DNA of 64,000 nucleotides from Leptotrichia shahii (GTDB taxonomy: Bacteria > Fusobacteriota > Fusobacteriia > Fusobacteriales > Leptotrichiaceae). Where the stretch lies: contig NZ_AP019827.1 in assembly GCF_008327825.1 (NCBI RefSeq), forward strand, positions 620,001 through 684,000, written 5' to 3'. Position numbers and translations under genes: made by a program. Positions 1 to 64,000 of the stretch are shown piece after piece; positions within the stretch are counted from its first letter, which is position 1, and every line of letters begins with the position of its first letter. Under the pieces are notes generated by a model that searched no databases, was not told the origin of the DNA, and saw nothing but the letters and a program-made list of their open reading frames with translations.

Positions 1-1
1 A

Positions 2-1006
2 TTCTTCTGGTTTGTTGGAATTCATGGACCTTCAATTGTAGAACCTGCTATTGCAGTTGTCACTTATGCTAATATAGATGCAAATTTGAATCTTATGAGA
101 GCTGGACAGCATGCAGATAAAATTTTAACTTCAGGGACACAAATGTTTATAGTTACGATGGGAGGAACTGGAGCTACTTTGATTGTGCCGTTTATGTTTA
201 TGTGGATTTGTAAGTCTAAGAGAAATAAAGCTATTGGACGTGCTTCTGTTGTACCGACATTCTTTGGTGTAAATGAGCCAATTTTATTTGGTGCTCCAAT
301 TGTATTAAATCCAGTATTCTTTATACCATTTATCTTTGCACCAATAGTAAATGTCTGGATTTTTAAAGTATTTATAGATGTGCTTAAAATGAATAGTTTT
401 ACTGCTAATCTTCCATGGACAACTCCAGGACCATTAGGAATAATATTAGGAACAAATCTTCAAGTATTATCATTCATTTTAGCGGCACTTTTAATTGTTG
501 TAGACTTTATTATTTATTATCCATTTATAAAAGTATATGATAAACAAATTCTTGAAGAAGAACGTTTAGGAACTACAAATAACGAATTAAAAGAAAAAGT
601 TGCTGCAAACTTCAACACTGAAAAAGCAAATAATATTCTTGAAAAGGCTGGTGTTGAAAAAACTGCTGCTGTTAAAAATAATATAACAAAAGAAACAAAT
701 GTACTTGTATTATGTGCTGGTGGAGGAACAAGTGGACTTTTGGCTAATGCTTTAAATAAGGCAGCAAAAGAATTTGATGTTCCTGTTAAAGCTGCAGCAG
801 GTGGATATGGTGCACATCGTGAAATACTTCCTGAATTTGATTTGGTTATTCTTGCACCGCAAGTTGCATCAAATTTTGAAGATATGAAGGCAGAGACTGA
901 TAAGCTAGGAATTAAATTAGCTAAAACCGAAGGAGCTCAATACATTAAATTGACTCGTGATGGTAAGGGTGCATTAGATTTTGTGCAAGCACAATTTCAA
1001 GATTAA
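2..1006 (+). CDS. lacE: PTS lactose-type EIICB component, 3' part
   Basis: The gene enters from the left edge; the frame is open from base 2 and about 334 residues are visible. The first part is the C-terminal half of a membrane EIIC domain, beginning [15 protein letters not shown], a motif of the lactose/cellobiose EIIC family, with several hydrophobic segments. An EIIB domain follows after a charged linker, with the phosphocysteine loop [12 protein letters not shown] near base 710. The protein would import and phosphorylate lactose or a related beta-galactoside at the inner membrane. The 6-phospho-beta-galactosidase gene follows after 53 bases, which supports lactose as substrate. EIIA and the true start lie outside the window. 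Confidence 0.9.
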
Positions 1007-1026
1007 TTAATATATTTTAATACTAA

Positions 1027-2466
<1,440 letters not shown>

Positions 2467-2471
2467 GAAAA

Positions 2472-2497
2472 TTGGGGATAGTTTTGATTATCCCCAT
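2472..2497 (+). terminator. Hairpin after lacG
   Basis: A 7-bp perfect stem (GGGGATA at 2474-2480 with TATCCCC at 2489-2495) lies just after the lacG stop. The T-run directly behind it is poor, so it may be a weak terminator or an mRNA 3' end stabiliser. Confidence 0.45.
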
Positions 2498-2685
2498 TTG
2501 TAGTAAAAATTTTTAATTAAATAAATGATTTCTTACTTTTTTTATTATACAATATAATATATTTATTATAAGTTTATCTCTATTTTAATTTTTAAAAAGT
2601 TATTATTTTCGATGTGTTTCTATTTAGGTATGTTGATAAAATAAAGTATTATAAAAATTTTTAAATTAATAGGGAGGAGGACAAA

Positions 2686-3693
2686 ATGGCTACAATTAGA
2701 GAAGTTGCAAAAAAAGCGGGAGTTTCAATAACAACAGTTTCCAGAATATTAAATAATGACGATAGTTTTAATGTAAGTAAAATTACAAAAGAAAAAGTTT
2801 TGGAAGCAGTAAAACAACTAAATTATGAAAGAAAGAAAAATAAAAATAAAATATCCCAGTCAAATATTTCAATAATAAAGTGTTTTGATGAAAAAATTGA
2901 AAACGAAGATCCCTATTTTGTTTCTTTAAAAATAAATTTAGAGAATATGTTAAAAAAAATTTTTTCAAAAGTAAAAATTCTTAATTTAGATGAAATTGAA
3001 AGATTAATGAAACACAACGAGATATCAACTTTTTCTTTTGCGGATGCAATTATTTTTATAGGTGAAATAAGTAAAAAAAAATTAAAATTTTTTAAAAAAT
3101 TAAATAAGAATATTATTTGTGTAGATATGTACGATACAGATAATATCATAGATTATGTTAAATTTGATACAAGAAATTCTGTTGAAATGGTTTTAGATTA
3201 TATTTTTAAATTAAATCATAAAAAAATAGGATTACTAGTTGGAAGAAATAAAGTGGTAAAAAACTTAGTAGATTTTCGTGAGAAATATTTTAAGGAAATA
3301 ATGATAAGAAATGGATTGTACAGAGAGGAATATTTGAAAGTTGGAGATTTTTCGATGGAAAGTGGCTATATTATGATGAAAGAAATTTTAAAATTGGAAG
3401 ACAGACCGACAGCAGTTTTCTGTGGAAACGATTCAATTGCAATGGGAGCATATAAAGCAATTAGAGAAAATAAGTTAAAAATTCCAGAAGATATATCAAT
3501 AATAGGATTTAACGATTTAAAATTATCGCAATATTTTATTCCGCCTTTAACAACCATAAAAATTGACACAAAATTAATTGCTCAAGAAACAGTAAATTCT
3601 TTAGTTGAATTACTAGAAGGAAAAAGAAATTATCATAAAAAAGTTTTTCTGCCTATTGAGTTAATTGAAAGACAAAGTTGTCAAAAAATATAA
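2686..3693 (+). CDS. LacI-family transcriptional regulator
   Basis: The 335-residue protein has a classical LacI layout. An N-terminal helix-turn-helix (ATIREVAKKAGVSITTVSRIL, residues 2-22) is followed by a periplasmic-binding-protein-like effector domain. That domain has the conserved stretches RPTAVFCGNDSIAMGAYKA and PEDISIIGFND. A strong GGGAGGAGG site precedes the ATG. Its position directly after the lactose PTS and lacG suggests it controls that operon, but the effector cannot be read from sequence. It has its own terminator downstream. Confidence 0.9.
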   Translation: MATIREVAKKAGVSITTVSRILNNDDSFNVSKITKEKVLEAVKQLNYERKKNKNKISQSNISIIKCFDEKIENEDPYFVSLKINLENMLKKIFSKVKILNLDEIERLMKHNEISTFSFADAIIFIGEISKKKLKFFKKLNKNIICVDMYDTDNIIDYVKFDTRNSVEMVLDYIFKLNHKKIGLLVGRNKVVKNLVDFREKYFKEIMIRNGLYREEYLKVGDFSMESGYIMMKEILKLEDRPTAVFCGNDSIAMGAYKAIRENKLKIPEDISIIGFNDLKLSQYFIPPLTTIKIDTKLIAQETVNSLVELLEGKRNYHKKVFLPIELIERQSCQKI

Positions 3694-3740
3694 GTTGTAA
3701 CGTAAAAATTTTTCCCCCATCCAAAAAATAAAAATAATTA

Positions 3741-3772
3741 GGTAATCAGATTTTTGTCAGGTTACCTTTTTT
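3741..3772 (+). terminator. Rho-independent terminator of the LacI gene
   Basis: A stem starting GGTAATCAGA pairs with its complement ending GGTTACC (about 10 bp with wobbles), followed by TTTTTT. Confidence 0.8.
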
Positions 3773-3884
3773 ATTTATAAAGAAATTAGAGTTATATTTT
3801 TTATAAACAATCTTTATTTTATTTCTTCATTTAAAGAAAAGATTTATTATAAATTTCTTTAGCAAGAGGGTCTTGATCCTTTTA

Positions 3885-4820
3885 TAGTGAAACTCATACA
3901 AAACCGACCTAAAAATATGGTATAATAACTTTATGGCATATGAAAAAGATTATAGGAAAAGAATTTTAAATTTTTATTACGAAAATGGAAAAACAAAAAC
4001 ATTATTTCAGTTCAACATAAGTTCCAGCACATTGTACGGATGGATAAAACTTAAGAATGAAACAGGAGATCTTTCATCAAGAACACGGAAAAGAAAATTT
4101 AAGGTGCTTGATTCTGAAAAACTTGATGAATATATGAAAAATCCAAAGAATGCAGATAAATACATCCGTGAAATAGCAAAGGATTTTGGCTGTGGAAAGG
4201 AGACAGTGAGGGCAGCACTGAAAAAATTAGGATACACAAGAAAAAAAAACAGACAAAATACAGGGAGCAGGACGAGAAAAAAGTAAATAGATATTTAAAA
4301 AAATTATCAGAAGCAGGTTCAGACAGAGAAATAATCTATATTGATGAAACAGGCTTTGACGAATATTACTACCGTGAATACGGCTGGAGTAAGAGGAGAA
4401 TATCTATTGAAGGGAAGAAAAGAGGATTAAGATATTCAAGAATAAATCTGGTTGCTGGAAAAATAGGGAATGCCCTGATAGGAAGTATGATATACAAGGA
4501 AACAATGAAAAGTGAATTTTTTGAAGAATGGTTCAGAGAAATACTTTTAAGAGATATTGAAAAATTAGAAAAGAGAGTTCTAATAGTGATGGATAATGCG
4601 AGATTTCATAGAAAGAATATATTAGAAAAGATAATTAAGGGAACGGGGCATTGTCGATTATTTCTTCCGCCGTATTCATCGGATTTAAATCCAATAGAAA
4701 AATTATGGGCTAATATGAAGAAAAAATTAAAAGACATAGCCCATAATTTTAATACACTAGAAGAAGCAGTTACTTCTGTTTTATTTAATAAATTAGTCCA
4801 GTTTTAAATAGGTTTTACTA
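3885..4820 (+). mobile_element. IS630-family insertion sequence, copy 1
   Basis: The 936-bp element is repeated almost identically at 8330-9264, which fixes both ends. The left end reads TAGTGAAACTC and the right end GGTTTTACTA; their outer bases are imperfect inverted repeats. Each end is flanked by the dinucleotide TA (3883-3884 and 4821-4822), the usual IS630/Tc1 target duplication. It carries one transposase split over two frames. The left flank is a partial copy of the palindromic repeat seen elsewhere in the window (AGCAAGAGGGTCTTGATCC), so the element apparently landed in that repeat. Confidence 0.9.
3933..4807 (+). CDS. IS630-family transposase, two frames joined by a -1 shift
   Basis: The first frame (3933-4286) encodes a helix-turn-helix DNA-binding region (SSSTLYGWIKLK). 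The second, open to 4807, encodes the DDE catalytic part: YIDETGFDEYYY, VMDNARFHRKN and LNPIEKLWANM. The two overlap at A9-C (4241-4250), which contains the heptamer A AAA AAC in the correct phase for -1 ribosomal slippage. The joined product would be about 291 residues, a normal IS630 size. All three catalytic acidic motifs are intact, so this copy may be functional if frameshifting works. The alternative is a simple indel mutation. Confidence 0.85.
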
Positions 4821-4903
4821 TATATTTAGTTTTCTATAAAATGTGAATTTATAAAAATCAAATAAATTTAGATTTGAATAATTATAAAATTATATTAATT
4901 ATA

Positions 4904-4931
4904 TTGACTTTTTTAAAATTTATAGTATAAT
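4904..4931 (+). promoter_or_regulatory. Sigma-70-type promoter
   Basis: TTGACT at 4904-4909 and TATAAT at 4926-4931 are separated by 16 bp. It lies about 55 bases upstream of the LprI-like lipoprotein gene. Confidence 0.7.
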
Positions 4932-4987
4932 GAATATCGAAAAAAAAATAACAAATTATTAATAATTTTATAAACTGGAGGAAATCT

Positions 4988-5590
4988 ATGAAAAAGAAAT
5001 ACCTAATTACTAAATTAGTAATTATCCTGATATTGTCCTTAGTTATATCTTGTCAGAATAAAAATGCTGAATTAGAGAAAAAAATTGAAAAATTAGAAAA
5101 GGAAAATGCTGAAATATTACAAAAACAGCAGAATATTCAGACAAGTACTGTTCAAGCAAATCCTGAAAACACAGAAACAAAAAAAATTGAGAAAACTTCA
5201 CAACCAAAAATATCAAACTATGAAAATAAAGTAAGAAGCAGAATTGCTAGTTACGAGGCTGCAAGAGACAAAGTAAGCGATGAATATGGATGGAGTCCAG
5301 AAGAAACAAATGCAAATGGACGTCTTAATGAAAAATTGGATGATGAACTTACAAAAGTTTACAATTTAATTATGGCAAGATTATCTGAAAGTGAGAAAAT
5401 AGAGTTCAGAAATAAACAACGACAATGGTTAAAAATTAGAACAAAGAAAGTTGAAAATTCAAATAACGGCGAAGATGGAAATCCTGGAATGGGAGGAAGA
5501 GCTGGAGCAAATGTTGAAATAATGACTTATCAAGAATTTACAAAAGACAGATTAATTGAATTTGCAAAAATATATGACAATATGAATTAG
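4988..5590 (+). CDS. Lipoprotein with LprI/DUF1311-like domain
   Basis: The 200-residue protein has a lipoprotein signal peptide with lipobox VISC near residue 22. A short heptad coiled coil follows (LEKKIEKLEKENAEIL, about residues 29-45), then a polar linker. The C-terminal part resembles the LprI/DUF1311 fold (lysozyme-inhibitor-like), recognisable from LDDELTKVYN followed by FRNKQRQWLKIR. It should be anchored in the envelope. It is the first of a run of small exported proteins between the two IS copies. Function as a lysozyme inhibitor is inferred from the family only. Confidence 0.7.
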   Translation: MKKKYLITKLVIILILSLVISCQNKNAELEKKIEKLEKENAEILQKQQNIQTSTVQANPENTETKKIEKTSQPKISNYENKVRSRIASYEAARDKVSDEYGWSPEETNANGRLNEKLDDELTKVYNLIMARLSESEKIEFRNKQRQWLKIRTKKVENSNNGEDGNPGMGGRAGANVEIMTYQEFTKDRLIEFAKIYDNMN

Positions 5591-5620
5591 TAATTTTATA
5601 AAAGAAAGGAAAAAATAAAA

Positions 5621-5874
5621 ATGAAAAACAAAATTTTAATATTAGGAATACTGGCTCTGATATCAGAAATGTAAGTACTGGATGGGCAAAACATAGAGAT
5701 AGAATTATAAATGGTCTAAAATATTCCATAGAAAACAACAATGCTCAGAATTATAGCAGTTATCAAAACAATTATTATGATAACGATTATAACGATGACT
5801 ATGATGACGATGATAGTGATTATGATTATGATGACTATTATTATTATGATGACTATTATTATTATTATTATTAA
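5621..5874 (+). pseudogene. Frameshifted small secreted protein with Asp/Tyr-rich tail
   Basis: An ATG with an upstream AAAGGA-type site opens a signal-peptide-like sequence (MKNKILILGILAL) that stops after 17 codons. In the -1 frame the sequence continues open as SDIRNVSTGWAKHRDRI. It ends in a low-complexity tail of Asp and Tyr codons with the stop at 5872-5874. A single-base indel near 5650-5663 would join the two. I read it as a broken exported protein gene. The tail is built from GAT/GAC/TAT repeats and may be prone to slippage. No family is recognised. Confidence 0.6.
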
Positions 5875-6035
5875 AATTTATAAGATTAAATAAATCAATT
5901 ATGGTAAACGAATTCAAGATACAGGTAAGGTACATTTTCACATATTGTGCATCATTTTATACCTATATTGATTTTTATTTCAGAAGTTAAAATTTTAAAT
6001 TAAAATAAATAAAATTTAGAAAGGAGAATGAAAAA

Positions 6036-6494
6036 ATGAAAAAGATTTTTTTTAGTTTATTTTTATTATTTGTCAGTATTAGTTTTTCAAATTTTACTAG
6101 TAAAGGTGGTTCAATGTATTGTTTAAAAATAGGAAAAATTACAGAACTTAATGCAGGAGATCATTCTTTTAAAGCTGGATTATGTAGAATTACTACAACT
6201 TCTAATGAAAAAGTTGTTAAAAATGTAACAGTTATACAAAAAGGTGGATATATTGCGGATGGAAATGTTGATTTTGATGATAGATTAGTTTATGGAATAG
6301 CCTATAATTATTTAAAATATAATTCTAAATCCAATAAATTATTCGCATACGTTTTTGATCCATACAATCCTAATATAAAAGTAATAACTAATAATTTCTT
6401 AGCACCTGCAGAAAATATTGAAGACTACACCGACATCCTGTCATATAGATTTAATTACAATACTTTTGTATCGGATTATAATAGTGTTTATTAA
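6036..6494 (+). CDS. Small secreted protein, unknown function
   Basis: The 152-residue product starts with a clear signal peptide (MKKIFFSLFLLFVSISFS). The mature part is mostly beta-like, with two Cys (near residues 30 and 51) that could form a disulfide. I recognise no family. The AGAAAGGAGAATG context gives a good ribosome site. It belongs to the cluster of exported proteins at 4988-7994 and has the same AT-rich composition as its neighbours. Confidence 0.75.
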   Translation: MKKIFFSLFLLFVSISFSNFTSKGGSMYCLKIGKITELNAGDHSFKAGLCRITTTSNEKVVKNVTVIQKGGYIADGNVDFDDRLVYGIAYNYLKYNSKSNKLFAYVFDPYNPNIKVITNNFLAPAENIEDYTDILSYRFNYNTFVSDYNSVY

Positions 6495-6575
6495 AAAATT
6501 TATTTCTTAAATTAAATAGAAAAATGTTATAAATCAGTTGCTTATAGTGTTTAAAATTAATATGGAGGTTTTTAT

Positions 6576-7019
6576 ATGAAAAAATTTATTTTTTTTGCAT
6601 TATTTTTATATGCGATACCATTATTTTGCATAGTTAAACAAAAAGATCTAGACTATTTTAATAATGCGATTGAAAAAAGGCAAGACATACTTAATTTAAT
6701 TGCAGATGAATACGAAGGAAATAAAATATGTGAATATATTGTAAGGAGTGTTGTAATTAATTATGTATCTGAAAAATTAGAAAAATATATGGAAAAAAAT
6801 CAATTAGAAAATGAAGCAACATTTTATAATCTATTTAATCTATTTGAGAAATACAATACTGAGATATATGAACAAGCAATGGAATTTATGTCAATTCATG
6901 ATGAAAAAGGATATGAAAAATATGGAGCAAATAGCTATTTGTTAAAACAATATTTTGATAAAAACTGTTATCAACCATCTGACAATTTATTAAGAAAAAT
7001 AGAAAATTTAACAAACTAG
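6576..7019 (+). CDS. Small secreted protein, unknown function
   Basis: The product has 147 residues with an N-terminal signal peptide (MKKFIFFALFLYAIPLFC; the Cys could also be a lipobox-like residue but the context is poor). The rest is predicted mostly helical and rich in Glu/Lys/Asn, with a Cys near each end. The ribosome site is TATGGAGG. The next gene starts 17 bases after the stop, so the two are probably cotranscribed. No family recognised. Confidence 0.75.
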   Translation: MKKFIFFALFLYAIPLFCIVKQKDLDYFNNAIEKRQDILNLIADEYEGNKICEYIVRSVVINYVSEKLEKYMEKNQLENEATFYNLFNLFEKYNTEIYEQAMEFMSIHDEKGYEKYGANSYLLKQYFDKNCYQPSDNLLRKIENLTN

Positions 7020-7036
7020 AAATACAGGAGTTGAAA

Positions 7037-7462
7037 ATGAAAAAAACTATACTATTACTATTTTTAATTGGATTTATTGCTTTTTCAGATGATTGGGCAG
7101 AAATATCCAAAAATATTAATTTTGGAAAAGGTAAATACTGTGAGTCAATAGCACAGGCATTCTATTATGAAAATCATTTAGAAGTCAATTTTTATGGATA
7201 TGAACAAGTAGACTTTACTTATTTATTTCTAAAAAAAATGGATAATGTATTAGAAACTGAAAATGAAAGTAAACATTATAAAGGATTTAAGAGTCTTGAT
7301 GAAGATCCTTATTTTTCAGTAACAGTAGGGACTCCTTCAGTAACTTATTATAAAAATTATTGTAGACTTTTTTCAGAAAATGAAGTTTATCAAATTGACA
7401 CAGAGTATTCTTCTGAATTTTTATCTAGTTTAATGGAATCCATAAAAAAAGGAGCTTTTTAA
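7037..7462 (+). CDS. Small secreted protein, unknown function
   Basis: I chose the ATG at 7037 because CAGGAG at 7025-7030 is ideally spaced from it; the in-frame TTG at 7031 abuts that site. The 141-residue product has a signal peptide (MKKTILLLFLIGFIAFS) and a mature domain with two Cys. I recognise no family. It follows the preceding exported protein closely and is probably in the same transcript. Confidence 0.75.
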   Translation: MKKTILLLFLIGFIAFSDDWAEISKNINFGKGKYCESIAQAFYYENHLEVNFYGYEQVDFTYLFLKKMDNVLETENESKHYKGFKSLDEDPYFSVTVGTPSVTYYKNYCRLFSENEVYQIDTEYSSEFLSSLMESIKKGAF

Positions 7463-7502
7463 ATAATCAAATTATAAAAAATAAAAAGAAAGAGGCAAAA
7501 AA

Positions 7503-7994
7503 ATGAAAAAAATATTTTTAATAATAATAGGAATTATGTTATCAGTTAACATTAATAATTTTGCAGCAACTAAAAAAAGAACATCAGGTAAGGCACAACA
7601 AACTCCACAAAGTGTAGCAATAAATTTTATAAATGGATTTTTTAAAGCATTTGTATCAGAATCAACAGATATAAATCAATGGATGTACAACAACACTTCA
7701 GTAACTCAAAGATATAAAAATGAATACCGAAAGAAAATACTTATAGGAGATCGAATAGCGACAACTTGTCCTGGTGATATATGTTCAGGTTATCCTATTA
7801 TAGGTGAAGGCGGGGATATTTATACAGGTAAATTTAAAGTTGTTAGTTATAATTCAGTAAATGGTTATGTCACAGTAAAACCAATATCCTTAAATACTGA
7901 ATATGATACATATCAGATAAAGGTTATTAAAACAAATGGAAAATGGATGGTTGATGATGTTATAAGTCGGTACGAAGAAGGATTATTTGATTAA
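7503..7994 (+). CDS. Secreted protein, possible NTF2-like fold
   Basis: The 163-residue product has a signal peptide ending near NNFAA. The pattern of an N-terminal helix (SVAINFINGFFKAFV), a central insert with two Cys, then strands ending in NGKWMVDDV resembles NTF2-like/DUF3828-type proteins that bind small ligands. This is a weak inference from pattern only. It is the last gene of the exported cluster and is followed by a GC-rich hairpin terminator. Confidence 0.7.
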   Translation: MKKIFLIIIGIMLSVNINNFAATKKRTSGKAQQTPQSVAINFINGFFKAFVSESTDINQWMYNNTSVTQRYKNEYRKKILIGDRIATTCPGDICSGYPIIGEGGDIYTGKFKVVSYNSVNGYVTVKPISLNTEYDTYQIKVIKTNGKWMVDDVISRYEEGLFD

Positions 7995-8019
7995 TCAAAA
8001 AATTAAACTTTTTCAAGTG

Positions 8020-8050
8020 CAGGGGAGGAATTTTTTCATCCCCCTGTTTT
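8020..8050 (+). terminator. Hairpin terminator, possibly bidirectional
   Basis: CAGGGG (8020-8025) pairs with CCCCTG (8041-8046) around a T-rich loop and is followed by TTTT. The hairpin lies between convergent reading frames: the 7503 gene and the minus-strand gene fragment at 8061. Confidence 0.65.
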
Positions 8051-8060
8051 GTATTAAAAT

Positions 8061-8329
8061 TTATTTCATTTTTCTTAATAAATCTAATGTTTTCTGCGGT
8101 ACAGAGTCATTCCCTTTCATTGCCACCACTGTTGGCGGGAAGTTTTTCGGAAGTGCCAAATCTTCAATTCTATTTTCCATATTTAGTGTTATCTCATTTT
8201 CTTTTCCTGCGGATATTTTATTTTTTGTGTCAGGGTCTATTATTATTAGTGAAGCTAATACCAGTAAATTTACATATTCGCTAGCTTCTAAGATTTTATC
8301 AGCACTTGTTATGTCTCCTGCTCCAATTA
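8061..8329 (-). pseudogene. 3' fragment of a gene cut by IS630 copy 2, perhaps alpha/beta hydrolase
   Basis: The minus strand is open from the IS edge (8329) to a TAA at 8061-8063, giving about 89 codons. The end reads ALPKNFPPTVVAMKGNDSVPQ then KTLDLLRKMK. The pPT-(hydrophobic)-G-(N/D)-D-S pattern is like the C-terminal catalytic-Asp region of alpha/beta hydrolases, but the match is weak. The fragment ends exactly at the left end of the IS. The sequence beyond the other end (9267 onward) is not coding on this strand, so the 5' part is lost or moved. Confidence 0.6.
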
Positions 8330-9264
8330 TAGTGAAACTTATACAAAACCGACCTAAAAATATGGTATAATAACTTTATGGCATATGAAAAAGATTATAG
8401 GAAAAGAATTTTAAATTTTTATTACGAAAATGGAAAAACAAAAACATTATTTCAGTTCAACATAAGTTCCAGCACATTGTACGGATGGATAAAACTTAAG
8501 AATGAAACAGGAGATCTTTCATCAAGAACACGGAAAAGAAAATTTAAGGTGCTTGATTCTGAAAAACTTGATGAATATATGAAAAATCCAAAGAATGCAG
8601 ATAAATACATCCGTGAAATAGCAAAGGATTTTGGCTGTGGAAAGGAGACAGTGAGAGCAGCACTGAAAAAATTAGAATACACAAGAAAAAAAATAGACAA
8701 AATACAGGGAGCAGGACGAGAAAAAAGTAAATATATATTTAAAAAAATTATCAGAAGCAGGTTCAGGCAGAGAAACAATCTATATTGATGAAACAGGCTT
8801 TGACGAATATTACTACCGTGAATACGGCTGGAGTAAGAGGGGAATATCTATTGAAGGGAAGAAAAGAGGATTAAGATATTCAAGAATAAATCTGGTTGCT
8901 GGAAAAATAGGGAATGCACTGATAGGAAGCATGATATACAGGGAAACAATGGAAAGTGAATTTTTTGAAGAGTGGTTCAGGGAAATATTTTTAAGAGATA
9001 TTGAAAAATTAGGGAAGAAAGTTCTAATAGTGATGGATAATGCGAGATTTCATAGAAAGAATATATTAGAAAAGATAATTAAGGGAACGGGGCATTGTCG
9101 ATTATTTCTTCCGCCGTATTCATCGGATTTAAATCCAATAGAAAAATTATGAGCTAATATGAAGAAAAAATTAAAAGACATAGCCCATAATTTTAATACA
9201 CTAGAAGAAGCAGTTACTTCTGTTTTATTTAATAAATTAGTTCAGTTTTAAATAGGTTTTACTA
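8330..9264 (+). mobile_element. IS630-family insertion sequence, copy 2 (decayed)
   Basis: The 935-bp element is nearly identical to copy 1 and in the same orientation, flanked by TA at 8328-8329 and 9265-9266. It differs by a one-base shorter A-run, a few substitutions and new stop codons, so it is probably inactive. Together the copies bracket about 3.5 kb of exported-protein genes, an arrangement like a composite transposon. Confidence 0.9.
8378..9251 (+). pseudogene. Decayed IS630 transposase
   Basis: The first frame (8378-8788) keeps the helix-turn-helix part. The run at 8686-8693 is A8 followed by T, not A9-C as in copy 1. The slippery heptamer is therefore lost and the downstream frame is now +1. 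The catalytic frame also carries TAG at 8694-8696. TGA at 9150-9152 replaces the Trp just after the PIEKL catalytic-Glu motif. The DETGF and VMDNARFH motifs are still legible. I read this as an inactive copy. Confidence 0.85.
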
Positions 9265-9325
9265 TATTAAAAGAATTTTATTCTTTAAATAAATCAGATG
9301 TTAAAATTTTCTGTTTAGTTATAAT

Positions 9326-9378
9326 GAAAAACCTCCAAATATTATATAGTTATTTCACCATATATTACTTAGAGGTTT
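9326..9378 (-). terminator. Terminator of the fruK-fruA operon
   Basis: On the minus strand AAACCTC pairs with GAGGTTT, extended by a partly paired AT stem, and is followed by TTTTT. It lies about 55 bases past the fruA stop. Confidence 0.65.
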
Positions 9379-9433
9379 ACAAAAAAAATTTTTACATATT
9401 TAGATCTTAAATAAAATATTTTTAACTAAAATT

Positions 9434-11353
9434 TTAGTCTTTCTTTATAACAGGTTTTAATGCTCCTAAAGCAAAGGCTGAAACAATACTTCCAATAATA
9501 ACTGCTAATAAGTATAAGAAGAAATTGTTACTCAATGCCATTACTAGGATTCCACCGTGTGGAGCAGGAATTTTTATGTTGAATAAACCTGTCAATGCTC
9601 CTGCAGTTGCTGAACCTATGACACTTGCTGGAATAACTCTTGTTGGATCTGCTGCCGCATAAGGAATTGCACCTTCTGTGATGAATGAGAATCCCATAAT
9701 GTAATTTGTAAGTCCAGCCTCTCTTTCTTGTTCTGTAAATTTATTTTTAAAGATTGTTGATGCTAATGCGATTGCAATTGGAGGAACCATTCCACCTGCC
9801 ATAACTGCTGCCATTGGTAAACTTCCGCCAGATGTCATTGTAGCTGCCAATGTTCCAGAACCAAATACATAAGCTGCCTTATTTACAGGCCCTCCCATAT
9901 CAATAGCCATCATTCCACCAAGAACTGCACCTAATAGAACAGCACTTGAACCAGACATTCCATTTAACCAAGCATTTAAACCATTGTTAATTATTGCTGC
10001 AAATGGATTTATAACAAGTACCATTGCTACACCTGTGATTAATACTGATAAAACAGGATATAATAATATCATTTTCAATCCGCTTAAAGATCTTGGCATA
10101 CCTGATAATGCTTTTACTAAACCTTGTACAACATATCCAGCTAAAAATCCACCAAGCAACGCACCAATAAATCCAGAACCACCAGCTGTTGCAATAGCTC
10201 CTGCAACTAGTCCTGCTGCTAATGCCGCTCTTTCACTAATACTGTAAGCAATATATCCAGCTAATACTGGAACAAACAATCCAAATGCCTGTCCGCCAAT
10301 ATCTTTTAACATTTTAGCTAGCGGTGCTTTAGAACCATATTCTGCTCCAGCTCCACCATTACCAGATAATGTATCAACTAAAAATGCTAGTGCTATCAAA
10401 ATTCCTCCACTTATTACTAACGGAAGCATATATGAAACTCCACTTAATAAGTGTTTGTAAAGCCCTTTTTTCTCAGATGAAGATGATTCAGAAGAATCTG
10501 CAGTTTTTGAACCGCTTGCATGGAAAATAGGAGCTTTTCCATCTAAAACTTGTTGGATTAATGCTTTTGCGTTGTTAATTCCTTCTTTTGCTTCTACTTG
10601 GATTAATGGCTTTCCATCAAATCTGTCAACTTCGATATTTCTGTTAATTGCCAAAATTACACCAGTTGCTTTTTTAATATCTCCATCAGTTAAAACATTT
10701 TTTCTACCGTCTGCACCGTTTGTTTCAACTTTTATGTTTATTCCCATTTCATCAGCTGCTTTTTTTAGTGCTTCTGCTGCCATATAAGTATGGGCAATTC
10801 CTGTTGGACAAGCTGTTGCTGCGATTATGTAAGGAGCATTTTCGTCAGACGGAGCTTGTGCGGTTATAGCCTCTTTCTTTTCCTCTTCTGTAAATTTTTC
10901 TGCTTCAGCCTTATTAATGATTTCCAGTACTTCATCAGCTGTCTTTGCATTTTCAAGAGCTTCCTTGAAATCATCATCCAATAATAATTGTGATAATCTT
11001 GCAAGTGTTTCAATATGAGTGTTATTTGCACCATCTGGAGCGGCAATCATAAAGAACAATGTTGCAGGTTCTCCGTCTAATGAATCATAGTCAATTCCTT
11101 CTGGTTTTCTACCCATTGCGAGTGCAGGTTTTTTTACATATTTTGTCTTAGCATGTGGAATTGCGATTCCTTCACCAATTCCAGTTGAGCTTTGAGCTTC
11201 TCTAGCCATCAATGCCTCTACATATCCGTCATAATCATTCAGAACACCTGTTTTTTCGTGCAATCTGGCAAGTTCTTTAATTATGTCAACTTTAGTTGTA
11301 GATTTTACATCTAGACTAATTCTATCTTTGATTAGTAAGTCAGATATTTTCAT
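9434..11353 (-). CDS. fruA: PTS fructose-specific EIIABC component
   Basis: The 639-residue multidomain permease has EIIA first (residues 1-150, active His67 in GIAIPHAK). EIIB follows (about 172-275, phosphocysteine Cys182 in ATACPTGIAHTY), then an Ala/Ser-rich linker and EIIC (about 300-639) with many membrane segments. It imports fructose as fructose 1-phosphate. Domain order A-B-C and length fit FruA of Firmicutes and Fusobacteria. fruK lies 143 bases upstream on the same strand. No HPr-like domain is fused. Confidence 0.95.
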   Translation of the reverse strand: MKISDLLIKDRISLDVKSTTKVDIIKELARLHEKTGVLNDYDGYVEALMAREAQSSTGIGEGIAIPHAKTKYVKKPALAMGRKPEGIDYDSLDGEPATLFFMIAAPDGANNTHIETLARLSQLLLDDDFKEALENAKTADEVLEIINKAEAEKFTEEEKKEAITAQAPSDENAPYIIAATACPTGIAHTYMAAEALKKAADEMGINIKVETNGADGRKNVLTDGDIKKATGVILAINRNIEVDRFDGKPLIQVEAKEGINNAKALIQQVLDGKAPIFHASGSKTADSSESSSSEKKGLYKHLLSGVSYMLPLVISGGILIALAFLVDTLSGNGGAGAEYGSKAPLAKMLKDIGGQAFGLFVPVLAGYIAYSISERAALAAGLVAGAIATAGGSGFIGALLGGFLAGYVVQGLVKALSGMPRSLSGLKMILLYPVLSVLITGVAMVLVINPFAAIINNGLNAWLNGMSGSSAVLLGAVLGGMMAIDMGGPVNKAAYVFGSGTLAATMTSGGSLPMAAVMAGGMVPPIAIALASTIFKNKFTEQEREAGLTNYIMGFSFITEGAIPYAAADPTRVIPASVIGSATAGALTGLFNIKIPAPHGGILVMALSNNFFLYLLAVIIGSIVSAFALGALKPVIKKD

Positions 11354-11421
11354 TTTTACACCATCCTTATTTATTATTTTTTTATTTTATTCTTTTAAAG
11401 TAAATAATTCTTATTTTTAGC

Positions 11422-11480
11422 CATAGTAAAGCAACTTTAAAATTCAATACAAAAATCATCACTATTTTACTTCAATATAT
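11422..11480. repeat. Partial copy of the IS630-ended small repeat
   Basis: CATAGTAAAGCAACTTTAAAA, with the following ATACAAAAATCATCACTATTT, matches the left half of the repeat at 54109-54212. It lies in the fruK-fruA spacer. Confidence 0.5.
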
Positions 11481-11496
11481 TAAGTTTACTTATCTT

Positions 11497-12414
11497 TTAA
11501 AAAGTTTCCTTTGAAATTTCAATTTCATCATATAATTTATCTACTAAATCCTTTTCTGCAAGCCCATAAGAATAAGCTGTAGCACTTCCTGAAGCGACTG
11601 CTAATCTAAATGAATCTTCTGGAGAAAGCCCCTTTACAAATCCTGCAGTAAACCCTGCAACCATAGAATCTCCAGCACCAATTGAGTTAATTAATTGCCC
11701 TTTTGGAACAGATGCTTCCAGCACAAAGTCCTTGTTTACAAGCAATGCACCTTCGCCACCTCTAGATAAAATGACATTTTTAACTCCTCTGTCTAAAAAG
11801 AATTTACATTTTTCTACGATTTCAGCCTTTGTTTCCAATTTTTCGTTAAACATTTCTCTTAGTTCATGAATATTCGGCTTAACAAAAAGATTATTGTGAA
11901 TATTGTCTTGCAGTAAATTTCCTCTTGTATCAAGCACAATTTCCACATTTGCTTTTACATTTTCAGATAATTGCTTATAAATTTTGCTGCTGATTGAAGA
12001 TGGGATGCTTCCAGATAAAACAAGTATATCTCCATCTTTTAAATCAGAAATTTTGTTAGTTAGTTCCTGCAATTTTTCCTTTGTAATTTCTGGTGAAACT
12101 CCGGTAAGTTCAGTTTCCTTGTCATTCCCATTAACCTTTACATTAATTCTAGTGTTTCCTTCAAGTTCCACAAATTCAGATTTAATGTTATCCTTTTTCA
12201 AATCTCTGACAATAAAATCTCCAACAAATCCAGCAACAAATCCAATCGCTATAGATTCCACATCCAGATTTTTCAATACTTTAGAAACATTAATCCCTTT
12301 TCCGCCAGCTCTATAATTTACTTTGTGAGCAAGATTCAAATGTTCTGCCCGCAAATCATCCTTTAGATACATATCATAATCCAACGCTGGATTTAATGTC
12401 AATGTGTAAATCAT
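11497..12414 (-). CDS. fruK: 1-phosphofructokinase
   Basis: The 305-residue PfkB-family kinase opens MIYTLTLNPALDYDM, has GGKGINVSKVL, and ends with the nucleotide/anion-hole motif SIGAGDSMVAGFTAGF. It converts fructose 1-phosphate from FruA to fructose 1,6-bisphosphate. AGGAGGAG precedes the ATG at an ideal distance. A FruR/DeoR regulator usually heads this operon but is not present upstream. Instead the upstream space contains an interspersed repeat and the divergent autotransporter gene. Confidence 0.93.
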   Translation of the reverse strand: MIYTLTLNPALDYDMYLKDDLRAEHLNLAHKVNYRAGGKGINVSKVLKNLDVESIAIGFVAGFVGDFIVRDLKKDNIKSEFVELEGNTRINVKVNGNDKETELTGVSPEITKEKLQELTNKISDLKDGDILVLSGSIPSSISSKIYKQLSENVKANVEIVLDTRGNLLQDNIHNNLFVKPNIHELREMFNEKLETKAEIVEKCKFFLDRGVKNVILSRGGEGALLVNKDFVLEASVPKGQLINSIGAGDSMVAGFTAGFVKGLSPEDSFRLAVASGSATAYSYGLAEKDLVDKLYDEIEISKETF

Positions 12415-12469
12415 CTTTTTCTCCTCCTAAATTTAAATATATTTTAAAACTATTTTTCAAACCATTTAA

Positions 12470-12577
12470 TAGATATGTTTTAAAATTTGATTTTTTTTAT
12501 TTTAGCAAAGGTTCCAGATTTTTTGCTTCATAATATCTGTTTTATTATAATTCTAATATAATTTCAAAACAAGTCTA
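12470..12577. repeat. Palindromic interspersed repeat (family 1), diverged copy
   Basis: It begins TAGATATGTT and ends ACAAGTCTA, the same ends as the better copies at 57708, 58598 and 27363. It shares the interior TTTGCTTCATAATAT...TTTTATTA, but its central palindrome has decayed. It lies between fruK and the autotransporter. Confidence 0.65.
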
Positions 12578-12748
12578 ATATGGTTTTACTACATTATTTG
12601 CCACTATATATTTATAACATTTGAAAATTAAAAAGTCAAATAATTTACGCTATTAAATTTATTTTCTCATTTTTCTTTAATGTTAATATATTATAATTAA
12701 ATTAAATCAAGTCAAGATTCAAATCAAATTATAATGGGAGTGGTCTAT

Positions 12749-15484
12749 ATGAAAAGTAAAATAAAAAAGATATTTATTTATGCCTTGCTTTTATCCCTAA
12801 TAAGCTGTGGAAGTAGTGGTGGAAATGGCAGTACAGGAAAAACACCAACACCAGCCCCAAAGCCAAAACCAGCAGATCCAAAACCAAAAGGACCAAGTGC
12901 CTCAGATGTTTATTATAACGGTGAAATTGTGATCCGAATTGGAGGATATTCATCACAATATCCAAATGGTATAATACTTACAACGGCAACAAGTGATATA
13001 GTTAAAATTCCAAATATAGCTGGAACACTAATAAAAAAACAAGATTACCAGACATCTTCAGGGATTCCAATGAATGGAAAGATATTTTTGCACAGTACAG
13101 GAACTACACAGCAAGTTACAGATTTTAGTTCAGATTTAACTGCTTCAAATAGTTATCGAGCAGCAATTGGCGGAGATTTAATGGACGAGTATATTGCAAG
13201 AGTAAATTCAGTTTCAGGTGGAGATAATTTATATATTTGGCCAGCAGGGAACATCAAAGGAAATAAAAATCCGTCACTTGAAGGAGGACTTCCTTATTTT
13301 GAAAAAACTTTGGAAAAATCTTGGGTAAATGTAGTTGCACTTGTGAATAAATCTGGAACTGCAGGATTGGAATGGAAGGATTTAGAGCCATTGTCAAATG
13401 CAGGGGTAGCTAGTAAATGGACTATAACTGCGGTAAGTGAAGATGGAACATCAGCAAAAGCAGCGGAAAATGTTGCAAAAGCGGTAGATCAGGTACGTGA
13501 AAAATTTCCTGGAATGAAAATGGATATGATTAGAGACATAATTCTTTCAACAGCTACTGATATCGGAGCAGCAGGAGTGGATAATGTATTTGGATATGGA
13601 CTTTTAGATGCTACTACTGCTTTAAATGGACCAAGAAACTTGAATTACAGGTTAAGCAAGTTTCATGTTCCAGATACAAAAACTTGGATTTTTAGAAATA
13701 ATATTTATGGTGCGTATACAGATTTAGAAAAAAATGGAAAAGGGACATTAATTTTAGAAGGAAAAAATTCTTTTTATAAAATAAAAGTAGATGGTGGAAC
13801 ACTAGTTTTGAAAGGAGACAATACTTCTGAATATGAAACAATAATAAAAGATGGAATACTCGATGTTAAGAAAAAATTTACTCCCGAAAATATTGAAATA
13901 GAAACAAATGGAACATTGATTACAAATCCTGAAACTGTGATAGGAGAAATTTCTAAAAATTATTATACGGAGGAGATAACTGTTAATAAGGCAGTTGATG
14001 TTGTAAATAAAGGAACATTAAAGAATATTGGAACAGGAGCGATTATAACTGGAAATTATACAGCGAAATATGGTTCAGTGACAGAAGCAGAAATTGGATC
14101 AAAATTAATAGTAAAAGGAACAATAAAAATTGATGGAAGAGAAAGAAATCAAACTTTGGGAAGCACAGTAAAACTTTTGAGTAATGGATACGTTACTGCA
14201 ACACCAACAACATCGGCAGTTATTGAAGCTGAAAAAGGAATAGAAGGACAATTTGCAAAAGTGGAAACTGATGAATTGATTAATGGAAAAGTGGAAAATA
14301 AAGGAAATTCAGTTGAAGCTACAATTAGTAGAAAAAATGTGGAAGATTATGTAAATGGCTTGAAAAATAGCGATGAAATGCAGAAAAATACTGCTAAAAA
14401 TTTAGAGGTTTCTTTTAAAGAATTAGATAAAAAAATAGCTGAAGGAAATACAAATGTTTCTAATTTTGCTTTAGGTGCGGCAAAACTTCAAAAAAATTCC
14501 CTATCTCTGAGTTCAAATATATTAGATAGTTTATCAGGACAAATTTATGCTTCAGCTCAAGCTTTAACATTTCAACAATCGCAAACAATAAATAAGGATT
14601 TATCAAATAGACTTGTAATGCTCGGAACGCTTGATAATACTAGTGATAAATTTGGATTATGGATTTCTTCCATTGGAGCTAATGGGAAATTAAAACAAAA
14701 TGGGTATGCTGAAGGAAAAACTAAAGTTTATGGAGGACAGGTTGGAATTGATAAGCAATTTGGAGAAAATTTGATTTTAGGAACGGCTTTAGCTTATTCA
14801 AAAGGAAATGTGAAATTTGATAGACATGGTGGAAAGTCAGATGCAGATAATTTTGGAATTTCATTGTATGGAAGAGTTGGAAATAAAGATAATCCGATGT
14901 ATTTGCAAGGAAGAGTTGGACTTGGATTTGTAAATAGTGAAGTTAAAAGGGATATTATTTTATCTGAAAATGATATTTCACGAGGAAAAATTGAGCATAA
15001 TGATAAAGTAATTTCAGGATATTTAGAAACAGGGTATGATGTGAAAAAAGGTGATTTTGTATTGACACCATTTGCTGGAATCTCGCACGATACAGTTCAA
15101 AGAGGAGCATTTCATGAGGAAAATAGCCAATTTGGATTAAAGGCGGATAAAAAGACTTACAAGCAAACAAGTGGACTTGCTGGAGTTAGAGTTAGTCAGA
15201 AATTTAATTTTGAAAATGGTTCAAAAACTACATTACAAGGATACATAACACATCAAAGGGCATTTAATAATGAAAATTTGAATTTTAAAGCATCGTATTC
15301 AGGACTACCAGATGCAAAATTTAAAGTAAAGGGAATAGGGCTTTCAAAGAGTCAAACATGGGTAGGAGCTGGAGTTTTAAATGAAGTTAGTTCAAAATTT
15401 GCCTGGTATTTGAATTATGATGAAAAAATTGATAAAAAGGCTAAAAATAATGTGTTTACAGCTGGTGTGAGAGTTAATTTTTGA
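12749..15484 (+). CDS. Lipoprotein autotransporter with degenerate S8 (subtilase-like) passenger
   Basis: I chose the ATG at 12749 because GGGAG at 12736-12740 is well spaced from it. A lipoprotein signal (LSLISC) is followed by a Pro/Lys-rich spacer. The passenger start is a shortened subtilase-like region: WPAGN corresponds to the oxyanion SAGN block, EDGTSAKAAENV to the GTSxAAP serine block, and DIILSTATDIGAAGVDNVFGYGLL to the family's C-terminal block. The Asp (DSG) and His (HGT) blocks are not recognisable. A beta-helical stalk with repeated NG/GTL turns follows, then a C-terminal barrel of about 280 residues ending FTAGVRVNF. It is probably surface-exposed. Protease activity is doubtful. 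Confidence 0.85.
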   Translation: MKSKIKKIFIYALLLSLISCGSSGGNGSTGKTPTPAPKPKPADPKPKGPSASDVYYNGEIVIRIGGYSSQYPNGIILTTATSDIVKIPNIAGTLIKKQDYQTSSGIPMNGKIFLHSTGTTQQVTDFSSDLTASNSYRAAIGGDLMDEYIARVNSVSGGDNLYIWPAGNIKGNKNPSLEGGLPYFEKTLEKSWVNVVALVNKSGTAGLEWKDLEPLSNAGVASKWTITAVSEDGTSAKAAENVAKAVDQVREKFPGMKMDMIRDIILSTATDIGAAGVDNVFGYGLLDATTALNGPRNLNYRLSKFHVPDTKTWIFRNNIYGAYTDLEKNGKGTLILEGKNSFYKIKVDGGTLVLKGDNTSEYETIIKDGILDVKKKFTPENIEIETNGTLITNPETVIGEISKNYYTEEITVNKAVDVVNKGTLKNIGTGAIITGNYTAKYGSVTEAEIGSKLIVKGTIKIDGRERNQTLGSTVKLLSNGYVTATPTTSAVIEAEKGIEGQFAKVETDELINGKVENKGNSVEATISRKNVEDYVNGLKNSDEMQKNTAKNLEVSFKELDKKIAEGNTNVSNFALGAAKLQKNSLSLSSNILDSLSGQIYASAQALTFQQSQTINKDLSNRLVMLGTLDNTSDKFGLWISSIGANGKLKQNGYAEGKTKVYGGQVGIDKQFGENLILGTALAYSKGNVKFDRHGGKSDADNFGISLYGRVGNKDNPMYLQGRVGLGFVNSEVKRDIILSENDISRGKIEHNDKVISGYLETGYDVKKGDFVLTPFAGISHDTVQRGAFHEENSQFGLKADKKTYKQTSGLAGVRVSQKFNFENGSKTTLQGYITHQRAFNNENLNFKASYSGLPDAKFKVKGIGLSKSQTWVGAGVLNEVSSKFAWYLNYDEKIDKKAKNNVFTAGVRVNF

Positions 15485-15621
15485 TAGACTTTTTTGAATA
15501 ATAAATTTATAGATTTTTTATGAATTTTAAATTATATATTTGATCATTTTTCATTAATAAGATATTTTTTAAATAAAAGTTTGGTTTAAAAATTAAAAAT
15601 AAGTTTTAGGAGATGATTTTT

Positions 15622-16221
15622 ATGAAAAAGAAAAAAGTTTTAATATTAATTCTATTGGCATTTATGATGGTAACACCAGTAATAAAAGCAGATTTTTGGT
15701 CAAAATTAAGAGATGCTTTTATAGGTGGCGATAATTATTCAAGTTCGAGTTCAAGCTCAAGTGATAAAAATATTGTAGATGGTAAAATTTATAATCCAAA
15801 GGATAATAGAGAATATAGACTAGTTGAAAAAATGAAAGATGAAAGAGAAAATTCCCAAAGTGACTATAGAAAATTTGAAAATTCATCAAGTAAAACTTTT
15901 TATTATGAATGTACAATAAATTCAAAAGATTTTTTATCAATAATAGGATTTAGGACTTTTTATGGATATGCTGATTTTCCTGTATATGAAATTAGTTCAG
16001 GAGTGGAAAAGTGTTATGAAAAGAAGGAAAATGAATATAAAAAGGAAGTTTCTAAAAGGAAAATTTATATAGATGGTAAATTGGCAAAACATATTTTAAA
16101 AAATGAAATTAATGTTCAAAAAATAGCAGTTTATGATGCAAAATTAAATGACAGAGGCTATCCTTTGTTTAGTTCAAAAAATCCGAGAGTTTTGATAAAT
16201 GATAAATTAGTATCTTATTAA
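15622..16221 (+). CDS. Small secreted protein with Ser-rich spacer, unknown function
   Basis: I chose the ATG at 15622; an ATG nine bases upstream overlaps the GGAGATG ribosome site. The 199-residue product has a signal peptide ending near VIKA. A run of eight Ser residues and a charged C-terminal domain with two Cys follow. I recognise no family. It lies downstream of the autotransporter but has its own leader of about 130 bases and its own terminator. Confidence 0.7.
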   Translation: MKKKKVLILILLAFMMVTPVIKADFWSKLRDAFIGGDNYSSSSSSSSDKNIVDGKIYNPKDNREYRLVEKMKDERENSQSDYRKFENSSSKTFYYECTINSKDFLSIIGFRTFYGYADFPVYEISSGVEKCYEKKENEYKKEVSKRKIYIDGKLAKHILKNEINVQKIAVYDAKLNDRGYPLFSSKNPRVLINDKLVSY

Positions 16222-16251
16222 AATGATAAAAATTAAAAAGTAAAAAATAAG

Positions 16252-16291
16252 AAAAAATGTAACTAACAATTTAAGTTAATTACATTTTTTT
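16252..16291 (+). terminator. Rho-independent terminator
   Basis: AAAAATGTAA...TAAC pairs with GTTA...TTACATTTTT, followed by a T-run. It closes the 15622 gene. Confidence 0.75.
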
Positions 16292-16320
16292 ATTTACATA
16301 GATGACTTAAAATCATTAAA

Positions 16321-16426
16321 TATACTTGAACACATCTAAAATTAAACTGATAAAAATTATATAAATTTAGAATTTGAGTAAAATAATTATAGTTTTTGAG
16401 ATCAGTTTTAAGTAAGTTTTACTATA
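16321..16426 (-). repeat. IS630-ended small repeat (family 2)
   Basis: Read on the minus strand it begins TATAGTAAAACTTACTTAAAAC and ends TTCAAGTATA. It aligns over its whole 106 bp with the copy at 54109-54212. The first 22 bases match the reverse complement of the IS630 right end at about 19 positions. Confidence 0.7.
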
Positions 16427-16438
16427 ATTTTAAATTGA

Positions 16439-17482
16439 TTAATGTTTATGTCCACAACCACAAGAATGTGAATGCATATCAATTACCATACGTCCTTGAA
16501 TTGTTCCTTCTTCCATTTCCTTAAAGATTTCAGGGGCTTCTTCGATATTTCTAGTTTGAACTACTGGCACAACTAATCCTTCTGCTCCAAATTGGAATGC
16601 TTCTCTCAAGTCTTCTCTTGTTCCAACAAGCGATCCGATTACTTCAATTCCGTCCAATACAGTTTTCACGATTGGCAAGTCCATAGTTTCTGATGGAAGT
16701 CCAACTGCAACAACTTTTCCTGCAGCTCTTACCGAATCAACAGCTTGGTTAAATGCAACTTTTGATACAGCAGTAACTACAGCAATATGAGCTCCAATTC
16801 CGCTTAATTCTTTAATTTTTGCAACCGGATCTTCTTTTTTGCCATTTATAACATAATCTGCTCCAACTTCTTTAGCGAGTGCCAATTTATCATCATTAAT
16901 ATCAACAGCAATTACGTGAGTGTTAAACACTTTTTTAGCATATTGAACTGCTAAGTTTCCCAATCCTCCTGCACCGTAAATTACTACCCATTGTCCTGGT
17001 TGAGGTTTTCCAACTTTTATCGCTTTATAAGTTGTAACTCCTGCACAAGTGATACTGCTGGCTTGAGCTGGATCCAGTCCTTCAGGTACCTTTACTGCAT
17101 AATCAGCTGTAACAATACATTGTTCAGCCATTCCGCCATCTGCAGAATATCCAGCATTTATTACATCTCTACATAGTGTTTCCTGTCCATTAATACAGTA
17201 TTCACATTTTCCACATCCTTCAAAAAACCAAGCGATACTTACTCTATCTCCTGGTTTGAGTGATGTCACACCTTCAGCAACTTCTCTTACAATCCCAATT
17301 CCTTCATGCCCTAAAACTCTTCCCGGAACTTTCCCAAAGTCACCATGAGCCACATGCAAATCAGTATGGCAGACACCGCAATATTCCACATCAACTAATG
17401 CTTCTCCAGCTTTTAATCCTCTTAATTCTTTTTCTACAACTTCTATTCCTGTTCCTTCTTTATTAACTACTACTGCTTTCCT
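16439..17482 (-). CDS. adhP: Zinc-dependent alcohol dehydrogenase (AdhP-like), expected start codon mutated
   Basis: Family motifs are intact: catalytic-zinc CGVCHTD and GHE, structural-zinc Cys cluster CGKCEYC, and the NAD-binding loop GAGGLG. It would interconvert ethanol and acetaldehyde. The conserved N-terminus ([11 protein letters not shown]...) is readable without stops up to 17482. The codon at the expected ATG is AGG (CCT at 17480-17482 on the plus strand), about 7 bases after a GGAAGGG ribosome site. The first in-frame alternative is GTG at 17387-17389, which would remove about 31 residues. The C-terminus ends in an unusual His/Cys tail ([12 protein letters not shown]). It may be a pseudogene, a sequencing error or a truncated enzyme. 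Confidence 0.85.
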
Positions 17483-17632
17483 TTTATTTCCCTTCCTTTT
17501 TTATTTATTTTCAATTTTGAAGTTTTTAAATTTAGTTATATGAATATTTAATCATATATATACCTCATAAAATCTAAAAAGTCAAATTTTTTTAATAAAA
17601 TAATTTATGATATTTAAATGATGTTTAGTATC

Positions 17633-17651
17633 AGAGATTTATCAAATCTCT
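17633..17651. repeat. Short inverted repeat upstream of the mgtE promoter
   Basis: AGAGATTT-ATC-AAATCTCT is a perfect 8-bp inverted repeat ending 10 bases before the -35 box. It could be an operator or a transcript end. No T-run follows. Confidence 0.5.
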
Positions 17652-17660
17652 CAAAATTTA

Positions 17661-17689
17661 TTGACAATCATTGGTTTGTTTGGTAAAAT
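17661..17689 (+). promoter_or_regulatory. Promoter of the mgtE leader
   Basis: TTGACA at 17661-17666 and TAAAAT at 17684-17689 are separated by 17 bp. This puts the transcript start near 17697, some 290 bases before mgtE. Confidence 0.8.
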
Positions 17690-17815
17690 TTCTGTAGGCA
17701 TAAGTTTTATTAGTTATTTATCTTAATTTTTGTTTTGATTTTGGATATAATAAAAATAATGGATATAAATATTTGAAATTTATGCTAATTTTAATGTTTT
17801 TTGGAGGTGGATGTT

Positions 17816-17893
17816 TTGAACGAGGAAGTCCCGGAAGAGAGATTTAAAGATTTAAGTAATTTAAAATTTAAAAATTTGTGCAAATATCGATAA
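17816..17893 (+). CDS. Candidate leader peptide upstream of mgtE (25 aa)
   Basis: GGAGG at 17803-17807 is 8 bases before a TTG start. The peptide begins MNEEVPEERFKDL and ends KNLCKYR. It has an early acidic/proline cluster (NEEVPEE), which recalls the Mg2+-sensing leader peptides of enterobacterial transport genes in character but not in sequence. An in-frame GTG at 17807 is less well placed. The stop codon abuts the terminator-like hairpin by one base. Whether it is translated is unknown. Confidence 0.4.
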   Translation: MNEEVPEERFKDLSNLKFKNLCKYR

Positions 17894-17894
17894 A

Positions 17895-17933
17895 GGGAAT
17901 ATCTTCGTTGCTGTTATTCTCCTGATTTTTATT
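17895..17933 (+). terminator. Terminator-like hairpin in the mgtE leader
   Basis: GGGAATA pairs with TATTCTCC (7 bp with one bulged T; loop TCTTCGTTGCTGT), followed by TGATTTTTATTT. It starts two bases after the leader-ORF stop and precedes mgtE by about 60 bases. Confidence 0.5.
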
Positions 17934-17990
17934 TGCAGAAAAATTTTAAAAAATTAAAAGTGCAAAGAAGAAAAAAGAAAGGAGATAATA

Positions 17991-19337
17991 ATGGAAAATA
18001 ACATTATTCAAAAACTTATAGATGAAAAAAAATATTTTGAAATTAGAAAATATCTAAATGACTTAAATATAGTGGAAGTTTCAGAACTATTAAATCAGTT
18101 TGAATCTTCTGAATTAATAATGATTTTTCGACTACTTTCTAAAAATAGGGCAGCCGATGTATTTTCATATCTGGACAGTGAACATCAGGAAATGATTATT
18201 AAAACCATGACAGATGTGGAAACTAAAAATATATTTGATGAGCTTTATTTTGACGATATTGTCGATATTATTGAAGAAATGCCATCGAATGTGGTAAAAA
18301 AAATATTAAAGAATACTGATGCAAAAGATAGACACACAATAAATCTTTTGTTAAAATATCCAGATAATTCAGCTGGAAGTATTATGACAACTGAATATAT
18401 GGACTTGAAAAAGGATATGACAGCGTCTTCTGCAATTTTTAAAATTAGAGATGTTATGGAAGATATGGCAAATGTCTATACCTGCTATGTGATTGATGAA
18501 GGTAGAAGGCTGGAAGGAGTAATTTCCCTAAAGGAGCTTATTACGAGTAAAGATGATGAGCCAATTCAAGATATTATGAATAAAAATGTAATAAGTGTTC
18601 ATGTAAATGATGATCAGGAAAAGGTTGCGGAAATAATAAAAAAATATAATCTTATCGTACTTCCTGTGACTGATGATGAAAATAGACTTTTAGGAATCAT
18701 TACGATTGATGATGTAATGGATGTTGTGGAACAGGAAGCGACAGAGGATTTTCATAGAATGGCCGGGATTTCGCCTGTGGAGGAGTCTTATTTAAAAACA
18801 AGCGCCTTTACAATGGCAAGACAAAGAATTAGCTGGCTTATCGTGCTTATGATTTCTGCTACATTTACTGGAAGAATTATAAGCAAATATGAAGATGTGC
18901 TGCAGTCTGTAGTTATACTTTCTTCATTTATTCCAATGCTGATGGACACTGGAGGAAATGCAGGCGCACAGTCTTCGACAATTGTAGTCCGTGCTTTGGC
19001 ATTGGGGGAAGTTGATACAAAAGATACTTTTAAAATATTAAAAAAAGAATTTCTTATTTCATTTATAGTAGCTGTTGTTTTAGCGGCAATAAATTTTTTA
19101 AGAATTATAACTTTGACAAAAACACCTTTAAATGTTGCAATGACAGTTTCAGTAACTTTAATTTTTGTAGTTATAATTTCTAAAATAATAGGTGCTTTTT
19201 TACCAGTTATCGCTAAAACTTTTAAAATGGATCCGGCAATAATGGCAGGGCCTTTAATAACAACGATTTTAGATGCGCTTACTCTTACTATTTACTTTAG
19301 ATTTGCAACTATGTTTTTAAGTAATGTTATAAAGTAA
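17991..19337 (+). CDS. mgtE: Mg2+ transporter MgtE, first of two
   Basis: The 448-residue protein has normal MgtE length. An N-terminal helical superhelix domain (about 1-125, with LDSEHQEMII and DDIVDIIEEMP) is followed by two CBS domains (about 130-250, with GIITIDDVMDVVEQEATEDF). The MgtE membrane domain (about 275-448) contains the signature MLMDTGGNAGAQSSTIVVRALALGE. It is a homodimeric Mg2+ channel gated by Mg2+ binding to the cytosolic domains. AGAAAGGAGATAATA precedes the ATG. A second mgtE follows 89 bases later. Confidence 0.95.
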   Translation: MENNIIQKLIDEKKYFEIRKYLNDLNIVEVSELLNQFESSELIMIFRLLSKNRAADVFSYLDSEHQEMIIKTMTDVETKNIFDELYFDDIVDIIEEMPSNVVKKILKNTDAKDRHTINLLLKYPDNSAGSIMTTEYMDLKKDMTASSAIFKIRDVMEDMANVYTCYVIDEGRRLEGVISLKELITSKDDEPIQDIMNKNVISVHVNDDQEKVAEIIKKYNLIVLPVTDDENRLLGIITIDDVMDVVEQEATEDFHRMAGISPVEESYLKTSAFTMARQRISWLIVLMISATFTGRIISKYEDVLQSVVILSSFIPMLMDTGGNAGAQSSTIVVRALALGEVDTKDTFKILKKEFLISFIVAVVLAAINFLRIITLTKTPLNVAMTVSVTLIFVVIISKIIGAFLPVIAKTFKMDPAIMAGPLITTILDALTLTIYFRFATMFLSNVIK

Positions 19338-19426
19338 ATATTTTTATAAAATTTAAGAATATAAAAATTGATTGTCTAATCGAAGTTATATGATAACTAA
19401 TATAAGAAAAATGAGGTGAGAAAAAA

Positions 19427-20776
19427 GTGAAAAAAATAAAAAGAATAATTGAAGATCTTTTGAAGGAAAAAAAATATTTTGAAATAAAAAAAGAATTAGA
19501 TAAATTAAATGCAGTTGAAATTTCAGATGTGATAAACTTATTTAAACTGCCAGAGCTTGTAATAATGATTTTTAGACTTTTAAAAAAAGATAAAGCAGCG
19601 GATGTATTTTCATATTTGGACAGCGAACATCAGGAAATGATTATTCATGCTTCAACTGATGTTGAAACACGGGAAATATTTGATGAGCTGTATTTTGACG
19701 ATATTGTCGACATTATCGAGGAAATGCCATCGGATATTGTAAAAAAAATCTTGAAAAATACAGATAGAAAAGATAGACACTTGATAAATCAGCTTCTAAA
19801 ATATCCAGATAATTCAGCTGGAAGCATTATGACGACTGAATATGTGGATTTTCAGAAAAATATGACAGTTCAAGAGGCGATAGGACAGCTTAAAAAAACT
19901 GGAAAAGACAAGGAAAATATTTATACTTGCTATGTTACTGACAAAAACGGGAAATTGGAAGGCGTACTCTCACTAAAGGAATTGATTTCTAAAAAGGACA
20001 ATACTGTAATTGAAAATATTATGAATACAAATTTTTTAAGTGTAAATACAAATGATGATCAGGAAAAAGTTGCAGATTTATTTAAAAAGTATGATTTTAT
20101 CGTTATGCCAGTTGTTGACTACGAAAATAGGCTTTTGGGAATAATTACAGTGGATGACGTTCTGGATGTTGTGGATCAGGAAGTTACGGAAGATTTTCAT
20201 AGAATGGCTGGAATTACTTCGCCTACAGATGATTCCTATTTAAAAACAAGTGTCTTTACGATGGCAAGACAAAGAATCGGGTGGCTTGCAGTTCTTATGA
20301 TTTCCGACACAATTTCAGGAAATATAATACAAGGTTATGAAAAAGTTCTGGCAAAGTCTATTATTTTAACCGCATTTATTCCAATGCTTATGTCAAGTGG
20401 TGGAAACGTTGGTTCACAATCTTCAACGGTGGTAATCCGTTCTCTTGCACTTGGAGAAATTTCTCCAAAAGATGCCTTTAAGGTGATTAAAAAGGAATTT
20501 TCAATTGGAATAATGGTATCAGTAGTTTTGGCGCTATTAAATTTTATAAGACTTGTAACACTTGAAAAAACTAATTTTATAATTGCTTTTGTCGTTTCAT
20601 TGACACTTGTATTTACAGTAATTATTTCAAAGCTGGTTGGAGCATTGCTTCCGCTTGGGGCAAAAATTGTGAAGGCTGATCCAGCGGTTATGGCGACACC
20701 TTTGATAACAACGATTTCAGATGCTGTGACGCTTATAATTTATTTTAATTTTGCAACAATGTTTTTAAAACTTTAG
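19427..20776 (+). CDS. mgtE: Mg2+ transporter MgtE, second of two
   Basis: The 449-residue paralogue has the same architecture as its neighbour: N domain, two CBS domains, and a membrane domain with MLMSSGGNVGSQSSTVVIRSLALGE. It starts with GTG after GAGGTGAG. The pore signature differs at a few positions (SSGGNVGSQ versus DTGGNAGAQ), so the two channels may differ in conductance or regulation. No separate promoter or terminator is visible between them, so they probably share one transcript. Confidence 0.93.
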   Translation: MKKIKRIIEDLLKEKKYFEIKKELDKLNAVEISDVINLFKLPELVIMIFRLLKKDKAADVFSYLDSEHQEMIIHASTDVETREIFDELYFDDIVDIIEEMPSDIVKKILKNTDRKDRHLINQLLKYPDNSAGSIMTTEYVDFQKNMTVQEAIGQLKKTGKDKENIYTCYVTDKNGKLEGVLSLKELISKKDNTVIENIMNTNFLSVNTNDDQEKVADLFKKYDFIVMPVVDYENRLLGIITVDDVLDVVDQEVTEDFHRMAGITSPTDDSYLKTSVFTMARQRIGWLAVLMISDTISGNIIQGYEKVLAKSIILTAFIPMLMSSGGNVGSQSSTVVIRSLALGEISPKDAFKVIKKEFSIGIMVSVVLALLNFIRLVTLEKTNFIIAFVVSLTLVFTVIISKLVGALLPLGAKIVKADPAVMATPLITTISDAVTLIIYFNFATMFLKL

Positions 20777-20888
20777 TAAATATAAACAAAAGCAGTTTAT
20801 AAGTAATGTAAATCTAATGAAATACTGGATATATCTATATATATTTTATGGTATAATATAGTAAATTTTTAAGGAGGAAAGTAATCTT

Positions 20889-21419
20889 ATGAAGGTTAAA
20901 ATATTAATTTTATTAAGTATGCTTCTATTTGTAGTAAGCTGTGGAACTCATCCAGCACAAAAGGAATTTGAGAGACAAATGAAAGTAATACAGTCAGGAA
21001 ATTTATCAAAATTTGGTAAAGCAGGAGGAGATGTAGCTATTATTTTGGATCAGTTTAGTAAAATGTATGGTGAAGGAATGAAAAAGATAACTTACAAAAT
21101 TAATAAAGTTGAAGCAAAAGGAGATACAGCTACAATTAACGTTACTATAAAATCTCCAGATTTGAAACCATATATGCCAGAGCTTCAAAGTAGAATGTCT
21201 GAAAAACTTTCAAAAGCTATGCCAAAAAATAATGAGGAATTACAAACCCAAATATCAGAACTTGGGAAAAAATTTTTTAATGAAAAATTTAGTAGCAAAG
21301 ACCTGAAATATACAGAAAAGACTTTAGATGTTAAGTATGTAAAAAATGGAAAAGAATGGGAAATGAGCGATGAAAATGAAGAATTTTTCAAAATCTTAAC
21401 TTTTGGGCTTATGAACTAG
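20889..21419 (+). CDS. Envelope lipoprotein, DUF4878/DUF5105-like
   Basis: The 176-residue product has a signal peptide and lipobox VVSC (Cys near residue 18). The mature domain has the helix plus beta-sheet pattern of NTF2-like DUF4878/DUF5105 lipoproteins (ITYKINKVEAKGDTATINV, then VKYVKNGKEWEMS). It should be anchored to a membrane; its role is unknown. TATAAT at 20852-20857 and AAGGAGGAAAG precede the ATG, and a strong terminator follows. Confidence 0.7.
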   Translation: MKVKILILLSMLLFVVSCGTHPAQKEFERQMKVIQSGNLSKFGKAGGDVAIILDQFSKMYGEGMKKITYKINKVEAKGDTATINVTIKSPDLKPYMPELQSRMSEKLSKAMPKNNEELQTQISELGKKFFNEKFSSKDLKYTEKTLDVKYVKNGKEWEMSDENEEFFKILTFGLMN

Positions 21420-21434
21420 TTTAAATAAAAAAGA

Positions 21435-21470
21435 AGAAGTTACTTTAACTCAGATAACTTCTTTTTTTTT
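21435..21470 (+). terminator. Rho-independent terminator
   Basis: AGAAGTTA pairs with TAACTTCT (21455-21462), followed by a long T-run. Confidence 0.85.
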
Positions 21471-21526
21471 GAAAACAAAATTTTTAGCAAGGGCAAAAAT
21501 TTCTTATCAGAAAACAAATCAAATTA

Positions 21527-21973
21527 TTATAAGTTAGTAAATATCGTAAACTCTCTAAGTTCATTTTCTTTAAGTGTATCTGGGTGCTTTTTAAATTGAA
21601 TTTTTCTAAAAGATTCTGTTATATCAAATTCTGAAAGAAAATATATGTGCAATTCAAATTTTGTCTGTGTGCTGCAAATCCAAATCGTTCCTTTTGATAA
21701 ATCTGTAAATGCGTAACCGATACTGTTGCTTTTCTTCCATTTGAAAATCTGATTTTTTGGAACTGGAAGTCTTGACATTCTTCGGTTAATTTCCTTGCTA
21801 ACTATATTTTCACAGGCATTAGTGCCAAAAACTATAGAAGATGAAATTACAAAACAGATACCAATAACAAATATTCCAAGTTTTAAAAGAACTGGTGTTG
21901 ATATACAGGCTAAAAAAATCAGAAATCTTGCTGTATAAGCTAATTTTATATATTTATAATTTTTTATAATCAT
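21527..21973 (-). CDS. Small membrane protein coupled to the J-domain gene
   Basis: The 148-residue product has two adjacent N-terminal hydrophobic segments (about residues 13-50) and a soluble C-terminal domain, with no family recognised. Its ATG overlaps the stop of the upstream J-domain gene (TAATG), implying translational coupling. That suggests it works with the J-domain membrane protein. Confidence 0.65.
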   Translation of the reverse strand: MIIKNYKYIKLAYTARFLIFLACISTPVLLKLGIFVIGICFVISSSIVFGTNACENIVSKEINRRMSRLPVPKNQIFKWKKSNSIGYAFTDLSKGTIWICSTQTKFELHIYFLSEFDITESFRKIQFKKHPDTLKENELREFTIFTNL

Positions 21974-22707
21974 TATCCTTTTCTCCTTTGCATTAGATAA
22001 TATTCCAATTGGTTATCTAGAAATTCCTTTACCATATTTAATTCTTGAGCTTTAGCATTAGCAGTTTGATCCGAATTTCTATCTGGATGCACTTTTTTTA
22101 TTTCCCTTCTGTATGCTTTTTTTATTACATCCTCATTTATTTCTCCATTTTTATCAATTTTCAAAATATCTAGATATTCTTCAAATTTCTGAATAATTCC
22201 TCCATCATTTGTATTTTGATAATCAAAACGTGAATTGCTGTTGTCTTGTTTTTTATTTTGCTGTCTTGAATACTCTTGATATTGCTGCCATTTTTGAGAT
22301 TGTTCTTTCCAGTACTGCTGTTCTTTGTATTGCTGTTTTTGATATTCTTCTTGAGCTTTTTTTCTTCTTTCATATTCTTGATTTTTTACATTTTCATACC
22401 ACTTTTCATAATTTTTATAAATTCTTTTGTTTTCTCCTCTTTCATTTAAAAGAATTCCTACAATAAAATTCAAAAATGCTGGGATGAATTTAAAAATTAG
22501 AAAAACTGCACAAGCAATTAAAACGTAAATAAGAACACCTAAAAGCCAGCTCCAATTTCCAGCAAAAATAAAAGCAAGAAGAGCAAAAAATACTAAAATT
22601 GGCAATATCATGTAAAATCCTATAGCCATTATTGTCAATGAAATTAAACTACATAATTCAGCAATTTCACTTAATACAAACTGTATTAATCTTATTAAGG
22701 TTTTCAC
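21973..22707 (-). CDS. Membrane-anchored J-domain protein
   Basis: The 244-residue product has two or three hydrophobic segments at the N-terminus (residues 1-90). A Gln/Lys/Glu-rich, probably coiled-coil stretch follows (about 100-150), then a C-terminal J domain with the key HPD motif (VHPDRNSDQTANAKAQELN). The J domain should recruit and stimulate DnaK at the membrane. No zinc-finger or substrate domain of classical DnaJ is present. The stop overlaps the start of the next gene. Confidence 0.8.
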   Translation of the reverse strand: MKTLIRLIQFVLSEIAELCSLISLTIMAIGFYMILPILVFFALLAFIFAGNWSWLLGVLIYVLIACAVFLIFKFIPAFLNFIVGILLNERGENKRIYKNYEKWYENVKNQEYERRKKAQEEYQKQQYKEQQYWKEQSQKWQQYQEYSRQQNKKQDNSNSRFDYQNTNDGGIIQKFEEYLDILKIDKNGEINEDVIKKAYRREIKKVHPDRNSDQTANAKAQELNMVKEFLDNQLEYYLMQRRKG

Positions 22708-22739
22708 TATTTTCCTCCTTTTAGAATTTCACATCTATA

Positions 22740-22832
22740 CTAAACCTCTTTTAAAAAATAGAAATTATATTTCATAATGTTTACTAAATAAGGAGTCTTG
22801 GCTTCTTGTAAAGAAATTTATAACTATTCTGC
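22740..22832. repeat. Degenerate family-1 palindromic repeat
   Basis: TAAACCTCTTTT at the left and AAGGAGTCTTGGCTTCTTGT in the middle resemble the ends and core of the family-1 repeat. The right end is not clear. Confidence 0.4.
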
Positions 22833-23022
22833 TGTTTAAATGGGAAATAGCATTAAATAGTATTTATTTAAAGAGAATTTAAAATTTCTTATTTTCAAAT
22901 AAAAAATATTTTTGATTTTTAAAAAAATTTAGTATTAAAAAAATTCTTAAATTAATAGTATTTTACTCAATTATAAATTGAATGTCAACCTTTTATATTT
23001 TTTATAAATACAGTAAAAAAAT

Positions 23023-23174
23023 GGGGCTATCTTACAAAATAAATAAAATTCCAGAATCATAAATTTTATATATTTTACTATATTTATAGAATCAATAAAA
23101 ATAGTATCTATTGATCTTTAAAAATATATAATATTTATGTTAGTAAAATTATTTTTAAATTATAAGACAGCTCC
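23023..23174. repeat. Candidate MITE with 15-bp inverted ends
   Basis: GGGGCTATCTTACAA at 23023-23037 and TTATAAGACAGCTCC at 23160-23174 are inverted repeats with 12 of 15 positions matching. The 152-bp interior is AT-rich and has no ORF. No transposase with such ends is in the window. Confidence 0.5.
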
Positions 23175-23203
23175 ATCGTATACTAAATTATAAATTTTTT
23201 AGA

Positions 23204-23222
23204 AAGAAGTCAAGACTTCTTG
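23204..23222. terminator. Palindrome at the 3' side of the reductase gene
   Basis: AAGAAGTC-AA-GACTTCTT is a perfect inverted repeat. Its CAAGACTTCTTG core resembles the family-1 repeat core. It lies 30 bases past the end of the minus-strand reductase and may act as its terminator. Confidence 0.45.
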
Positions 23223-23253
23223 TTAGTAATTAATTAAAGTAAATACAATAAAA

Positions 23254-24237
23254 TTAATATTTTGTAATTAAATAATCAAATGCTCCAAGTGCTGCTTTTG
23301 CCCCTTCTCCCATTGCAATGATTATTTGTTTTTGCTTGATATTTGTAACATCTCCTGCTGCGAAGATTCCTGCTGCGGAAGTTGAGTTGTTTTCAGGATT
23401 GATTATAATTTCTCCAATTTTGTTTGTTTCAACTAAATCTTTTACGACTTCACTTCTAGGTGATAATCCCACTTCTACAAACATTCCTTCCACATTTAAT
23501 ATTTTTTCTTCTTCAGTTTCTCGGCTTTTGTAAACGATGTTTTCCACAAATTCATTTCCATTTACTTTAGTAGTTGCAGAATTTAAAATTACTTTTATAT
23601 TCGATTGTTCAGCCAGTTTTTCCTGTAAAACTTTATCAGCCTTTAATTCAGGCATAAATTCAATTAATGTAACTGATTTTGCAATTCCAGATAAATCAAG
23701 AGCCGCTTCAACACCTGAATTTCCGCCACCGATTACAGCAACATCCAGTCCTTTGTAGAAAGGCCCGTCACAAGTTGAGCAGTAATGTACCCCTTTTCCA
23801 ACATATTCGGCTTCTCCTGGAATATTAAGACTTCTTGGTTTTGCTCCAGTTGCCATAATAACTGTTTTTGTCTTGTAACTTTTTCCATCATCAGTTACCA
23901 AAATTTTATCTTTTCCATCTTCCTTTATTTCTTTTACCAAATGTCCTTCTTTAAATGCAATTTCATATTCCTTCAGATGTTTTTCCAAAGTTTGGGCAAA
24001 TTTAGCTCCAGTTGTCGAAATAGTTCCAATAATATTTTCAATTTCATTTGTATCAAGAACTTGTCCTCCAATTTTCACACCAATCATTGCCACATTAAGA
24101 CCTTTTCTAGCTGCATAAATTGCCGCTGAAACAGCTGCAGGTCCAGAACCTACTACGGTTACATCGTAAAGTTTATTTTCATCAATTTTTGCCAGTTTTC
24201 CTTCATCTAAAGCCCCAAGATTTAAACTAAAATCCAT
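23254..24237 (-). CDS. Thioredoxin-reductase-like flavoprotein, AhpF-type
   Basis: The 327-residue FAD/NAD(P)H disulfide reductase has an FAD-binding motif (VTVVGSGPAAVSAAIYAAR). It also has the redox-active dithiol YCSTCDGPFYKG (CxxC), a second nucleotide-binding motif (AVIGGGNSGVEAALDLSG), and the C-terminal FAD contact (GIFAAGDVTNIKQKQIIIA). The CDGPF-KG, GVEAALDL and IIIAMGEGAKA stretches are closer to the C-terminal half of AhpF than to TrxB. The N-terminal double thioredoxin domain of AhpF is missing, so a separate thioredoxin-like partner would be needed to pass electrons to a peroxiredoxin. No ahpC is in the window. Confidence 0.85.
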   Translation of the reverse strand: MDFSLNLGALDEGKLAKIDENKLYDVTVVGSGPAAVSAAIYAARKGLNVAMIGVKIGGQVLDTNEIENIIGTISTTGAKFAQTLEKHLKEYEIAFKEGHLVKEIKEDGKDKILVTDDGKSYKTKTVIMATGAKPRSLNIPGEAEYVGKGVHYCSTCDGPFYKGLDVAVIGGGNSGVEAALDLSGIAKSVTLIEFMPELKADKVLQEKLAEQSNIKVILNSATTKVNGNEFVENIVYKSRETEEEKILNVEGMFVEVGLSPRSEVVKDLVETNKIGEIIINPENNSTSAAGIFAAGDVTNIKQKQIIIAMGEGAKAALGAFDYLITKY

Positions 24238-24381
24238 TTTTTATACCTCCAAATTTTATTTATACAAATTTATTTAATTTTGTAATCATTACAATTTATT
24301 TTAATACAAATTTTTAAAATTGTCAATATTTAAATTTTTAATTTGATCCTAAGGAATGAATTTTTAAAGAAAATTCAATAT

Positions 24382-24470
24382 TAGACTTGTTTGGAAACTA
24401 TATGTATTTAGAATATAATAAAACAAATATTTTGAAACAAGGGAGTCTTGATTCCTTGTGAAATAAAAAA
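24382..24470. repeat. Family-1 palindromic repeat, partial
   Basis: It starts TAGACTTGTTTGGAAACTATATG and keeps the interior and a core (ACAAGGGAGTCTTGATTCCTTGT). The right terminal repeat has decayed. It lies between the reductase and rapZ genes, upstream of the rapZ promoter. Confidence 0.65.
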
Positions 24471-24527
24471 TTAAAAAAAATATAAAAATTTTGTCTATCA
24501 AAAATTATTTATATTTGTCTGGAGATA

Positions 24528-24536
24528 TGCTATAAT
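24528..24536 (+). promoter_or_regulatory. Extended -10 promoter of rapZ
   Basis: TGC-TATAAT (24531-24536) is an extended -10. The -35 (TTTATA, 17 bp away) is poor. It lies about 50 bases before rapZ. Confidence 0.6.
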
Positions 24537-24588
24537 AATTTCAAGGGAAATTAGAGAAGTAAATTTATTTTTTAAAGAGGAATTTTTT

Positions 24589-25464
24589 ATGGATAAGATG
24601 AAAAAAGAATTAGTTATAATAACTGGAATGAGTGGAGCTGGGAAATCTGAGGCGATGAAATTTTTTGAGGATAGGGAATATTTTTGTATTGACAATTTTC
24701 CTATTAATTTGTTTCAGTATTTGAATGAAATATTTATTAGCAGTGGAAAAAGAAATCAGGTGGCAATAGCAATAGACGTTAGAAATCAGGAATTTATCGA
24801 ACAGTTGACAAAACAGCTGGAAATATTGGACAAAGAGGAAATATCTCATACTATGATCTATCTAGATGCAAGAACAGATGTTTTACTAAGTAGATATGAG
24901 CTTTCCAGAAGAAAGCACCCATTGAATATGTATGACACGCTGCTTGCCAATATAAAGGCAGAACGTAAAATTATAAAGGATTTTATGGTAAAAGCTGATT
25001 TGGTAATTGATACTAGTACATTGACAGTGAAGAAGTTGCAGGAAATTTTAGAAAAGGAATTTTCAGGGCAAAGAAAAAAAATAAGTGTTAATTTAACTTC
25101 CTTTGGATTTAAATATGGAATTCCTTTGGATTTACATTTAATGTTTGATTTACGATTTTTGCCAAATCCTTATTATATTGATAATTTAAAAAATAAAACT
25201 GGAAATCATAAGGAAGTGCAAGATTACGTTATGGGGCTTCCAGAAAGTCAGGAGTTTTATAAAATGCTTTTAAATATGCTTTTGTACTTAATTCCAAAAT
25301 ATGAAAAGGAAGGAAAATCACATTTACGTATAGGGATCGGATGTTCAGGCGGACAGCATCGTTCGGCTACTTTTGTAAATAAACTTTATGATGATCTTTC
25401 ACAAAAAATAGATTATCATATTGGAAAATTTCATAGGGAAGTGGGAGATAAAAAGGAAATTTAG
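24589..25464 (+). CDS. rapZ: RapZ/YvcJ family nucleotide-binding protein
   Basis: The 291-residue product has normal RapZ length. The N-terminal P-loop reads ITGMSGAGKSEAM and is followed by DREYFCIDNFP, a family hallmark. The C-terminal domain has FGFKYGIPLD, DLRFLPNPY and IGCSGGQHRSATF. In Proteobacteria RapZ is an RNase E adaptor for GlmS control; in Firmicutes the homologue YvcJ is linked to competence and growth. Which applies here is unknown. uvrC follows after 48 bases and is likely cotranscribed. Confidence 0.93.
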   Translation: MDKMKKELVIITGMSGAGKSEAMKFFEDREYFCIDNFPINLFQYLNEIFISSGKRNQVAIAIDVRNQEFIEQLTKQLEILDKEEISHTMIYLDARTDVLLSRYELSRRKHPLNMYDTLLANIKAERKIIKDFMVKADLVIDTSTLTVKKLQEILEKEFSGQRKKISVNLTSFGFKYGIPLDLHLMFDLRFLPNPYYIDNLKNKTGNHKEVQDYVMGLPESQEFYKMLLNMLLYLIPKYEKEGKSHLRIGIGCSGGQHRSATFVNKLYDDLSQKIDYHIGKFHREVGDKKEI

Positions 25465-25512
25465 TTTTACTTAATTTATATAATTAAAAGGAAAGAATAA
25501 AAAGATACGAAA

Positions 25513-27324
25513 ATGGAAGAAGAAATAAAGACAGAAAAAATAGAAAAAGAAATAAAATCGCCAGTTAAATATAAGGATATTCCCACAAATCCAGGAGTTT
25601 ACCTGATGAAAAATGAGCGAGGAAAGATTATTTATGTGGGAAAGGCAAAAAATTTGCAAAATAGGGTAAAATCTTATTTTACAAATGTAAATTCGCATAA
25701 TCAAAAAACGCTGGAATTGGTTAAAAATATTAGGGATATTGAGTTTTTTATCTGTAAATCAGAAGTTGAGGCACTTATTCTGGAAAATAATCTGATAAAA
25801 AAGAATAAGCCAAAATATAATATTTTGTTAAAGGATGAAAAGACTTATCCGTATATAAAGTTTACAAAGGAAAAATTTCCAAAGGTGGAAATTGTGAGAA
25901 GTACAAAAAAATTAAATGAGAATGCCGAATATTTTGGGCCTTACCCAATGGGAATATTTTTTGCAATGAAGTCGCTTATTAAAATATTTCCTGTTCGAGA
26001 TTGCAACCGAAATATGGACAAAATTACAAAGCCGTGCTTGAAGTATTATATGAAAACTTGCCCTGGACCTTGTAGATACAAAGATATTGAAGATGAATAC
26101 AGTACGAATGTAAGCAATTTCAAAAATTTCTTAAAGGGACATTCTGATAAAGTTCTTGAAATGCTGGAAAATAGGATGAAACAGTTTAGTGATGAAATGG
26201 AATTTGAGCGTGCGATTAACGAGCGTGAAAAATTGGCTGTGTTAAAAAGAATGCTGGAAACACAAATTATCGAGTATAGCAAGGAAATTGACGAGGATGT
26301 GTTTGTATTTGAGGAAAAAAGAGAAAATGTGTTTTTATGTGTGCTGAACATTCGGGAAGGGAAGGTTATTAATAAAAATCACATAATAATTTCAATGGAA
26401 AGAAGTCAAGAGGAAAGTCTTTTTGAGCGGTTGATTACTTCATATTATGAAAAAAGGAATATTCCAAAGCATATTATTTGTGATGAACGATTTGTGCAAA
26501 GTGAATTTTTGATAAAGGAATGGGCAAAAATTGAAAAACATAAGGAAGTAAAACTTCATTTTCCAAAGATTAATAGCCGAAGATTGCAGCTTTTAGAAAT
26601 GGGATATTTGAACTTACGGGAAGAAGTTGATAAATATTATAGAAAACGGCGTATGGTTCAGGAAGGGTTGCGAAATTTGAAAAAAGAACTGCGATTAAAA
26701 AGTTTGCCTCATAGAATTGATTGCTTTGATATTTCAAATATTCAAGGGAAAGATGCGGTTGCGGCAATGACTGTAGCTATTGACGGAGAAACAACGCCTA
26801 AGGAATATAGGCATTTTAAAATTACTGTAAAAGATACGCCAGATGATTTTTTGATGATGAGGGAAGCATTAACACGAAGATATTCTAAAATAGAAAACGA
26901 GAAAATGCCCAATCTGATTCTAATTGATGGTGGAAAAGGGCAGCTTGGAGTGGCTGTGGATGTATTGGAAAAACTTGGAAAAATGGAGTATACTGATGTA
27001 ATTGGAATTGCAAAAAGAGAAGAAGAAATTTTTAAAAGTTATGAAAGTGAGCCGTATTTATTTGAAAAAACGGATGAAACGTTAAAGATTTTGCAAAGAT
27101 TAAGAGATGAAGCTCATAGATTTGGAATTACACATCATAGAAAATTGAGAAGTAAGCGGAATGTCAAAAGTGCGTTAGATGGCATTTCTGGAATTGGACC
27201 GAAAAGGAAAAAGGAATTGATAAAAAAATTTGGATTGATAAAAAATATACGGAATGCGACACTTGCGGAACTAATGGAGGTTGTGCCAGAAAATATTGCT
27301 ATTTCTATAAAAGAAAATTTATAA
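25513..27324 (+). CDS. uvrC: UvrABC excinuclease subunit C
   Basis: The 603-residue protein has normal UvrC length. The N-terminal GIY-YIG nuclease (NPGVYLMKNERG, IIYVGKAKNLQNRV) makes the 3' incision. A UVR motif (FERAINEREKLAVLKRML) binds UvrB. The RNase H-like nuclease half (IDCFDISNIQGKDAVAAM, LILIDGGKGQLG) makes the 5' incision. C-terminal helix-hairpin-helix motifs (LDGISGIGPKRKKELIKKFG) bind DNA. A family-1 repeat lies just after the stop. Confidence 0.96.
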   Translation: MEEEIKTEKIEKEIKSPVKYKDIPTNPGVYLMKNERGKIIYVGKAKNLQNRVKSYFTNVNSHNQKTLELVKNIRDIEFFICKSEVEALILENNLIKKNKPKYNILLKDEKTYPYIKFTKEKFPKVEIVRSTKKLNENAEYFGPYPMGIFFAMKSLIKIFPVRDCNRNMDKITKPCLKYYMKTCPGPCRYKDIEDEYSTNVSNFKNFLKGHSDKVLEMLENRMKQFSDEMEFERAINEREKLAVLKRMLETQIIEYSKEIDEDVFVFEEKRENVFLCVLNIREGKVINKNHIIISMERSQEESLFERLITSYYEKRNIPKHIICDERFVQSEFLIKEWAKIEKHKEVKLHFPKINSRRLQLLEMGYLNLREEVDKYYRKRRMVQEGLRNLKKELRLKSLPHRIDCFDISNIQGKDAVAAMTVAIDGETTPKEYRHFKITVKDTPDDFLMMREALTRRYSKIENEKMPNLILIDGGKGQLGVAVDVLEKLGKMEYTDVIGIAKREEEIFKSYESEPYLFEKTDETLKILQRLRDEAHRFGITHHRKLRSKRNVKSALDGISGIGPKRKKELIKKFGLIKNIRNATLAELMEVVPENIAISIKENL

Positions 27325-27362
27325 ATTAAATTTAAAATATTTAGATAAATTATTTTTTCTAA

Positions 27363-27471
27363 TAGATCCGTTCGATAACTATACAAGTTCAGAATTTAAA
27401 ATAAATATTCTGAAGCAAGGGGTCTTGACCCCTTGTAGAGATAAAAAAACTCAAGTTATTGAACATATCTA
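27363..27471 (-). repeat. Family-1 palindromic repeat, well preserved
   Basis: The 109-bp copy is inverted relative to those at 57708 and 58598. The ends are TAGATCCGTTCGATAAC and GTTATTGAACATATCTA. The core AAGGGGTCTTGACCCCTT is a near-perfect palindrome (27418-27435). It is flanked by TA dinucleotides and sits directly downstream of uvrC. Confidence 0.8.
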
Positions 27472-27524
27472 TATAAAGATTGAAATTAAAAAAACAAAAA
27501 ATAAAAACTTTCAGGAGGAAAAAC

Positions 27525-28541
27525 TTGAAGAAATTAATAATGTTAATGTTACTTGGGTGCAGTATGACAAGTTTTGCTCTTTTTGATAAAATAAAAAAGG
27601 AGATAAAATGGAGGGAAGAGGAAAAGCCTCGATTTAACCAGGTAAAAGTGATGATTGATGGAAAGGAAAAAATGCGTAAGGTAATTCCAGGACGTTATGA
27701 AATTAAATTGTTTGAAATTACATATCCGACAGATTTGTTTGGGAAAAATAGATTTTATAATGAATTTAATGCTTTTTTGAAGAATATAAGAAAAGGTAAA
27801 AAGTATTCATTGCTTTTGGAAGAAAGATTTTATCAGGAAATGCAAGATATAAAAGTTGATCAATTATCCGAAGAGGAAAAAATACTTGAATTGCCAGCAT
27901 CTTCTTTGGATGAATATTATAGACAGCAGATAATTTCAATGTCTAGCGGTGCTAATTTGAAGGAATATGTTGGGACAGATCAGGAATATTTGAATAGACA
28001 AATTTATGTGCTTTATGAACTTTTGAATAAAATTGATTTTAATCCGAAAAATGTCTATTCTGAATTAGATAAGGAATTTTTAATTGAAGAGTTAAAAAAT
28101 AACCGTAAGGAAGTTGTAGAAAACTTTGAGAAATCAAACGTTGAATTTTTTATAAAAGAAACCTATGAAAACTCAGGATTAAATAAATTTAAGGATGATT
28201 CAGTATATAAATTTGACAAAGATATCTTAATTTCTGATAAACTTGAAGATCAGGCTGTATTGCCAGAACTTCAAAGAAACGTTTATTTGACAGGTTTTCC
28301 TAATGAAATTATTGAAGAACTTGCAAAAAATCAGTTAAAATTAAAAAGAACACCGTTACTTCTTGAAAATAGCGAATATCATGGGTATACTTATAATGAA
28401 AATAATACAGTAGTGTTTATAGGAGGAGAAAAGCCCAAATACTATTATAATGATTATAAAATAAATGTAGTTAAAAAGCCAATAGAAGTACTTAATTTGT
28501 TAAAAACAAGTTCAAATTATTATGTATCAGACTTTTTTTAA
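27525..28541 (+). CDS. Secreted protein of unknown function
   Basis: I chose the TTG at 27525 because AGGAGG (27513-27518) is ideally spaced from it; the frame is open 45 bases further upstream without a ribosome site. The 338-residue product starts with a signal peptide (MKKLIMLMLLGCSMTSFA; the LLGC could be read as a lipobox, but further hydrophobic residues follow). The mature protein is charged and mixed alpha/beta with no recognised domain. It may have an envelope role; nothing in the neighbourhood specifies it. Confidence 0.7.
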   Translation: MKKLIMLMLLGCSMTSFALFDKIKKEIKWREEEKPRFNQVKVMIDGKEKMRKVIPGRYEIKLFEITYPTDLFGKNRFYNEFNAFLKNIRKGKKYSLLLEERFYQEMQDIKVDQLSEEEKILELPASSLDEYYRQQIISMSSGANLKEYVGTDQEYLNRQIYVLYELLNKIDFNPKNVYSELDKEFLIEELKNNRKEVVENFEKSNVEFFIKETYENSGLNKFKDDSVYKFDKDILISDKLEDQAVLPELQRNVYLTGFPNEIIEELAKNQLKLKRTPLLLENSEYHGYTYNENNTVVFIGGEKPKYYYNDYKINVVKKPIEVLNLLKTSSNYYVSDFF

Positions 28542-28662
28542 AATTTTATTTTTGGTATAAAATATAGAATCCTAAATCATTCATCTAAAAGACTTTTTTA
28601 TTTTAGGTTATTTTTATTAATAATAGTTTTTTCTTTACTTTTTACTTTTTAACTTTTTTAAC

Positions 28663-29025
28663 GCAAGGGCATCAAACGCCATGCCCTTGCATCCCCGCTT
28701 TACGCAAAACTTTCTTATAAAGAAAAAAGAAAACTCGCTTTTGAATATAGATAATATTGATAGGTAGAAATTAATTCAATTTAAAATATATTCCAAAAGC
28801 TCAAACAGTTCTTTTTTCTTTAACAAAATTTTGCTTATCAATTTTTAAGAAGGTTATCCTAACAATTATAATTTTTTCAAAATAATATTTGTAGTCAAAT
28901 TAAAATTATCGTGATTTTTTGGAAATAAAATCGACTGTTTGAGTAAAGCGAGTTTCGATTTCGTTTTCAAAAAATGCTTAGATGAGCGGAGGGTTCAAAG
29001 GGAATGGCGAATGATTCTCTTTGAA
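28663..29025. repeat. Intergenic block of nested inverted repeats
   Basis: This 634-base gene-free gap holds a 10-bp perfect hairpin (GCAAGGGCAT 28663-28672 with ATGCCCTTGC 28681-28690). It also has an outer pair AAACTCGCTTT (28731-28741)/AAAGCGAGTTT (28945-28955) that encloses an inner pair CTCAAACAGT (28800-28809)/ACTGTTTGAG (28934-28943). A 12-bp hairpin follows (TTCAAAGGGAAT 28994-29005 with ATTCTCTTTGAA 29014-29025, one wobble). No ORF is convincing. It could be a structured RNA or a non-autonomous element. Confidence 0.6.
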
Positions 29026-29175
29026 TATTTAAAATAAAAAAATATATAAAAAAGAAGTGATAATTATTTATAAAAATAATTTGAAAATATAAATTTAGAA
29101 AAAAGTTTTTGGATGAATGATTTATGGATAAAAAAATATTGAATAAGGATAAATCTTAGAGAAGCAGGAGGAAAA

Positions 29176-30693
29176 ATGAGCGAATATATTTTGGAAATGA
29201 AAAATATACGGAAGGAATTTTTAGGTGGGAAGATTGTTGCAAATGATGATATTACGCTGAAGGTTAAAAAGGGGGAAATTCATGCGATTGTTGGGGAAAA
29301 TGGGGCTGGGAAGTCTACGCTTATGAAGATTTTGAACGGGCTGTATTCTCCGACTTCTGGTGAGATTTTTTACAAGGGAGAGAAAATTGACATTGACAGT
29401 CCTACAACTGCGGCAAATTTGGGAATTGGAATGGTTTATCAGCATTTTATGCTAATTGATACCTTGACAGTTGCCGAAAATATGGTTCTGGGATTTGAGC
29501 CTAAAAAAGGTGGAGTATTTTTTGACTTGAATACTGCTAGAAAGCAGGTTAGGGAAGTTTCTGAAAAATATGGCTTAAACATTGATCCAGATGCAAAGGT
29601 GTCGGATTTATCAGTTGGGATTCATCAGAGAATTGAGATTTTGAAAATATTATTTAAGGGTGCGGAACTTCTGGTATTTGATGAGCCGAGTGCGGTGCTG
29701 ACTCCGCAGGAAGTGAAGGAACTTTATGAAATTATGAGAAATCTTATAAAAGAAGGAAAAACAATTATTTTTATTTCACATAAATTACAGGAAGTGCTTG
29801 ATTTATCTGATAATATTACGGTTATTCGACGTGGAAGTGATGTTGGAAAATTGAAAACTAATGAAGCTACGAAGGAAAAGATTGCCAATCTTATGGTTGG
29901 GCGTGTTGTACTGTTTGAAGTGAAACGTCCAGATGTGAAATTGGGAAATGTGGTTGTAAAAATTGATAATTTGACAGTAAAAAGTGGAGGCATCGAGAAA
30001 GTTAAGGATGTTTCGTTTGAAATCCGTGAAGGTGAAGTGCTGGGAATAGCTGGAGTGCAGGGAAATGGACAGACTGAACTTATTGAGGCTTTGGCAGGAC
30101 TTGCAAAAGTTGATAGCGGAACATATTTTATAGATAATGATGAGCTGGAAAACAAGACACCAAAACTTATTAAGGAAAAGGGGCTTTCACACATACCTGA
30201 AGACAGACACAAAAGGGCGACTATTGATGATTTTACAATGGAAGAAAATATGGCCTTGGGACTTCAGGATCAGTATTCTAAAGGAGCATTGCTGGATTAT
30301 AGCGAAATTGAGAAAAAAACTAATGAATATATAGAAAAATACGATATTAGACCAACAGATGGGAAAATCAAGTTTGGCGGACTGTCTGGTGGTAATCAGC
30401 AGAAAGTAGTTGTAGCAAGAGAACTGGAACGTGAAAATAAATTTATTATTGCGGCACAACCTACAAGGGGAGTCGACATTGGTGCAATTGAGATGATTCA
30501 CAATACAATTTTGAATGAAAAAACTCAGAAAAAGGCGATAATGCTTGTTTCGGCTGAGTTATCGGAAATAATGGCGTTAAGTGACAGAATTGCGGTAATG
30601 TATTCAGGAAGAATTGTAGGAATTTTGGATAGAAAAGATGCAACAACAGAAAAATTAGGAATATTAATGGCAGGAGGGAAAATAAATGATTAA
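29176..30693 (+). CDS. ABC importer ATPase with two nucleotide-binding domains, nucleoside type
   Basis: The 505-residue protein has tandem ABC domains. The first has Walker A GENGAGKSTLMKIL and a Walker B LLVFDEPSAVL. The second is degenerate in its P-loop (GVQGNGQTELIEAL) but has the signature LSGGNQQKVVVAREL and AAQPTRGVDIG. This pattern is typical of the sugar/nucleoside importer ATPases RbsA and YufO/NupO. The two permeases that follow are of the BmpA-linked nucleoside type, so purine nucleoside uptake is likely. The stop overlaps the next start by 8 bases. No binding lipoprotein gene is adjacent. Confidence 0.9.
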   Translation: MSEYILEMKNIRKEFLGGKIVANDDITLKVKKGEIHAIVGENGAGKSTLMKILNGLYSPTSGEIFYKGEKIDIDSPTTAANLGIGMVYQHFMLIDTLTVAENMVLGFEPKKGGVFFDLNTARKQVREVSEKYGLNIDPDAKVSDLSVGIHQRIEILKILFKGAELLVFDEPSAVLTPQEVKELYEIMRNLIKEGKTIIFISHKLQEVLDLSDNITVIRRGSDVGKLKTNEATKEKIANLMVGRVVLFEVKRPDVKLGNVVVKIDNLTVKSGGIEKVKDVSFEIREGEVLGIAGVQGNGQTELIEALAGLAKVDSGTYFIDNDELENKTPKLIKEKGLSHIPEDRHKRATIDDFTMEENMALGLQDQYSKGALLDYSEIEKKTNEYIEKYDIRPTDGKIKFGGLSGGNQQKVVVARELERENKFIIAAQPTRGVDIGAIEMIHNTILNEKTQKKAIMLVSAELSEIMALSDRIAVMYSGRIVGILDRKDATTEKLGILMAGGKIND

Positions 30694-31753
30694 AAATAAG
30701 ATAAAGGATTTTCTACCATCTATAATTGCAGTATTAATTGCATTAATTATTGGTGGAATAATAATGATAACAAAGGGTGTAAATCCATTTACAGCCTACA
30801 TTGATGTGATGCGGGCGGCTTTTTATCAGCCTTATCCAAGATCTCCGTTATTTAGTGGACTTGCAAATACATTATTTATCGCAACTCCGTTAATATTTTC
30901 TGCACTTGCAACAATGGTGGCCTTTAAAGCGGGATTATTTAATATAGGAATGCAAGGACAGATGATTGCTGGAGGATTAGCTGCGACTTTTTGGGCAATC
31001 ACATTTAAAAATTATGTTTTCGGAAATGTGATTGTTGTAATAATAGTGGCTCTAATTGCTGGATTTTTGTGGGCTGGAATAGCAGGATTTTTACGTGCAA
31101 AATTTGGAGTAAGTGAAGTAATTAGTACAATTATGTTAAACTATATTATGCTAGAATTACAAAATTTCTTATTAAATGGGCCTTTAAAGGATCCAGCTTC
31201 ACAAAATACACAATCTCCACGTGTTTTTGAAGGGGCAAGATTACCGTTACTTTTTGCAAATGTTACAAGACAAAACTTAAATTTTGGTTTTATAATCGCA
31301 ATTCTTTTGACAATAGGGATATTTTTCTTTTTCAAATATTTCAAAAAAGGATATGAGATAAAAGCAGTTGGACAAAGTGATACAGTTGCTGAAAATGCAG
31401 GAATTAATCCAAAATATATCATGTTTTTAGCAATGGGAATCGCTGGAGCTTGTGCTGGACTTGGTGGAGCTGAACGTGTTTTAGGAGGAGCTTCAGAATA
31501 TTCATACACTGAACTTATAATGGGAGATTATGGATTTACAGGACTTGCGGTAGCACTTCTTGGAAAAAATAATCCATTTGGAATATTAGTTGCGGCAATA
31601 TTTTATGCGGCACTTGAAGTTGGGGGACAAATGTTGCAGCAAAGATATCAGATTGATAAGGAAATTGTATTTATTATACAAGCATTAATCATCATTTTTG
31701 TAGCATCAGAAAATTTATTTAAATTTATGCTTAATAAAAAGAAAGCAGCGTAA
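30686..31753 (+). CDS. ABC nucleoside-type importer permease 1
   Basis: The 355-residue product has about 8-10 membrane segments of the BPD_transp_2 family. Recognisable features are FNIGMQGQMIAGG and the late loop GIAGACAGLGGAERVLG, typical of YufP/NupP-like permeases. Its start lies inside the end of the ATPase gene, so translation is coupled. It would form the heterodimeric pore with the following permease. Confidence 0.9.
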   Translation: MIKNKIKDFLPSIIAVLIALIIGGIIMITKGVNPFTAYIDVMRAAFYQPYPRSPLFSGLANTLFIATPLIFSALATMVAFKAGLFNIGMQGQMIAGGLAATFWAITFKNYVFGNVIVVIIVALIAGFLWAGIAGFLRAKFGVSEVISTIMLNYIMLELQNFLLNGPLKDPASQNTQSPRVFEGARLPLLFANVTRQNLNFGFIIAILLTIGIFFFFKYFKKGYEIKAVGQSDTVAENAGINPKYIMFLAMGIAGACAGLGGAERVLGGASEYSYTELIMGDYGFTGLAVALLGKNNPFGILVAAIFYAALEVGGQMLQQRYQIDKEIVFIIQALIIIFVASENLFKFMLNKKKAA

Positions 31754-31798
31754 ATTGGTTATCAAATAAAAAATATTAAGTCAGAAAGGAAAATTAAA

Positions 31799-32665
31799 AT
31801 GATTATAAAGCAAATATTCGATTTAATACAGCAAACAATAGTAATAGCACCTCCAATTCTTATAACAGCCGTAGGAGCGTGTATTTCTGAAAAAAGTGGA
31901 GTCATTAATATTGGACTAGAAGGAATTATGCTAAGTTCAGCATTTGCAACGGCAGTTGTCAATATTGCCACAGGAAATCCATATTTAGGGATAATTTTTG
32001 GAGTAATAGTAGGAATCTTAATTTCACTAATTCACGCAGTAATCAGTATTAACCTGAAAGGAAATCAAATTATAAGCGGAGTTGCAATTAATCTATTCGC
32101 AGCAGCAACAACATCATACCTAATAAAAGCGATTTACAAAACAGCTGGAAATACTCCATTAGCAAAATCATTGGCAAACCGTCCATTAATGATAATTGTA
32201 ATCTACGGAATCGCAATCGTAATGTATTTCTTCTTATACAAAACAGTTTTAGGTTTAAGAATCCGTTCAGTTGGAGAACATCCGCTAGCAGCCGACACGG
32301 TAGGAATAAGCGTTTACAAAACAAGATATATAAGCGTACTTATATCAGGAGCATTGGGAGGATTAGGAGGAGCTTACCTTACAGCAGTCCTACTCCCAGC
32401 CTTTTCAAATAACATGTCAGCAGGACGTGGATATATCGCAATGGCTGCAATGATCTTTGGAAAATGGAATCCACTAGGAGCAATCTTAGCAAGTTTATTA
32501 TTTGCTTTCGGACAAGCATTCGCGGACGTTTCAAAAACAATAGGACTCCCAATATCTCAGCAATTTTTGACAATGATACCGTATATTTTGACATTGTTGG
32601 CATTAATTGGATTTGTAGGAAAATCGAAAGCGCCGAAGGCTTCGGGATTGCCGTATGAAAAATAA
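31799..32665 (+). CDS. ABC nucleoside-type importer permease 2
   Basis: The 288-residue product is hydrophobic throughout. It has ISEKSGVINIGLEGIMLSSAF near the start and SGALGGLGGAYLT in the second half, as in YufQ/NupQ. It is the third gene of the ATPase-permease-permease set, 45 bases after permease 1 with an AGAAAGGA site. A methyltransferase gene follows after 28 bases and may be cotranscribed. Confidence 0.9.
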   Translation: MIIKQIFDLIQQTIVIAPPILITAVGACISEKSGVINIGLEGIMLSSAFATAVVNIATGNPYLGIIFGVIVGILISLIHAVISINLKGNQIISGVAINLFAAATTSYLIKAIYKTAGNTPLAKSLANRPLMIIVIYGIAIVMYFFLYKTVLGLRIRSVGEHPLAADTVGISVYKTRYISVLISGALGGLGGAYLTAVLLPAFSNNMSAGRGYIAMAAMIFGKWNPLGAILASLLFAFGQAFADVSKTIGLPISQQFLTMIPYILTLLALIGFVGKSKAPKASGLPYEK

Positions 32666-32693
32666 AATTAAATGATTTAAAAGAGGAATAAAA

Positions 32694-33449
32694 ATGATAA
32701 AATCTTATCAGGAAATAAATGCAAAAACAATTGACCGCTGGGTTGAAGAAGGCTGGGAATGGGGACAGCCAATTAGTCATGAAACTTATTTAAATGCTAA
32801 AAATGGTAATTGGAATGTTCTCCTAACACCAACAAATCCTGTACCTCACGAATGGTTTGGAAACTTAAAAGATAAAAAAATATTAGGACTAGCTTCTGGT
32901 GGTGGACAGCAAATGCCTATATTTACAGCTTTGGGTGCAAATTGTACTGTACTGGATTATTCAGATAAACAGCTGGAAGCTGAAAAAATGGTTGCAGAAC
33001 GTGAAAAATATGAAATAGAGATTATCAAAGCCGATATGACAAAAAAATTACCATTTGCAGACAATAGTTTTGACATAATTTTTCATCCAGTAAGCAACTC
33101 CTATATCGAAAAAGTTGAACCAGTTTTTAAAGAATGTTACCGAATCTTGAAAAAAGGTGGAATTTTATTGTGTGGTCTTGATATTGGAACAAATTATACT
33201 GTAGATGAAAAGGAAGAAAAACTCATTAATAGTCTTCCATTCAATCCATTAGTCAACGAAGAGCAAAGAAAACAGTTGGAAGAACAGGACTGTGGAATTC
33301 AATTTTCCCACACAATATCAGAACAGATAGGTGGACAGTTGAAAGCTGGATTTAGATTAACAGATATTTATGATGATACAAATGGATTTGGAAGGTTGCA
33401 TGAACTTAATATTGCAAGTTTTGTGGCAACAAGAGCAATAAAAGAATAA
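32694..33449 (+). CDS. Class I SAM-dependent methyltransferase
   Basis: The 251-residue protein has a Methyltransf_11-type core. Motif I is ILGLASGGGQQMPIFTALG, the acidic loop is VLDYSDKQLE, motif II/III is IIKADMTKKLPFADNSFDIIF, and the post-loop is CYRILKKGGILLCGLD. The substrate is not evident. It follows the ABC importer closely, which gives no specific hint. A strong terminator lies after the stop. Confidence 0.8.
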   Translation: MIKSYQEINAKTIDRWVEEGWEWGQPISHETYLNAKNGNWNVLLTPTNPVPHEWFGNLKDKKILGLASGGGQQMPIFTALGANCTVLDYSDKQLEAEKMVAEREKYEIEIIKADMTKKLPFADNSFDIIFHPVSNSYIEKVEPVFKECYRILKKGGILLCGLDIGTNYTVDEKEEKLINSLPFNPLVNEEQRKQLEEQDCGIQFSHTISEQIGGQLKAGFRLTDIYDDTNGFGRLHELNIASFVATRAIKE

Positions 33450-33460
33450 AAATGAAAAAG

Positions 33461-33513
33461 CTGTTTTGTAAGTTTTTCAAAAATAACTGACTTATGAAGC
33501 AGTCTTTTTTTTT
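33461..33513 (+). terminator. Rho-independent terminator
   Basis: CTGTTTTGTAAGT pairs with ACTTATGAAGCAG over 13 positions including wobbles, followed by TCTTTTTTTTT. Confidence 0.8.
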
Positions 33514-33546
33514 GTAAAAAATTTTTATGGACTGGAGTATAAAAAA

Positions 33547-34086
33547 ATGGTAATATTAGATAATAAAGAATATGATAAAGTCTGGGATATAGTTTATGAT
33601 AGATTTAATTTTAATCCTAGTGTTGATAAAAAAGAAATAGCGTTTGAATTTAAAGAACCATATATAGTTTATGATATTAGTTATCATTATAGAAATCTAG
33701 AGAAAATTGAAGGGTTTGTAGATTGGGGATTTAAAAAAGAAATTCGCGATAAAATAACAGAAATTTTTTTAAAATGTACTAAGGAAAATGCGGAATTGTA
33801 TGCATTGGATTGGCAACATTCTTGTTTTAGATATAATCCTCGTATTAAAGATGAGCCTAAAATTATAGAAGTTAAAGATGAACGCTACTGGGGTGGCGGG
33901 TATACTGCATATTTTCCAACATATTGTCCAAATGGAGATTATTATTTTTTTATAGATGTTAATTTTCACTTTGGATATTTAGGACATCCTTGGCAACAAA
34001 AAGTTTGGATATATGGAAAAAAATTGATTGAAGAATTTAAAAAAGCTGATTTAGAGGGATTTAAGTTAATTGAGGAGAAAAATTAG
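33547..34086 (+). CDS. DUF2716-like protein
   Basis: The 179-residue soluble protein resembles the DUF2716 family. It has the conserved blocks LYALDWQHSCFRYNP, YFPTYCPNGDYYFFID and FGYLGHPWQQKVWIYG, ending with a short amphipathic helix. The function of the family is unknown; members are scattered and often accessory. GGACTGGAGT lies before the ATG. uvrA starts 10 bases after its stop. Confidence 0.65.
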   Translation: MVILDNKEYDKVWDIVYDRFNFNPSVDKKEIAFEFKEPYIVYDISYHYRNLEKIEGFVDWGFKKEIRDKITEIFLKCTKENAELYALDWQHSCFRYNPRIKDEPKIIEVKDERYWGGGYTAYFPTYCPNGDYYFFIDVNFHFGYLGHPWQQKVWIYGKKLIEEFKKADLEGFKLIEEKN

Positions 34087-34095
34087 AGAGGAACA

Positions 34096-36933
34096 TTGAA
34101 GAAAATGAAAGACAACAAAATAAAGATTACTGGAGCTAGAGAGCATAATTTACAAAATATTGATATTGAGATTCCAAAGAATGAACTGGTTGTAATTACT
34201 GGGGTTTCTGGGAGTGGGAAGTCTTCACTTGCGTTTGATACGATTTATTCAGAAGGGCAGAGAAGGTATGTTGAGAGCTTGTCGGCTTATGCGAGAATGT
34301 TTATTGGGCAGATGCAGAAGCCTGAATTGGATAGTATTGAAGGGCTTTCTCCTGCGATTTCGATTGAGCAGAAAAGTGTGTCAAAAAATCCTCGTTCGAC
34401 TGTTGGTACAACTACTGAAATTTATGACTATATGCGGCTTTTGTGGGCACATATTGGAGAGGCGCATTGTCCAATTTGTCATAGAAAAGTGGAAAAACAG
34501 TCAATTCAGGAAATTGTTGATAATTTGATGAGTTCTCGGAAAGAAAAGGATAAAATGATAATTTTGTCGCCAGTTGTGATTGATAAAAAGGGAACTCATA
34601 AAAATTTGTTTTTGAATTTGCAGAAAAAAGGGTTTCAAAGGGTTCGAGTGAACGGCGATATTCTTGATTTGAGTGATGAAATTGTTTTGGATAAGAATAA
34701 AAGGCATCATATTGAAGTTGTTGTTGACAGGGTTGTGTTTAAGGCGGATAATAAGGAGTTTTTGAGTCGATTGACAGAGGCGATTGAAACTGCGAGTGAG
34801 CTTTCTGATGGAAAAATAATTGTGAATATTAATGGAGAAGATAACAAATTTAGTGAGAATTTTTCTTGTCCAGACCATCCAGATGTTGTATTTCCAGATG
34901 TTGTGCCAAGACTTTTTTCATTTAACGCACCGTATGGAGCTTGTGAAGTTTGTAATGGGCTTGGTTCAAGATTGGAAGTGGATGAAAATAAATTAATTGT
35001 AGATGAAAATTTATCAATTAATGAAGGTGGGATAATTTTTCCAGGAGCGACGACTAAAAAGGGATGGAACTGGGATTTATTTATAGCGATGGCAAAGGCG
35101 CATAAAATTGATTTGGATAAAAAGGTGTCTAAATTGACTCGAAAAGAGAAGGATATAATTTTTTATGGAAGTAATAAGAAATTTAAGTTTTCTTGGAGCG
35201 GAGATAGTTTTAGTTATAATGGAAATAGGGATTTTGAGGGAATTGTGAATGGCATTGAGCGTCGATATAGAGAAACTGCTTCGGAGTCGGCAAAGGAAGA
35301 GATGGAAGCCAAATATATGACGGAGAGAACTTGTAAAACTTGTAAGGGAAAAAGACTGAAAGATGTTGTTTTGGCGATAAATGTAAATGACAAGAGCATT
35401 ATTGACTTGACAGAAGTAAGTGTTGTTGATGCACTGAAATTTTATGAAAATATTACGCTTACAGAAAAGCAGATGCAAATTGCGTCTGAAATACTAAAGG
35501 AAATAAAAGAACGGTTAAAATTTATGATAAATGTTGGGCTTGATTACTTGAGTCTTGCTAGAATGACAAAAACGCTGTCTGGTGGAGAATCGCAAAGAAT
35601 TAGGCTTGCAACTCAGATTGGAAGCAGGCTTACTGGCGTGATTTATGTGCTTGATGAGCCGAGTATAGGACTTCATCAAAGGGATAATGACAAGTTACTT
35701 GCAACTTTGAAGGATTTGCGTGATATCGGGAATAGCTTGATAGTTGTAGAGCATGATGAGGATACGATGAGAGAAGCTGATTATTTGATTGATATAGGAC
35801 CAGGTGCTGGAATTAATGGAGGAAAAGTTGTAGCACAAGGAACGCCAAAACAAGTTATGAGAAATAAAAAATCATTGACAGCACAATATTTGAACGGAAA
35901 AATTAAAATTGAAGTGCCTGAAGAAAGAAGAAAAGCGACTAAAGAAATTGTTTTGAAAAATGCAAAAGGAAATAATTTGAAAAATGTGACAGCACATATT
36001 CCACTTGAAGTTTTGACAGTCGTAACGGGGGTTTCAGGAAGTGGTAAGTCGACATTGATTAATCAGACATTGTTCCCAGAGCTTCACAACAGGCTGAATA
36101 AAGGAAAACTGTATCCACTTGAAAATGGTGGAATTGATGGACTTGAAAACTTGGAAAAAGTGATTGATATTGACCAGTCGCCGATTGGTAGAACTCCTCG
36201 TTCAAATACTGCAACTTATACAAAATTGTTTGACGATATAAGAGATTTATTTGCTCAGACAAATGATGCAAAAGTGAGAGGATACAGCAAGGGGAGATTT
36301 TCGTTTAATGTGAAAGGTGGAAGATGTGAAGCGTGTAGTGGTGCTGGAATTAATAAAATTGAAATGAATTTCCTGCCAGATGTCTATGTGGAATGTGAAG
36401 TTTGTAAAGGAAAACGTTATAACAGGGAAACACTGGAAGTGCATTACAAGGGGAAAAATATTTCAGATGTTCTAGATATGACTGTTGAGGAAGCGTACGA
36501 ATTTTTCAAGAATATTCCATCACTTGAGAGAAAATTACAAACATTGATGGATGTAGGAATGAATTACATTCAATTAGGACAACCTGCGACAACTCTTTCA
36601 GGAGGGGAAGCTCAACGGATAAAACTTGCAACTGAATTATCAAAAATGTCAAGAGGAAAAACCATTTACATTTTGGACGAACCTACGACAGGACTTCACT
36701 TTGAAGATATCAGAAAATTATTAGAAGTGTTAAACAGATTGGTTGATAAAGGGAATACAGTCTTAGTAATTGAGCATAATTTAGATGTAATTAAAGTTGC
36801 GGATCATATTATTGATATAGGGCCTGAAGGTGGTTACAAAGGTGGGCAGATAATTGCAGAAGGAACACCTGAGGAAATTGCGGAAAATGAGGGATCTTGG
36901 ACTGGAAAATTTTTGAGAAAGTATTTAAAGTAA
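34096..36933 (+). CDS. uvrA: UvrABC excinuclease subunit A
   Basis: The 945-residue protein has normal length. The first ATPase half has GVSGSGKSSLAFDTIY and a zinc-binding pair CPICHRK/CEVCNGLG. The second has GVSGSGKSTLINQTLF, the zinc-finger CEACSGAGINKIEMNF then CEVCKGKRYN, and signature LSGGEAQRIKLATEL. It recognises DNA damage and loads UvrB. I chose the TTG at 34096, 4-5 bases after AGAGAGG; an in-frame ATG at 34105 lacks a good site. uvrC is about 7 kb upstream in the same orientation; uvrB is not in the window. Confidence 0.96.
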   Translation: MKKMKDNKIKITGAREHNLQNIDIEIPKNELVVITGVSGSGKSSLAFDTIYSEGQRRYVESLSAYARMFIGQMQKPELDSIEGLSPAISIEQKSVSKNPRSTVGTTTEIYDYMRLLWAHIGEAHCPICHRKVEKQSIQEIVDNLMSSRKEKDKMIILSPVVIDKKGTHKNLFLNLQKKGFQRVRVNGDILDLSDEIVLDKNKRHHIEVVVDRVVFKADNKEFLSRLTEAIETASELSDGKIIVNINGEDNKFSENFSCPDHPDVVFPDVVPRLFSFNAPYGACEVCNGLGSRLEVDENKLIVDENLSINEGGIIFPGATTKKGWNWDLFIAMAKAHKIDLDKKVSKLTRKEKDIIFYGSNKKFKFSWSGDSFSYNGNRDFEGIVNGIERRYRETASESAKEEMEAKYMTERTCKTCKGKRLKDVVLAINVNDKSIIDLTEVSVVDALKFYENITLTEKQMQIASEILKEIKERLKFMINVGLDYLSLARMTKTLSGGESQRIRLATQIGSRLTGVIYVLDEPSIGLHQRDNDKLLATLKDLRDIGNSLIVVEHDEDTMREADYLIDIGPGAGINGGKVVAQGTPKQVMRNKKSLTAQYLNGKIKIEVPEERRKATKEIVLKNAKGNNLKNVTAHIPLEVLTVVTGVSGSGKSTLINQTLFPELHNRLNKGKLYPLENGGIDGLENLEKVIDIDQSPIGRTPRSNTATYTKLFDDIRDLFAQTNDAKVRGYSKGRFSFNVKGGRCEACSGAGINKIEMNFLPDVYVECEVCKGKRYNRETLEVHYKGKNISDVLDMTVEEAYEFFKNIPSLERKLQTLMDVGMNYIQLGQPATTLSGGEAQRIKLATELSKMSRGKTIYILDEPTTGLHFEDIRKLLEVLNRLVDKGNTVLVIEHNLDVIKVADHIIDIGPEGGYKGGQIIAEGTPEEIAENEGSWTGKFLRKYLK

Positions 36934-37097
36934 ATAAAATAAAATTTTGTATTTAAAAGGTAAAACTAATTTTAAAAATATGAAATAATAAATAAAATTT
37001 TGTATGATTAAGTTAGAATTGTCTAGTTATAAAAGTTTAAAAATATTATATCAATGAATTTTTACAACTGACTGTAAAAAAGGAAAAGGAGAGTAAG

Positions 37098-37619
37098 TTG
37101 GTTATGAAAAATAAAAATTTATTTTTAAAAATAGTATTATTTATGCTTGTAATTGTATTTGGAATAGTGTCTTGCGATTTTTTGGCAAATAAGACATTAA
37201 GAGTCCCAAAATCAATGATTACAAAGGAATTGGATAAAAAATTTCCAATTGAAAAGAATTTTTTGTTAGGAAAAGTTGGACTTAAAAGTCCTGTGATAAA
37301 TTTTGCGGGAGATAGGCTTTATTTTTCATCTAATTATGATGTTTCACTTCTGGCTGGGAAAGCAAAAGGGTCAATCTTTTTAAACAGTCAAGTGAAATTT
37401 GATCCAAAAACAAATAAGCTGTATTTAGTAGATTTGGACATCACTAAAATTACTGATGAAAAAGGTAATAAAATAGATGATTCAGTTATGGCAAAATCCC
37501 TGAAAGCACTCGTTTCAAATTATTTGGAAACTAATGAAGTTTATACTTATGATGACGATAAAAAAGTTAAAGTAAAAAATATGTTTATAAAAGATGGAAA
37601 ATTATTTGTTCAAACTTAA
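37098..37619 (+). CDS. Envelope lipoprotein, DUF1439-like
   Basis: The product has about 173 residues. A TTG start is placed by AAAGGAGAG; the ATG six bases later is an alternative. A signal peptide ends in lipobox GIVSC. The mature domain has the two-layer beta pattern of YceB-type DUF1439 lipoproteins (LRVPKSMITKELDKKFP, then SPVINFAGDRLYFSS). The role is unknown; such proteins may bind a lipid-like ligand. It has its own terminator. Confidence 0.65.
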   Translation: MVMKNKNLFLKIVLFMLVIVFGIVSCDFLANKTLRVPKSMITKELDKKFPIEKNFLLGKVGLKSPVINFAGDRLYFSSNYDVSLLAGKAKGSIFLNSQVKFDPKTNKLYLVDLDITKITDEKGNKIDDSVMAKSLKALVSNYLETNEVYTYDDDKKVKVKNMFIKDGKLFVQT

Positions 37620-37637
37620 TAAAATATTTTAAAATTA

Positions 37638-37666
37638 CGGCAAAATCTTGGTTTTGCTGTTTTTTT
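37638..37666 (+). terminator. Rho-independent terminator
   Basis: CGGCAAAATC pairs with GGTTTTGCTG including wobbles, followed by TTTTTTT. Confidence 0.8.
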
Positions 37667-37742
37667 GTTGAAAAAACCAGAATTCTTTGGTAAGATAATA
37701 TTTAGTGTGAATTGAGAATATTTTTTGAAAGGAAAGTAAAGG

Positions 37743-40700
37743 TTGGAAAGAATATTTGACAGATTGAGAAAATCAACTCCTTTGTTTATTGTGGGTAGGG
37801 GAGTTGAGTATTTTAATGAGCAAAAAGTAAAATTAATGATGTTTATGAAAAAAGGTAATAAAATAGAGGTGGAATCACAAGTTGATGGAAATTATAAAAA
37901 TGTTTATAATGTTAATATAACTTATTTTTATGAAGACGGAAAGTTAGATAATAGAATTATATATAGTTGTGATTGTCCTAACTTTAAAGATAAAAAAAAG
38001 CCTTGTAAGCATATTATTGCGACTGGGATGGCTGCGGATGCTGAGATTAAGGCTAGGAATATTTATTTTAAGGAAAATAGGGAATTTAAAAGAGAGAAAG
38101 AAGGTAAGAATTGCAGTAATCATATAAAAATTGCAGAAGATGAAGAGTATGATGAAATTTTTAAGGAGGCTGAAAAATTTTTAAGAGAAGAAAAAGAAAA
38201 TATTTATGAGAAGATTGAAGAAGAAGAAATTAAACAATTTAGCGAAAAGCTGGAAAAATTAAAAAAAAGAATTGATAAAACTAAGATTTCAGATTCAGAA
38301 AAAAACGAGTATAAACTGGCACTTGAAATAGAGCAATTATCGTCTACAGTATCAGCATTGAGAGTAAAGGCAGGAGAAAAAAGTTTGCATTATGTAAAGG
38401 ATTTAGAATCTTTTATTTATTCAGTAGAAAATGAGCAGTTTTATGAAGTTACTAAAAAAAATATTTATAATCCAGATTTGCATTATTTTAATGAAACAGA
38501 TAAAAAGGTCATAAAAAACCTTAGCAACTATTTTAAGAAAAAAAATGAGTTTGGAATGAATTTTAATAATAATAATAATTATTATTATGGAAATCCGCAA
38601 GGTGAAATAATGAATCCAATGCTGGCAGAACAGATATTTTCAGCCATAGAAAATAAAAAGACGATAAGATCTGGTAGCAAGACAATTTATGTGACTGGAG
38701 AATACGAGCCAATATTTGCGTTTCAAAAAGATAAATTTGGAAAAGAGAAAATAATTCTAAGGGATTTTGTAGTTTTATCATCAGCAAGTCGTTATTTTAC
38801 CTTAAAAAACGGTGTGTCAAATATTGAAAAATTTCATAAAATGAGTGATGCAGAGTGGGAAATAATGAATGCTCTTACAGATGGAACTAGGAAGGGGACA
38901 GAATATCTGAATGAAATGTCAGGAAAGCTGTTTGATGAAATAAAGGAAGTGCTATCAAAATATGAAATTCCAATTGCTAAGGTTACGAAAAAGTACGGAG
39001 CAGTAAATATTTTTGTAGAGGAAGGCAATGGGAAAAATAAACTTCAAGTAACGATTTCCTGCCTTGAGGAAAGTATTAGGACAGATGATGGCTATTTTAT
39101 TCCTAAAAAAAATAAAAAACTTCAAAGGGAAATTTCTGAAGATTTTCAAAAATATGCAGATGCTCAGATTATTGATTTAGAGTATAGAATGTATGTTGGA
39201 TTTAGGGCAAAGCAGTTAAAATCAGATGACATTGTGCTAGTGATTGATAGAAATGAATTTTTAACAATGGCTGATATTATTGATGAAAAGTATTCAGAAA
39301 AGGTGAATATTAATGTGAGTGATAAAATAAAAAAAGTTCGTAAAATTGGTGTGGATATTAATATAAGATCTGCTGAAAATGAACTTTTTAGTGTGAATTT
39401 TAATATTGAAGGAATTGATGAAGATGATGTTGAAACAGTTTTAGAATCAGTGAGAAATGAAGAAAAATTTGTGACATTGTCGAGTGGCGAACTTGTAAAA
39501 ATAGCTAATAGAAGTGCTGAAGAAATGGCTGGAATTGTTGATGTAATGAGTGATCTGCGAGTTGGTGAAAATAAAATTTCTAAAATAAAGGCTCTGCAGC
39601 TGGCACAAGTTTCTAGAAGTATTAATGAGAAATTGAATGAAATAGAGGAATTTAAGCAACTTTTTCAAAGAATAAAAAAACGTGAAAATAAAGAGCCGTC
39701 AATCATAAAAGTAAAACTCTTTCCTTATCAGCAAATTGGGTTTAATTGGCTTAAAAATATGTATGATATTGGATTTGGCGGAATTTTGGCAGATGATATG
39801 GGGCTTGGGAAAACTTTACAGGCAATTTCGCTTATTTCGGAAATTCAGTTGGAAAATGAAGATTTGCTTGGGATAATTATTGTTCCAACTTCACTTTTGC
39901 ATAACTGGAAGGAGGAATTTTATAAATTTTCGGATATAAAGCCGATTCTTGTAGAAGGGAATGCTGAGACAAGGAAAGAATTAGTTAAAAAAACTGAAAA
40001 AGGGATTCTAATAACCACTTATCAGACTTTTAGAAATGATGTGAAAAATTATAAGGATAAAAAATTTGATGTGGCGATATTGGATGAAGCACAAAATATA
40101 AAAAATGTGTCTTCTCTTGTAAAAAAAGCGACAAGCAAGTTAGAAAGTGCTGTAAACTTTGCTTTGACAGGAACTCCGATTGAAAATAGCATTATGGAAC
40201 TTTGGTCAATTTTTGACTTTATTTTGCCTGGTTATCTTGATAATATAACAAAATTTAGAAAAAAATATAAAAATTCCTTAAATAATCCAGATTCAAAAAA
40301 AATATTTAATTTGAAAAATATAGTTTCTCCATTTATTCTGCAAAGAACAAAAGATGAAGTGCTAACAGAATTGCCTGAAAAAGTTGAAAATAATATGATT
40401 GTAGAATTGAGCAAAGAGCAGAAAAAGCTGTATATGGCTTATGTTAAAAGGGCGAAGAAGGAGCTTAGGGAATTTGACAAGGAGGAAAATAACAATTTAA
40501 AAGTTTTGGCAATTTTGACAAAATTACGGCAAATTTGTAATTCACCACAATTATTTGATGAAAATTATACTGGGGAAGTTGCTAAAATTGAGTTGTTAAA
40601 GGAATTAATGCCTGATATTTTATCAAATGGACATAGAATACTTATATTTTCACAATTTTTAGGAACATTGGAAGAAATAAAGGAAGAATTGGAAAAAGAA

Positions 40701-41117
40701 AAAGTAGAATATTTTTACATTGATGGAAGTGTAAAGTCCAAAGAAAGAATGGAAATTTCTAAAAAATTTAATTCAGGCGAAGGGCAAGTTGTTTTAATTT
40801 CCCTAAAAGCTGGAGGAACAGGACTAAATTTAATTGGAGCAGATGTCGTAATTCACTATGATCCGTGGTGGAATTTTGCTGTAGAAAATCAGGCTAGTGA
40901 TAGAGCTCACAGAATCGGTCAGAAAAAGAGTGTTCAAGTTATTAAACTTATAATAGAAGGAACAATTGAGGAAAAAATAATAAAAATTCAGGAAAATAAA
41001 CGAACTTTAAGTGAAAATATTTTAGGAAAAAATAATGGAAATAATAATAAAGATTCAAAAGAGATTTTTGAGATGGATGAAAAGGAATTGATGGAACTTT
41101 TGAATTTTGAGAAATAA
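37743..41117 (+). CDS. SWIM zinc-finger SNF2-family helicase
   Basis: The 1124-residue protein starts with TTG after a GGAAAG site. A SWIM finger (CDCPNFKDKKKPCKHII, about residues 77-93) is followed by a long alpha-helical middle with short Asn runs. The SNF2 ATPase has ADDMGLGKTLQAI (Walker A), ILDEAQNIKN (DEAQ box) and FALTGTPIENS, then helicase C with ISLKAGGTGLNLIGADVVI and DRAHRIGQ. Bacterial proteins of this type are DNA translocases of largely unknown purpose, possibly chromatin or repair remodelers. No methylase or nuclease neighbours suggest a defence system. Confidence 0.9.
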   Translation: MERIFDRLRKSTPLFIVGRGVEYFNEQKVKLMMFMKKGNKIEVESQVDGNYKNVYNVNITYFYEDGKLDNRIIYSCDCPNFKDKKKPCKHIIATGMAADAEIKARNIYFKENREFKREKEGKNCSNHIKIAEDEEYDEIFKEAEKFLREEKENIYEKIEEEEIKQFSEKLEKLKKRIDKTKISDSEKNEYKLALEIEQLSSTVSALRVKAGEKSLHYVKDLESFIYSVENEQFYEVTKKNIYNPDLHYFNETDKKVIKNLSNYFKKKNEFGMNFNNNNNYYYGNPQGEIMNPMLAEQIFSAIENKKTIRSGSKTIYVTGEYEPIFAFQKDKFGKEKIILRDFVVLSSASRYFTLKNGVSNIEKFHKMSDAEWEIMNALTDGTRKGTEYLNEMSGKLFDEIKEVLSKYEIPIAKVTKKYGAVNIFVEEGNGKNKLQVTISCLEESIRTDDGYFIPKKNKKLQREISEDFQKYADAQIIDLEYRMYVGFRAKQLKSDDIVLVIDRNEFLTMADIIDEKYSEKVNINVSDKIKKVRKIGVDINIRSAENELFSVNFNIEGIDEDDVETVLESVRNEEKFVTLSSGELVKIANRSAEEMAGIVDVMSDLRVGENKISKIKALQLAQVSRSINEKLNEIEEFKQLFQRIKKRENKEPSIIKVKLFPYQQIGFNWLKNMYDIGFGGILADDMGLGKTLQAISLISEIQLENEDLLGIIIVPTSLLHNWKEEFYKFSDIKPILVEGNAETRKELVKKTEKGILITTYQTFRNDVKNYKDKKFDVAILDEAQNIKNVSSLVKKATSKLESAVNFALTGTPIENSIMELWSIFDFILPGYLDNITKFRKKYKNSLNNPDSKKIFNLKNIVSPFILQRTKDEVLTELPEKVENNMIVELSKEQKKLYMAYVKRAKKELREFDKEENNNLKVLAILTKLRQICNSPQLFDENYTGEVAKIELLKELMPDILSNGHRILIFSQFLGTLEEIKEELEKEKVEYFYIDGSVKSKERMEISKKFNSGEGQVVLISLKAGGTGLNLIGADVVIHYDPWWNFAVENQASDRAHRIGQKKSVQVIKLIIEGTIEEKIIKIQENKRTLSENILGKNNGNNNKDSKEIFEMDEKELMELLNFEK

Positions 41118-41155
41118 TTTATTTAATAAAATAAAAAAAATAATTTCTTATAATG

Positions 41156-41184
41156 TTGACAATTTTAAGAAAAAGTGATATACT
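41156..41184 (+). promoter_or_regulatory. Consensus promoter of the SRP RNA
   Basis: TTGACA (41156-41161) and TATACT (41179-41184) are 17 bp apart. The first base of the predicted RNA is 6 bases after the -10. Confidence 0.85.
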
Positions 41185-41189
41185 AATTT

Positions 41190-41458
41190 AGTCATACTAG
41201 CCGGGGAGTTAGCGGTGCCCTGTATCTACAACCCGCTTTAGTAGAGGTGACGTCAAATTTGAGGGAAGTTTTAGTGTCAACGTCTTATTTTAAAAGTGTT
41301 GAGAAAATAGTCCTGTATTGTAGAGGGCTAGCGAAATGTGTCAGGTCGGGAACGAAGCAGCACTAAGTTAGTTTCTTTAGGTTTACAGGGTAGCTGTTTT
41401 TGAGCTTTTAGATTAAGAAACGGATGGTAGAATGTTTTCGAGAATTTGACGTATGACT
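41190..41458 (+). ncRNA. ffs: Signal recognition particle RNA, long form with Alu domain
   Basis: The 269-base RNA is close to the long Bacillus-type scRNA. Its Alu domain matches the known pattern (GGGGAGTTAGCGGTGCCCTG, then ACAACCCGCTTTAGTAGAGG). The domain IV hairpin reads TGTCAGGTCGGGAACGAAGC followed by AGCA, with a GGAA tetraloop. The first eight bases AGTCATAC are fully complementary to the last eight GTATGACT, closing the RNA. TTTTTATTTTTT follows. It binds Ffh for cotranslational targeting. Confidence 0.92.
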
Positions 41459-41521
41459 TTTTATTTTTTAGTTTAAAAATTCGAAGTTTTAATTTCTTTT
41501 GCTACAAATGGAGGCTTTATA

Positions 41522-42769
41522 ATGAAAGTAGTCGAATGGGATAGAAAGGAGAATATTAGAAAATATATAATAGATGCATTGGAGATAGATCCGAAATTTT
41601 CTTTTGATAAAGAAAACGAAGATATATTTTTTTTATACAATGGAAAAAAACTATACGGATATGCAGTTTTTATTCTGAATGATACTGCAAAATTAAAAAA
41701 AATATTTATTAGTTCAAAATTGAGAAATAACGGATATGGAACATTTCTTTTAAAATATATAATTAATTGGATTACAAGGAAAAATTTTGACTCACTAATT
41801 ATAACAAATCATAAAAAAATGAACAATTTTCTTGAAAAACAAAGATTTATTAAAACAGAAGACGGGTACATATTAAATAATCTGAGAGAAGTTAAAAGGC
41901 AGGAAAAAAATATGTTATATCTTTCCAAGTTTGCGATTTGTATAAATATTGTTCTGGCTGTACTCAAAATTGTGGCTGGGAAGATTTTTTACAGTATGTC
42001 GCTGCTTTCTGACGGGTTAAATTCACTTTCTGATTTAATTACGAATGTGCTGGTTATTGTGGGATTAAAGGTTGGAAGCAATCCTGAGGATAAGGAGCAT
42101 CCGTTTGGACATGGAAAGATAGAGTCGGTTTTTAGTGTGATAATTGGTACATTTATAATGATAACGGCTTTTGAGCTGATAAAAGATAATTTTTCAAAGC
42201 TGATTTCCTTTAGCGGTGAAAATAATTTGAATGTTACATTTATTCCAATAGTTATAACAGTTTTGGCAGTTTTAATAAAAATTTTTCAGTTAGCTTTTAT
42301 GAAAAAAAGAGCTAAAAAATATAATAATGCCTTGATAAATTCACTTCTTACAGATTATAAGACAGATATTGTGATTTCTATTTCGGTTCTTGCTGGACTT
42401 CTTTTGTCAAAGATTCATCCTGCATTTGATACAGTTGTAGGATTTATTGTGTCGATGTATATTATAAAGAGCGGTTATGAACTGATAAAGGAAAATTCTT
42501 TGATATTGCTGGATTCACAAGATGATGCTCTGATTGAAAAAATTCGTTCAGAAATATTACAATTTGAAGAAATTGAAAATGCACACGATTTTCGCATGAC
42601 TACTTCTGGAAAAGACATTTATATGTTTGTGGATGTACGAATGGATAAAAATAAGACGATTGAAGAAGCACACGATATTACAAATAAAATTTCAAAAAAA
42701 ATTAAGCATAAATATAAAAATATAAAAAGGCTTTTGATTCATATTGAGCCTGTTTATGAAGATGATTAA
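41522..42769 (+). CDS. GNAT acetyltransferase domain fused to a CDF cation transporter
   Basis: The 415-residue fusion starts with a GNAT domain at about residues 1-115. It is recognised by YGYAVFILND, then LKKIFISSKLRNNGYGTFLL, which holds the acetyl-CoA loop. From about residue 130 a cation diffusion facilitator follows: SLLSDGLNSLSDLITN, EHPFGHGKIESVFSV, SLLTDYKTDIVISISVL, and a cytoplasmic C-terminal domain with ENAHDFRMTTSGKDIYMFVDV. Metal is not certain; the DGLN and HPFGHG pattern resembles Mn/Fe-type CDFs. The reading frame is continuous. Such a fusion is unusual and might couple metal efflux to an acetyl-CoA-dependent modification. Confidence 0.85.
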   Translation: MKVVEWDRKENIRKYIIDALEIDPKFSFDKENEDIFFLYNGKKLYGYAVFILNDTAKLKKIFISSKLRNNGYGTFLLKYIINWITRKNFDSLIITNHKKMNNFLEKQRFIKTEDGYILNNLREVKRQEKNMLYLSKFAICINIVLAVLKIVAGKIFYSMSLLSDGLNSLSDLITNVLVIVGLKVGSNPEDKEHPFGHGKIESVFSVIIGTFIMITAFELIKDNFSKLISFSGENNLNVTFIPIVITVLAVLIKIFQLAFMKKRAKKYNNALINSLLTDYKTDIVISISVLAGLLLSKIHPAFDTVVGFIVSMYIIKSGYELIKENSLILLDSQDDALIEKIRSEILQFEEIENAHDFRMTTSGKDIYMFVDVRMDKNKTIEEAHDITNKISKKIKHKYKNIKRLLIHIEPVYEDD

Positions 42770-42832
42770 ATTTTTTGAAATAGAAATTAAATAAGTTACT
42801 AATTTATAAAAATATAAAGGAGATATAGTAAA

Positions 42833-44089
42833 ATGATAGAAAAAATAAAACATGAGAAATACAAGATTTTAAAAAGAAATATTATTGAAGATTCTGATTT
42901 TACAAAGGAAACAATGTTTATTCTGATTTGTGCAATGATTATAGCTTCAATAGGATTAAATACAAATTCTGTTGCAGTAATTATTGGAGCAATGTTGATT
43001 TCGCCACTAATGTCGCCAATTCAGTCGCTAGGATTGGGATTATCAAATGGAAATTTAAAAAGAGTTTATGTGTCACTTTTTAGATTGGGAATTTTTATAT
43101 TAATAAGTGTAGTAAGTTCCACTTTTTATTTTTTAGTAAGCCCTATAAATGATGCAACACCACAGATACTAGCAAGAACTTATCCTACTTTATGGGATGT
43201 TTTAATCGCAATTTTTGGTGGAACTGCAGGAGTAATTGGAAAAACAAAAGAAGATGGTGGAAATGTAGTTCCTGGAGTAGCTATTGCAACAGCATTAATG
43301 CCTCCTTTGTGTGTAGTAGGATTTGGGATTGCTCATGGGAATCTGAAAATTTTTCTTGGAGCAGGATATTTGTTTATAATAAATGTATTTTTTATAATGA
43401 TAGCAACATTAGTTGGCTTGATAGTTTATTCTGGAAATATTTTTGAAGCAGGACATAAAATTTCAATAAAAAAACAAATAATATTTTATATAGTAAGTTT
43501 AATCATAATTATTCCAAGTATATATACAGCAATAACTTTAGTTCAAGATACAGCGAGAGAAAATTCATTAAAAAAATTTATTTCAAAGGAATTAAATAAT
43601 CATTATGTTTTTGATAATTCTGTTAATAAAAAAGATAAAACTGTTACTTTAAAAATTGTAGGAGAGGCTTTTAAAAAACAGGATATTGAAAAATTAGAAA
43701 AAAAACTGGAAAAATATAAATTAAAAAACTATAAATTAAAAATACAGCAGTTATCCAATGAAAAGTACTTAACAGCACAGGACTTATCAAAATATCTGAA
43801 CGAAGAAAAAATAAAAGAAAATGCTGAAGATGTTTCATTACCGATTGAAAATAAAAATCAAGAAATTTTGGAAAATGATTTAAAAACTGTTGAAAATATT
43901 TTATATAAAAATTTTTCAAATAACATTAGTGAAGTTAAAATTGGGAAACTGATAGATGCAAATAATAATGAAAACTTTGTTGTTTTAATTATTGGAAATG
44001 AAACAATGACAGATGAAATTGCTGAAAAAATAAAAAATCTTGAGTTTAATACTGAGAAAAATTATAAAATTATTGTTGAAAAAAATTAA
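42833..44089 (+). CDS. DUF389 membrane protein
   Basis: The 418-residue protein has the DUF389 (TIGR00341-like) membrane core of about six segments: SDFTKETMFILICAMIIASIG, AVIIGAMLISPLMSPIQSLGL and VVPGVAIATALMPPLCVVGF. A soluble C-terminal part of about 190 residues with repeated strand/helix patterns follows. The biochemical function of the family is unknown. It follows the GNAT-CDF gene by 63 bases with AAGGAGATA, so a shared transcript and a transport-related role are possible. Confidence 0.85.
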   Translation: MIEKIKHEKYKILKRNIIEDSDFTKETMFILICAMIIASIGLNTNSVAVIIGAMLISPLMSPIQSLGLGLSNGNLKRVYVSLFRLGIFILISVVSSTFYFLVSPINDATPQILARTYPTLWDVLIAIFGGTAGVIGKTKEDGGNVVPGVAIATALMPPLCVVGFGIAHGNLKIFLGAGYLFIINVFFIMIATLVGLIVYSGNIFEAGHKISIKKQIIFYIVSLIIIIPSIYTAITLVQDTARENSLKKFISKELNNHYVFDNSVNKKDKTVTLKIVGEAFKKQDIEKLEKKLEKYKLKNYKLKIQQLSNEKYLTAQDLSKYLNEEKIKENAEDVSLPIENKNQEILENDLKTVENILYKNFSNNISEVKIGKLIDANNNENFVVLIIGNETMTDEIAEKIKNLEFNTEKNYKIIVEKN

Positions 44090-44198
44090 GTGACTGTGAA
44101 AGTAAAAGAGGTAAAAATTGACTAACAGTAGTATTTATAATTATAAGGAGCGGAATTTCTTCTCTCAAAGAGTGGAGAAAAACAAGAAATTTAAACAT

Positions 44199-44255
44199 TA
44201 GACCTGTTTGGCAACTATATGTATTTAGAATTTAATAAAATAAAAATAATTTTTT
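44199..44255. repeat. Family-1 palindromic repeat, left-end fragment
   Basis: TAGACCTGTTTGGCAACTATATG, with the following TTTAGAATTTAATAAAATAAA, matches the outer 50-60 bases of the family. The central palindrome and the other end are missing. Confidence 0.6.
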
Positions 44256-44336
44256 TGTAACATAAATTGCATAATAAAATGTGATAAGATTTGATAAAAT
44301 AATAAAAAGTTTTATGAATAAATGTAAAAAATAGAT

Positions 44337-44372
44337 TAAAGCCTTGACAAATGGCTTTAGATTTATTATAAT
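44337..44372 (+). promoter_or_regulatory. rpmF promoter with overlapping inverted repeat
   Basis: TTGACA (44344-44349) and TATAAT (44367-44372) are 17 bp apart. TAAAGCC (44337-44343) and GGCTTTA (44353-44359) form a 7-bp inverted repeat straddling the -35, a good site for a repressor. Confidence 0.75.
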
Positions 44373-44472
44373 AATTTGTATAAGTGTAAAAAATTATGAT
44401 TTTCTATAATTGTTTTTACAATATTAAATTAAAATATTAAAAATATAAAAATTAGAAAGGAGTCGATAAATA

Positions 44473-44661
44473 ATGGCAGTACCTAAGAAAAGAACCTCTA
44501 AAGCGAAAAGAAACATGAGAAGATCACATGATTCAATTAAAGCTCCAAATATTATTGTAGAAGCTGATGGATCAATAAGAAGACCACACAGATTAAACCT
44601 TGAAACAGGAGTTTACAGAGGCAGACAAGTAATAGCTAACGAAGCTACAGAAGCTGAGTAG
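44473..44661 (+). CDS. rpmF: 50S ribosomal protein L32
   Basis: The 62-residue protein has the L32 N-terminus AVPKKRTSKAKRNMRRSHD. The zinc-ribbon Cys residues found in some L32 forms are absent, so this is the Cys-free type. AGAAAGGAGT precedes the ATG. It is followed by a terminator and then fatty acid synthesis genes, as in many bacteria, but plsX and the DUF177 gene usually nearby are not here. Confidence 0.96.
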   Translation: MAVPKKRTSKAKRNMRRSHDSIKAPNIIVEADGSIRRPHRLNLETGVYRGRQVIANEATEAE

Positions 44662-44667
44662 TTTGTC

Positions 44668-44699
44668 AAAGCAGGATTTTTTATGTCTTGCTTTTTTTT
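44668..44699 (+). terminator. Rho-independent terminator of rpmF
   Basis: AAAGCAGGA pairs with TCTTGCTTT (one wobble), followed by TTTTTT. The rest of the gap to fabH (44700-44983) holds only AT-rich sequence and a doubtful 62-codon ORF. Confidence 0.85.
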
Positions 44700-44983
44700 G
44701 CTCTTAGCTATTTATTAATTTGAATATGATAAAGGTAAAAGTTTAAAAAATTTATATAAAGACCTATTATGAATAAAAATTATGAAAAGAAATGATGAAT
44801 TTTACTTGGATGAAAAAAGATTATACTCATAAAATTTTTACTATATCTTTGAATGTTTTTAGTTGTATTTTTAACTTTTTTATGATAGACTTTAGTAGAA
44901 TAATTTTAAATTTGAAAAGTATAAAATTATGTAGAAAAAAGAAATATAAATACAAAAAAATAAAAATAAATCCGAGGTGAGAT

Positions 44984-45961
44984 ATGAAAGTTGGAATTTT
45001 AGGAACAGGATCTTATGTACCTGAAAAGATAATGACAAATGATGATTTAGCAAAGATTGTGGATACAAATGATGAATGGATAACAGTTAGAACTGGTATC
45101 AAAGAAAGAAGGATTGCAGATGAAAATGAAGCTACATCTGATTTGGCATTTAGAGCTGCACAAAGAGCAATTGAAACTGCAGGGATAGATAAAAATGAAA
45201 TTGATTTGGTTATTGTTGCAACTATGACTCCTGATTACGGGACTCCGTCAACTGCAGCGTTAGTTCAGGATAAATTGGGGATAAATGCGGCAGCATTTGA
45301 TTTGAGTGCGGCTTGTACTGGATTTGTTTATGCTTATTCGGCTGGTCATAGCTTTGTTAAGGCAGGACTTTATAAAAAGGTGCTAGTTATTGGGGCAGAA
45401 ACTATGTCAAGAGTAATTGACTGGACAGATAGAGGAACTTGCATTTTATTTGGAGACGGTGCAGGGGCTGTTGTGCTTGGAGAAGTAGAAACTGGAGGTT
45501 ATTTAGCAAGCCATCTTGTAGCTGATGGTTCAGGGGCAAAAGAGCTTTTAGTACCATCTGGAGGAACTAAAGAACCTGTATCAAAGGAAAAGATTGAGGC
45601 TAAAGATATTTATTTAAAGATGAACGGAAGAGAAATATTTAAATTCGCAGTAAGAGTATTTCCTGAAACAGTGGAAAATGTTTTAAAACAGGCTGGGATT
45701 GCTGCAGATGATATTGATTTGTTTATTCCGCATCAAGCAAATATCAGAATTATTGAATCAATTGCCAAAAGATTTAAACAACCACTAGATAAATTTTTTG
45801 TAAACCTTAATAAATATGGAAATACTTCAGCTGGTTCAATTCCAATAGCACTCGATGAAGCTATAAAGGAAGGAAAACTGAAAAAAGGAGATAAATTTGT
45901 CGCTACTGGATTTGGTGGAGGATTGACTTATGGTTCAATTATGGTCGAGATTTCAAAGTAA
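44984..45961 (+). CDS. fabH: Beta-ketoacyl-ACP synthase III
   Basis: The 325-residue protein has the full Cys-His-Asn triad: Cys in DLSAACTGFVYAYSAG, His in LFIPHQANIRIIES, and Asn in NKYGNTSAGSIPIAL. It condenses acetyl-CoA with malonyl-ACP to start fatty acid synthesis. GAGGTGAG precedes the ATG at the right distance. A small membrane protein gene and fabD follow in the same direction. Confidence 0.96.
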   Translation: MKVGILGTGSYVPEKIMTNDDLAKIVDTNDEWITVRTGIKERRIADENEATSDLAFRAAQRAIETAGIDKNEIDLVIVATMTPDYGTPSTAALVQDKLGINAAAFDLSAACTGFVYAYSAGHSFVKAGLYKKVLVIGAETMSRVIDWTDRGTCILFGDGAGAVVLGEVETGGYLASHLVADGSGAKELLVPSGGTKEPVSKEKIEAKDIYLKMNGREIFKFAVRVFPETVENVLKQAGIAADDIDLFIPHQANIRIIESIAKRFKQPLDKFFVNLNKYGNTSAGSIPIALDEAIKEGKLKKGDKFVATGFGGGLTYGSIMVEISK

Positions 45962-46006
45962 TAATTTATTTTTAGTGAAATAGACAATCTAAAATAAGGT
46001 GAAAAC

Positions 46007-46035
46007 TTGTAATTTTAAAAGTTTCGGAGTATAAT
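46007..46035 (+). promoter_or_regulatory. Promoter before the small membrane protein and fabD
   Basis: TTGTAA (46007-46012) and TATAAT (46030-46035) are separated by 17 bp. Confidence 0.65.
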
Positions 46036-46044
46036 ATACTAGAA

Positions 46045-46110
46045 GATGTTTAAACTTGATACAAATTTGGAATTTAATAAAATAAATATTATAAAGCAAA
46101 GAGATTTTAA
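46045..46110. repeat. Degenerate family-1 repeat fragment
   Basis: AGATGTTTAAACTTGATACAA is followed by TTTGGAATTTAATAAAATAAA and TATAAAGCAAAGAGATTTTAACAAG. It resembles the outer arm and worn core of the family. Confidence 0.45.
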
Positions 46111-46165
46111 CAAGAGTTTAAATATACAAAAAATACAAATTTTTAAATATTGAAGGAGGAAAGTT

Positions 46166-46528
46166 ATGAATTCAAAAATATTTTGGGGACTGGTAATAGT
46201 CGTTTTAAGTTTATTTAAGTTCATACCTGAAGATATCATGAAGTATATTGTAAATTATCAGGTAGTAATGAGTCTTGTGGGTGTTTATTTCTTGGTTAAA
46301 AAGAAAAAACATGGATGGATTTTTCTTGGTGTAGGGGTATATTTGTATATTACTCACTATGTATGGGGAGATTTGCCGCTATTTATAGTTCCGTTACTCT
46401 TAGGACTAGCTGTTATGGGACTTGGTATAAAAGAAATTGTTGATAAAAGACAATTAACTAAATTTAGTAATAAAAATACTAAAGAACCAAAAGAAAAAGT
46501 AATTGAAGCAGAAGAAGAAAAGAAATAA
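46166..46528 (+). CDS. Small membrane protein, unknown function
   Basis: The 120-residue product has about four short hydrophobic segments (residues 5-22, 33-46, 52-64 and 71-90). A charged Lys/Glu-rich C-terminal tail follows. GGAGGAAAG precedes the ATG. I recognise no family. fabD begins 51 bases downstream, so the genes are probably cotranscribed. The shape recalls the short membrane modules of LiaI/LiaF-type envelope proteins, but this is only a resemblance in layout. Confidence 0.65.
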   Translation: MNSKIFWGLVIVVLSLFKFIPEDIMKYIVNYQVVMSLVGVYFLVKKKKHGWIFLGVGVYLYITHYVWGDLPLFIVPLLLGLAVMGLGIKEIVDKRQLTKFSNKNTKEPKEKVIEAEEEKK

Positions 46529-46579
46529 TTTTTTAAACTTTGGAAAAGATTTTTAGAAAAAATTAAGAGGAGAAGTTGT

Positions 46580-47476
46580 ATGTCAAAAATTGCTTTTGTA
46601 TTTCCAGGACAAGGTACACAGTATGCTGGAATGGGGAAAAAATTATACGATGAAGTAAATGATGAAAATAAAAAATTAATTGATAAAATTTTTGAAAATA
46701 ATGAAGATGTAAAGAAAGTTATTTTTGAAGGAACTGACGAAGAATTAAAAAATACAAAATATGCACAACCTGCAATTGCATTATTTTCAGTTATTTTAAC
46801 TAAATTATTAAAAGAAAAAGGTATAAATGCAGATTTTGTGGCTGGACATAGCTTGGGAGAATACAGTTCTTTATATGCGGCTCAAGTTTTAAATGAAATT
46901 GATACATTAAAATTGATTGCAAAAAGAGGGGAAATAATGAGCCATGCTAATGTTAGCGGGGGAATGGCTGCAATATTAGGACTTAGTGCAGCAGATGTTG
47001 AAAATATCTGCAATGGAATTGATGGAACTGTGGAAGCAGTAAATTATAATGAGCCAAAGCAGACTGTTATTGCTGGAGAAAAAGAAGCAATTGAAAAAAA
47101 TCTTGAATTATTTAAGGAAAAAGGTGCAAGAAGAGCATTGCCACTAGCAGTTTCAGGACCTTTCCATTCATCATTGATGAAGCCTGTTGCCGAAACTTTA
47201 AAAAAAGAATTTGAAAATTATACTTGGAATGATCCAGCAATTCCAATTATTGCAAATACTACAGCAAATATTTTAACTTCAGCTAAAGAAATAAAAAATG
47301 AATTGTATAATCAGACATTCGGTCCAGTAAAATGGGTTGACACAATAAATAAGCTAGCTGAAAATGGAGTTACAAAGATTTATGAAATTGGACCAGGAAA
47401 AGTATTGGCAGGATTAATTAAAAAGATTAATAAAGAAATAGAAGTTATTAATATTGAAAATGTAGAAAGTTTGTAA
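46580..47476 (+). CDS. fabD: Malonyl-CoA:ACP transacylase
   Basis: The 298-residue protein opens IAFVFPGQGTQYAGMGKK. The catalytic Ser is in VAGHSLGEYSSLYAA and the catalytic His in VSGPFHSSLMKP. It loads malonyl groups onto ACP for FabH and the elongating synthases. TTAAGAGGAGAAG precedes the ATG. acpP and fabF, which often follow, are not present; a terminator ends the unit. Confidence 0.96.
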   Translation: MSKIAFVFPGQGTQYAGMGKKLYDEVNDENKKLIDKIFENNEDVKKVIFEGTDEELKNTKYAQPAIALFSVILTKLLKEKGINADFVAGHSLGEYSSLYAAQVLNEIDTLKLIAKRGEIMSHANVSGGMAAILGLSAADVENICNGIDGTVEAVNYNEPKQTVIAGEKEAIEKNLELFKEKGARRALPLAVSGPFHSSLMKPVAETLKKEFENYTWNDPAIPIIANTTANILTSAKEIKNELYNQTFGPVKWVDTINKLAENGVTKIYEIGPGKVLAGLIKKINKEIEVINIENVESL

Positions 47477-47500
47477 TTTTTATTTATAATGTAAATTGAA

Positions 47501-47545
47501 AAAGACTGACTTAAAAAGAGAATTTTTAAGTATAGTCTTTTTTTT
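47501..47545 (+). terminator. Rho-independent terminator of fabD
   Basis: AAAGACTGACTTAAAAA pairs with TTTTTAAGTATAGTCTTT, followed by TTTTT. Confidence 0.85.
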
Positions 47546-47704
47546 GATATATTATATGCTATTTTCCATTTAAATAGCGAATTGATTATAAATTTTTTTG
47601 CAAATAATATAAAATATAACTTTTATTTTTAAATGAAGTTTAGTATTAAGTATAAATTTAAAATAAAAATTTTTAATATTTTTTAAAAATAATTTAATTT
47701 AATA

Positions 47705-47733
47705 TTGACATTTTTTTAAAAATATAGTATAAA
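47705..47733 (+). promoter_or_regulatory. Promoter of the pilus/secretion locus
   Basis: TTGACA (47705-47710) and TATAAA (47728-47733) are 17 bp apart. It lies about 37 bases before the pilin gene. Confidence 0.8.
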
Positions 47734-47769
47734 TAATTAAATAAAAATTAATAAAAGAGGTGAGTAGTT

Positions 47770-48219
47770 ATGGATAAGGTTATAAAAAATAATCAAAAAA
47801 AGATTGGAAAGATGAAAAGAAGGGAGGGAAATAAAAAATTACGAGAACGTGAAAAAGGATTTACACTTGTGGAAGTGATTTTAGTAGTAGCAATTATTAC
47901 AATAATATCAGCAATTGCTGTACCTCAAGTTGGAAAATATTTGAATAAGGCTAATAGAAGTAAAGTTATTGGAGCAGTTGCAGAGCTTAATAACACATCA
48001 ACTTCTTGGAGTATTGACCATGGAGGAGATTCGCCTAAAAATCTTCAGGATATTTTGACAGAACATGGAAACTTAAATAAACTTGGAATTGGGTTAGATA
48101 GTAGTGGAAAATTTAAAATTGGGAATATTGAAGGAAATGTTGTTTATCAGAATGGAGAAATTTTTGCAAAAATTTCTGCAGGAAGCAAGGCATTTGCAGG
48201 GGAAGAAATTAGAAAATAA
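47770..48219 (+). CDS. Type IV pilin / GspG-like major pseudopilin
   Basis: The 149-residue prepilin has a long, strongly basic leader of 30 residues. The cleavage site is KG|FTLVEVILVVAIITIIS, with Glu at +5 of the mature protein, then a short globular domain of about 95 residues without a Cys pair. An in-frame ATG at 47812 would give a 16-residue leader, closer to common leaders. It would be the main fibre subunit. The prepilin peptidase gene starts at its last base. Confidence 0.88.
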   Translation: MDKVIKNNQKKIGKMKRREGNKKLREREKGFTLVEVILVVAIITIISAIAVPQVGKYLNKANRSKVIGAVAELNNTSTSWSIDHGGDSPKNLQDILTEHGNLNKLGIGLDSSGKFKIGNIEGNVVYQNGEIFAKISAGSKAFAGEEIRK

Positions 48220-48680
48220 TGAAACTTGAAATAATAAATAGTATAGTCGAAGTTATTAAATATTGTATTTTTTTTAGAATAATTTGGGTTGATATAAAAA
48301 AGAGGATAATTCCTGAAGAGAGTGTTGTTGTTTTAATTGTTTTAGGATTAATATCGGCAATTCAAAATGATAATTTGGAAAAGTATTATTTGGGAATTTG
48401 TGCCTATTCAATGCCGATGATAGTGCTTTATATTTTAGAAGATTATTTTGGAAAAACGCTGATAGGCTTTGGGGATGTGAAGCTAATGATGGGGATTGGT
48501 GGACTTTTGGGATATTTTGGGATAGAGAAAATATTGAATTTTTATATGATTCTATATATTTTTTCAGGAATTATTGCTTTTTTATTTTTATTTTTGAAAA
48601 AATGGAAGAAATATGAATATATACCATTTGCACCGTTTATTATCGCAAGTTATGTTATTTTTGTAATTTTTAAAAAGTGA
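48219..48680 (+). CDS. Prepilin peptidase, peptidase domain only
   Basis: The 153-residue A24-family aspartic protease has both catalytic Asp: WVDIKKRIIPEE (Asp25) and LIGFGDVKLMMGIGG (Asp86). They sit at the ends of membrane helices, with about five or six segments overall. The N-terminal methyltransferase domain with its Cys motifs found in full PilD/GspO is absent, as in TadV/CpaA-type enzymes. It cleaves the leaders of the neighbouring prepilins. Both ends overlap neighbouring genes, suggesting tight coupling. Confidence 0.85.
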   Translation: MKLEIINSIVEVIKYCIFFRIIWVDIKKRIIPEESVVVLIVLGLISAIQNDNLEKYYLGICAYSMPMIVLYILEDYFGKTLIGFGDVKLMMGIGGLLGYFGIEKILNFYMILYIFSGIIAFLFLFLKKWKKYEYIPFAPFIIASYVIFVIFKK

Positions 48681-48694
48681 AAGCTGGTGAAAAA

Positions 48695-49153
48695 ATGGAA
48701 AAAAATAGGGGAGAAACGTTAATTGAAAGTCTTATTTCAATGTTTTTTGTTACAGTTGCCATTATTCCAATTTCAAATTTATTTTTAAAAACTTTTCAAA
48801 CAGATGTGAAAGTAGATGATTTAAATAAAAAAAATGTAAATATTGAAAATATGATTGAAATAATAAAGGCAAAAAAATATGAGGAAATATTGAATTTTAG
48901 TGAAAAATATGAGATTTTAAAAGTGGATGATTTTTATGATAGATTTGCAATTGAAAAAAAGTATCAAGTTTTAAAAAATTTGGAGCAAAGGCAGGATAAA
49001 AATGGAAAAATTCAAGAGAATAAAATGAATGTGGAAATAAAGAGAACGGATGGGTATTTTATTAATGAATATGGAAATAAGAAGTATGTTTTTGAAATAA
49101 ATATTGATAAAGTAAAGGATTATTACTTTCCTGATTTTGATGAACAGAGTTAA
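48695..49153 (+). CDS. Minor pseudopilin, GspI/PilV-like
   Basis: I chose the ATG at 48695 after GGTGA; a GTG at 48677 overlaps the previous stop. The prepilin signature is NRG|ETLIESLISMFFVTVAII. It has a very short leader and an unusual Glu at +1 in place of Phe/Met, with the normal Glu at +5. The C-terminal part is a small charged domain. GspI/PilV assignment is by position and the ESLI pattern. Confidence 0.75.
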   Translation: MEKNRGETLIESLISMFFVTVAIIPISNLFLKTFQTDVKVDDLNKKNVNIENMIEIIKAKKYEEILNFSEKYEILKVDDFYDRFAIEKKYQVLKNLEQRQDKNGKIQENKMNVEIKRTDGYFINEYGNKKYVFEINIDKVKDYYFPDFDEQS

Positions 49154-49325
49154 TTTTAAAAATTTTCCATTAATTGAATTTTGTAGATTTTTAAAAATTA
49201 GGGAATAATGGTATTTATAAAACTAGATCTTTTATCAAAAAATAGAAAAAATGTAAAAAAATAAAATGGAATAATATTGTATTGATTGTATAAATTTATA
49301 AAAAGAACAAAAATTAAGGGGGAAA

Positions 49326-49799
49326 ATGATTGGAAAGGTAAAAAATAGAAGAAGCGGATATTTATTGGTAGAAATATTGATAAGTATGTTTATATTTTCT
49401 GTGCTTGTTTTTGTCATCTCTGTATTTTTAAAACGGATAATCATTGTAGAAAAGGCTAAGAAAGATAATCAGAAAATATATGAGAAAATGTATTTTTCAA
49501 TGGATAAAATGGTTTTGGATATAAAAAATAGGGATTCGCAGAAATTTTCTTATGAAGGAGAAAATAATAATATTTTGGTTAGGGAAAATTTGATAGTTTT
49601 TAAATTAAATGAAATTTTTTATAAAATTGAATATGACAAAGGAAAACTTTTCGTTTCAGATGCTGAAAATATTGGAAAATTTGGAAGTAAAGTGGAAATT
49701 GGAAAATTTAATGAAGTAAAATTTGAAAAGGCAGGGAAATTACTGATTATTCGATTAAAGGAAAATAAAAATGAAGATATTAGGATTATAAAAATTTAA
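49326..49799 (+). CDS. Minor pseudopilin, GspJ/PilW-like
   Basis: The 157-residue product has the prepilin signature RRSG|YLLVEILISMFIFSVLVFV with Glu at +5. The soluble part is beta-rich (FSYEGENNNILVREN, IFYKIEYDKGKLFVSD), the pattern of GspJ/PilW minor pilins. GGGGGAAA lies just upstream. A gap of 172 bases separates it from the previous pseudopilin. Confidence 0.75.
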   Translation: MIGKVKNRRSGYLLVEILISMFIFSVLVFVISVFLKRIIIVEKAKKDNQKIYEKMYFSMDKMVLDIKNRDSQKFSYEGENNNILVRENLIVFKLNEIFYKIEYDKGKLFVSDAENIGKFGSKVEIGKFNEVKFEKAGKLLIIRLKENKNEDIRIIKI

Positions 49800-49950
49800 T
49801 ATTATTTATATTTTTTTCTTTAACACTGTTTCTCGTTAAGAATAATAGTTTTGTTATAATTTTTATTCTTTAAATAAGATTTAGTTTTATAAGAAAGTTA
49901 AGTTTTTGTGTTTGAATAATTAAATTCAATGTAAATTGAGGTTTTAGATA

Positions 49951-50571
49951 ATGAAAAATAGATATTTTAGTTTGATAAGAAGTAAAAAATTGAATAGGAA
50001 AAAATCAAAATCAGATAATAAAATAACAAAAAATAATAAAAGAAATGTAGGAGCAAGTCTAGTTTATGTTCTAGTGGTTTTGTCAATAATATCAGCATTT
50101 TCAATTAATTTTGTGTATTATGTGCAACAAAAGAAAGATATGGTATTTTTGAAAAGCCATAAAGAAAATAAAATAGAGAAAAAAATTTTGGTTCAGATGG
50201 AAAATAAGAATGTGGAAAAAATTTTGGAAAGAGGGATTAATTTTGATGGAAATTTGATTTTGATGGGGAAGAAAGAACGGTATTTTGATAGTATTTTAAA
50301 AAAAGATGGAAAGAATATCGAATTTAAAAATTTAATATTTTTAGTAAAAGATACTGAAAGCATTGGAAATTATAGGATTAAATCTATAAGTGATGAAAAT
50401 AATAATGAATATTCTTTACCGCTTGAGGAAAATAAAGTTTATAGTGAATTAAAAATTGTATTTGCAAGGAAAATTTTAGGTGAAGAAATTTTGTTTCAGG
50501 AAAAAGTTGGGTTTAGGAGGGGAAGTCCGCTGGAGGTGGAGATGAGGGTTGTGGAATCAGAATTTTTATAG
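49951..50571 (+). CDS. Minor pilin, PilX/GspK-like
   Basis: The 206-residue product has a basic leader of about 34 residues. The segment KRNVG|ASLVYVLVVLSIISAFS then lacks Glu at +5. That combination is typical of GspK and PilX, which sit at the fibre tip. The rest is a mixed domain with no obvious large insert, so it is shorter than GspK. The ribosome site is weak (GAGG 12 bases upstream). Confidence 0.7.
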   Translation: MKNRYFSLIRSKKLNRKKSKSDNKITKNNKRNVGASLVYVLVVLSIISAFSINFVYYVQQKKDMVFLKSHKENKIEKKILVQMENKNVEKILERGINFDGNLILMGKKERYFDSILKKDGKNIEFKNLIFLVKDTESIGNYRIKSISDENNNEYSLPLEENKVYSELKIVFARKILGEEILFQEKVGFRRGSPLEVEMRVVESEFL

Positions 50572-50681
50572 GGTTGTATCCAATGTTTTTTTGGGTAAAA
50601 TTATAGAATTTAAAAAATTATAAAAATAAAAAATACTATATTATTTAAAAGATTAATAATTAAAATATTAAAGGGGGAGTG

Positions 50682-52100
50682 ATGGAAGAAAAAATAAAAA
50701 TATATATAAGAAGCAGAAATAAAGTTTATATATATTTTAATAATGAAATATATTTTTTTGAAAATCAAGAGTTGGAAATGGCTCTGGAGTCGTTTTTTGA
50801 GGAAAATAACATTGGAAAAAATTTAAAATTGGCTGTAATTTTGCATTATTCGTATTTTTTGTTTGATAATTTTAATGGAAATGTGGCAGAATCTAGCAAG
50901 AAGGAAAATAGTGTTGAAGATTCAGGGAAAAAATCTATAAAATTTGAAGATATTTCAGGAATTTTAAAGAAAAAAATTAATTTTGTAAAAAGAAAAATGG
51001 TTATAAATCATTTTGAAAAGCAGTTTTTAGATATTTATTTGGACAAAAGGGAAATTTTTAAAATAAAAAATTGCTTAAAAAAATATTCGGCAGTAGTTTC
51101 AGAACTGAAAGTTGATTTTGAAACTGTTTATAGTTATTTTAAGGATAAAAATTTTGAAGCAAATCAGAGAGAGAAGTTTGAAAATGAAAATAATATTTTT
51201 AAAAACGAAGGAAATTTTCAAGATGTAAATGGGAATATTGAAGAGATTCAAGAAATAGAGATTTTTAAAAATGAGGATGTAAAAAAAAATCAAGAAATGG
51301 AAGTTTTTGAAAATAAAGCTGTGAATAGAGATTTTGCTGAGATTGAAGAAATTGATATAAATGAGAATAATAACTTAGAGAATGAAAATGATAAAATTGA
51401 AATTTTGCAGTTGGGGGAAGAAAATAGCCTTAGAATTTTGATCGAGAACGAGAAAATTATTGAGATTGAAAAAATTGAATTGAAAATTGAAGATGTGGAT
51501 GATGTTGAAAATTTTGATTTTGGAGATATGATAGTTGTCGGAGATGGAGAAAATGATGTAAAAATTATATTTTCAGGGGCAGAGTTTTCGGATAATGTTG
51601 ATTTTATGAAGAAAAGGGCTGTTTTTGATGGGGAAAGTGTGAAAAGTATAAAGGTTTTGGATATTGCTATTGCTGGAATTTTTATATTTGCATATTTCCT
51701 GATTTACAATTTAATTCCGCTTCAGAAAAAAACTGTGGAAAATGAAATTATTCAGAAGGAGATAAAGTCGCTAGAAAAGGATTATTTGAAAAGAAAGGCT
51801 GAAGAACTTCCTAATTATTCAAAGGAACTTACGACTCTTCGTGAAATTGATAACGGAATAAAGAGGCGGGAGTATTATTCAGTTATAAAATTTTTAGTTG
51901 AAAATAGTAAAAATGGTATTGATTATACGAAAATTAATTATGAAAAGGCAAAATGGACTGTACAGGGGGAAATGGAAAATTTTAATAATTTTGAGAAACT
52001 TGAGAATAATATTTTGAGAAGATATCCAAATTCTGAATTGGGGTATTTGAAAGATAATGATACAGCAACGGTTTTTGAATATGTGATTGAGCCATTTTAA
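50682..52100 (+). CDS. GspL / fused PilM-PilN-like inner-membrane assembly protein
   Basis: I chose the ATG at 50682 after GGGGGAG. The 472-residue protein has a cytoplasmic part of about 320 residues, one membrane segment (VLDIAIAGIFIFAYFLIYNL, about 325-345) and a periplasmic coiled coil plus small domain of about 125 residues, as in PilN or the end of GspL. The cytoplasmic half carries a long acidic Glu/Asn/Ile-rich stretch (about 165-240), and an actin-like fold is not obvious. I infer the family from topology, order and the PilO-like neighbour. Confidence 0.65.
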   Translation: MEEKIKIYIRSRNKVYIYFNNEIYFFENQELEMALESFFEENNIGKNLKLAVILHYSYFLFDNFNGNVAESSKKENSVEDSGKKSIKFEDISGILKKKINFVKRKMVINHFEKQFLDIYLDKREIFKIKNCLKKYSAVVSELKVDFETVYSYFKDKNFEANQREKFENENNIFKNEGNFQDVNGNIEEIQEIEIFKNEDVKKNQEMEVFENKAVNRDFAEIEEIDINENNNLENENDKIEILQLGEENSLRILIENEKIIEIEKIELKIEDVDDVENFDFGDMIVVGDGENDVKIIFSGAEFSDNVDFMKKRAVFDGESVKSIKVLDIAIAGIFIFAYFLIYNLIPLQKKTVENEIIQKEIKSLEKDYLKRKAEELPNYSKELTTLREIDNGIKRREYYSVIKFLVENSKNGIDYTKINYEKAKWTVQGEMENFNNFEKLENNILRRYPNSELGYLKDNDTATVFEYVIEPF

Positions 52101-52126
52101 AATTAAAAAATAATAGGAAGAGAAAA

Positions 52127-52672
52127 ATGATAAAATTAAATTTTAAGATAATGATACTTATAGTTGGAATTGTTTTTATGTTGGTAAGTATTAATAAAAA
52201 GTATGGAAAATATAAGGAAATTTTGAATAATAGAAAAATTTTAATTGAAAATAAAAGGAATTTGGAAAATAAAATTGTGAATGTGGTGGAAAGTAAAAAT
52301 GCCGAAAGAAGCAAAATTATGAGAGAATATAACGAAATAATCGCAATTGCAGAAAAATTGTCGTTTTTGTCAATAAAAAATGAATCGGAATTTAAGAAAA
52401 TGATTTATGTATTCTCACACGACAGTGGACTGAAAATGAAGGAAATCTCAAAGTCTGAGAATATATGGGAAAGAAATGGGTACAGACTTAAGTATATTCA
52501 TTTTACAGTATATGGAAGTTTAAATAATTTTGGAAAATTTATTTATTTTGTGAACAAAAGTAAAAAATATATTGACACATCTAAAATATTTATGGAACTT
52601 ACGAGCGATGGATTTAAAATCTCACTGGGATTTATAGAGAAGGTTGAAAATAAAAGTAAAATTAGTATTTAG
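52127..52672 (+). CDS. PilO/GspM-like inner-membrane protein
   Basis: The 181-residue product has one N-terminal membrane segment (FKIMILIVGIVFMLVSI), a coiled coil (about 25-75) and a small ferredoxin-like periplasmic domain (YRLKYIHFTVYGSLNNFGKFIYF). This is the topology of PilO and GspM, which pair with PilN/GspL. It starts 26 bases after the GspL/PilMN-like gene. Primary sequence alone would not identify it. Confidence 0.65.
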   Translation: MIKLNFKIMILIVGIVFMLVSINKKYGKYKEILNNRKILIENKRNLENKIVNVVESKNAERSKIMREYNEIIAIAEKLSFLSIKNESEFKKMIYVFSHDSGLKMKEISKSENIWERNGYRLKYIHFTVYGSLNNFGKFIYFVNKSKKYIDTSKIFMELTSDGFKISLGFIEKVENKSKISI

Positions 52673-52785
52673 TGAGATTTTTTATTGCAAAAAATGTAGA
52701 AGTTAGATATAGAGGAACGATTTATTATTAAAAAATTATAAAGAATAAAAAGATCAAAATTGAAAAAAGGGGAGGAATTAAAATT

Positions 52786-54009
52786 TTGAAGGGAAAGAAA
52801 AAATTTAGGTTTATAACTGCTTTAATTTTGTTTTTTTATTTTTCAGGAAATAATATTTTTGGAGCAAAAGTAGCTGATTATGTTAATAAAAGTGATGTTG
52901 AAAATGCTAGAAAAATATTTATTTATGAAGTTCCAAAGAAAGTGCAAACTGATAATAAAAAAAAGACAAATGATGGGAATAAAGCTAAAAACAATAGTAA
53001 TCAAGATAGTAAAAATAGTCAGAATGTAAATAAAAATAATAATTCTGCCAATAAAAAAGAAGAAAATAAAAATAAAGGAAGTAACCAGAGTCAAATTCAA
53101 AATCAAGTACAGCAAACTGTGAAGGAAATAAAAAAGAAAACTGGAGAAGTTGATTTGGAATATAGAAATGGGAAGGATATTACTGAGGCACTTAATGGTT
53201 TTTTTGGGTTTGAAGTGATTGGAATTGATAATAAGGTAATCTTTAGCGGAGATGAGAATAAAATCGAAGAGATGAGAAGAATTATAAAATCACTAGATAA
53301 AGAAAAGGAGCAAGTTATAATAAAGGGAACTATAATTGATACAAGTTCTAATTTATTTGAGAGACTTGGTATTGACTGGAGCATAAATGGTGATAATGCA
53401 AATACAAGCAAGGATAATTTAGTAGCAAAATTTTTGAATGGAGAAGTTTCAATTGCCTCAATTTTTTCTAAAGGAGGAAAGTTTTTAGGGATAGATTTTA
53501 ATTTATTGAAGGAAAATGGGGATATACGGATTGAGGCTATGCCGACACTGATGATTATGGAAAATGAGGAAGGAGAATTGAAGGTTACGGAAGAAGTACT
53601 GGTTGGAGAAAAGAAAACTACGAAAAATGATACTGAATATGTAGAGCCAATTTTTTCTGAAGCCGGAATTGTTTTTAGAATAAATCCTGAAATTAGGAAA
53701 ATTAATGGAGTGAAGAAAATTTTGCTTAAAATTGATACAGAAATAAGTAATTTTAGACTAACTTCAAGTTACAATGCCTCTTCTGGTGCTAAACAAAAAA
53801 ACCAGACAAAAACAACAATTACATTAAATAATGGAGGTTCGACTTTTATTGGCGGATTAAAGCAGGATGTAAGTAAGGAGACAATAAGAAGAGTTCCATT
53901 TCTATCAAAAATCCCTATAATTGGTCCACTATTTAAGTATCGCAGAAATAATAGGGAAGTGCGGGATATTTATATTGAAATTGAAGCGATTATACAAGAT
54001 AAAACTTAA
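52786..54009 (+). CDS. Compact secretin (PilQ/GspD-like)
   Basis: The start is TTG after GGGGAGG. The 407-residue product has a signal peptide (residues 1-26). A Lys/Asn/Gln-rich low-complexity spacer follows (about 50-115), then one small N-type domain (VDLEYRNGKDITEALN, then VIFSGDENKIEEMRRIIKSL). The secretin barrel domain ends with RRVPFLSKIPIIGPLFKYRR, the family signature. PilQ and GspD are usually 550-750 residues, so this is short in its N-terminal region. It would form the outer-membrane gate. Confidence 0.85.
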   Translation: MKGKKKFRFITALILFFYFSGNNIFGAKVADYVNKSDVENARKIFIYEVPKKVQTDNKKKTNDGNKAKNNSNQDSKNSQNVNKNNNSANKKEENKNKGSNQSQIQNQVQQTVKEIKKKTGEVDLEYRNGKDITEALNGFFGFEVIGIDNKVIFSGDENKIEEMRRIIKSLDKEKEQVIIKGTIIDTSSNLFERLGIDWSINGDNANTSKDNLVAKFLNGEVSIASIFSKGGKFLGIDFNLLKENGDIRIEAMPTLMIMENEEGELKVTEEVLVGEKKTTKNDTEYVEPIFSEAGIVFRINPEIRKINGVKKILLKIDTEISNFRLTSSYNASSGAKQKNQTKTTITLNNGGSTFIGGLKQDVSKETIRRVPFLSKIPIIGPLFKYRRNNREVRDIYIEIEAIIQDKT

Positions 54010-54108
54010 TAGATAAAATAATTTTTTTGATTTTTTTCAAATCATATAAAAAATTTATAAATTATACTGGAAATTTCAAAAATATGTAGTATAATATTAA
54101 GTAAAGAC

Positions 54109-54212
54109 TATAGTAAAACTACTTTAAAACAGAATACAAAGGTTATGACTATTTATTCAAACCCTGAGTTTATATAATTTTAATAGTTTGATTTTAAATA
54201 GGTTCGAGTATG
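54109..54212 (+). repeat. IS630-ended small repeat (family 2)
   Basis: The 104-bp copy starts TATAGTAAAACTACTTTAAAAC and ends TTCGAGTATG. It aligns end to end with the minus-strand copy at 16321-16426. It lies between the secretin and hldE genes, just behind a TATAAT-containing region. The rest of the 372-base gap is AT-rich with no ORF. Confidence 0.7.
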
Positions 54213-54382
54213 AAATTAAAAATATAATCGAATTCTTTTAATATTAAATTTAATATTGAACTGTCATATTATTTCTTATTTAAAAATAGCAAATTTGTCA
54301 TAACTTTTAAATTTAGTTTTGAAGCGTGTTTTTAATGAATATAATTATAAATTAACTAATTTGAATTTAGGAAAGGAAAAAA

Positions 54383-55384
54383 ATGGTTTCAATTCAAAGG
54401 ATTGAAGAAATAATAAAAAAATTTAATGATATTAGAATAGCTGTTATTGGTGATATGATGTTAGATGAATATTTGATTGGAAAAGTAAACAGAATTTCTC
54501 CAGAAGCTCCTGTTCCGATTGTGAACATAGAAAAGGAAAGATTTGTACTTGGAGGAGCTTCAAATGTAGCAAATAATTTGACTTCGCTTGGAGGAAAGGC
54601 TTATGTCTATGGGGTTATTGGAAATGATGCTAATGGAGAAAAATTTGTTAAAGAACTTGAAGTCAAAAATGTAAATTCTGATGGAATTGTTAAAGATGAT
54701 ACACGTCCAACGATTATTAAAAGCAGAGTTTTATCTCAAGGACAGCAGTTGTTAAGGTTAGATTGGGAAAAGGATACTGATATTTCAGAAGATATTCAAA
54801 ATAAGATTTTAGAAAATTTTGAAAAGAATATTGAAAATATTGATGCAGTATTGCTTTCAGATTATAACAAAGGATTGCTTACGAATAATTTATCTAAAAA
54901 AGTAATTGAAATAGTTAAGAAACATAATAAAAGGGTAATGGTTGATCCAAAACCGCAAAATTTTAAAAATTATGTTGGAGCAACTTCAATGACTCCAAAT
55001 AGAAAAGAAATTCTGGATTATTTTGGAATGAAAAAATTTACAAGTGAAGAGCAGATCGCTGAAAAAATGGCACAATTAAAGGAAGAACTAAAATTGGATA
55101 GTGTTGTGCTTACTAGAAGTGAAGAGGGAGTTTCATTATTTAAGACTAAACATAAGAGAATACCGACTGTGGCAAGGGAAGTTTACGATGTGACAGGTGC
55201 TGGAGATACATTTATATCAACATTTTTACTTTCAATATGTGCTGGAGCGGATTTATATGAGGCTGGGGTAATTGCAAATATGGCATCTGGAATTGTAGTT
55301 GCAAAAATAGGAACAGCTGCTGCGACACAAGATGAAATATTAGAATTTTATAAGGATAATGATAGTATATTAAAAAGTATATAA
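54383..55384 (+). CDS. hldE: D-glycero-beta-D-manno-heptose-7-phosphate kinase
   Basis: The 333-residue PfkB-family kinase corresponds to the kinase half of HldE (HldA/RfaE1). It has IAVIGDMMLDEYLIGKVNRIS, FVLGGASNVANNL, MVDPKPQNFKNYVG and YDVTGAGDTFISTFLL. It phosphorylates heptose 7-phosphate in making ADP-heptose for lipopolysaccharide. The adenylyltransferase half is absent, so a separate HldC-like enzyme is needed. Its presence supports an LPS-bearing diderm host. It interrupts the pilus locus. Confidence 0.92.
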   Translation: MVSIQRIEEIIKKFNDIRIAVIGDMMLDEYLIGKVNRISPEAPVPIVNIEKERFVLGGASNVANNLTSLGGKAYVYGVIGNDANGEKFVKELEVKNVNSDGIVKDDTRPTIIKSRVLSQGQQLLRLDWEKDTDISEDIQNKILENFEKNIENIDAVLLSDYNKGLLTNNLSKKVIEIVKKHNKRVMVDPKPQNFKNYVGATSMTPNRKEILDYFGMKKFTSEEQIAEKMAQLKEELKLDSVVLTRSEEGVSLFKTKHKRIPTVAREVYDVTGAGDTFISTFLLSICAGADLYEAGVIANMASGIVVAKIGTAAATQDEILEFYKDNDSILKSI

Positions 55385-55438
55385 AAATTAACAGTTATAG
55401 AAATTAAGATAAAAATAAAAAGAAAAGGAAGTGAAGTT

Positions 55439-56326
55439 ATGGCAATTATTGCAGCAGTTGAAGCTGGGGGAACTAAATTTATTTGTGGATTGGGGACAGA
55501 AGATGGAAAGGTTATAGACAGAATAAGTATTCCAACTACAACGCCAAAAGAGACTATGGAAAAAGTCGTCGAATATTTTAAGGACAAGGAATTTGATGTA
55601 ATAGGAGTTGGAAGTTTTGGACCAATTGATCCTGTAAAAGGTTCTAAAACTTATGGATATATTACAAAAACTCCAAAACCTTACTGGAGTGATTATGATT
55701 TAATAGGAGAATTAAAAAAACATTATGATGTTCCAATGGAATTTGATACTGATGTAAATGGAGCGGCACTTGCGGAAAGCTGGTGGGGTGCTGGAGAAAA
55801 TCTTAAAAATGTTATGTATATTACAGTAGGAACTGGAATTGGTGCTGGAGCAGTTGTCGATGGAAAAATGCTTCAAGGGTTAACACACCCTGAAATGGGT
55901 CATATATTTTTAAAAAGACATAAGGATGATAAATTTGAAGGAAGATGTCCTTTTCATAAGGACTGTATGGAAGGAATGGCAGCAGGTCCTGCAATAGAGG
56001 ACAGATGGGGTAAAAAAGGATTTGAACTTGCTGACAGATCTGAAGTTTGGGATATGGAGGCATATTATTTGGCTCAAGCTGTAGTAAATTACATTTTGAT
56101 TTTATCACCACAAAAAATAATTATGGGTGGAGGAGTTATGAAGCAAAAGCAACTGTTCCCATTAATTAGAAAATACGTATTAGAATTTTTGAATGGTTAT
56201 GTTCAAAAAGAGGAAATTTTGGAAAAAATTGATGATTATATTGTTTATCCTGGACTTGGAGATGAAGCAGGATTTGTTGGTTCAATTGCATTAGGAAAAA
56301 TTGCGTTGGAAAATAGTAAAAAATAA
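55439..56326 (+). CDS. ROK-family fructokinase
   Basis: The 295-residue ROK kinase has the ATP-binding start AAVEAGGTKFICGLG. The catalytic region is FDTDVNGAALAE, and VGTGIGAGAVVDGK is the phosphate-binding loop. A zinc-binding cluster (HPEMGHIFLKRH, RCPFHKDCMEGM) follows. The TTTPKETM and zinc pattern fit ROK fructokinases (ScrK/GmuE type). It would phosphorylate fructose or a related hexose. It starts 54 bases after hldE and is probably cotranscribed with it. Confidence 0.85.
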   Translation: MAIIAAVEAGGTKFICGLGTEDGKVIDRISIPTTTPKETMEKVVEYFKDKEFDVIGVGSFGPIDPVKGSKTYGYITKTPKPYWSDYDLIGELKKHYDVPMEFDTDVNGAALAESWWGAGENLKNVMYITVGTGIGAGAVVDGKMLQGLTHPEMGHIFLKRHKDDKFEGRCPFHKDCMEGMAAGPAIEDRWGKKGFELADRSEVWDMEAYYLAQAVVNYILILSPQKIIMGGGVMKQKQLFPLIRKYVLEFLNGYVQKEEILEKIDDYIVYPGLGDEAGFVGSIALGKIALENSKK

Positions 56327-56363
56327 AAATTAATTGATAATTAATCAGGGGGGATTAATTAAA

Positions 56364-57407
56364 ATGAGAAATATTATAAAGGGCAACGAAACCAAAATAA
56401 ACGAAAAAGATTTGCTATCTTTTACTAAAAGCGTGTATTATTTGTTAAATGGTAAAATTTCACTAATTGATACACTTGGAATTATTGCTCAGAATTATGA
56501 TGGAGATTTGAAAAACAGGATAATTCGTACAAAACAGCAAATTGAAAAGGGAGTTTCACTTCATAGGGCTTTTTCTAAAATTACTTTAGATAGAGAATTT
56601 ATGGAAATGATTAAAATTGGGGAAGAAACTGGGAATTTAGAAATAGTTTTTAAGAATTTGTATGAAAAGTATGAATTTAATCAGAAAATAAAAAAAGATA
56701 TAAAAAATTTAAGTATTTATCCATTAACAGTTATAATTACAGCGTTAGTTATTGTATTTATACTGTTAAAGTTTGTTGTACCTAAATTTGTCTTAATTTA
56801 TTCAGATATTGGGCAGGAATTGCCGAAAGTTACACAGATTGTTATAAATATTAGTAAAATAGTTGATAAATATGGAATTATTTTATTGATGACTATAGTT
56901 TTTTTGTTCTTTTGTTTAAAAAAATGGAAAGAGCAAAATGAGAAGATTTTTGAAAGAAAAATTTTAGGAATAAAAGTTATTGGAAAAATGTATAAAAATA
57001 TTTGTATATTAAATTTTACGAGAAATATGTATTCTTTGACAGATGCTAATGTTCCGTTAATTCAATCCCTAAAAATGTGTACAAATTCTAAAAGCTATGT
57101 TTTAAATGAAGAGCTGAAAAAAATTATTTTGAAAATAGAAAAAGGTGAGAGTATTCAAAAATCATTTAAAAATACAACTTTTTTTGACAATGAGTACATA
57201 AGTTTTCTCACAATTGGAGAAAAGACTGGGGAAATGAAAATATCATTTTTTAACCTAAATGAAATTTATTACGAAAAAGTTAGTGAAAAGATAAAATGGA
57301 TTTTGAAAATGTTTGAGCCACTTTCAATAATTTTTATTGGAATAATTATTGGGTTGATCGTATTTTCAGTTATGTTGCCTATTTTTAAAATGGGGGAAAT
57401 GTTGTAA
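56364..57407 (+). CDS. PilC/GspF-like inner-membrane platform protein
   Basis: I chose the ATG at 56364 because GGGGGG (56347-56352) is about 11 bases ahead; the frame is open 30 bases further up. The 347-residue product has two repeats of the T2SSF domain: KTRIRTKQQIEKGVSL-like helices, then FMEMIKIGEETGNLE, and FISFLTIGEKTGEMK-like in the second half. Three membrane segments are present. It anchors fibre assembly and contacts the ATPase. It is separated from the other pilus genes by the two sugar kinases. No PilB/GspE ATPase follows. Confidence 0.88.
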   Translation: MRNIIKGNETKINEKDLLSFTKSVYYLLNGKISLIDTLGIIAQNYDGDLKNRIIRTKQQIEKGVSLHRAFSKITLDREFMEMIKIGEETGNLEIVFKNLYEKYEFNQKIKKDIKNLSIYPLTVIITALVIVFILLKFVVPKFVLIYSDIGQELPKVTQIVINISKIVDKYGIILLMTIVFLFFCLKKWKEQNEKIFERKILGIKVIGKMYKNICILNFTRNMYSLTDANVPLIQSLKMCTNSKSYVLNEELKKIILKIEKGESIQKSFKNTTFFDNEYISFLTIGEKTGEMKISFFNLNEIYYEKVSEKIKWILKMFEPLSIIFIGIIIGLIVFSVMLPIFKMGEML

Positions 57408-57619
57408 ATATCAAATGAAAAATATAAAAAATTAAAATTGAAAATTAGAATTTTGGATTTAACACAAATAACTTTATTCTTCATTATTAAAATATAGAAT
57501 TTATTATGAATTTTATTAGTAAAGAGGAAGAAAGATTTCTTATAAGCAAATAAATAAAATATAATATATGTTTTTAATAAGAGGAATAAGTTGTTTGGTT
57601 TATCTAAAGTAATTTGGAT

Positions 57620-57702
57620 TATAGTAAAGTTTAAAATTAGACTCAAAAGTTATGAGCATGTTACTTAAATTTTATAGGTTTAATTTTAAATGGATGTTAA
57701 TA
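57620..57702 (+). repeat. Family-2 small repeat, shortened
   Basis: TATAGTAAAGTTTAAAATTAGA and AAAAGTTATGA match the left half of the 54109 copy. TTTAATTTTAAATGGATGTTAATAG matches the right half with a deletion between. It is followed six bases later by a family-1 repeat. Confidence 0.55.
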
Positions 57703-57707
57703 GACGA

Positions 57708-57817
57708 TAGATATGTTCGATAACCTAAGTTTTTATCTTTACAAGGGATCAATATTCCTTGCTTCAGAATATTTATTTTACTAAATTCTGAGTTTGTATA
57801 GTTATCAAACAGGTCTA
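57708..57817 (+). repeat. Family-1 palindromic repeat
   Basis: The 110-bp copy has ends TAGATATGTTCGATAAC and GTTATCAAACAGGTCTA (17-bp inverted repeats, 3 mismatches). The core CAAGGGATCAATATTCCTTG is imperfect. It lies between the PilC/GspF-like gene and the O-methyltransferase gene. Confidence 0.8.
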
Positions 57818-57839
57818 ATAAAAGAAAAAAGGAAAATTT

Positions 57840-58484
57840 ATGATAGAAAATTTTATAGAATCATCAAAATATACACAAAATTTGTTTAAAATAAAAAATG
57901 AGATCGTACAGGAAATAAAAAAGGAGAGTTTAGAACAAAATGTCCCGATTATTACAGATGAAGTGCTAAAGTATATGATTTTTACTGCAAGAAATATAAA
58001 AGCGAGAAATGTTTTGGAAATTGGCACGGCGACAGGATATTCAGGACTTTTTTTGGCACAAATCGCTAATGAAAATGATGGATTTTTAACAACAATGGAA
58101 ATTGATGAAATTCGTTATGGAAAAGCTGTGGAAAATTTTAAGAAACTTGGATTATTTGAAAAGAATAAAATGGTTTTTGGAGATGCTTTAAAAGAAATTC
58201 CAAAACTTGATAAGAATATGAAGTATGATTTTATTTTTATTGATGCTTCAAAAGGGCAGTATTTGAAGTTTTTTGAAATGAGTTATGAACTTCTCAATGA
58301 AAATGGAATTATTTTTATTGATAATCTCATGTTTCGTGGACTAGTTGCGGCAGACAAGGAAGAAATTCCAAAAAGATATAAGACAATTGTAAAAAGACTT
58401 AAAGAATTTATAGAAAAATTAAATGAAGAGTATAATTTTGTACTTCTGCCGTTTGGAGATGGAGTTGGAATAGTAAAAAAATAA
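57840..58484 (+). CDS. O-methyltransferase, TrmR/YrrM-like
   Basis: The 214-residue SAM-dependent enzyme belongs to the O-methyltransferase family 3 (catechol-OMT-like). Motif I is NVLEIGTATGYSGLFLAQ and the acidic contact is TMEIDEIRYGKA. The metal-site region is YDFIFIDASKGQYLKFFE, then IIFIDNLMFRGLVA. Firmicute homologues (YrrM/TrmR) methylate 5-hydroxyuridine at tRNA position 34, and this is the best guess. GAAAAAAGGAAAATTT precedes the ATG. Palindromic repeats flank the gene on both sides. Confidence 0.8.
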   Translation: MIENFIESSKYTQNLFKIKNEIVQEIKKESLEQNVPIITDEVLKYMIFTARNIKARNVLEIGTATGYSGLFLAQIANENDGFLTTMEIDEIRYGKAVENFKKLGLFEKNKMVFGDALKEIPKLDKNMKYDFIFIDASKGQYLKFFEMSYELLNENGIIFIDNLMFRGLVAADKEEIPKRYKTIVKRLKEFIEKLNEEYNFVLLPFGDGVGIVKK

Positions 58485-58491
58485 ATCCTGT

Positions 58492-58592
58492 TAGACATAT
58501 TTGGCAATTATTAAATATGGAAAGTATTACTCAAGAAGTCAAACATCTTGTCAAAAATAAAAGAAAAGTATTAAAGTTGTCGAATATATTTA
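58492..58592 (-). repeat. Family-1 palindromic repeat, diverged, tandem to the next
   Basis: The 101-bp copy has ends TAGACATATTTGGCAAT and GTTGTCGAATATATTTA and a worn core (CAAGAAGTCAAACATCTTG). It lies 5 bases before the well-preserved copy at 58598. Confidence 0.65.
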
Positions 58593-58597
58593 TTTAA

Positions 58598-58708
58598 TAG
58601 ATATGTTCGATAACCTAAGTTTTTTATCTATACAAGGGGTCAAGACCCCTTGCTTCAAGATATTTATTTTATTAAATTCTAAGTTTGTATAGTTATCTAA
58701 CAGGTCTA
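58598..58708 (+). repeat. Family-1 palindromic repeat, best-preserved copy
   Basis: The 111-bp copy has ends TAGATATGTTCGATAAC and GTTATCTAACAGGTCTA. The perfect core is CAAGGGGTC-AA-GACCCCTTG (58633-58652). TA occurs at both outer ends. Confidence 0.85.
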
Positions 58709-58764
58709 ATGTTAAAGTGATTTGTATAATTTTGTGAAGATACAAGAAAGAGAAGTGAGGAGAA

Positions 58765-59511
58765 ATGAAATTTCTTTTGTATAATATTCGATATGGGACT
58801 GGAAAATATTTGAATCAGCCGTTTAAGCATATGCGAGGGTATTTGGGACGCTCTGTAAGGCATATATATCGCATTGGGAAATTTATTAATAAATATAAGC
58901 CTGATATTGTGGGACTTGTAGAAGTTGATCTTGGCTCATTTAGAATGTACAGCAGAAATCAGGCTACGCTTCTTGGGAGAATTACGAGAAATAATAATGT
59001 TTATCAGTATAAATATGAGGAAGATTCTAATTATATGAAATTTCCGATGGTGAGAAAGCAGGGGAATGCTTTGCTTTCTAAAAATCCTGTTTTACGAGAA
59101 GAATTTCATTATCTGGATATTGGAATGAAAAAATTGATTATTGAGGTGGAAACGGAAGATGTAGTAGTGTTTCTGGTTCATTTGGCACTTGGGGGAAAAA
59201 CACGACAGAAACAGATTGTTCAGCTTTACAATTTTGTGAAAAACTGCAAAAAGCCAGTTATAGTCGCTGGAGATTTTAATGTGTTCTGGGGTGAAGAGGA
59301 GATTGAAATGTTTTTGCAAGCTTCAAATTTACGAAATATAAATATAAGGAAAGATTTTACTTTTCCAAGCTGGAATCCAAAACGAGAACTTGATTTTATA
59401 CTTTGTTCAGAGGAAATAAAAGTAAAAAGTTATAAAGTTATACAAACTCAGCTTTCAGATCATCTGCCAATATTAGTTGATTTTGAAATTGTAAAATCAG
59501 AAAAAAGATAG
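58765..59511 (+). CDS. Endonuclease/exonuclease/phosphatase-family protein
   Basis: The 248-residue EEP-superfamily hydrolase has KFLLYNIRYGTGK (Asn of the metal site) and KPDIVGLVEVDLGSF (catalytic Glu). VVFLVHLALGGKTRQKQ supplies the His, VIVAGDFNVFWG the Asp-Asn pair, and LSDHLPILVDFE the final Asp-His. It should be a Mg2+-dependent phosphodiesterase or phosphatase acting on DNA, RNA, lipid or other phosphoesters; the target is unknown. No signal peptide is visible. GAAGTGAGGAG precedes the ATG. Confidence 0.88.
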   Translation: MKFLLYNIRYGTGKYLNQPFKHMRGYLGRSVRHIYRIGKFINKYKPDIVGLVEVDLGSFRMYSRNQATLLGRITRNNNVYQYKYEEDSNYMKFPMVRKQGNALLSKNPVLREEFHYLDIGMKKLIIEVETEDVVVFLVHLALGGKTRQKQIVQLYNFVKNCKKPVIVAGDFNVFWGEEEIEMFLQASNLRNINIRKDFTFPSWNPKRELDFILCSEEIKVKSYKVIQTQLSDHLPILVDFEIVKSEKR

Positions 59512-59581
59512 TTTTTTGTTCATAAAATCTAAATCATTAATTTTGTTAATGGTATCATTAAAAACTTATATATTTGATATA

Positions 59582-59610
59582 TTGATTTTGTATTATTTTT
59601 CTGCTATAAT
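59582..59610 (+). promoter_or_regulatory. Promoter of the arg operon leader
   Basis: TTGATT (59582-59587) and TATAAT (59605-59610) are separated by 17 bp. The start near 59617 would give a leader of about 270 bases before argC. Confidence 0.75.
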
Positions 59611-59653
59611 AGATTTATCAAAAAATAAATTAAAATGATAGGAGGAAAAGATT

Positions 59654-59728
59654 ATGAAAATGATAAGAAGGATAAGGGATAATAAATTTGCACAATTTAA
59701 TTATAAACCCTTGTCAGATGGTGTATAA
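59654..59728 (+). CDS. Candidate Arg-codon leader peptide of the arg operon (24 aa)
   Basis: AGGAGG (59640-59645) is 8 bases before the ATG. The peptide begins MKMIRRIRDNKF and ends KPLSDGV. Three of the first eight codons are Arg (AGA, AGG, AGG). It lies within the leader of an arginine biosynthesis operon and is followed by mutually exclusive hairpins, the usual plan of amino-acid attenuation. No other role is apparent for such a short ORF. Confidence 0.6.
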   Translation: MKMIRRIRDNKFAQFNYKPLSDGV

Positions 59729-59794
59729 TCATTTTTATAATGGATTCCTGTTTTACATAAAAATTTTAGTTTTGCCAATGACTTTTGGGTTGTT

Positions 59795-59859
59795 GGCTCT
59801 TTGTTTTTATATACAATTTGTATAATTTTATTTAGAGCCTGTAAAAAGGGCTTTTTTTT
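59795..59859 (+). terminator. Attenuator: terminator and competing antiterminator before argC
   Basis: The terminator is AGCC (59836-59839) paired with GGCT (59849-59852), extended by T-G, with a T-run after. The competing pairing is GGCTCT (59795-59800) with AGAGCC (59834-59839), enclosing a palindrome ATACAA-T-TTGTAT (59811-59823). Both use the same AGCC segment, so they cannot form together. Confidence 0.6.
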
Positions 59860-59884
59860 ATAAAAAAGTAGGGAGATGGTAATT

Positions 59885-60934
59885 ATGATAAAAGTTGGAG
59901 TTATTGGAGCGACTGGGTATGCTGGGCAGCAGCTTGTATGGATATTGAATAATCATAAAGAAGTGGAGATTAAATTTATTTCTTCGTATTCAAATGCTGG
60001 AGAGAATATAAGCGAGGTGTATGAAAATTATAAAAAATATTTTGAGAAGAAATTGATTTCGCAGAAAGAGGCTGAAGAGAGTTTTGGAAAAATTGATGTG
60101 CTGTTTTTGGCATTGCCACATGGATTGTCGGAAAAAATGACTAAGAAGGCACTTGAAAATGATGTAAAAGTTTTTGATCTGGGAGCAGATTTCAGGTTAG
60201 ATGATTCAGAAACTTATGAAAAATGGTATGATGTTAAACATGAGTTTCCTGAAATTAATCAGAGTGCAGTTTATGGCTTACCTGAACTGAATAGGGGAAA
60301 AATAAAGAAAAGTCAAGTCATTGCTTGTCCTGGCTGTTATCCGACATCGGCGATACTAGGGACAGCACCACTTTTGAAAAATAAAGTTGTAAAAACAGAT
60401 AAAATAATAATTGATTCAAAGTCTGGGGTTTCAGGAGCAGGGAGAAATGCGAAAATAGATACAATTTTTACAGAAGTAAATGAAAGTTTTAAGGCTTACG
60501 GAGTTTTAAAGCATAGACATACGCCTGAAATAAAGCAGGAAATGGATAAACTGTCAGAAAGCGATATAAACGTAGTGTTTACTCCGCATTTATTACCGAT
60601 AAATAGAGGGATTCTTTCAACAATTTATTTGGAAGTGAATGAGGAATGGAAGGAGAAGTTGACTGAAGAAAAAATTTATGAAATTTATAATGAGTTTTAT
60701 AAAAATGAGTATTTTATAAGGGTTACTGAAAATTTGCCCGAGATAAAAAATGTAAAAAATAGCAATATTTGTGAAATTGGTGTCCGTTATGACTCGAAAA
60801 CTGGGAATATTATTGTAATTTCTGCGATTGATAACCTTATAAAAGGTGCAGGAGGTCAAGCTGTTCAAAGTATGAATATTATGTTTGAGCTTGAAGAAAA
60901 TATGGGACTGGAATTTTTATCAATGTATATATAA
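59885..60934 (+). CDS. argC: N-acetyl-gamma-glutamyl-phosphate reductase
   Basis: I chose the ATG at 59885, 9 bases after GGGAG; an ATG at 59876 overlaps that site. The 349-residue enzyme has the NADP-binding start KVGVIGATGYAGQQLV and the active Cys in VIACPGCYPTSAILG. It also has the family blocks SKSGVSGAGRNAK and HRHTPEIKQEM. It makes N-acetylglutamate semialdehyde in arginine synthesis. It is the first structural gene of argC-argJ-argB-argD. Confidence 0.96.
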   Translation: MIKVGVIGATGYAGQQLVWILNNHKEVEIKFISSYSNAGENISEVYENYKKYFEKKLISQKEAEESFGKIDVLFLALPHGLSEKMTKKALENDVKVFDLGADFRLDDSETYEKWYDVKHEFPEINQSAVYGLPELNRGKIKKSQVIACPGCYPTSAILGTAPLLKNKVVKTDKIIIDSKSGVSGAGRNAKIDTIFTEVNESFKAYGVLKHRHTPEIKQEMDKLSESDINVVFTPHLLPINRGILSTIYLEVNEEWKEKLTEEKIYEIYNEFYKNEYFIRVTENLPEIKNVKNSNICEIGVRYDSKTGNIIVISAIDNLIKGAGGQAVQSMNIMFELEENMGLEFLSMYI

Positions 60935-60960
60935 GTTAATTTTTAAAAGGAGTGATGTTT

Positions 60961-62181
60961 ATGAAAATAATAAAAGATGGGACAATTACTAATGTTAAAG
61001 GGATAAAGGCGGCAGGAATATCGGCACAGTTGAAAAAAAGCGGGAAAAAAGACTTGGCATTGATTTACAGCGAGAAAAAGGCAGTTTCAGCTGCGGTTTT
61101 TACAAAAAATCTTGTAAAGGCGGCTCCGATTATTTTAAATATGGAAAATATAAAAAATGGAAATACACAGGCGATTATTGTAAATAGCGGGAATGCTAAC
61201 TCGTGTACTGGAGAAACTGGACTTGAAAATGCTAAAAAAATGACAGAATTTGCAGCAAATGAGCTGGGACTCAAAAAAGAGGAGATTTTGGTACAGTCTA
61301 CTGGAATTATTGGGGTTCAGCTGGATATGAAAAAGATAGAAACTGGAATTAGTAAAATTTGCAAGGAAATATCGGAAAATGGGGGAAATGATGCGGCAAC
61401 TGCGATTATGACAACGGATACTTTTACAAAACAAATTTGTGCAGAAATTGAAATAGATGGAAAAACAGTAACAGTTGCAGGAATGGCAAAAGGTTCTGGG
61501 ATGATACATCCAAATATGGCTACAATGCTTGCTTTTACAGTAACGGATGTAAATATTGAAAAATTGTTGCTGCAAAAAATATTTTCCGAAATTACAGATA
61601 GCACATTTAATATGATTTCAGTTGACGGAGATACAAGTACAAATGACATGGCTTGTGTTTTGGCGAATGGACTTGCGGGAAATGAGAAAATTGTTGATGA
61701 AAATACGGATGGATATATTGAATTTAAAGAGGCATTGCATAAAGTAAATGAGGAATTGGCTAAATTAATTGCAAAAGATGGCGAAGGTGCTACAAAATTA
61801 ATTCAAGTTACGACAAATGGCGCAGAAACTCAGAAAGATGCAAAAAAAGTTTCAAAATCAGTTATCACTTCAAGTCTTTTCAAGGCGGCAGCTTTTGGTG
61901 GTGATCCTAATTGGGGAAGAATTTTGTGTGCGGTCGGATATTCAGAGGCAAATTTAAAAACTGATAAAGTTAATATTTTTCTAAAAGCTGGAAATGATAT
62001 GGTTCAAGTTGCGAAAAATGGGATGGCACAAGATTTTGATGTTCCGATGGCTGAGAAAATTTTGAAGGCTGAAACGGTTGAAATAATTATTGAGTTAAAT
62101 GATGGGGAGTTTGAAGCGACTGCTTGGGGATGTGATTTGAGTTATGATTATGTGAAAATTAATGCGGAGTATCATACTTAA
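60961..62181 (+). CDS. argJ: Glutamate N-acetyltransferase / ornithine acetyltransferase
   Basis: I chose the ATG at 60961 after AAGGAG; a GTG at 60952 lies within the ribosome site. The 406-residue proenzyme has the autocleavage site KGSGMIHPNMATMLAF, where the Thr becomes the nucleophile of the beta chain. Further blocks are QTVNSGNAN-like IIVNSGNANSCTG and GDPNWGRILCAVGYS. It recycles the acetyl group between N-acetylornithine and glutamate, which makes a cyclic arginine pathway. Confidence 0.95.
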   Translation: MKIIKDGTITNVKGIKAAGISAQLKKSGKKDLALIYSEKKAVSAAVFTKNLVKAAPIILNMENIKNGNTQAIIVNSGNANSCTGETGLENAKKMTEFAANELGLKKEEILVQSTGIIGVQLDMKKIETGISKICKEISENGGNDAATAIMTTDTFTKQICAEIEIDGKTVTVAGMAKGSGMIHPNMATMLAFTVTDVNIEKLLLQKIFSEITDSTFNMISVDGDTSTNDMACVLANGLAGNEKIVDENTDGYIEFKEALHKVNEELAKLIAKDGEGATKLIQVTTNGAETQKDAKKVSKSVITSSLFKAAAFGGDPNWGRILCAVGYSEANLKTDKVNIFLKAGNDMVQVAKNGMAQDFDVPMAEKILKAETVEIIIELNDGEFEATAWGCDLSYDYVKINAEYHT

Positions 62182-62251
62182 TATTTTTTAAAATTAAATT
62201 TTTGAAAAACTCAAAAAATGAGAAAAATTTTAATAAAAAGAAAGGAAAAAT

Positions 62252-63142
62252 ATGATTTCAAATTTAGATAAAGCAAAAATTTTAGTAAAGGCGTTGCCGT
62301 TCATAAAAAAGTATCATAGTAAAACGATTGTAATTAAATATGGCGGAAGTGCGATGGTCAATCCTGTTGCACGTGAGCAGTTTATTCAAGATGTAGTTCT
62401 TATGAAGTATGTTGGGATAAATCCTGTGATTGTGCATGGTGGCGGGCCTGAGATAAACGAGATGCTTCAAAAAATTGGGAAAGAGAGCAAATTTGTTGCA
62501 GGAAATCGTGTAACTGATGAGGAAACTATGGAGATTGTGGAAATGGTGCTTTCAGGGAAAGTAAATAAAGGAATTGTTGCGGATATTAATAAATATGGCG
62601 GAAAAGCTGTTGGACTTAGTGGAAAAGATGGGAATATGTTGTTTGTTGAGAAGAAGTTTGTTGAAGTTGATGGAGAGAAGGTTGATATTGGGTTCGTTGG
62701 AGAGATTAAGGAAATTAATACGGAAGTTATAAAATTGTTGGAGTCGAATGATGTGATTCCTGTGATTTCGTCTATTGGAGTTGATAAAAATGGTCAGACA
62801 TACAATATTAATGCAGATTATGTGGCAGGTGCGATTGCTGGGAAATTACAAGCTGACAGATTGGTATTTTTGACGGATGTTGATGGAATATTGCTTGATT
62901 ACCATGATAAGCAGACACTTATTGATGAAATTGATGTGAAAAAAGTGAATGATTTAATCGAGCGAGGAATTATTAGTGGTGGAATGTTGCCAAAAGTTAT
63001 GACTTGCTTGAATGCAATTGAAAATGGAGTGGAAAACGTCGTTATTCTAAATGGAAAATTGGAACATTCTATGATTCTTGAGTTGTTTACGGTTGAGGGG
63101 GCTGGAACGTTAATTAGAAAGCATGAAAATTCAAAAAGCTAA
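62252..63142 (+). CDS. argB: N-acetylglutamate kinase
   Basis: The 296-residue amino-acid-kinase-fold protein has IVIKYGGSAMVNP, VIVHGGGPEINEMLQKIG, KFVAGNRVTDEETMEIVEMVL and NADYVAGAIAGKLQADRLVFL. The kinase phosphorylates N-acetylglutamate, the usual feedback point. The long N-terminal helix (LDKAKILVKALPFIKKYH) is of the type that forms arginine-sensitive hexamers, so allosteric inhibition by arginine is possible. AAGAAAGGAAAAAT precedes the ATG. Confidence 0.96.
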   Translation: MISNLDKAKILVKALPFIKKYHSKTIVIKYGGSAMVNPVAREQFIQDVVLMKYVGINPVIVHGGGPEINEMLQKIGKESKFVAGNRVTDEETMEIVEMVLSGKVNKGIVADINKYGGKAVGLSGKDGNMLFVEKKFVEVDGEKVDIGFVGEIKEINTEVIKLLESNDVIPVISSIGVDKNGQTYNINADYVAGAIAGKLQADRLVFLTDVDGILLDYHDKQTLIDEIDVKKVNDLIERGIISGGMLPKVMTCLNAIENGVENVVILNGKLEHSMILELFTVEGAGTLIRKHENSKS

Positions 63143-63231
63143 GATTATTTGAGAAAGCGAAAATATTCTAAAGTTGAAAATTAGAAAATTTTCAAATATC
63201 TGCAATAGAAAATTAAGAAAGAAGTGATAAG

Positions 63232-64000
63232 ATGTTATTAAATGTGTATAATCGATATAATGTAATTTTTGAAAAGGGAAAAGGAACATACATCTACGAC
63301 AATGAAGGGAATGAGTATTTAGATTTTGTGTCGGGAATTTCTGTAAATTGCCTGGGACATGCAAGTCCTGTGATTACAAAGGCTTTGATAGAGCAAAGTC
63401 AAAAATTGGTACATATTTCTAATTTGTATTACAGTCAGCCACAGTTGGATTTGGCAAAAAAACTTACGGATAATAGTGAAATGGAGAGAGTTTTTTTCAC
63501 AAATAGCGGAACCGAAGCAATTGAGTTGGCATTAAAGATTGCTAGAAAATACGGGAATAATTTGTCATGTGATGAAAATGGGAATAAAATCACTGATAAA
63601 ACAGAAATAATTTATATGAAAGATTCGTTTCACGGCAGAAGTACTGGAGCATTGGCAGTCACTGGTCAGCCTAAGTACCAAAAACCGTTTAAACCATTGA
63701 TGAAAAATGTTACTGAATGTAATTTTAATGATGTTCAAGATTTAAAAGCGAAAGTGAGCGAAAAAACTGCTGCCATTATCTTGGAGCCAATTCAGGGAGA
63801 AAGTGGACTTGAGAGTGCTACACCTGAATTTATCGGAACTATAAAAGAATTGAGTGAAAAATATGATACGCTTGTGATTTTTGATGAAATTCAATGTGGA
63901 ATGGGAAGAACTGGAAAATTGTTCGCTTACGAGAATTTTGATTTAGTGCCAGATGTAATTACGATTGCAAAATCTCTTGGTGGCGGAGTTCCAATCGGAG
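63232..64000 (+). CDS. argD: Acetylornithine aminotransferase, 5' part
   Basis: It begins with ATG at 63232 after AAGAAGTGATAAG and runs off the right edge. Visible class III aminotransferase motifs are YLDFVSGISVNCLGHASP, FFTNSGTEAIELALKIARK, SFHGRSTGALAVTGQPKY and VIFDEIQCGMGRTGKLFAYE. The PLP-binding Lys is in ITIAKSLGGGVPIG, just before the edge. It converts N-acetylglutamate semialdehyde to N-acetylornithine. About 256 of some 400 residues are visible. Confidence 0.95.
   Translation, partial: MLLNVYNRYNVIFEKGKGTYIYDNEGNEYLDFVSGISVNCLGHASPVITKALIEQSQKLVHISNLYYSQPQLDLAKKLTDNSEMERVFFTNSGTEAIELALKIARKYGNNLSCDENGNKITDKTEIIYMKDSFHGRSTGALAVTGQPKYQKPFKPLMKNVTECNFNDVQDLKAKVSEKTAAIILEPIQGESGLESATPEFIGTIKELSEKYDTLVIFDEIQCGMGRTGKLFAYENFDLVPDVITIAKSLGGGVPIG

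Follow-up and report, generated by a model that had tools for sequence, protein, structure and literature searches.

The enteric trp and his operons are controlled by ribosome-mediated transcription attenuation at a leader peptide, and the textbook list of amino-acid attenuators comprises those for Trp, His, Leu, Ile/Val, Thr, and Phe. For the arginine pathway, control is commonly attributed to ArgR. In Salmonella, consecutive Arg codons in the orf34/speF leader sense arginine supply via ribosome pausing (PMC6386406), and in S. aureus the rbfL leader contains rare AGA and AGG codons, served by a scarce tRNA-Arg(UCU), on which ribosomes pause when arginine is limiting (PMC13009471). A published description of an arginine biosynthetic attenuator was not found in a search of open-access full texts. 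Here we describe a leader ahead of the argCJBD(F) genes of Leptotrichia shahii that is, on comparative and folding evidence, very probably a ribosome-mediated transcription attenuator specific for arginine. It is part of a 64,000-nt stretch of contig NZ_AP019827.1 (positions 620,001 to 684,000), hereafter the window, within which all coordinates below are numbered; all features of the leader and operon are on the forward strand.

Transcription of the leader is predicted to start from a sigma-70 type promoter with a TTGATT box (59582-59587), a 17-nt spacer, and a TG-extended TATAAT box (59605-59610), and this promoter can be aligned across the 17 genomes of the family that possess argC. An imperfect palindrome, AAAAACTTATATATTTGATATATTGATTTT, at 59560-59589 abuts and overlaps the -35 box and is partly conserved in family genomes, making it a possible operator for some regulator. 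The approximately 270 nt between promoter and argC contain a Shine-Dalgarno (SD) sequence, AGGAGG (59640-59645), with a G-rich counterpart in relatives, a 24-codon leader ORF encoding MKMIRRIRDNKFAQFNYKPLSDGV (59654-59728), and two terminator-like hairpins. The putative control codons, AGA AGG ATA AGG (Arg Arg Ile Arg), span 59666-59677, placing Arg at codons 5 (AGA, 59666), 6 (AGG, 59669), and 8 (AGG, 59675). The first structural gene, argC (59885-60934; PF22698/PF01118), has in-frame ATG codons at 59876 and 59885, of which the latter is probably the start, because an SD sequence AGGGAG lies at 59870-59875 and the proteins of relatives begin MIKV. It is followed by argJ (60961-62181; PF01960) and argB (62252-63142; PF00696), and then on the same strand by argD (PF00202), which runs past the end of the window, and, beyond the window, by a 180-amino acid ORF and argF (PF00185). 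The ORF between argD and argF (L105:5485-6027, just outside the window) has no Pfam match. Elsewhere, the window contains a large bacterial SRP RNA at 41192-41456 (Rfam RF01854, 146 bits).

Taken from a single sequence, the leader ORF is weak evidence, because at least three Arg residues in codons 2 to 9 are found by chance at 6 of the 341 SD-preceded starts in the window; conservation makes that evidence strong. The argC gene is present in 17 of 33 genomes of the same family, with ArgC proteins 70-100% identical (two weak matches, one in G019 and the other an additional match in G002, were left out of this count). Upstream of argC in all 17, and 205-310 nt ahead of the argC match, is an SD-preceded short ORF with an invariant core, AGG ATA AGG GA, encoding Arg-Ile-Arg-Asp/Glu (RIR[DE]). 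Conservation of the ORF and its Arg codons in relatives had been named beforehand, in a first-pass annotation of this DNA, as a test that could refute the attenuator reading, and the reading passed it in the family and also in other Fusobacteriota, which keep Arg codons. The codon preceding the core is AGA, AAA, ACT, or GTT, and the remainder of the peptide is variable, as are its length and stop codon, ranging from a stop at codon 14 in L009 to 34 codons in L013. The 14-nt motif ARAAGGATAAGGGA is missing from the family genomes that do not have argC. A phylum-wide spread of this motif was considered and rejected, as the non-argC matches inspected fall in longer or unrelated reading frames, which leaves the motif itself restricted to the family.

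The choice of Arg codon in the leaders is also distinctive. AGG accounts for 18 of 35 leader Arg codons in the family and for 29 of 39 in other Fusobacteriota, compared to 16% of Arg codons in ORFs of the window, 6 of 63 in argC genes of the family, and 28 of 97 in other argC genes. The tRNA-Arg anticodons read in this genome are UCU, UCG, and ACG, with no CCU anticodon among the tRNA loci read, a subset of those in the genome. Enrichment of AGG, where the only tRNA-Arg seen for AGA and AGG is that with anticodon UCU, suggests tuning of the leader for sensitivity.

The complete set of pairings in the leader consists of A:B, B:C, terminator 1 (T1, formed by C:D), D:E, and terminator 2 (T2). Segment A (GATAAGGG, 59671-59678) lies within the Arg codons and pairs with CCCTTGTC at 59708-59715, which is the first part of segment B (CCCTTGTCAGATGGT, 59708-59722); the second part, 59713-59722, pairs with C (GUCA.GA.UGGU with GCCA.A.UGAC). 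Because C (59774-59783) is also the left arm of T1, whose right arm is D (59788-59797), B:C and T1 are mutually exclusive. Directly 3' of T1 (59774-59797) is the U-rich sequence TCTTTGTTTTT (59798-59808), in which the U-tract is interrupted. The right arm of T1 is in turn joined to the left arm of T2 by the pairing D:E, between GGCTCT (59795-59800) and AGAGCC (59834-59839), and T2 itself (59834-59859) is composed of AGAGCC-TGTAAAAA-GGGCTTT, a hairpin at 59834-59854, followed by a T-run. The first-pass annotation had described the promoter, the ribosome site, the 24-codon ORF with Arg at codons 5, 6, and 8, the hairpin at 59834-59854 with its T-run, and the GGCTCT/AGAGCC pairing that shares its left arm, all of which are present as described. 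Its list of elements was correct as far as it went but missed T1, the A:B pairing that involves the Arg codons, and the link between the ribosome and GGCTCT/AGAGCC; this D:E pairing is a real antiterminator by sequence and fold, but it is the second of two, released only after B:C opens the upstream hairpin.

Comparison of relatives, in whose argC leaders the same annotation had proposed that covarying stems be sought, yielded conserved stems, with covariation in T1. The eight pairs of A:B are intact in each of the 11 distinct leaders (100% of alignment cells), with changes on the 3' strand only and every change preserving a pair, although the invariance of the A strand by itself fits a constraint on codons or on RNA alike. 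Of the ten pairs of T1, three are changed in both strands somewhere among the 11 leaders (L019 does not align), the alignment is 95.5% paired versus 32-55% in slid controls, and its covariation score is matched by 9 of 500 shuffles. Eighteen leaders, drawn from both families, have a counterpart of B:C, mostly directly 3' of, or overlapping, the strand that pairs with A. Leader by leader, B:C duplex energies are mostly non-significant against shuffles; under one uniform rule, duplexes with a leader's own partner are better than species-swapped ones (p=0.0043; p=0.013 in an earlier form of the test in which offsets were set by hand). Counterparts of D:E exist in L012-L018 and, in weaker form, in L019, and were not evident in the subgroup L020-L022 in this leader comparison. 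A second hairpin, differing in sequence, precedes argC in the family leaders examined.

The dependence of these pairings on ribosome position was modelled by omitting the RNA under a stalled ribosome (13 nt, counted from the first base of the A-site codon); pair probabilities were then computed. For a transcript ending just after T1, the model gives T1 a probability of 0.95-0.98 while the A site is at codons 1-3 and of 0.61 at codon 4. The value falls to 0.16-0.27 at codons 5-9, rises to 0.42-0.54 at codons 10-14, and stands at 0.98 from codon 15 onward to the stop; for the Arg codons themselves, whichever of them occupies the A site, T1 drops from 0.98 to 0.16-0.25. The predicted window of antitermination therefore begins with the first Arg codon. 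In the full leader, stalling at codons 5-14 leaves T1 and T2 at no more than 0.07 each (0.03-0.07 for codons 5-9), with B:C and D:E at 0.9 or above, reproducing in the model the earlier proposal that stalling at Arg codons favors the antiterminator. In the full leader, T2 reaches only about 0.3 when the ribosome stands at the stop codon, and repression would therefore rest on T1, with its interrupted U-tract.

Equilibrium folds of the near relatives L009-L011 switch in the same manner as the window leader, and L008 is intermediate. In L009, a near-identical relative that has kept the Arg codons, the leader ORF ends at codon 14, and a ribosome terminating there would go on favoring antitermination until it is released. 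For L012-L013 and most of L014-L023, the equilibrium fold of the finished leader retains T1, and mostly T2, despite a stalled ribosome; switching in these leaders would therefore have to be kinetic. Consistent with this, in transcripts truncated directly behind the left arm of T1, sequestration of C in 22 of 22 leaders is 0.00-0.43 without a ribosome versus 0.39-0.88 with a ribosome stalled at the Arg codons. Summed over 15 leaders, the stall-dependent difference is 8.2, versus -0.4 (sd 0.9) when the intervening segment is shuffled (0 of 20,000). The folds of truncated transcripts, which are a snapshot rather than kinetics, support a choice made co-transcriptionally.

Sequence, comparison, and folding establish which parts make up the leader, that they are conserved, that the pairings exclude one another, and that the fold changes with the position of the ribosome. 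From these we infer that the leader peptide is in fact translated, that the hairpins terminate transcription, and that the outcome responds to arginine or to charging of Arg-tRNA. In the proposed mechanism, the leader peptide would be translated while RNA polymerase is making the leader. When Arg-tRNA is ample, the ribosome would cross the Arg codons and reach or pass B, or leave and allow A to pair with B; in either case C would be free to pair with D, forming T1, and T2 would form should the polymerase read on. When Arg-tRNA is scarce, the ribosome would halt on the AGA and AGG codons at positions 5-8 and cover A, such that B pairs with C, and D, now freed, pairs with E. Both terminators would be pre-empted, and argCJBD(F) would be transcribed.

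More distant members of the Fusobacteriota have argC leaders that are unlike the window sequence, yet also consist of Arg-rich ORFs followed by terminator-like hairpins. Their peptides begin MMIKFLKRTSYTRVN (L092), MMFRISRTRRQIT (L094, similar in L095), MLFRIRRMRRNKK (L096), MLLRNFRIMTK (L099), and MLLRHFRIINK (L100). Tandem units of leader and terminator are found about 190-540 nt upstream of argC in L097, L098, and L101, from two other genera; in one example, a unit beginning MLIRSSRMRKIK and its hairpins are followed by a unit beginning MLRESFRGSRS with hairpins of its own. Such leaders also precede other genes of the pathway. In the large-genome genus of the window's family, argG is preceded by a short Arg-containing leader of its own (L192, L200, L189, and L195, with a hairpin seen in L192), for example one beginning MRNNFRIMF, and in another genus a leader beginning MRSRYN[LF]KE with a terminator-like hairpin precedes an operon of an argH-like ORF (called by eye), argG, and argC (L214 and L215). 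No such leader was seen before argG in the window's own genus, and none lies directly upstream of argC in L093 and L102-L104, also Fusobacteriota. A scan of 78 argC loci from other phyla revealed no sign of the same device; ORFs with at least three early Arg residues occur in 16 of the 78, many of them GC-rich, and in none of L108-L112.

These distant leaders bear on two alternative accounts of the conserved core. One is that AGGAUAAGGGA...CCYUURUY is an RNA aptamer or a protein-binding site, riboswitch-like and recognizing arginine or bound by an RNA-binding protein, with the ORF incidental. Eleven nucleotides are invariant in 17 leaders, beyond what synonymous coding needs, and CCYUURUY is constant even as the C-terminal half of the peptide, its length, and its frame vary freely. 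However, the argC leaders of other Fusobacteriota that do not have the motif keep the SD-preceded ORF with Arg codons and the paired switching architecture, and searches of the leader against Rfam returned chance-level matches only, at the permissive threshold as well; a riboswitch or other RNA of a known family was set aside on this ground, and the aptamer account as a whole is improbable. The second account holds that the nascent RIR[DE] sequence acts as an arrest peptide on binding free arginine, in which case arginine itself, and not tRNA charging, would be the signal. The fungal arginine attenuator peptide and SpeFL are arrest peptides that bind their ligand. The invariance of RIR[DE] within the family is in keeping with such a role, as is the precedent of an Arg-Leu-Arg motif in leader peptides for antibiotic resistance whose action depends on ribosome stalling (PMC8632094), but between genera the peptides share only their Arg residues, and arrest at high arginine would cause antitermination amid plenty, the wrong sign for a biosynthetic operon, leaving this account with a very slight chance of being correct.

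Stalling for want of charged Arg-tRNA, the preferred reading, must also be weighed against other regulators. The first-pass annotation had taken T-box or ArgR control as the default guess for this phylum, and neither was borne out. The C-terminal domain of ArgR (PF02863) was found in none of 33 family genomes and in one of 98 genomes of the phylum, by a search that detected it in 8 of 14 well-known genomes used as a control; by the measure of a repressor encoded in the genome, the operon does not belong to an ArgR regulon. It could still be argued that T1 and T2, which are both stable in free RNA, are constitutive tandem terminators, that the ORF is a chance product of AT-rich sequence, and that argC is controlled elsewhere, for instance at the promoter, where the conserved palindrome abutting the -35 box might be an operator. 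This is highly unlikely, given that the leader and its architecture accompany argC throughout the family and reappear in other genera, that the stall-dependent switch falls far outside the shuffles, and that ArgR was not found in 97 of the 98 phylum genomes. Control by uncharged tRNA-Arg through a T-box merits next to no credence. T-boxes do exist in the family, with six matches, of which the two examined (L057 and L061, below the Rfam gathering score) precede an asparagine-synthase-like gene, but no covariance-model match was obtained at the leader even at permissive thresholds and none was found in this genome; the sequence searches thus contradict T-box control and place the leader outside that class.

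Attenuation by Arg-codon stalling may also extend well beyond this operon. We consider it likely, with less assurance than for the window leader itself, that diverse arginine leader-peptide attenuators at argC, argG, and argH-argG-argC, and not ArgR, control arginine biosynthesis throughout the Fusobacteriota, the terminators forming two-stage cascades and the leader units of some genera being duplicated in series. This would amount to a phylum-wide replacement of the repressor, and to the first arginine-biosynthesis specificity for the mechanism. If true, a conserved arginine attenuator across a phylum without ArgR would fill a gap in the control of arginine synthesis there and could serve as a ready sensor of Arg-tRNA charging in vivo, and the single, two-terminator, and tandem-unit leaders form a natural series for the study of attenuator evolution.

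A mechanism that would work as in trp and his attenuation is well supported by comparison and folding. An SD-preceded short ORF lies between the promoter and the first structural gene, and is enriched and conserved for codons of the pathway product (17 of 17 in the family, and Arg-rich in other genera); intrinsic terminators, in the form of two hairpins predicted by sequence and fold, with covariation in T1, precede the first gene; and, in silico, an exclusive antiterminator is tied to the position of the stalled ribosome. In common with the enteric leaders, a short translated ORF would contain control codons for the product amino acid, placed within the 5' strand of the first stem, and the 1:2, 2:3, and 3:4 pairings are exclusive. 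The two-stage layout, A:B/C:D/E:F versus B:C/D:E, resembles that of his. Unlike the enteric examples, the leader described here has arginine specificity, belongs to the Fusobacteriota, and has two terminator-like hairpins in series, with tandem leader units in some genera. Compared to leaders in which Arg codons have been described, the argC leader shares with orf34/speF the proposed use of such codons in a leader ORF as a sensor of arginine supply, but the latter concerns polyamine synthesis and acts through Rho, RNase G decay, and access to the ribosome-binding site rather than a choice of intrinsic terminator (PMC6386406). With rbfL it shares AGA and AGG codons in a leader peptide, but there the outcome of pausing is a blocked ribosome-binding site downstream and repression of a biofilm regulator, with no attenuator (PMC13009471). 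The cysteine leader uORFC-8-2 before cysS is likewise an attenuation candidate from comparative genomics with conserved control codons, but it differs in its amino acid, in its occurrence in alphaproteobacteria, and in preceding a tRNA synthetase gene (PMC8632094). Finally, repression by ArgR/AhrC acts on the same pathway by the same logic, with arginine lowering expression, but does so through a DNA-binding repressor.
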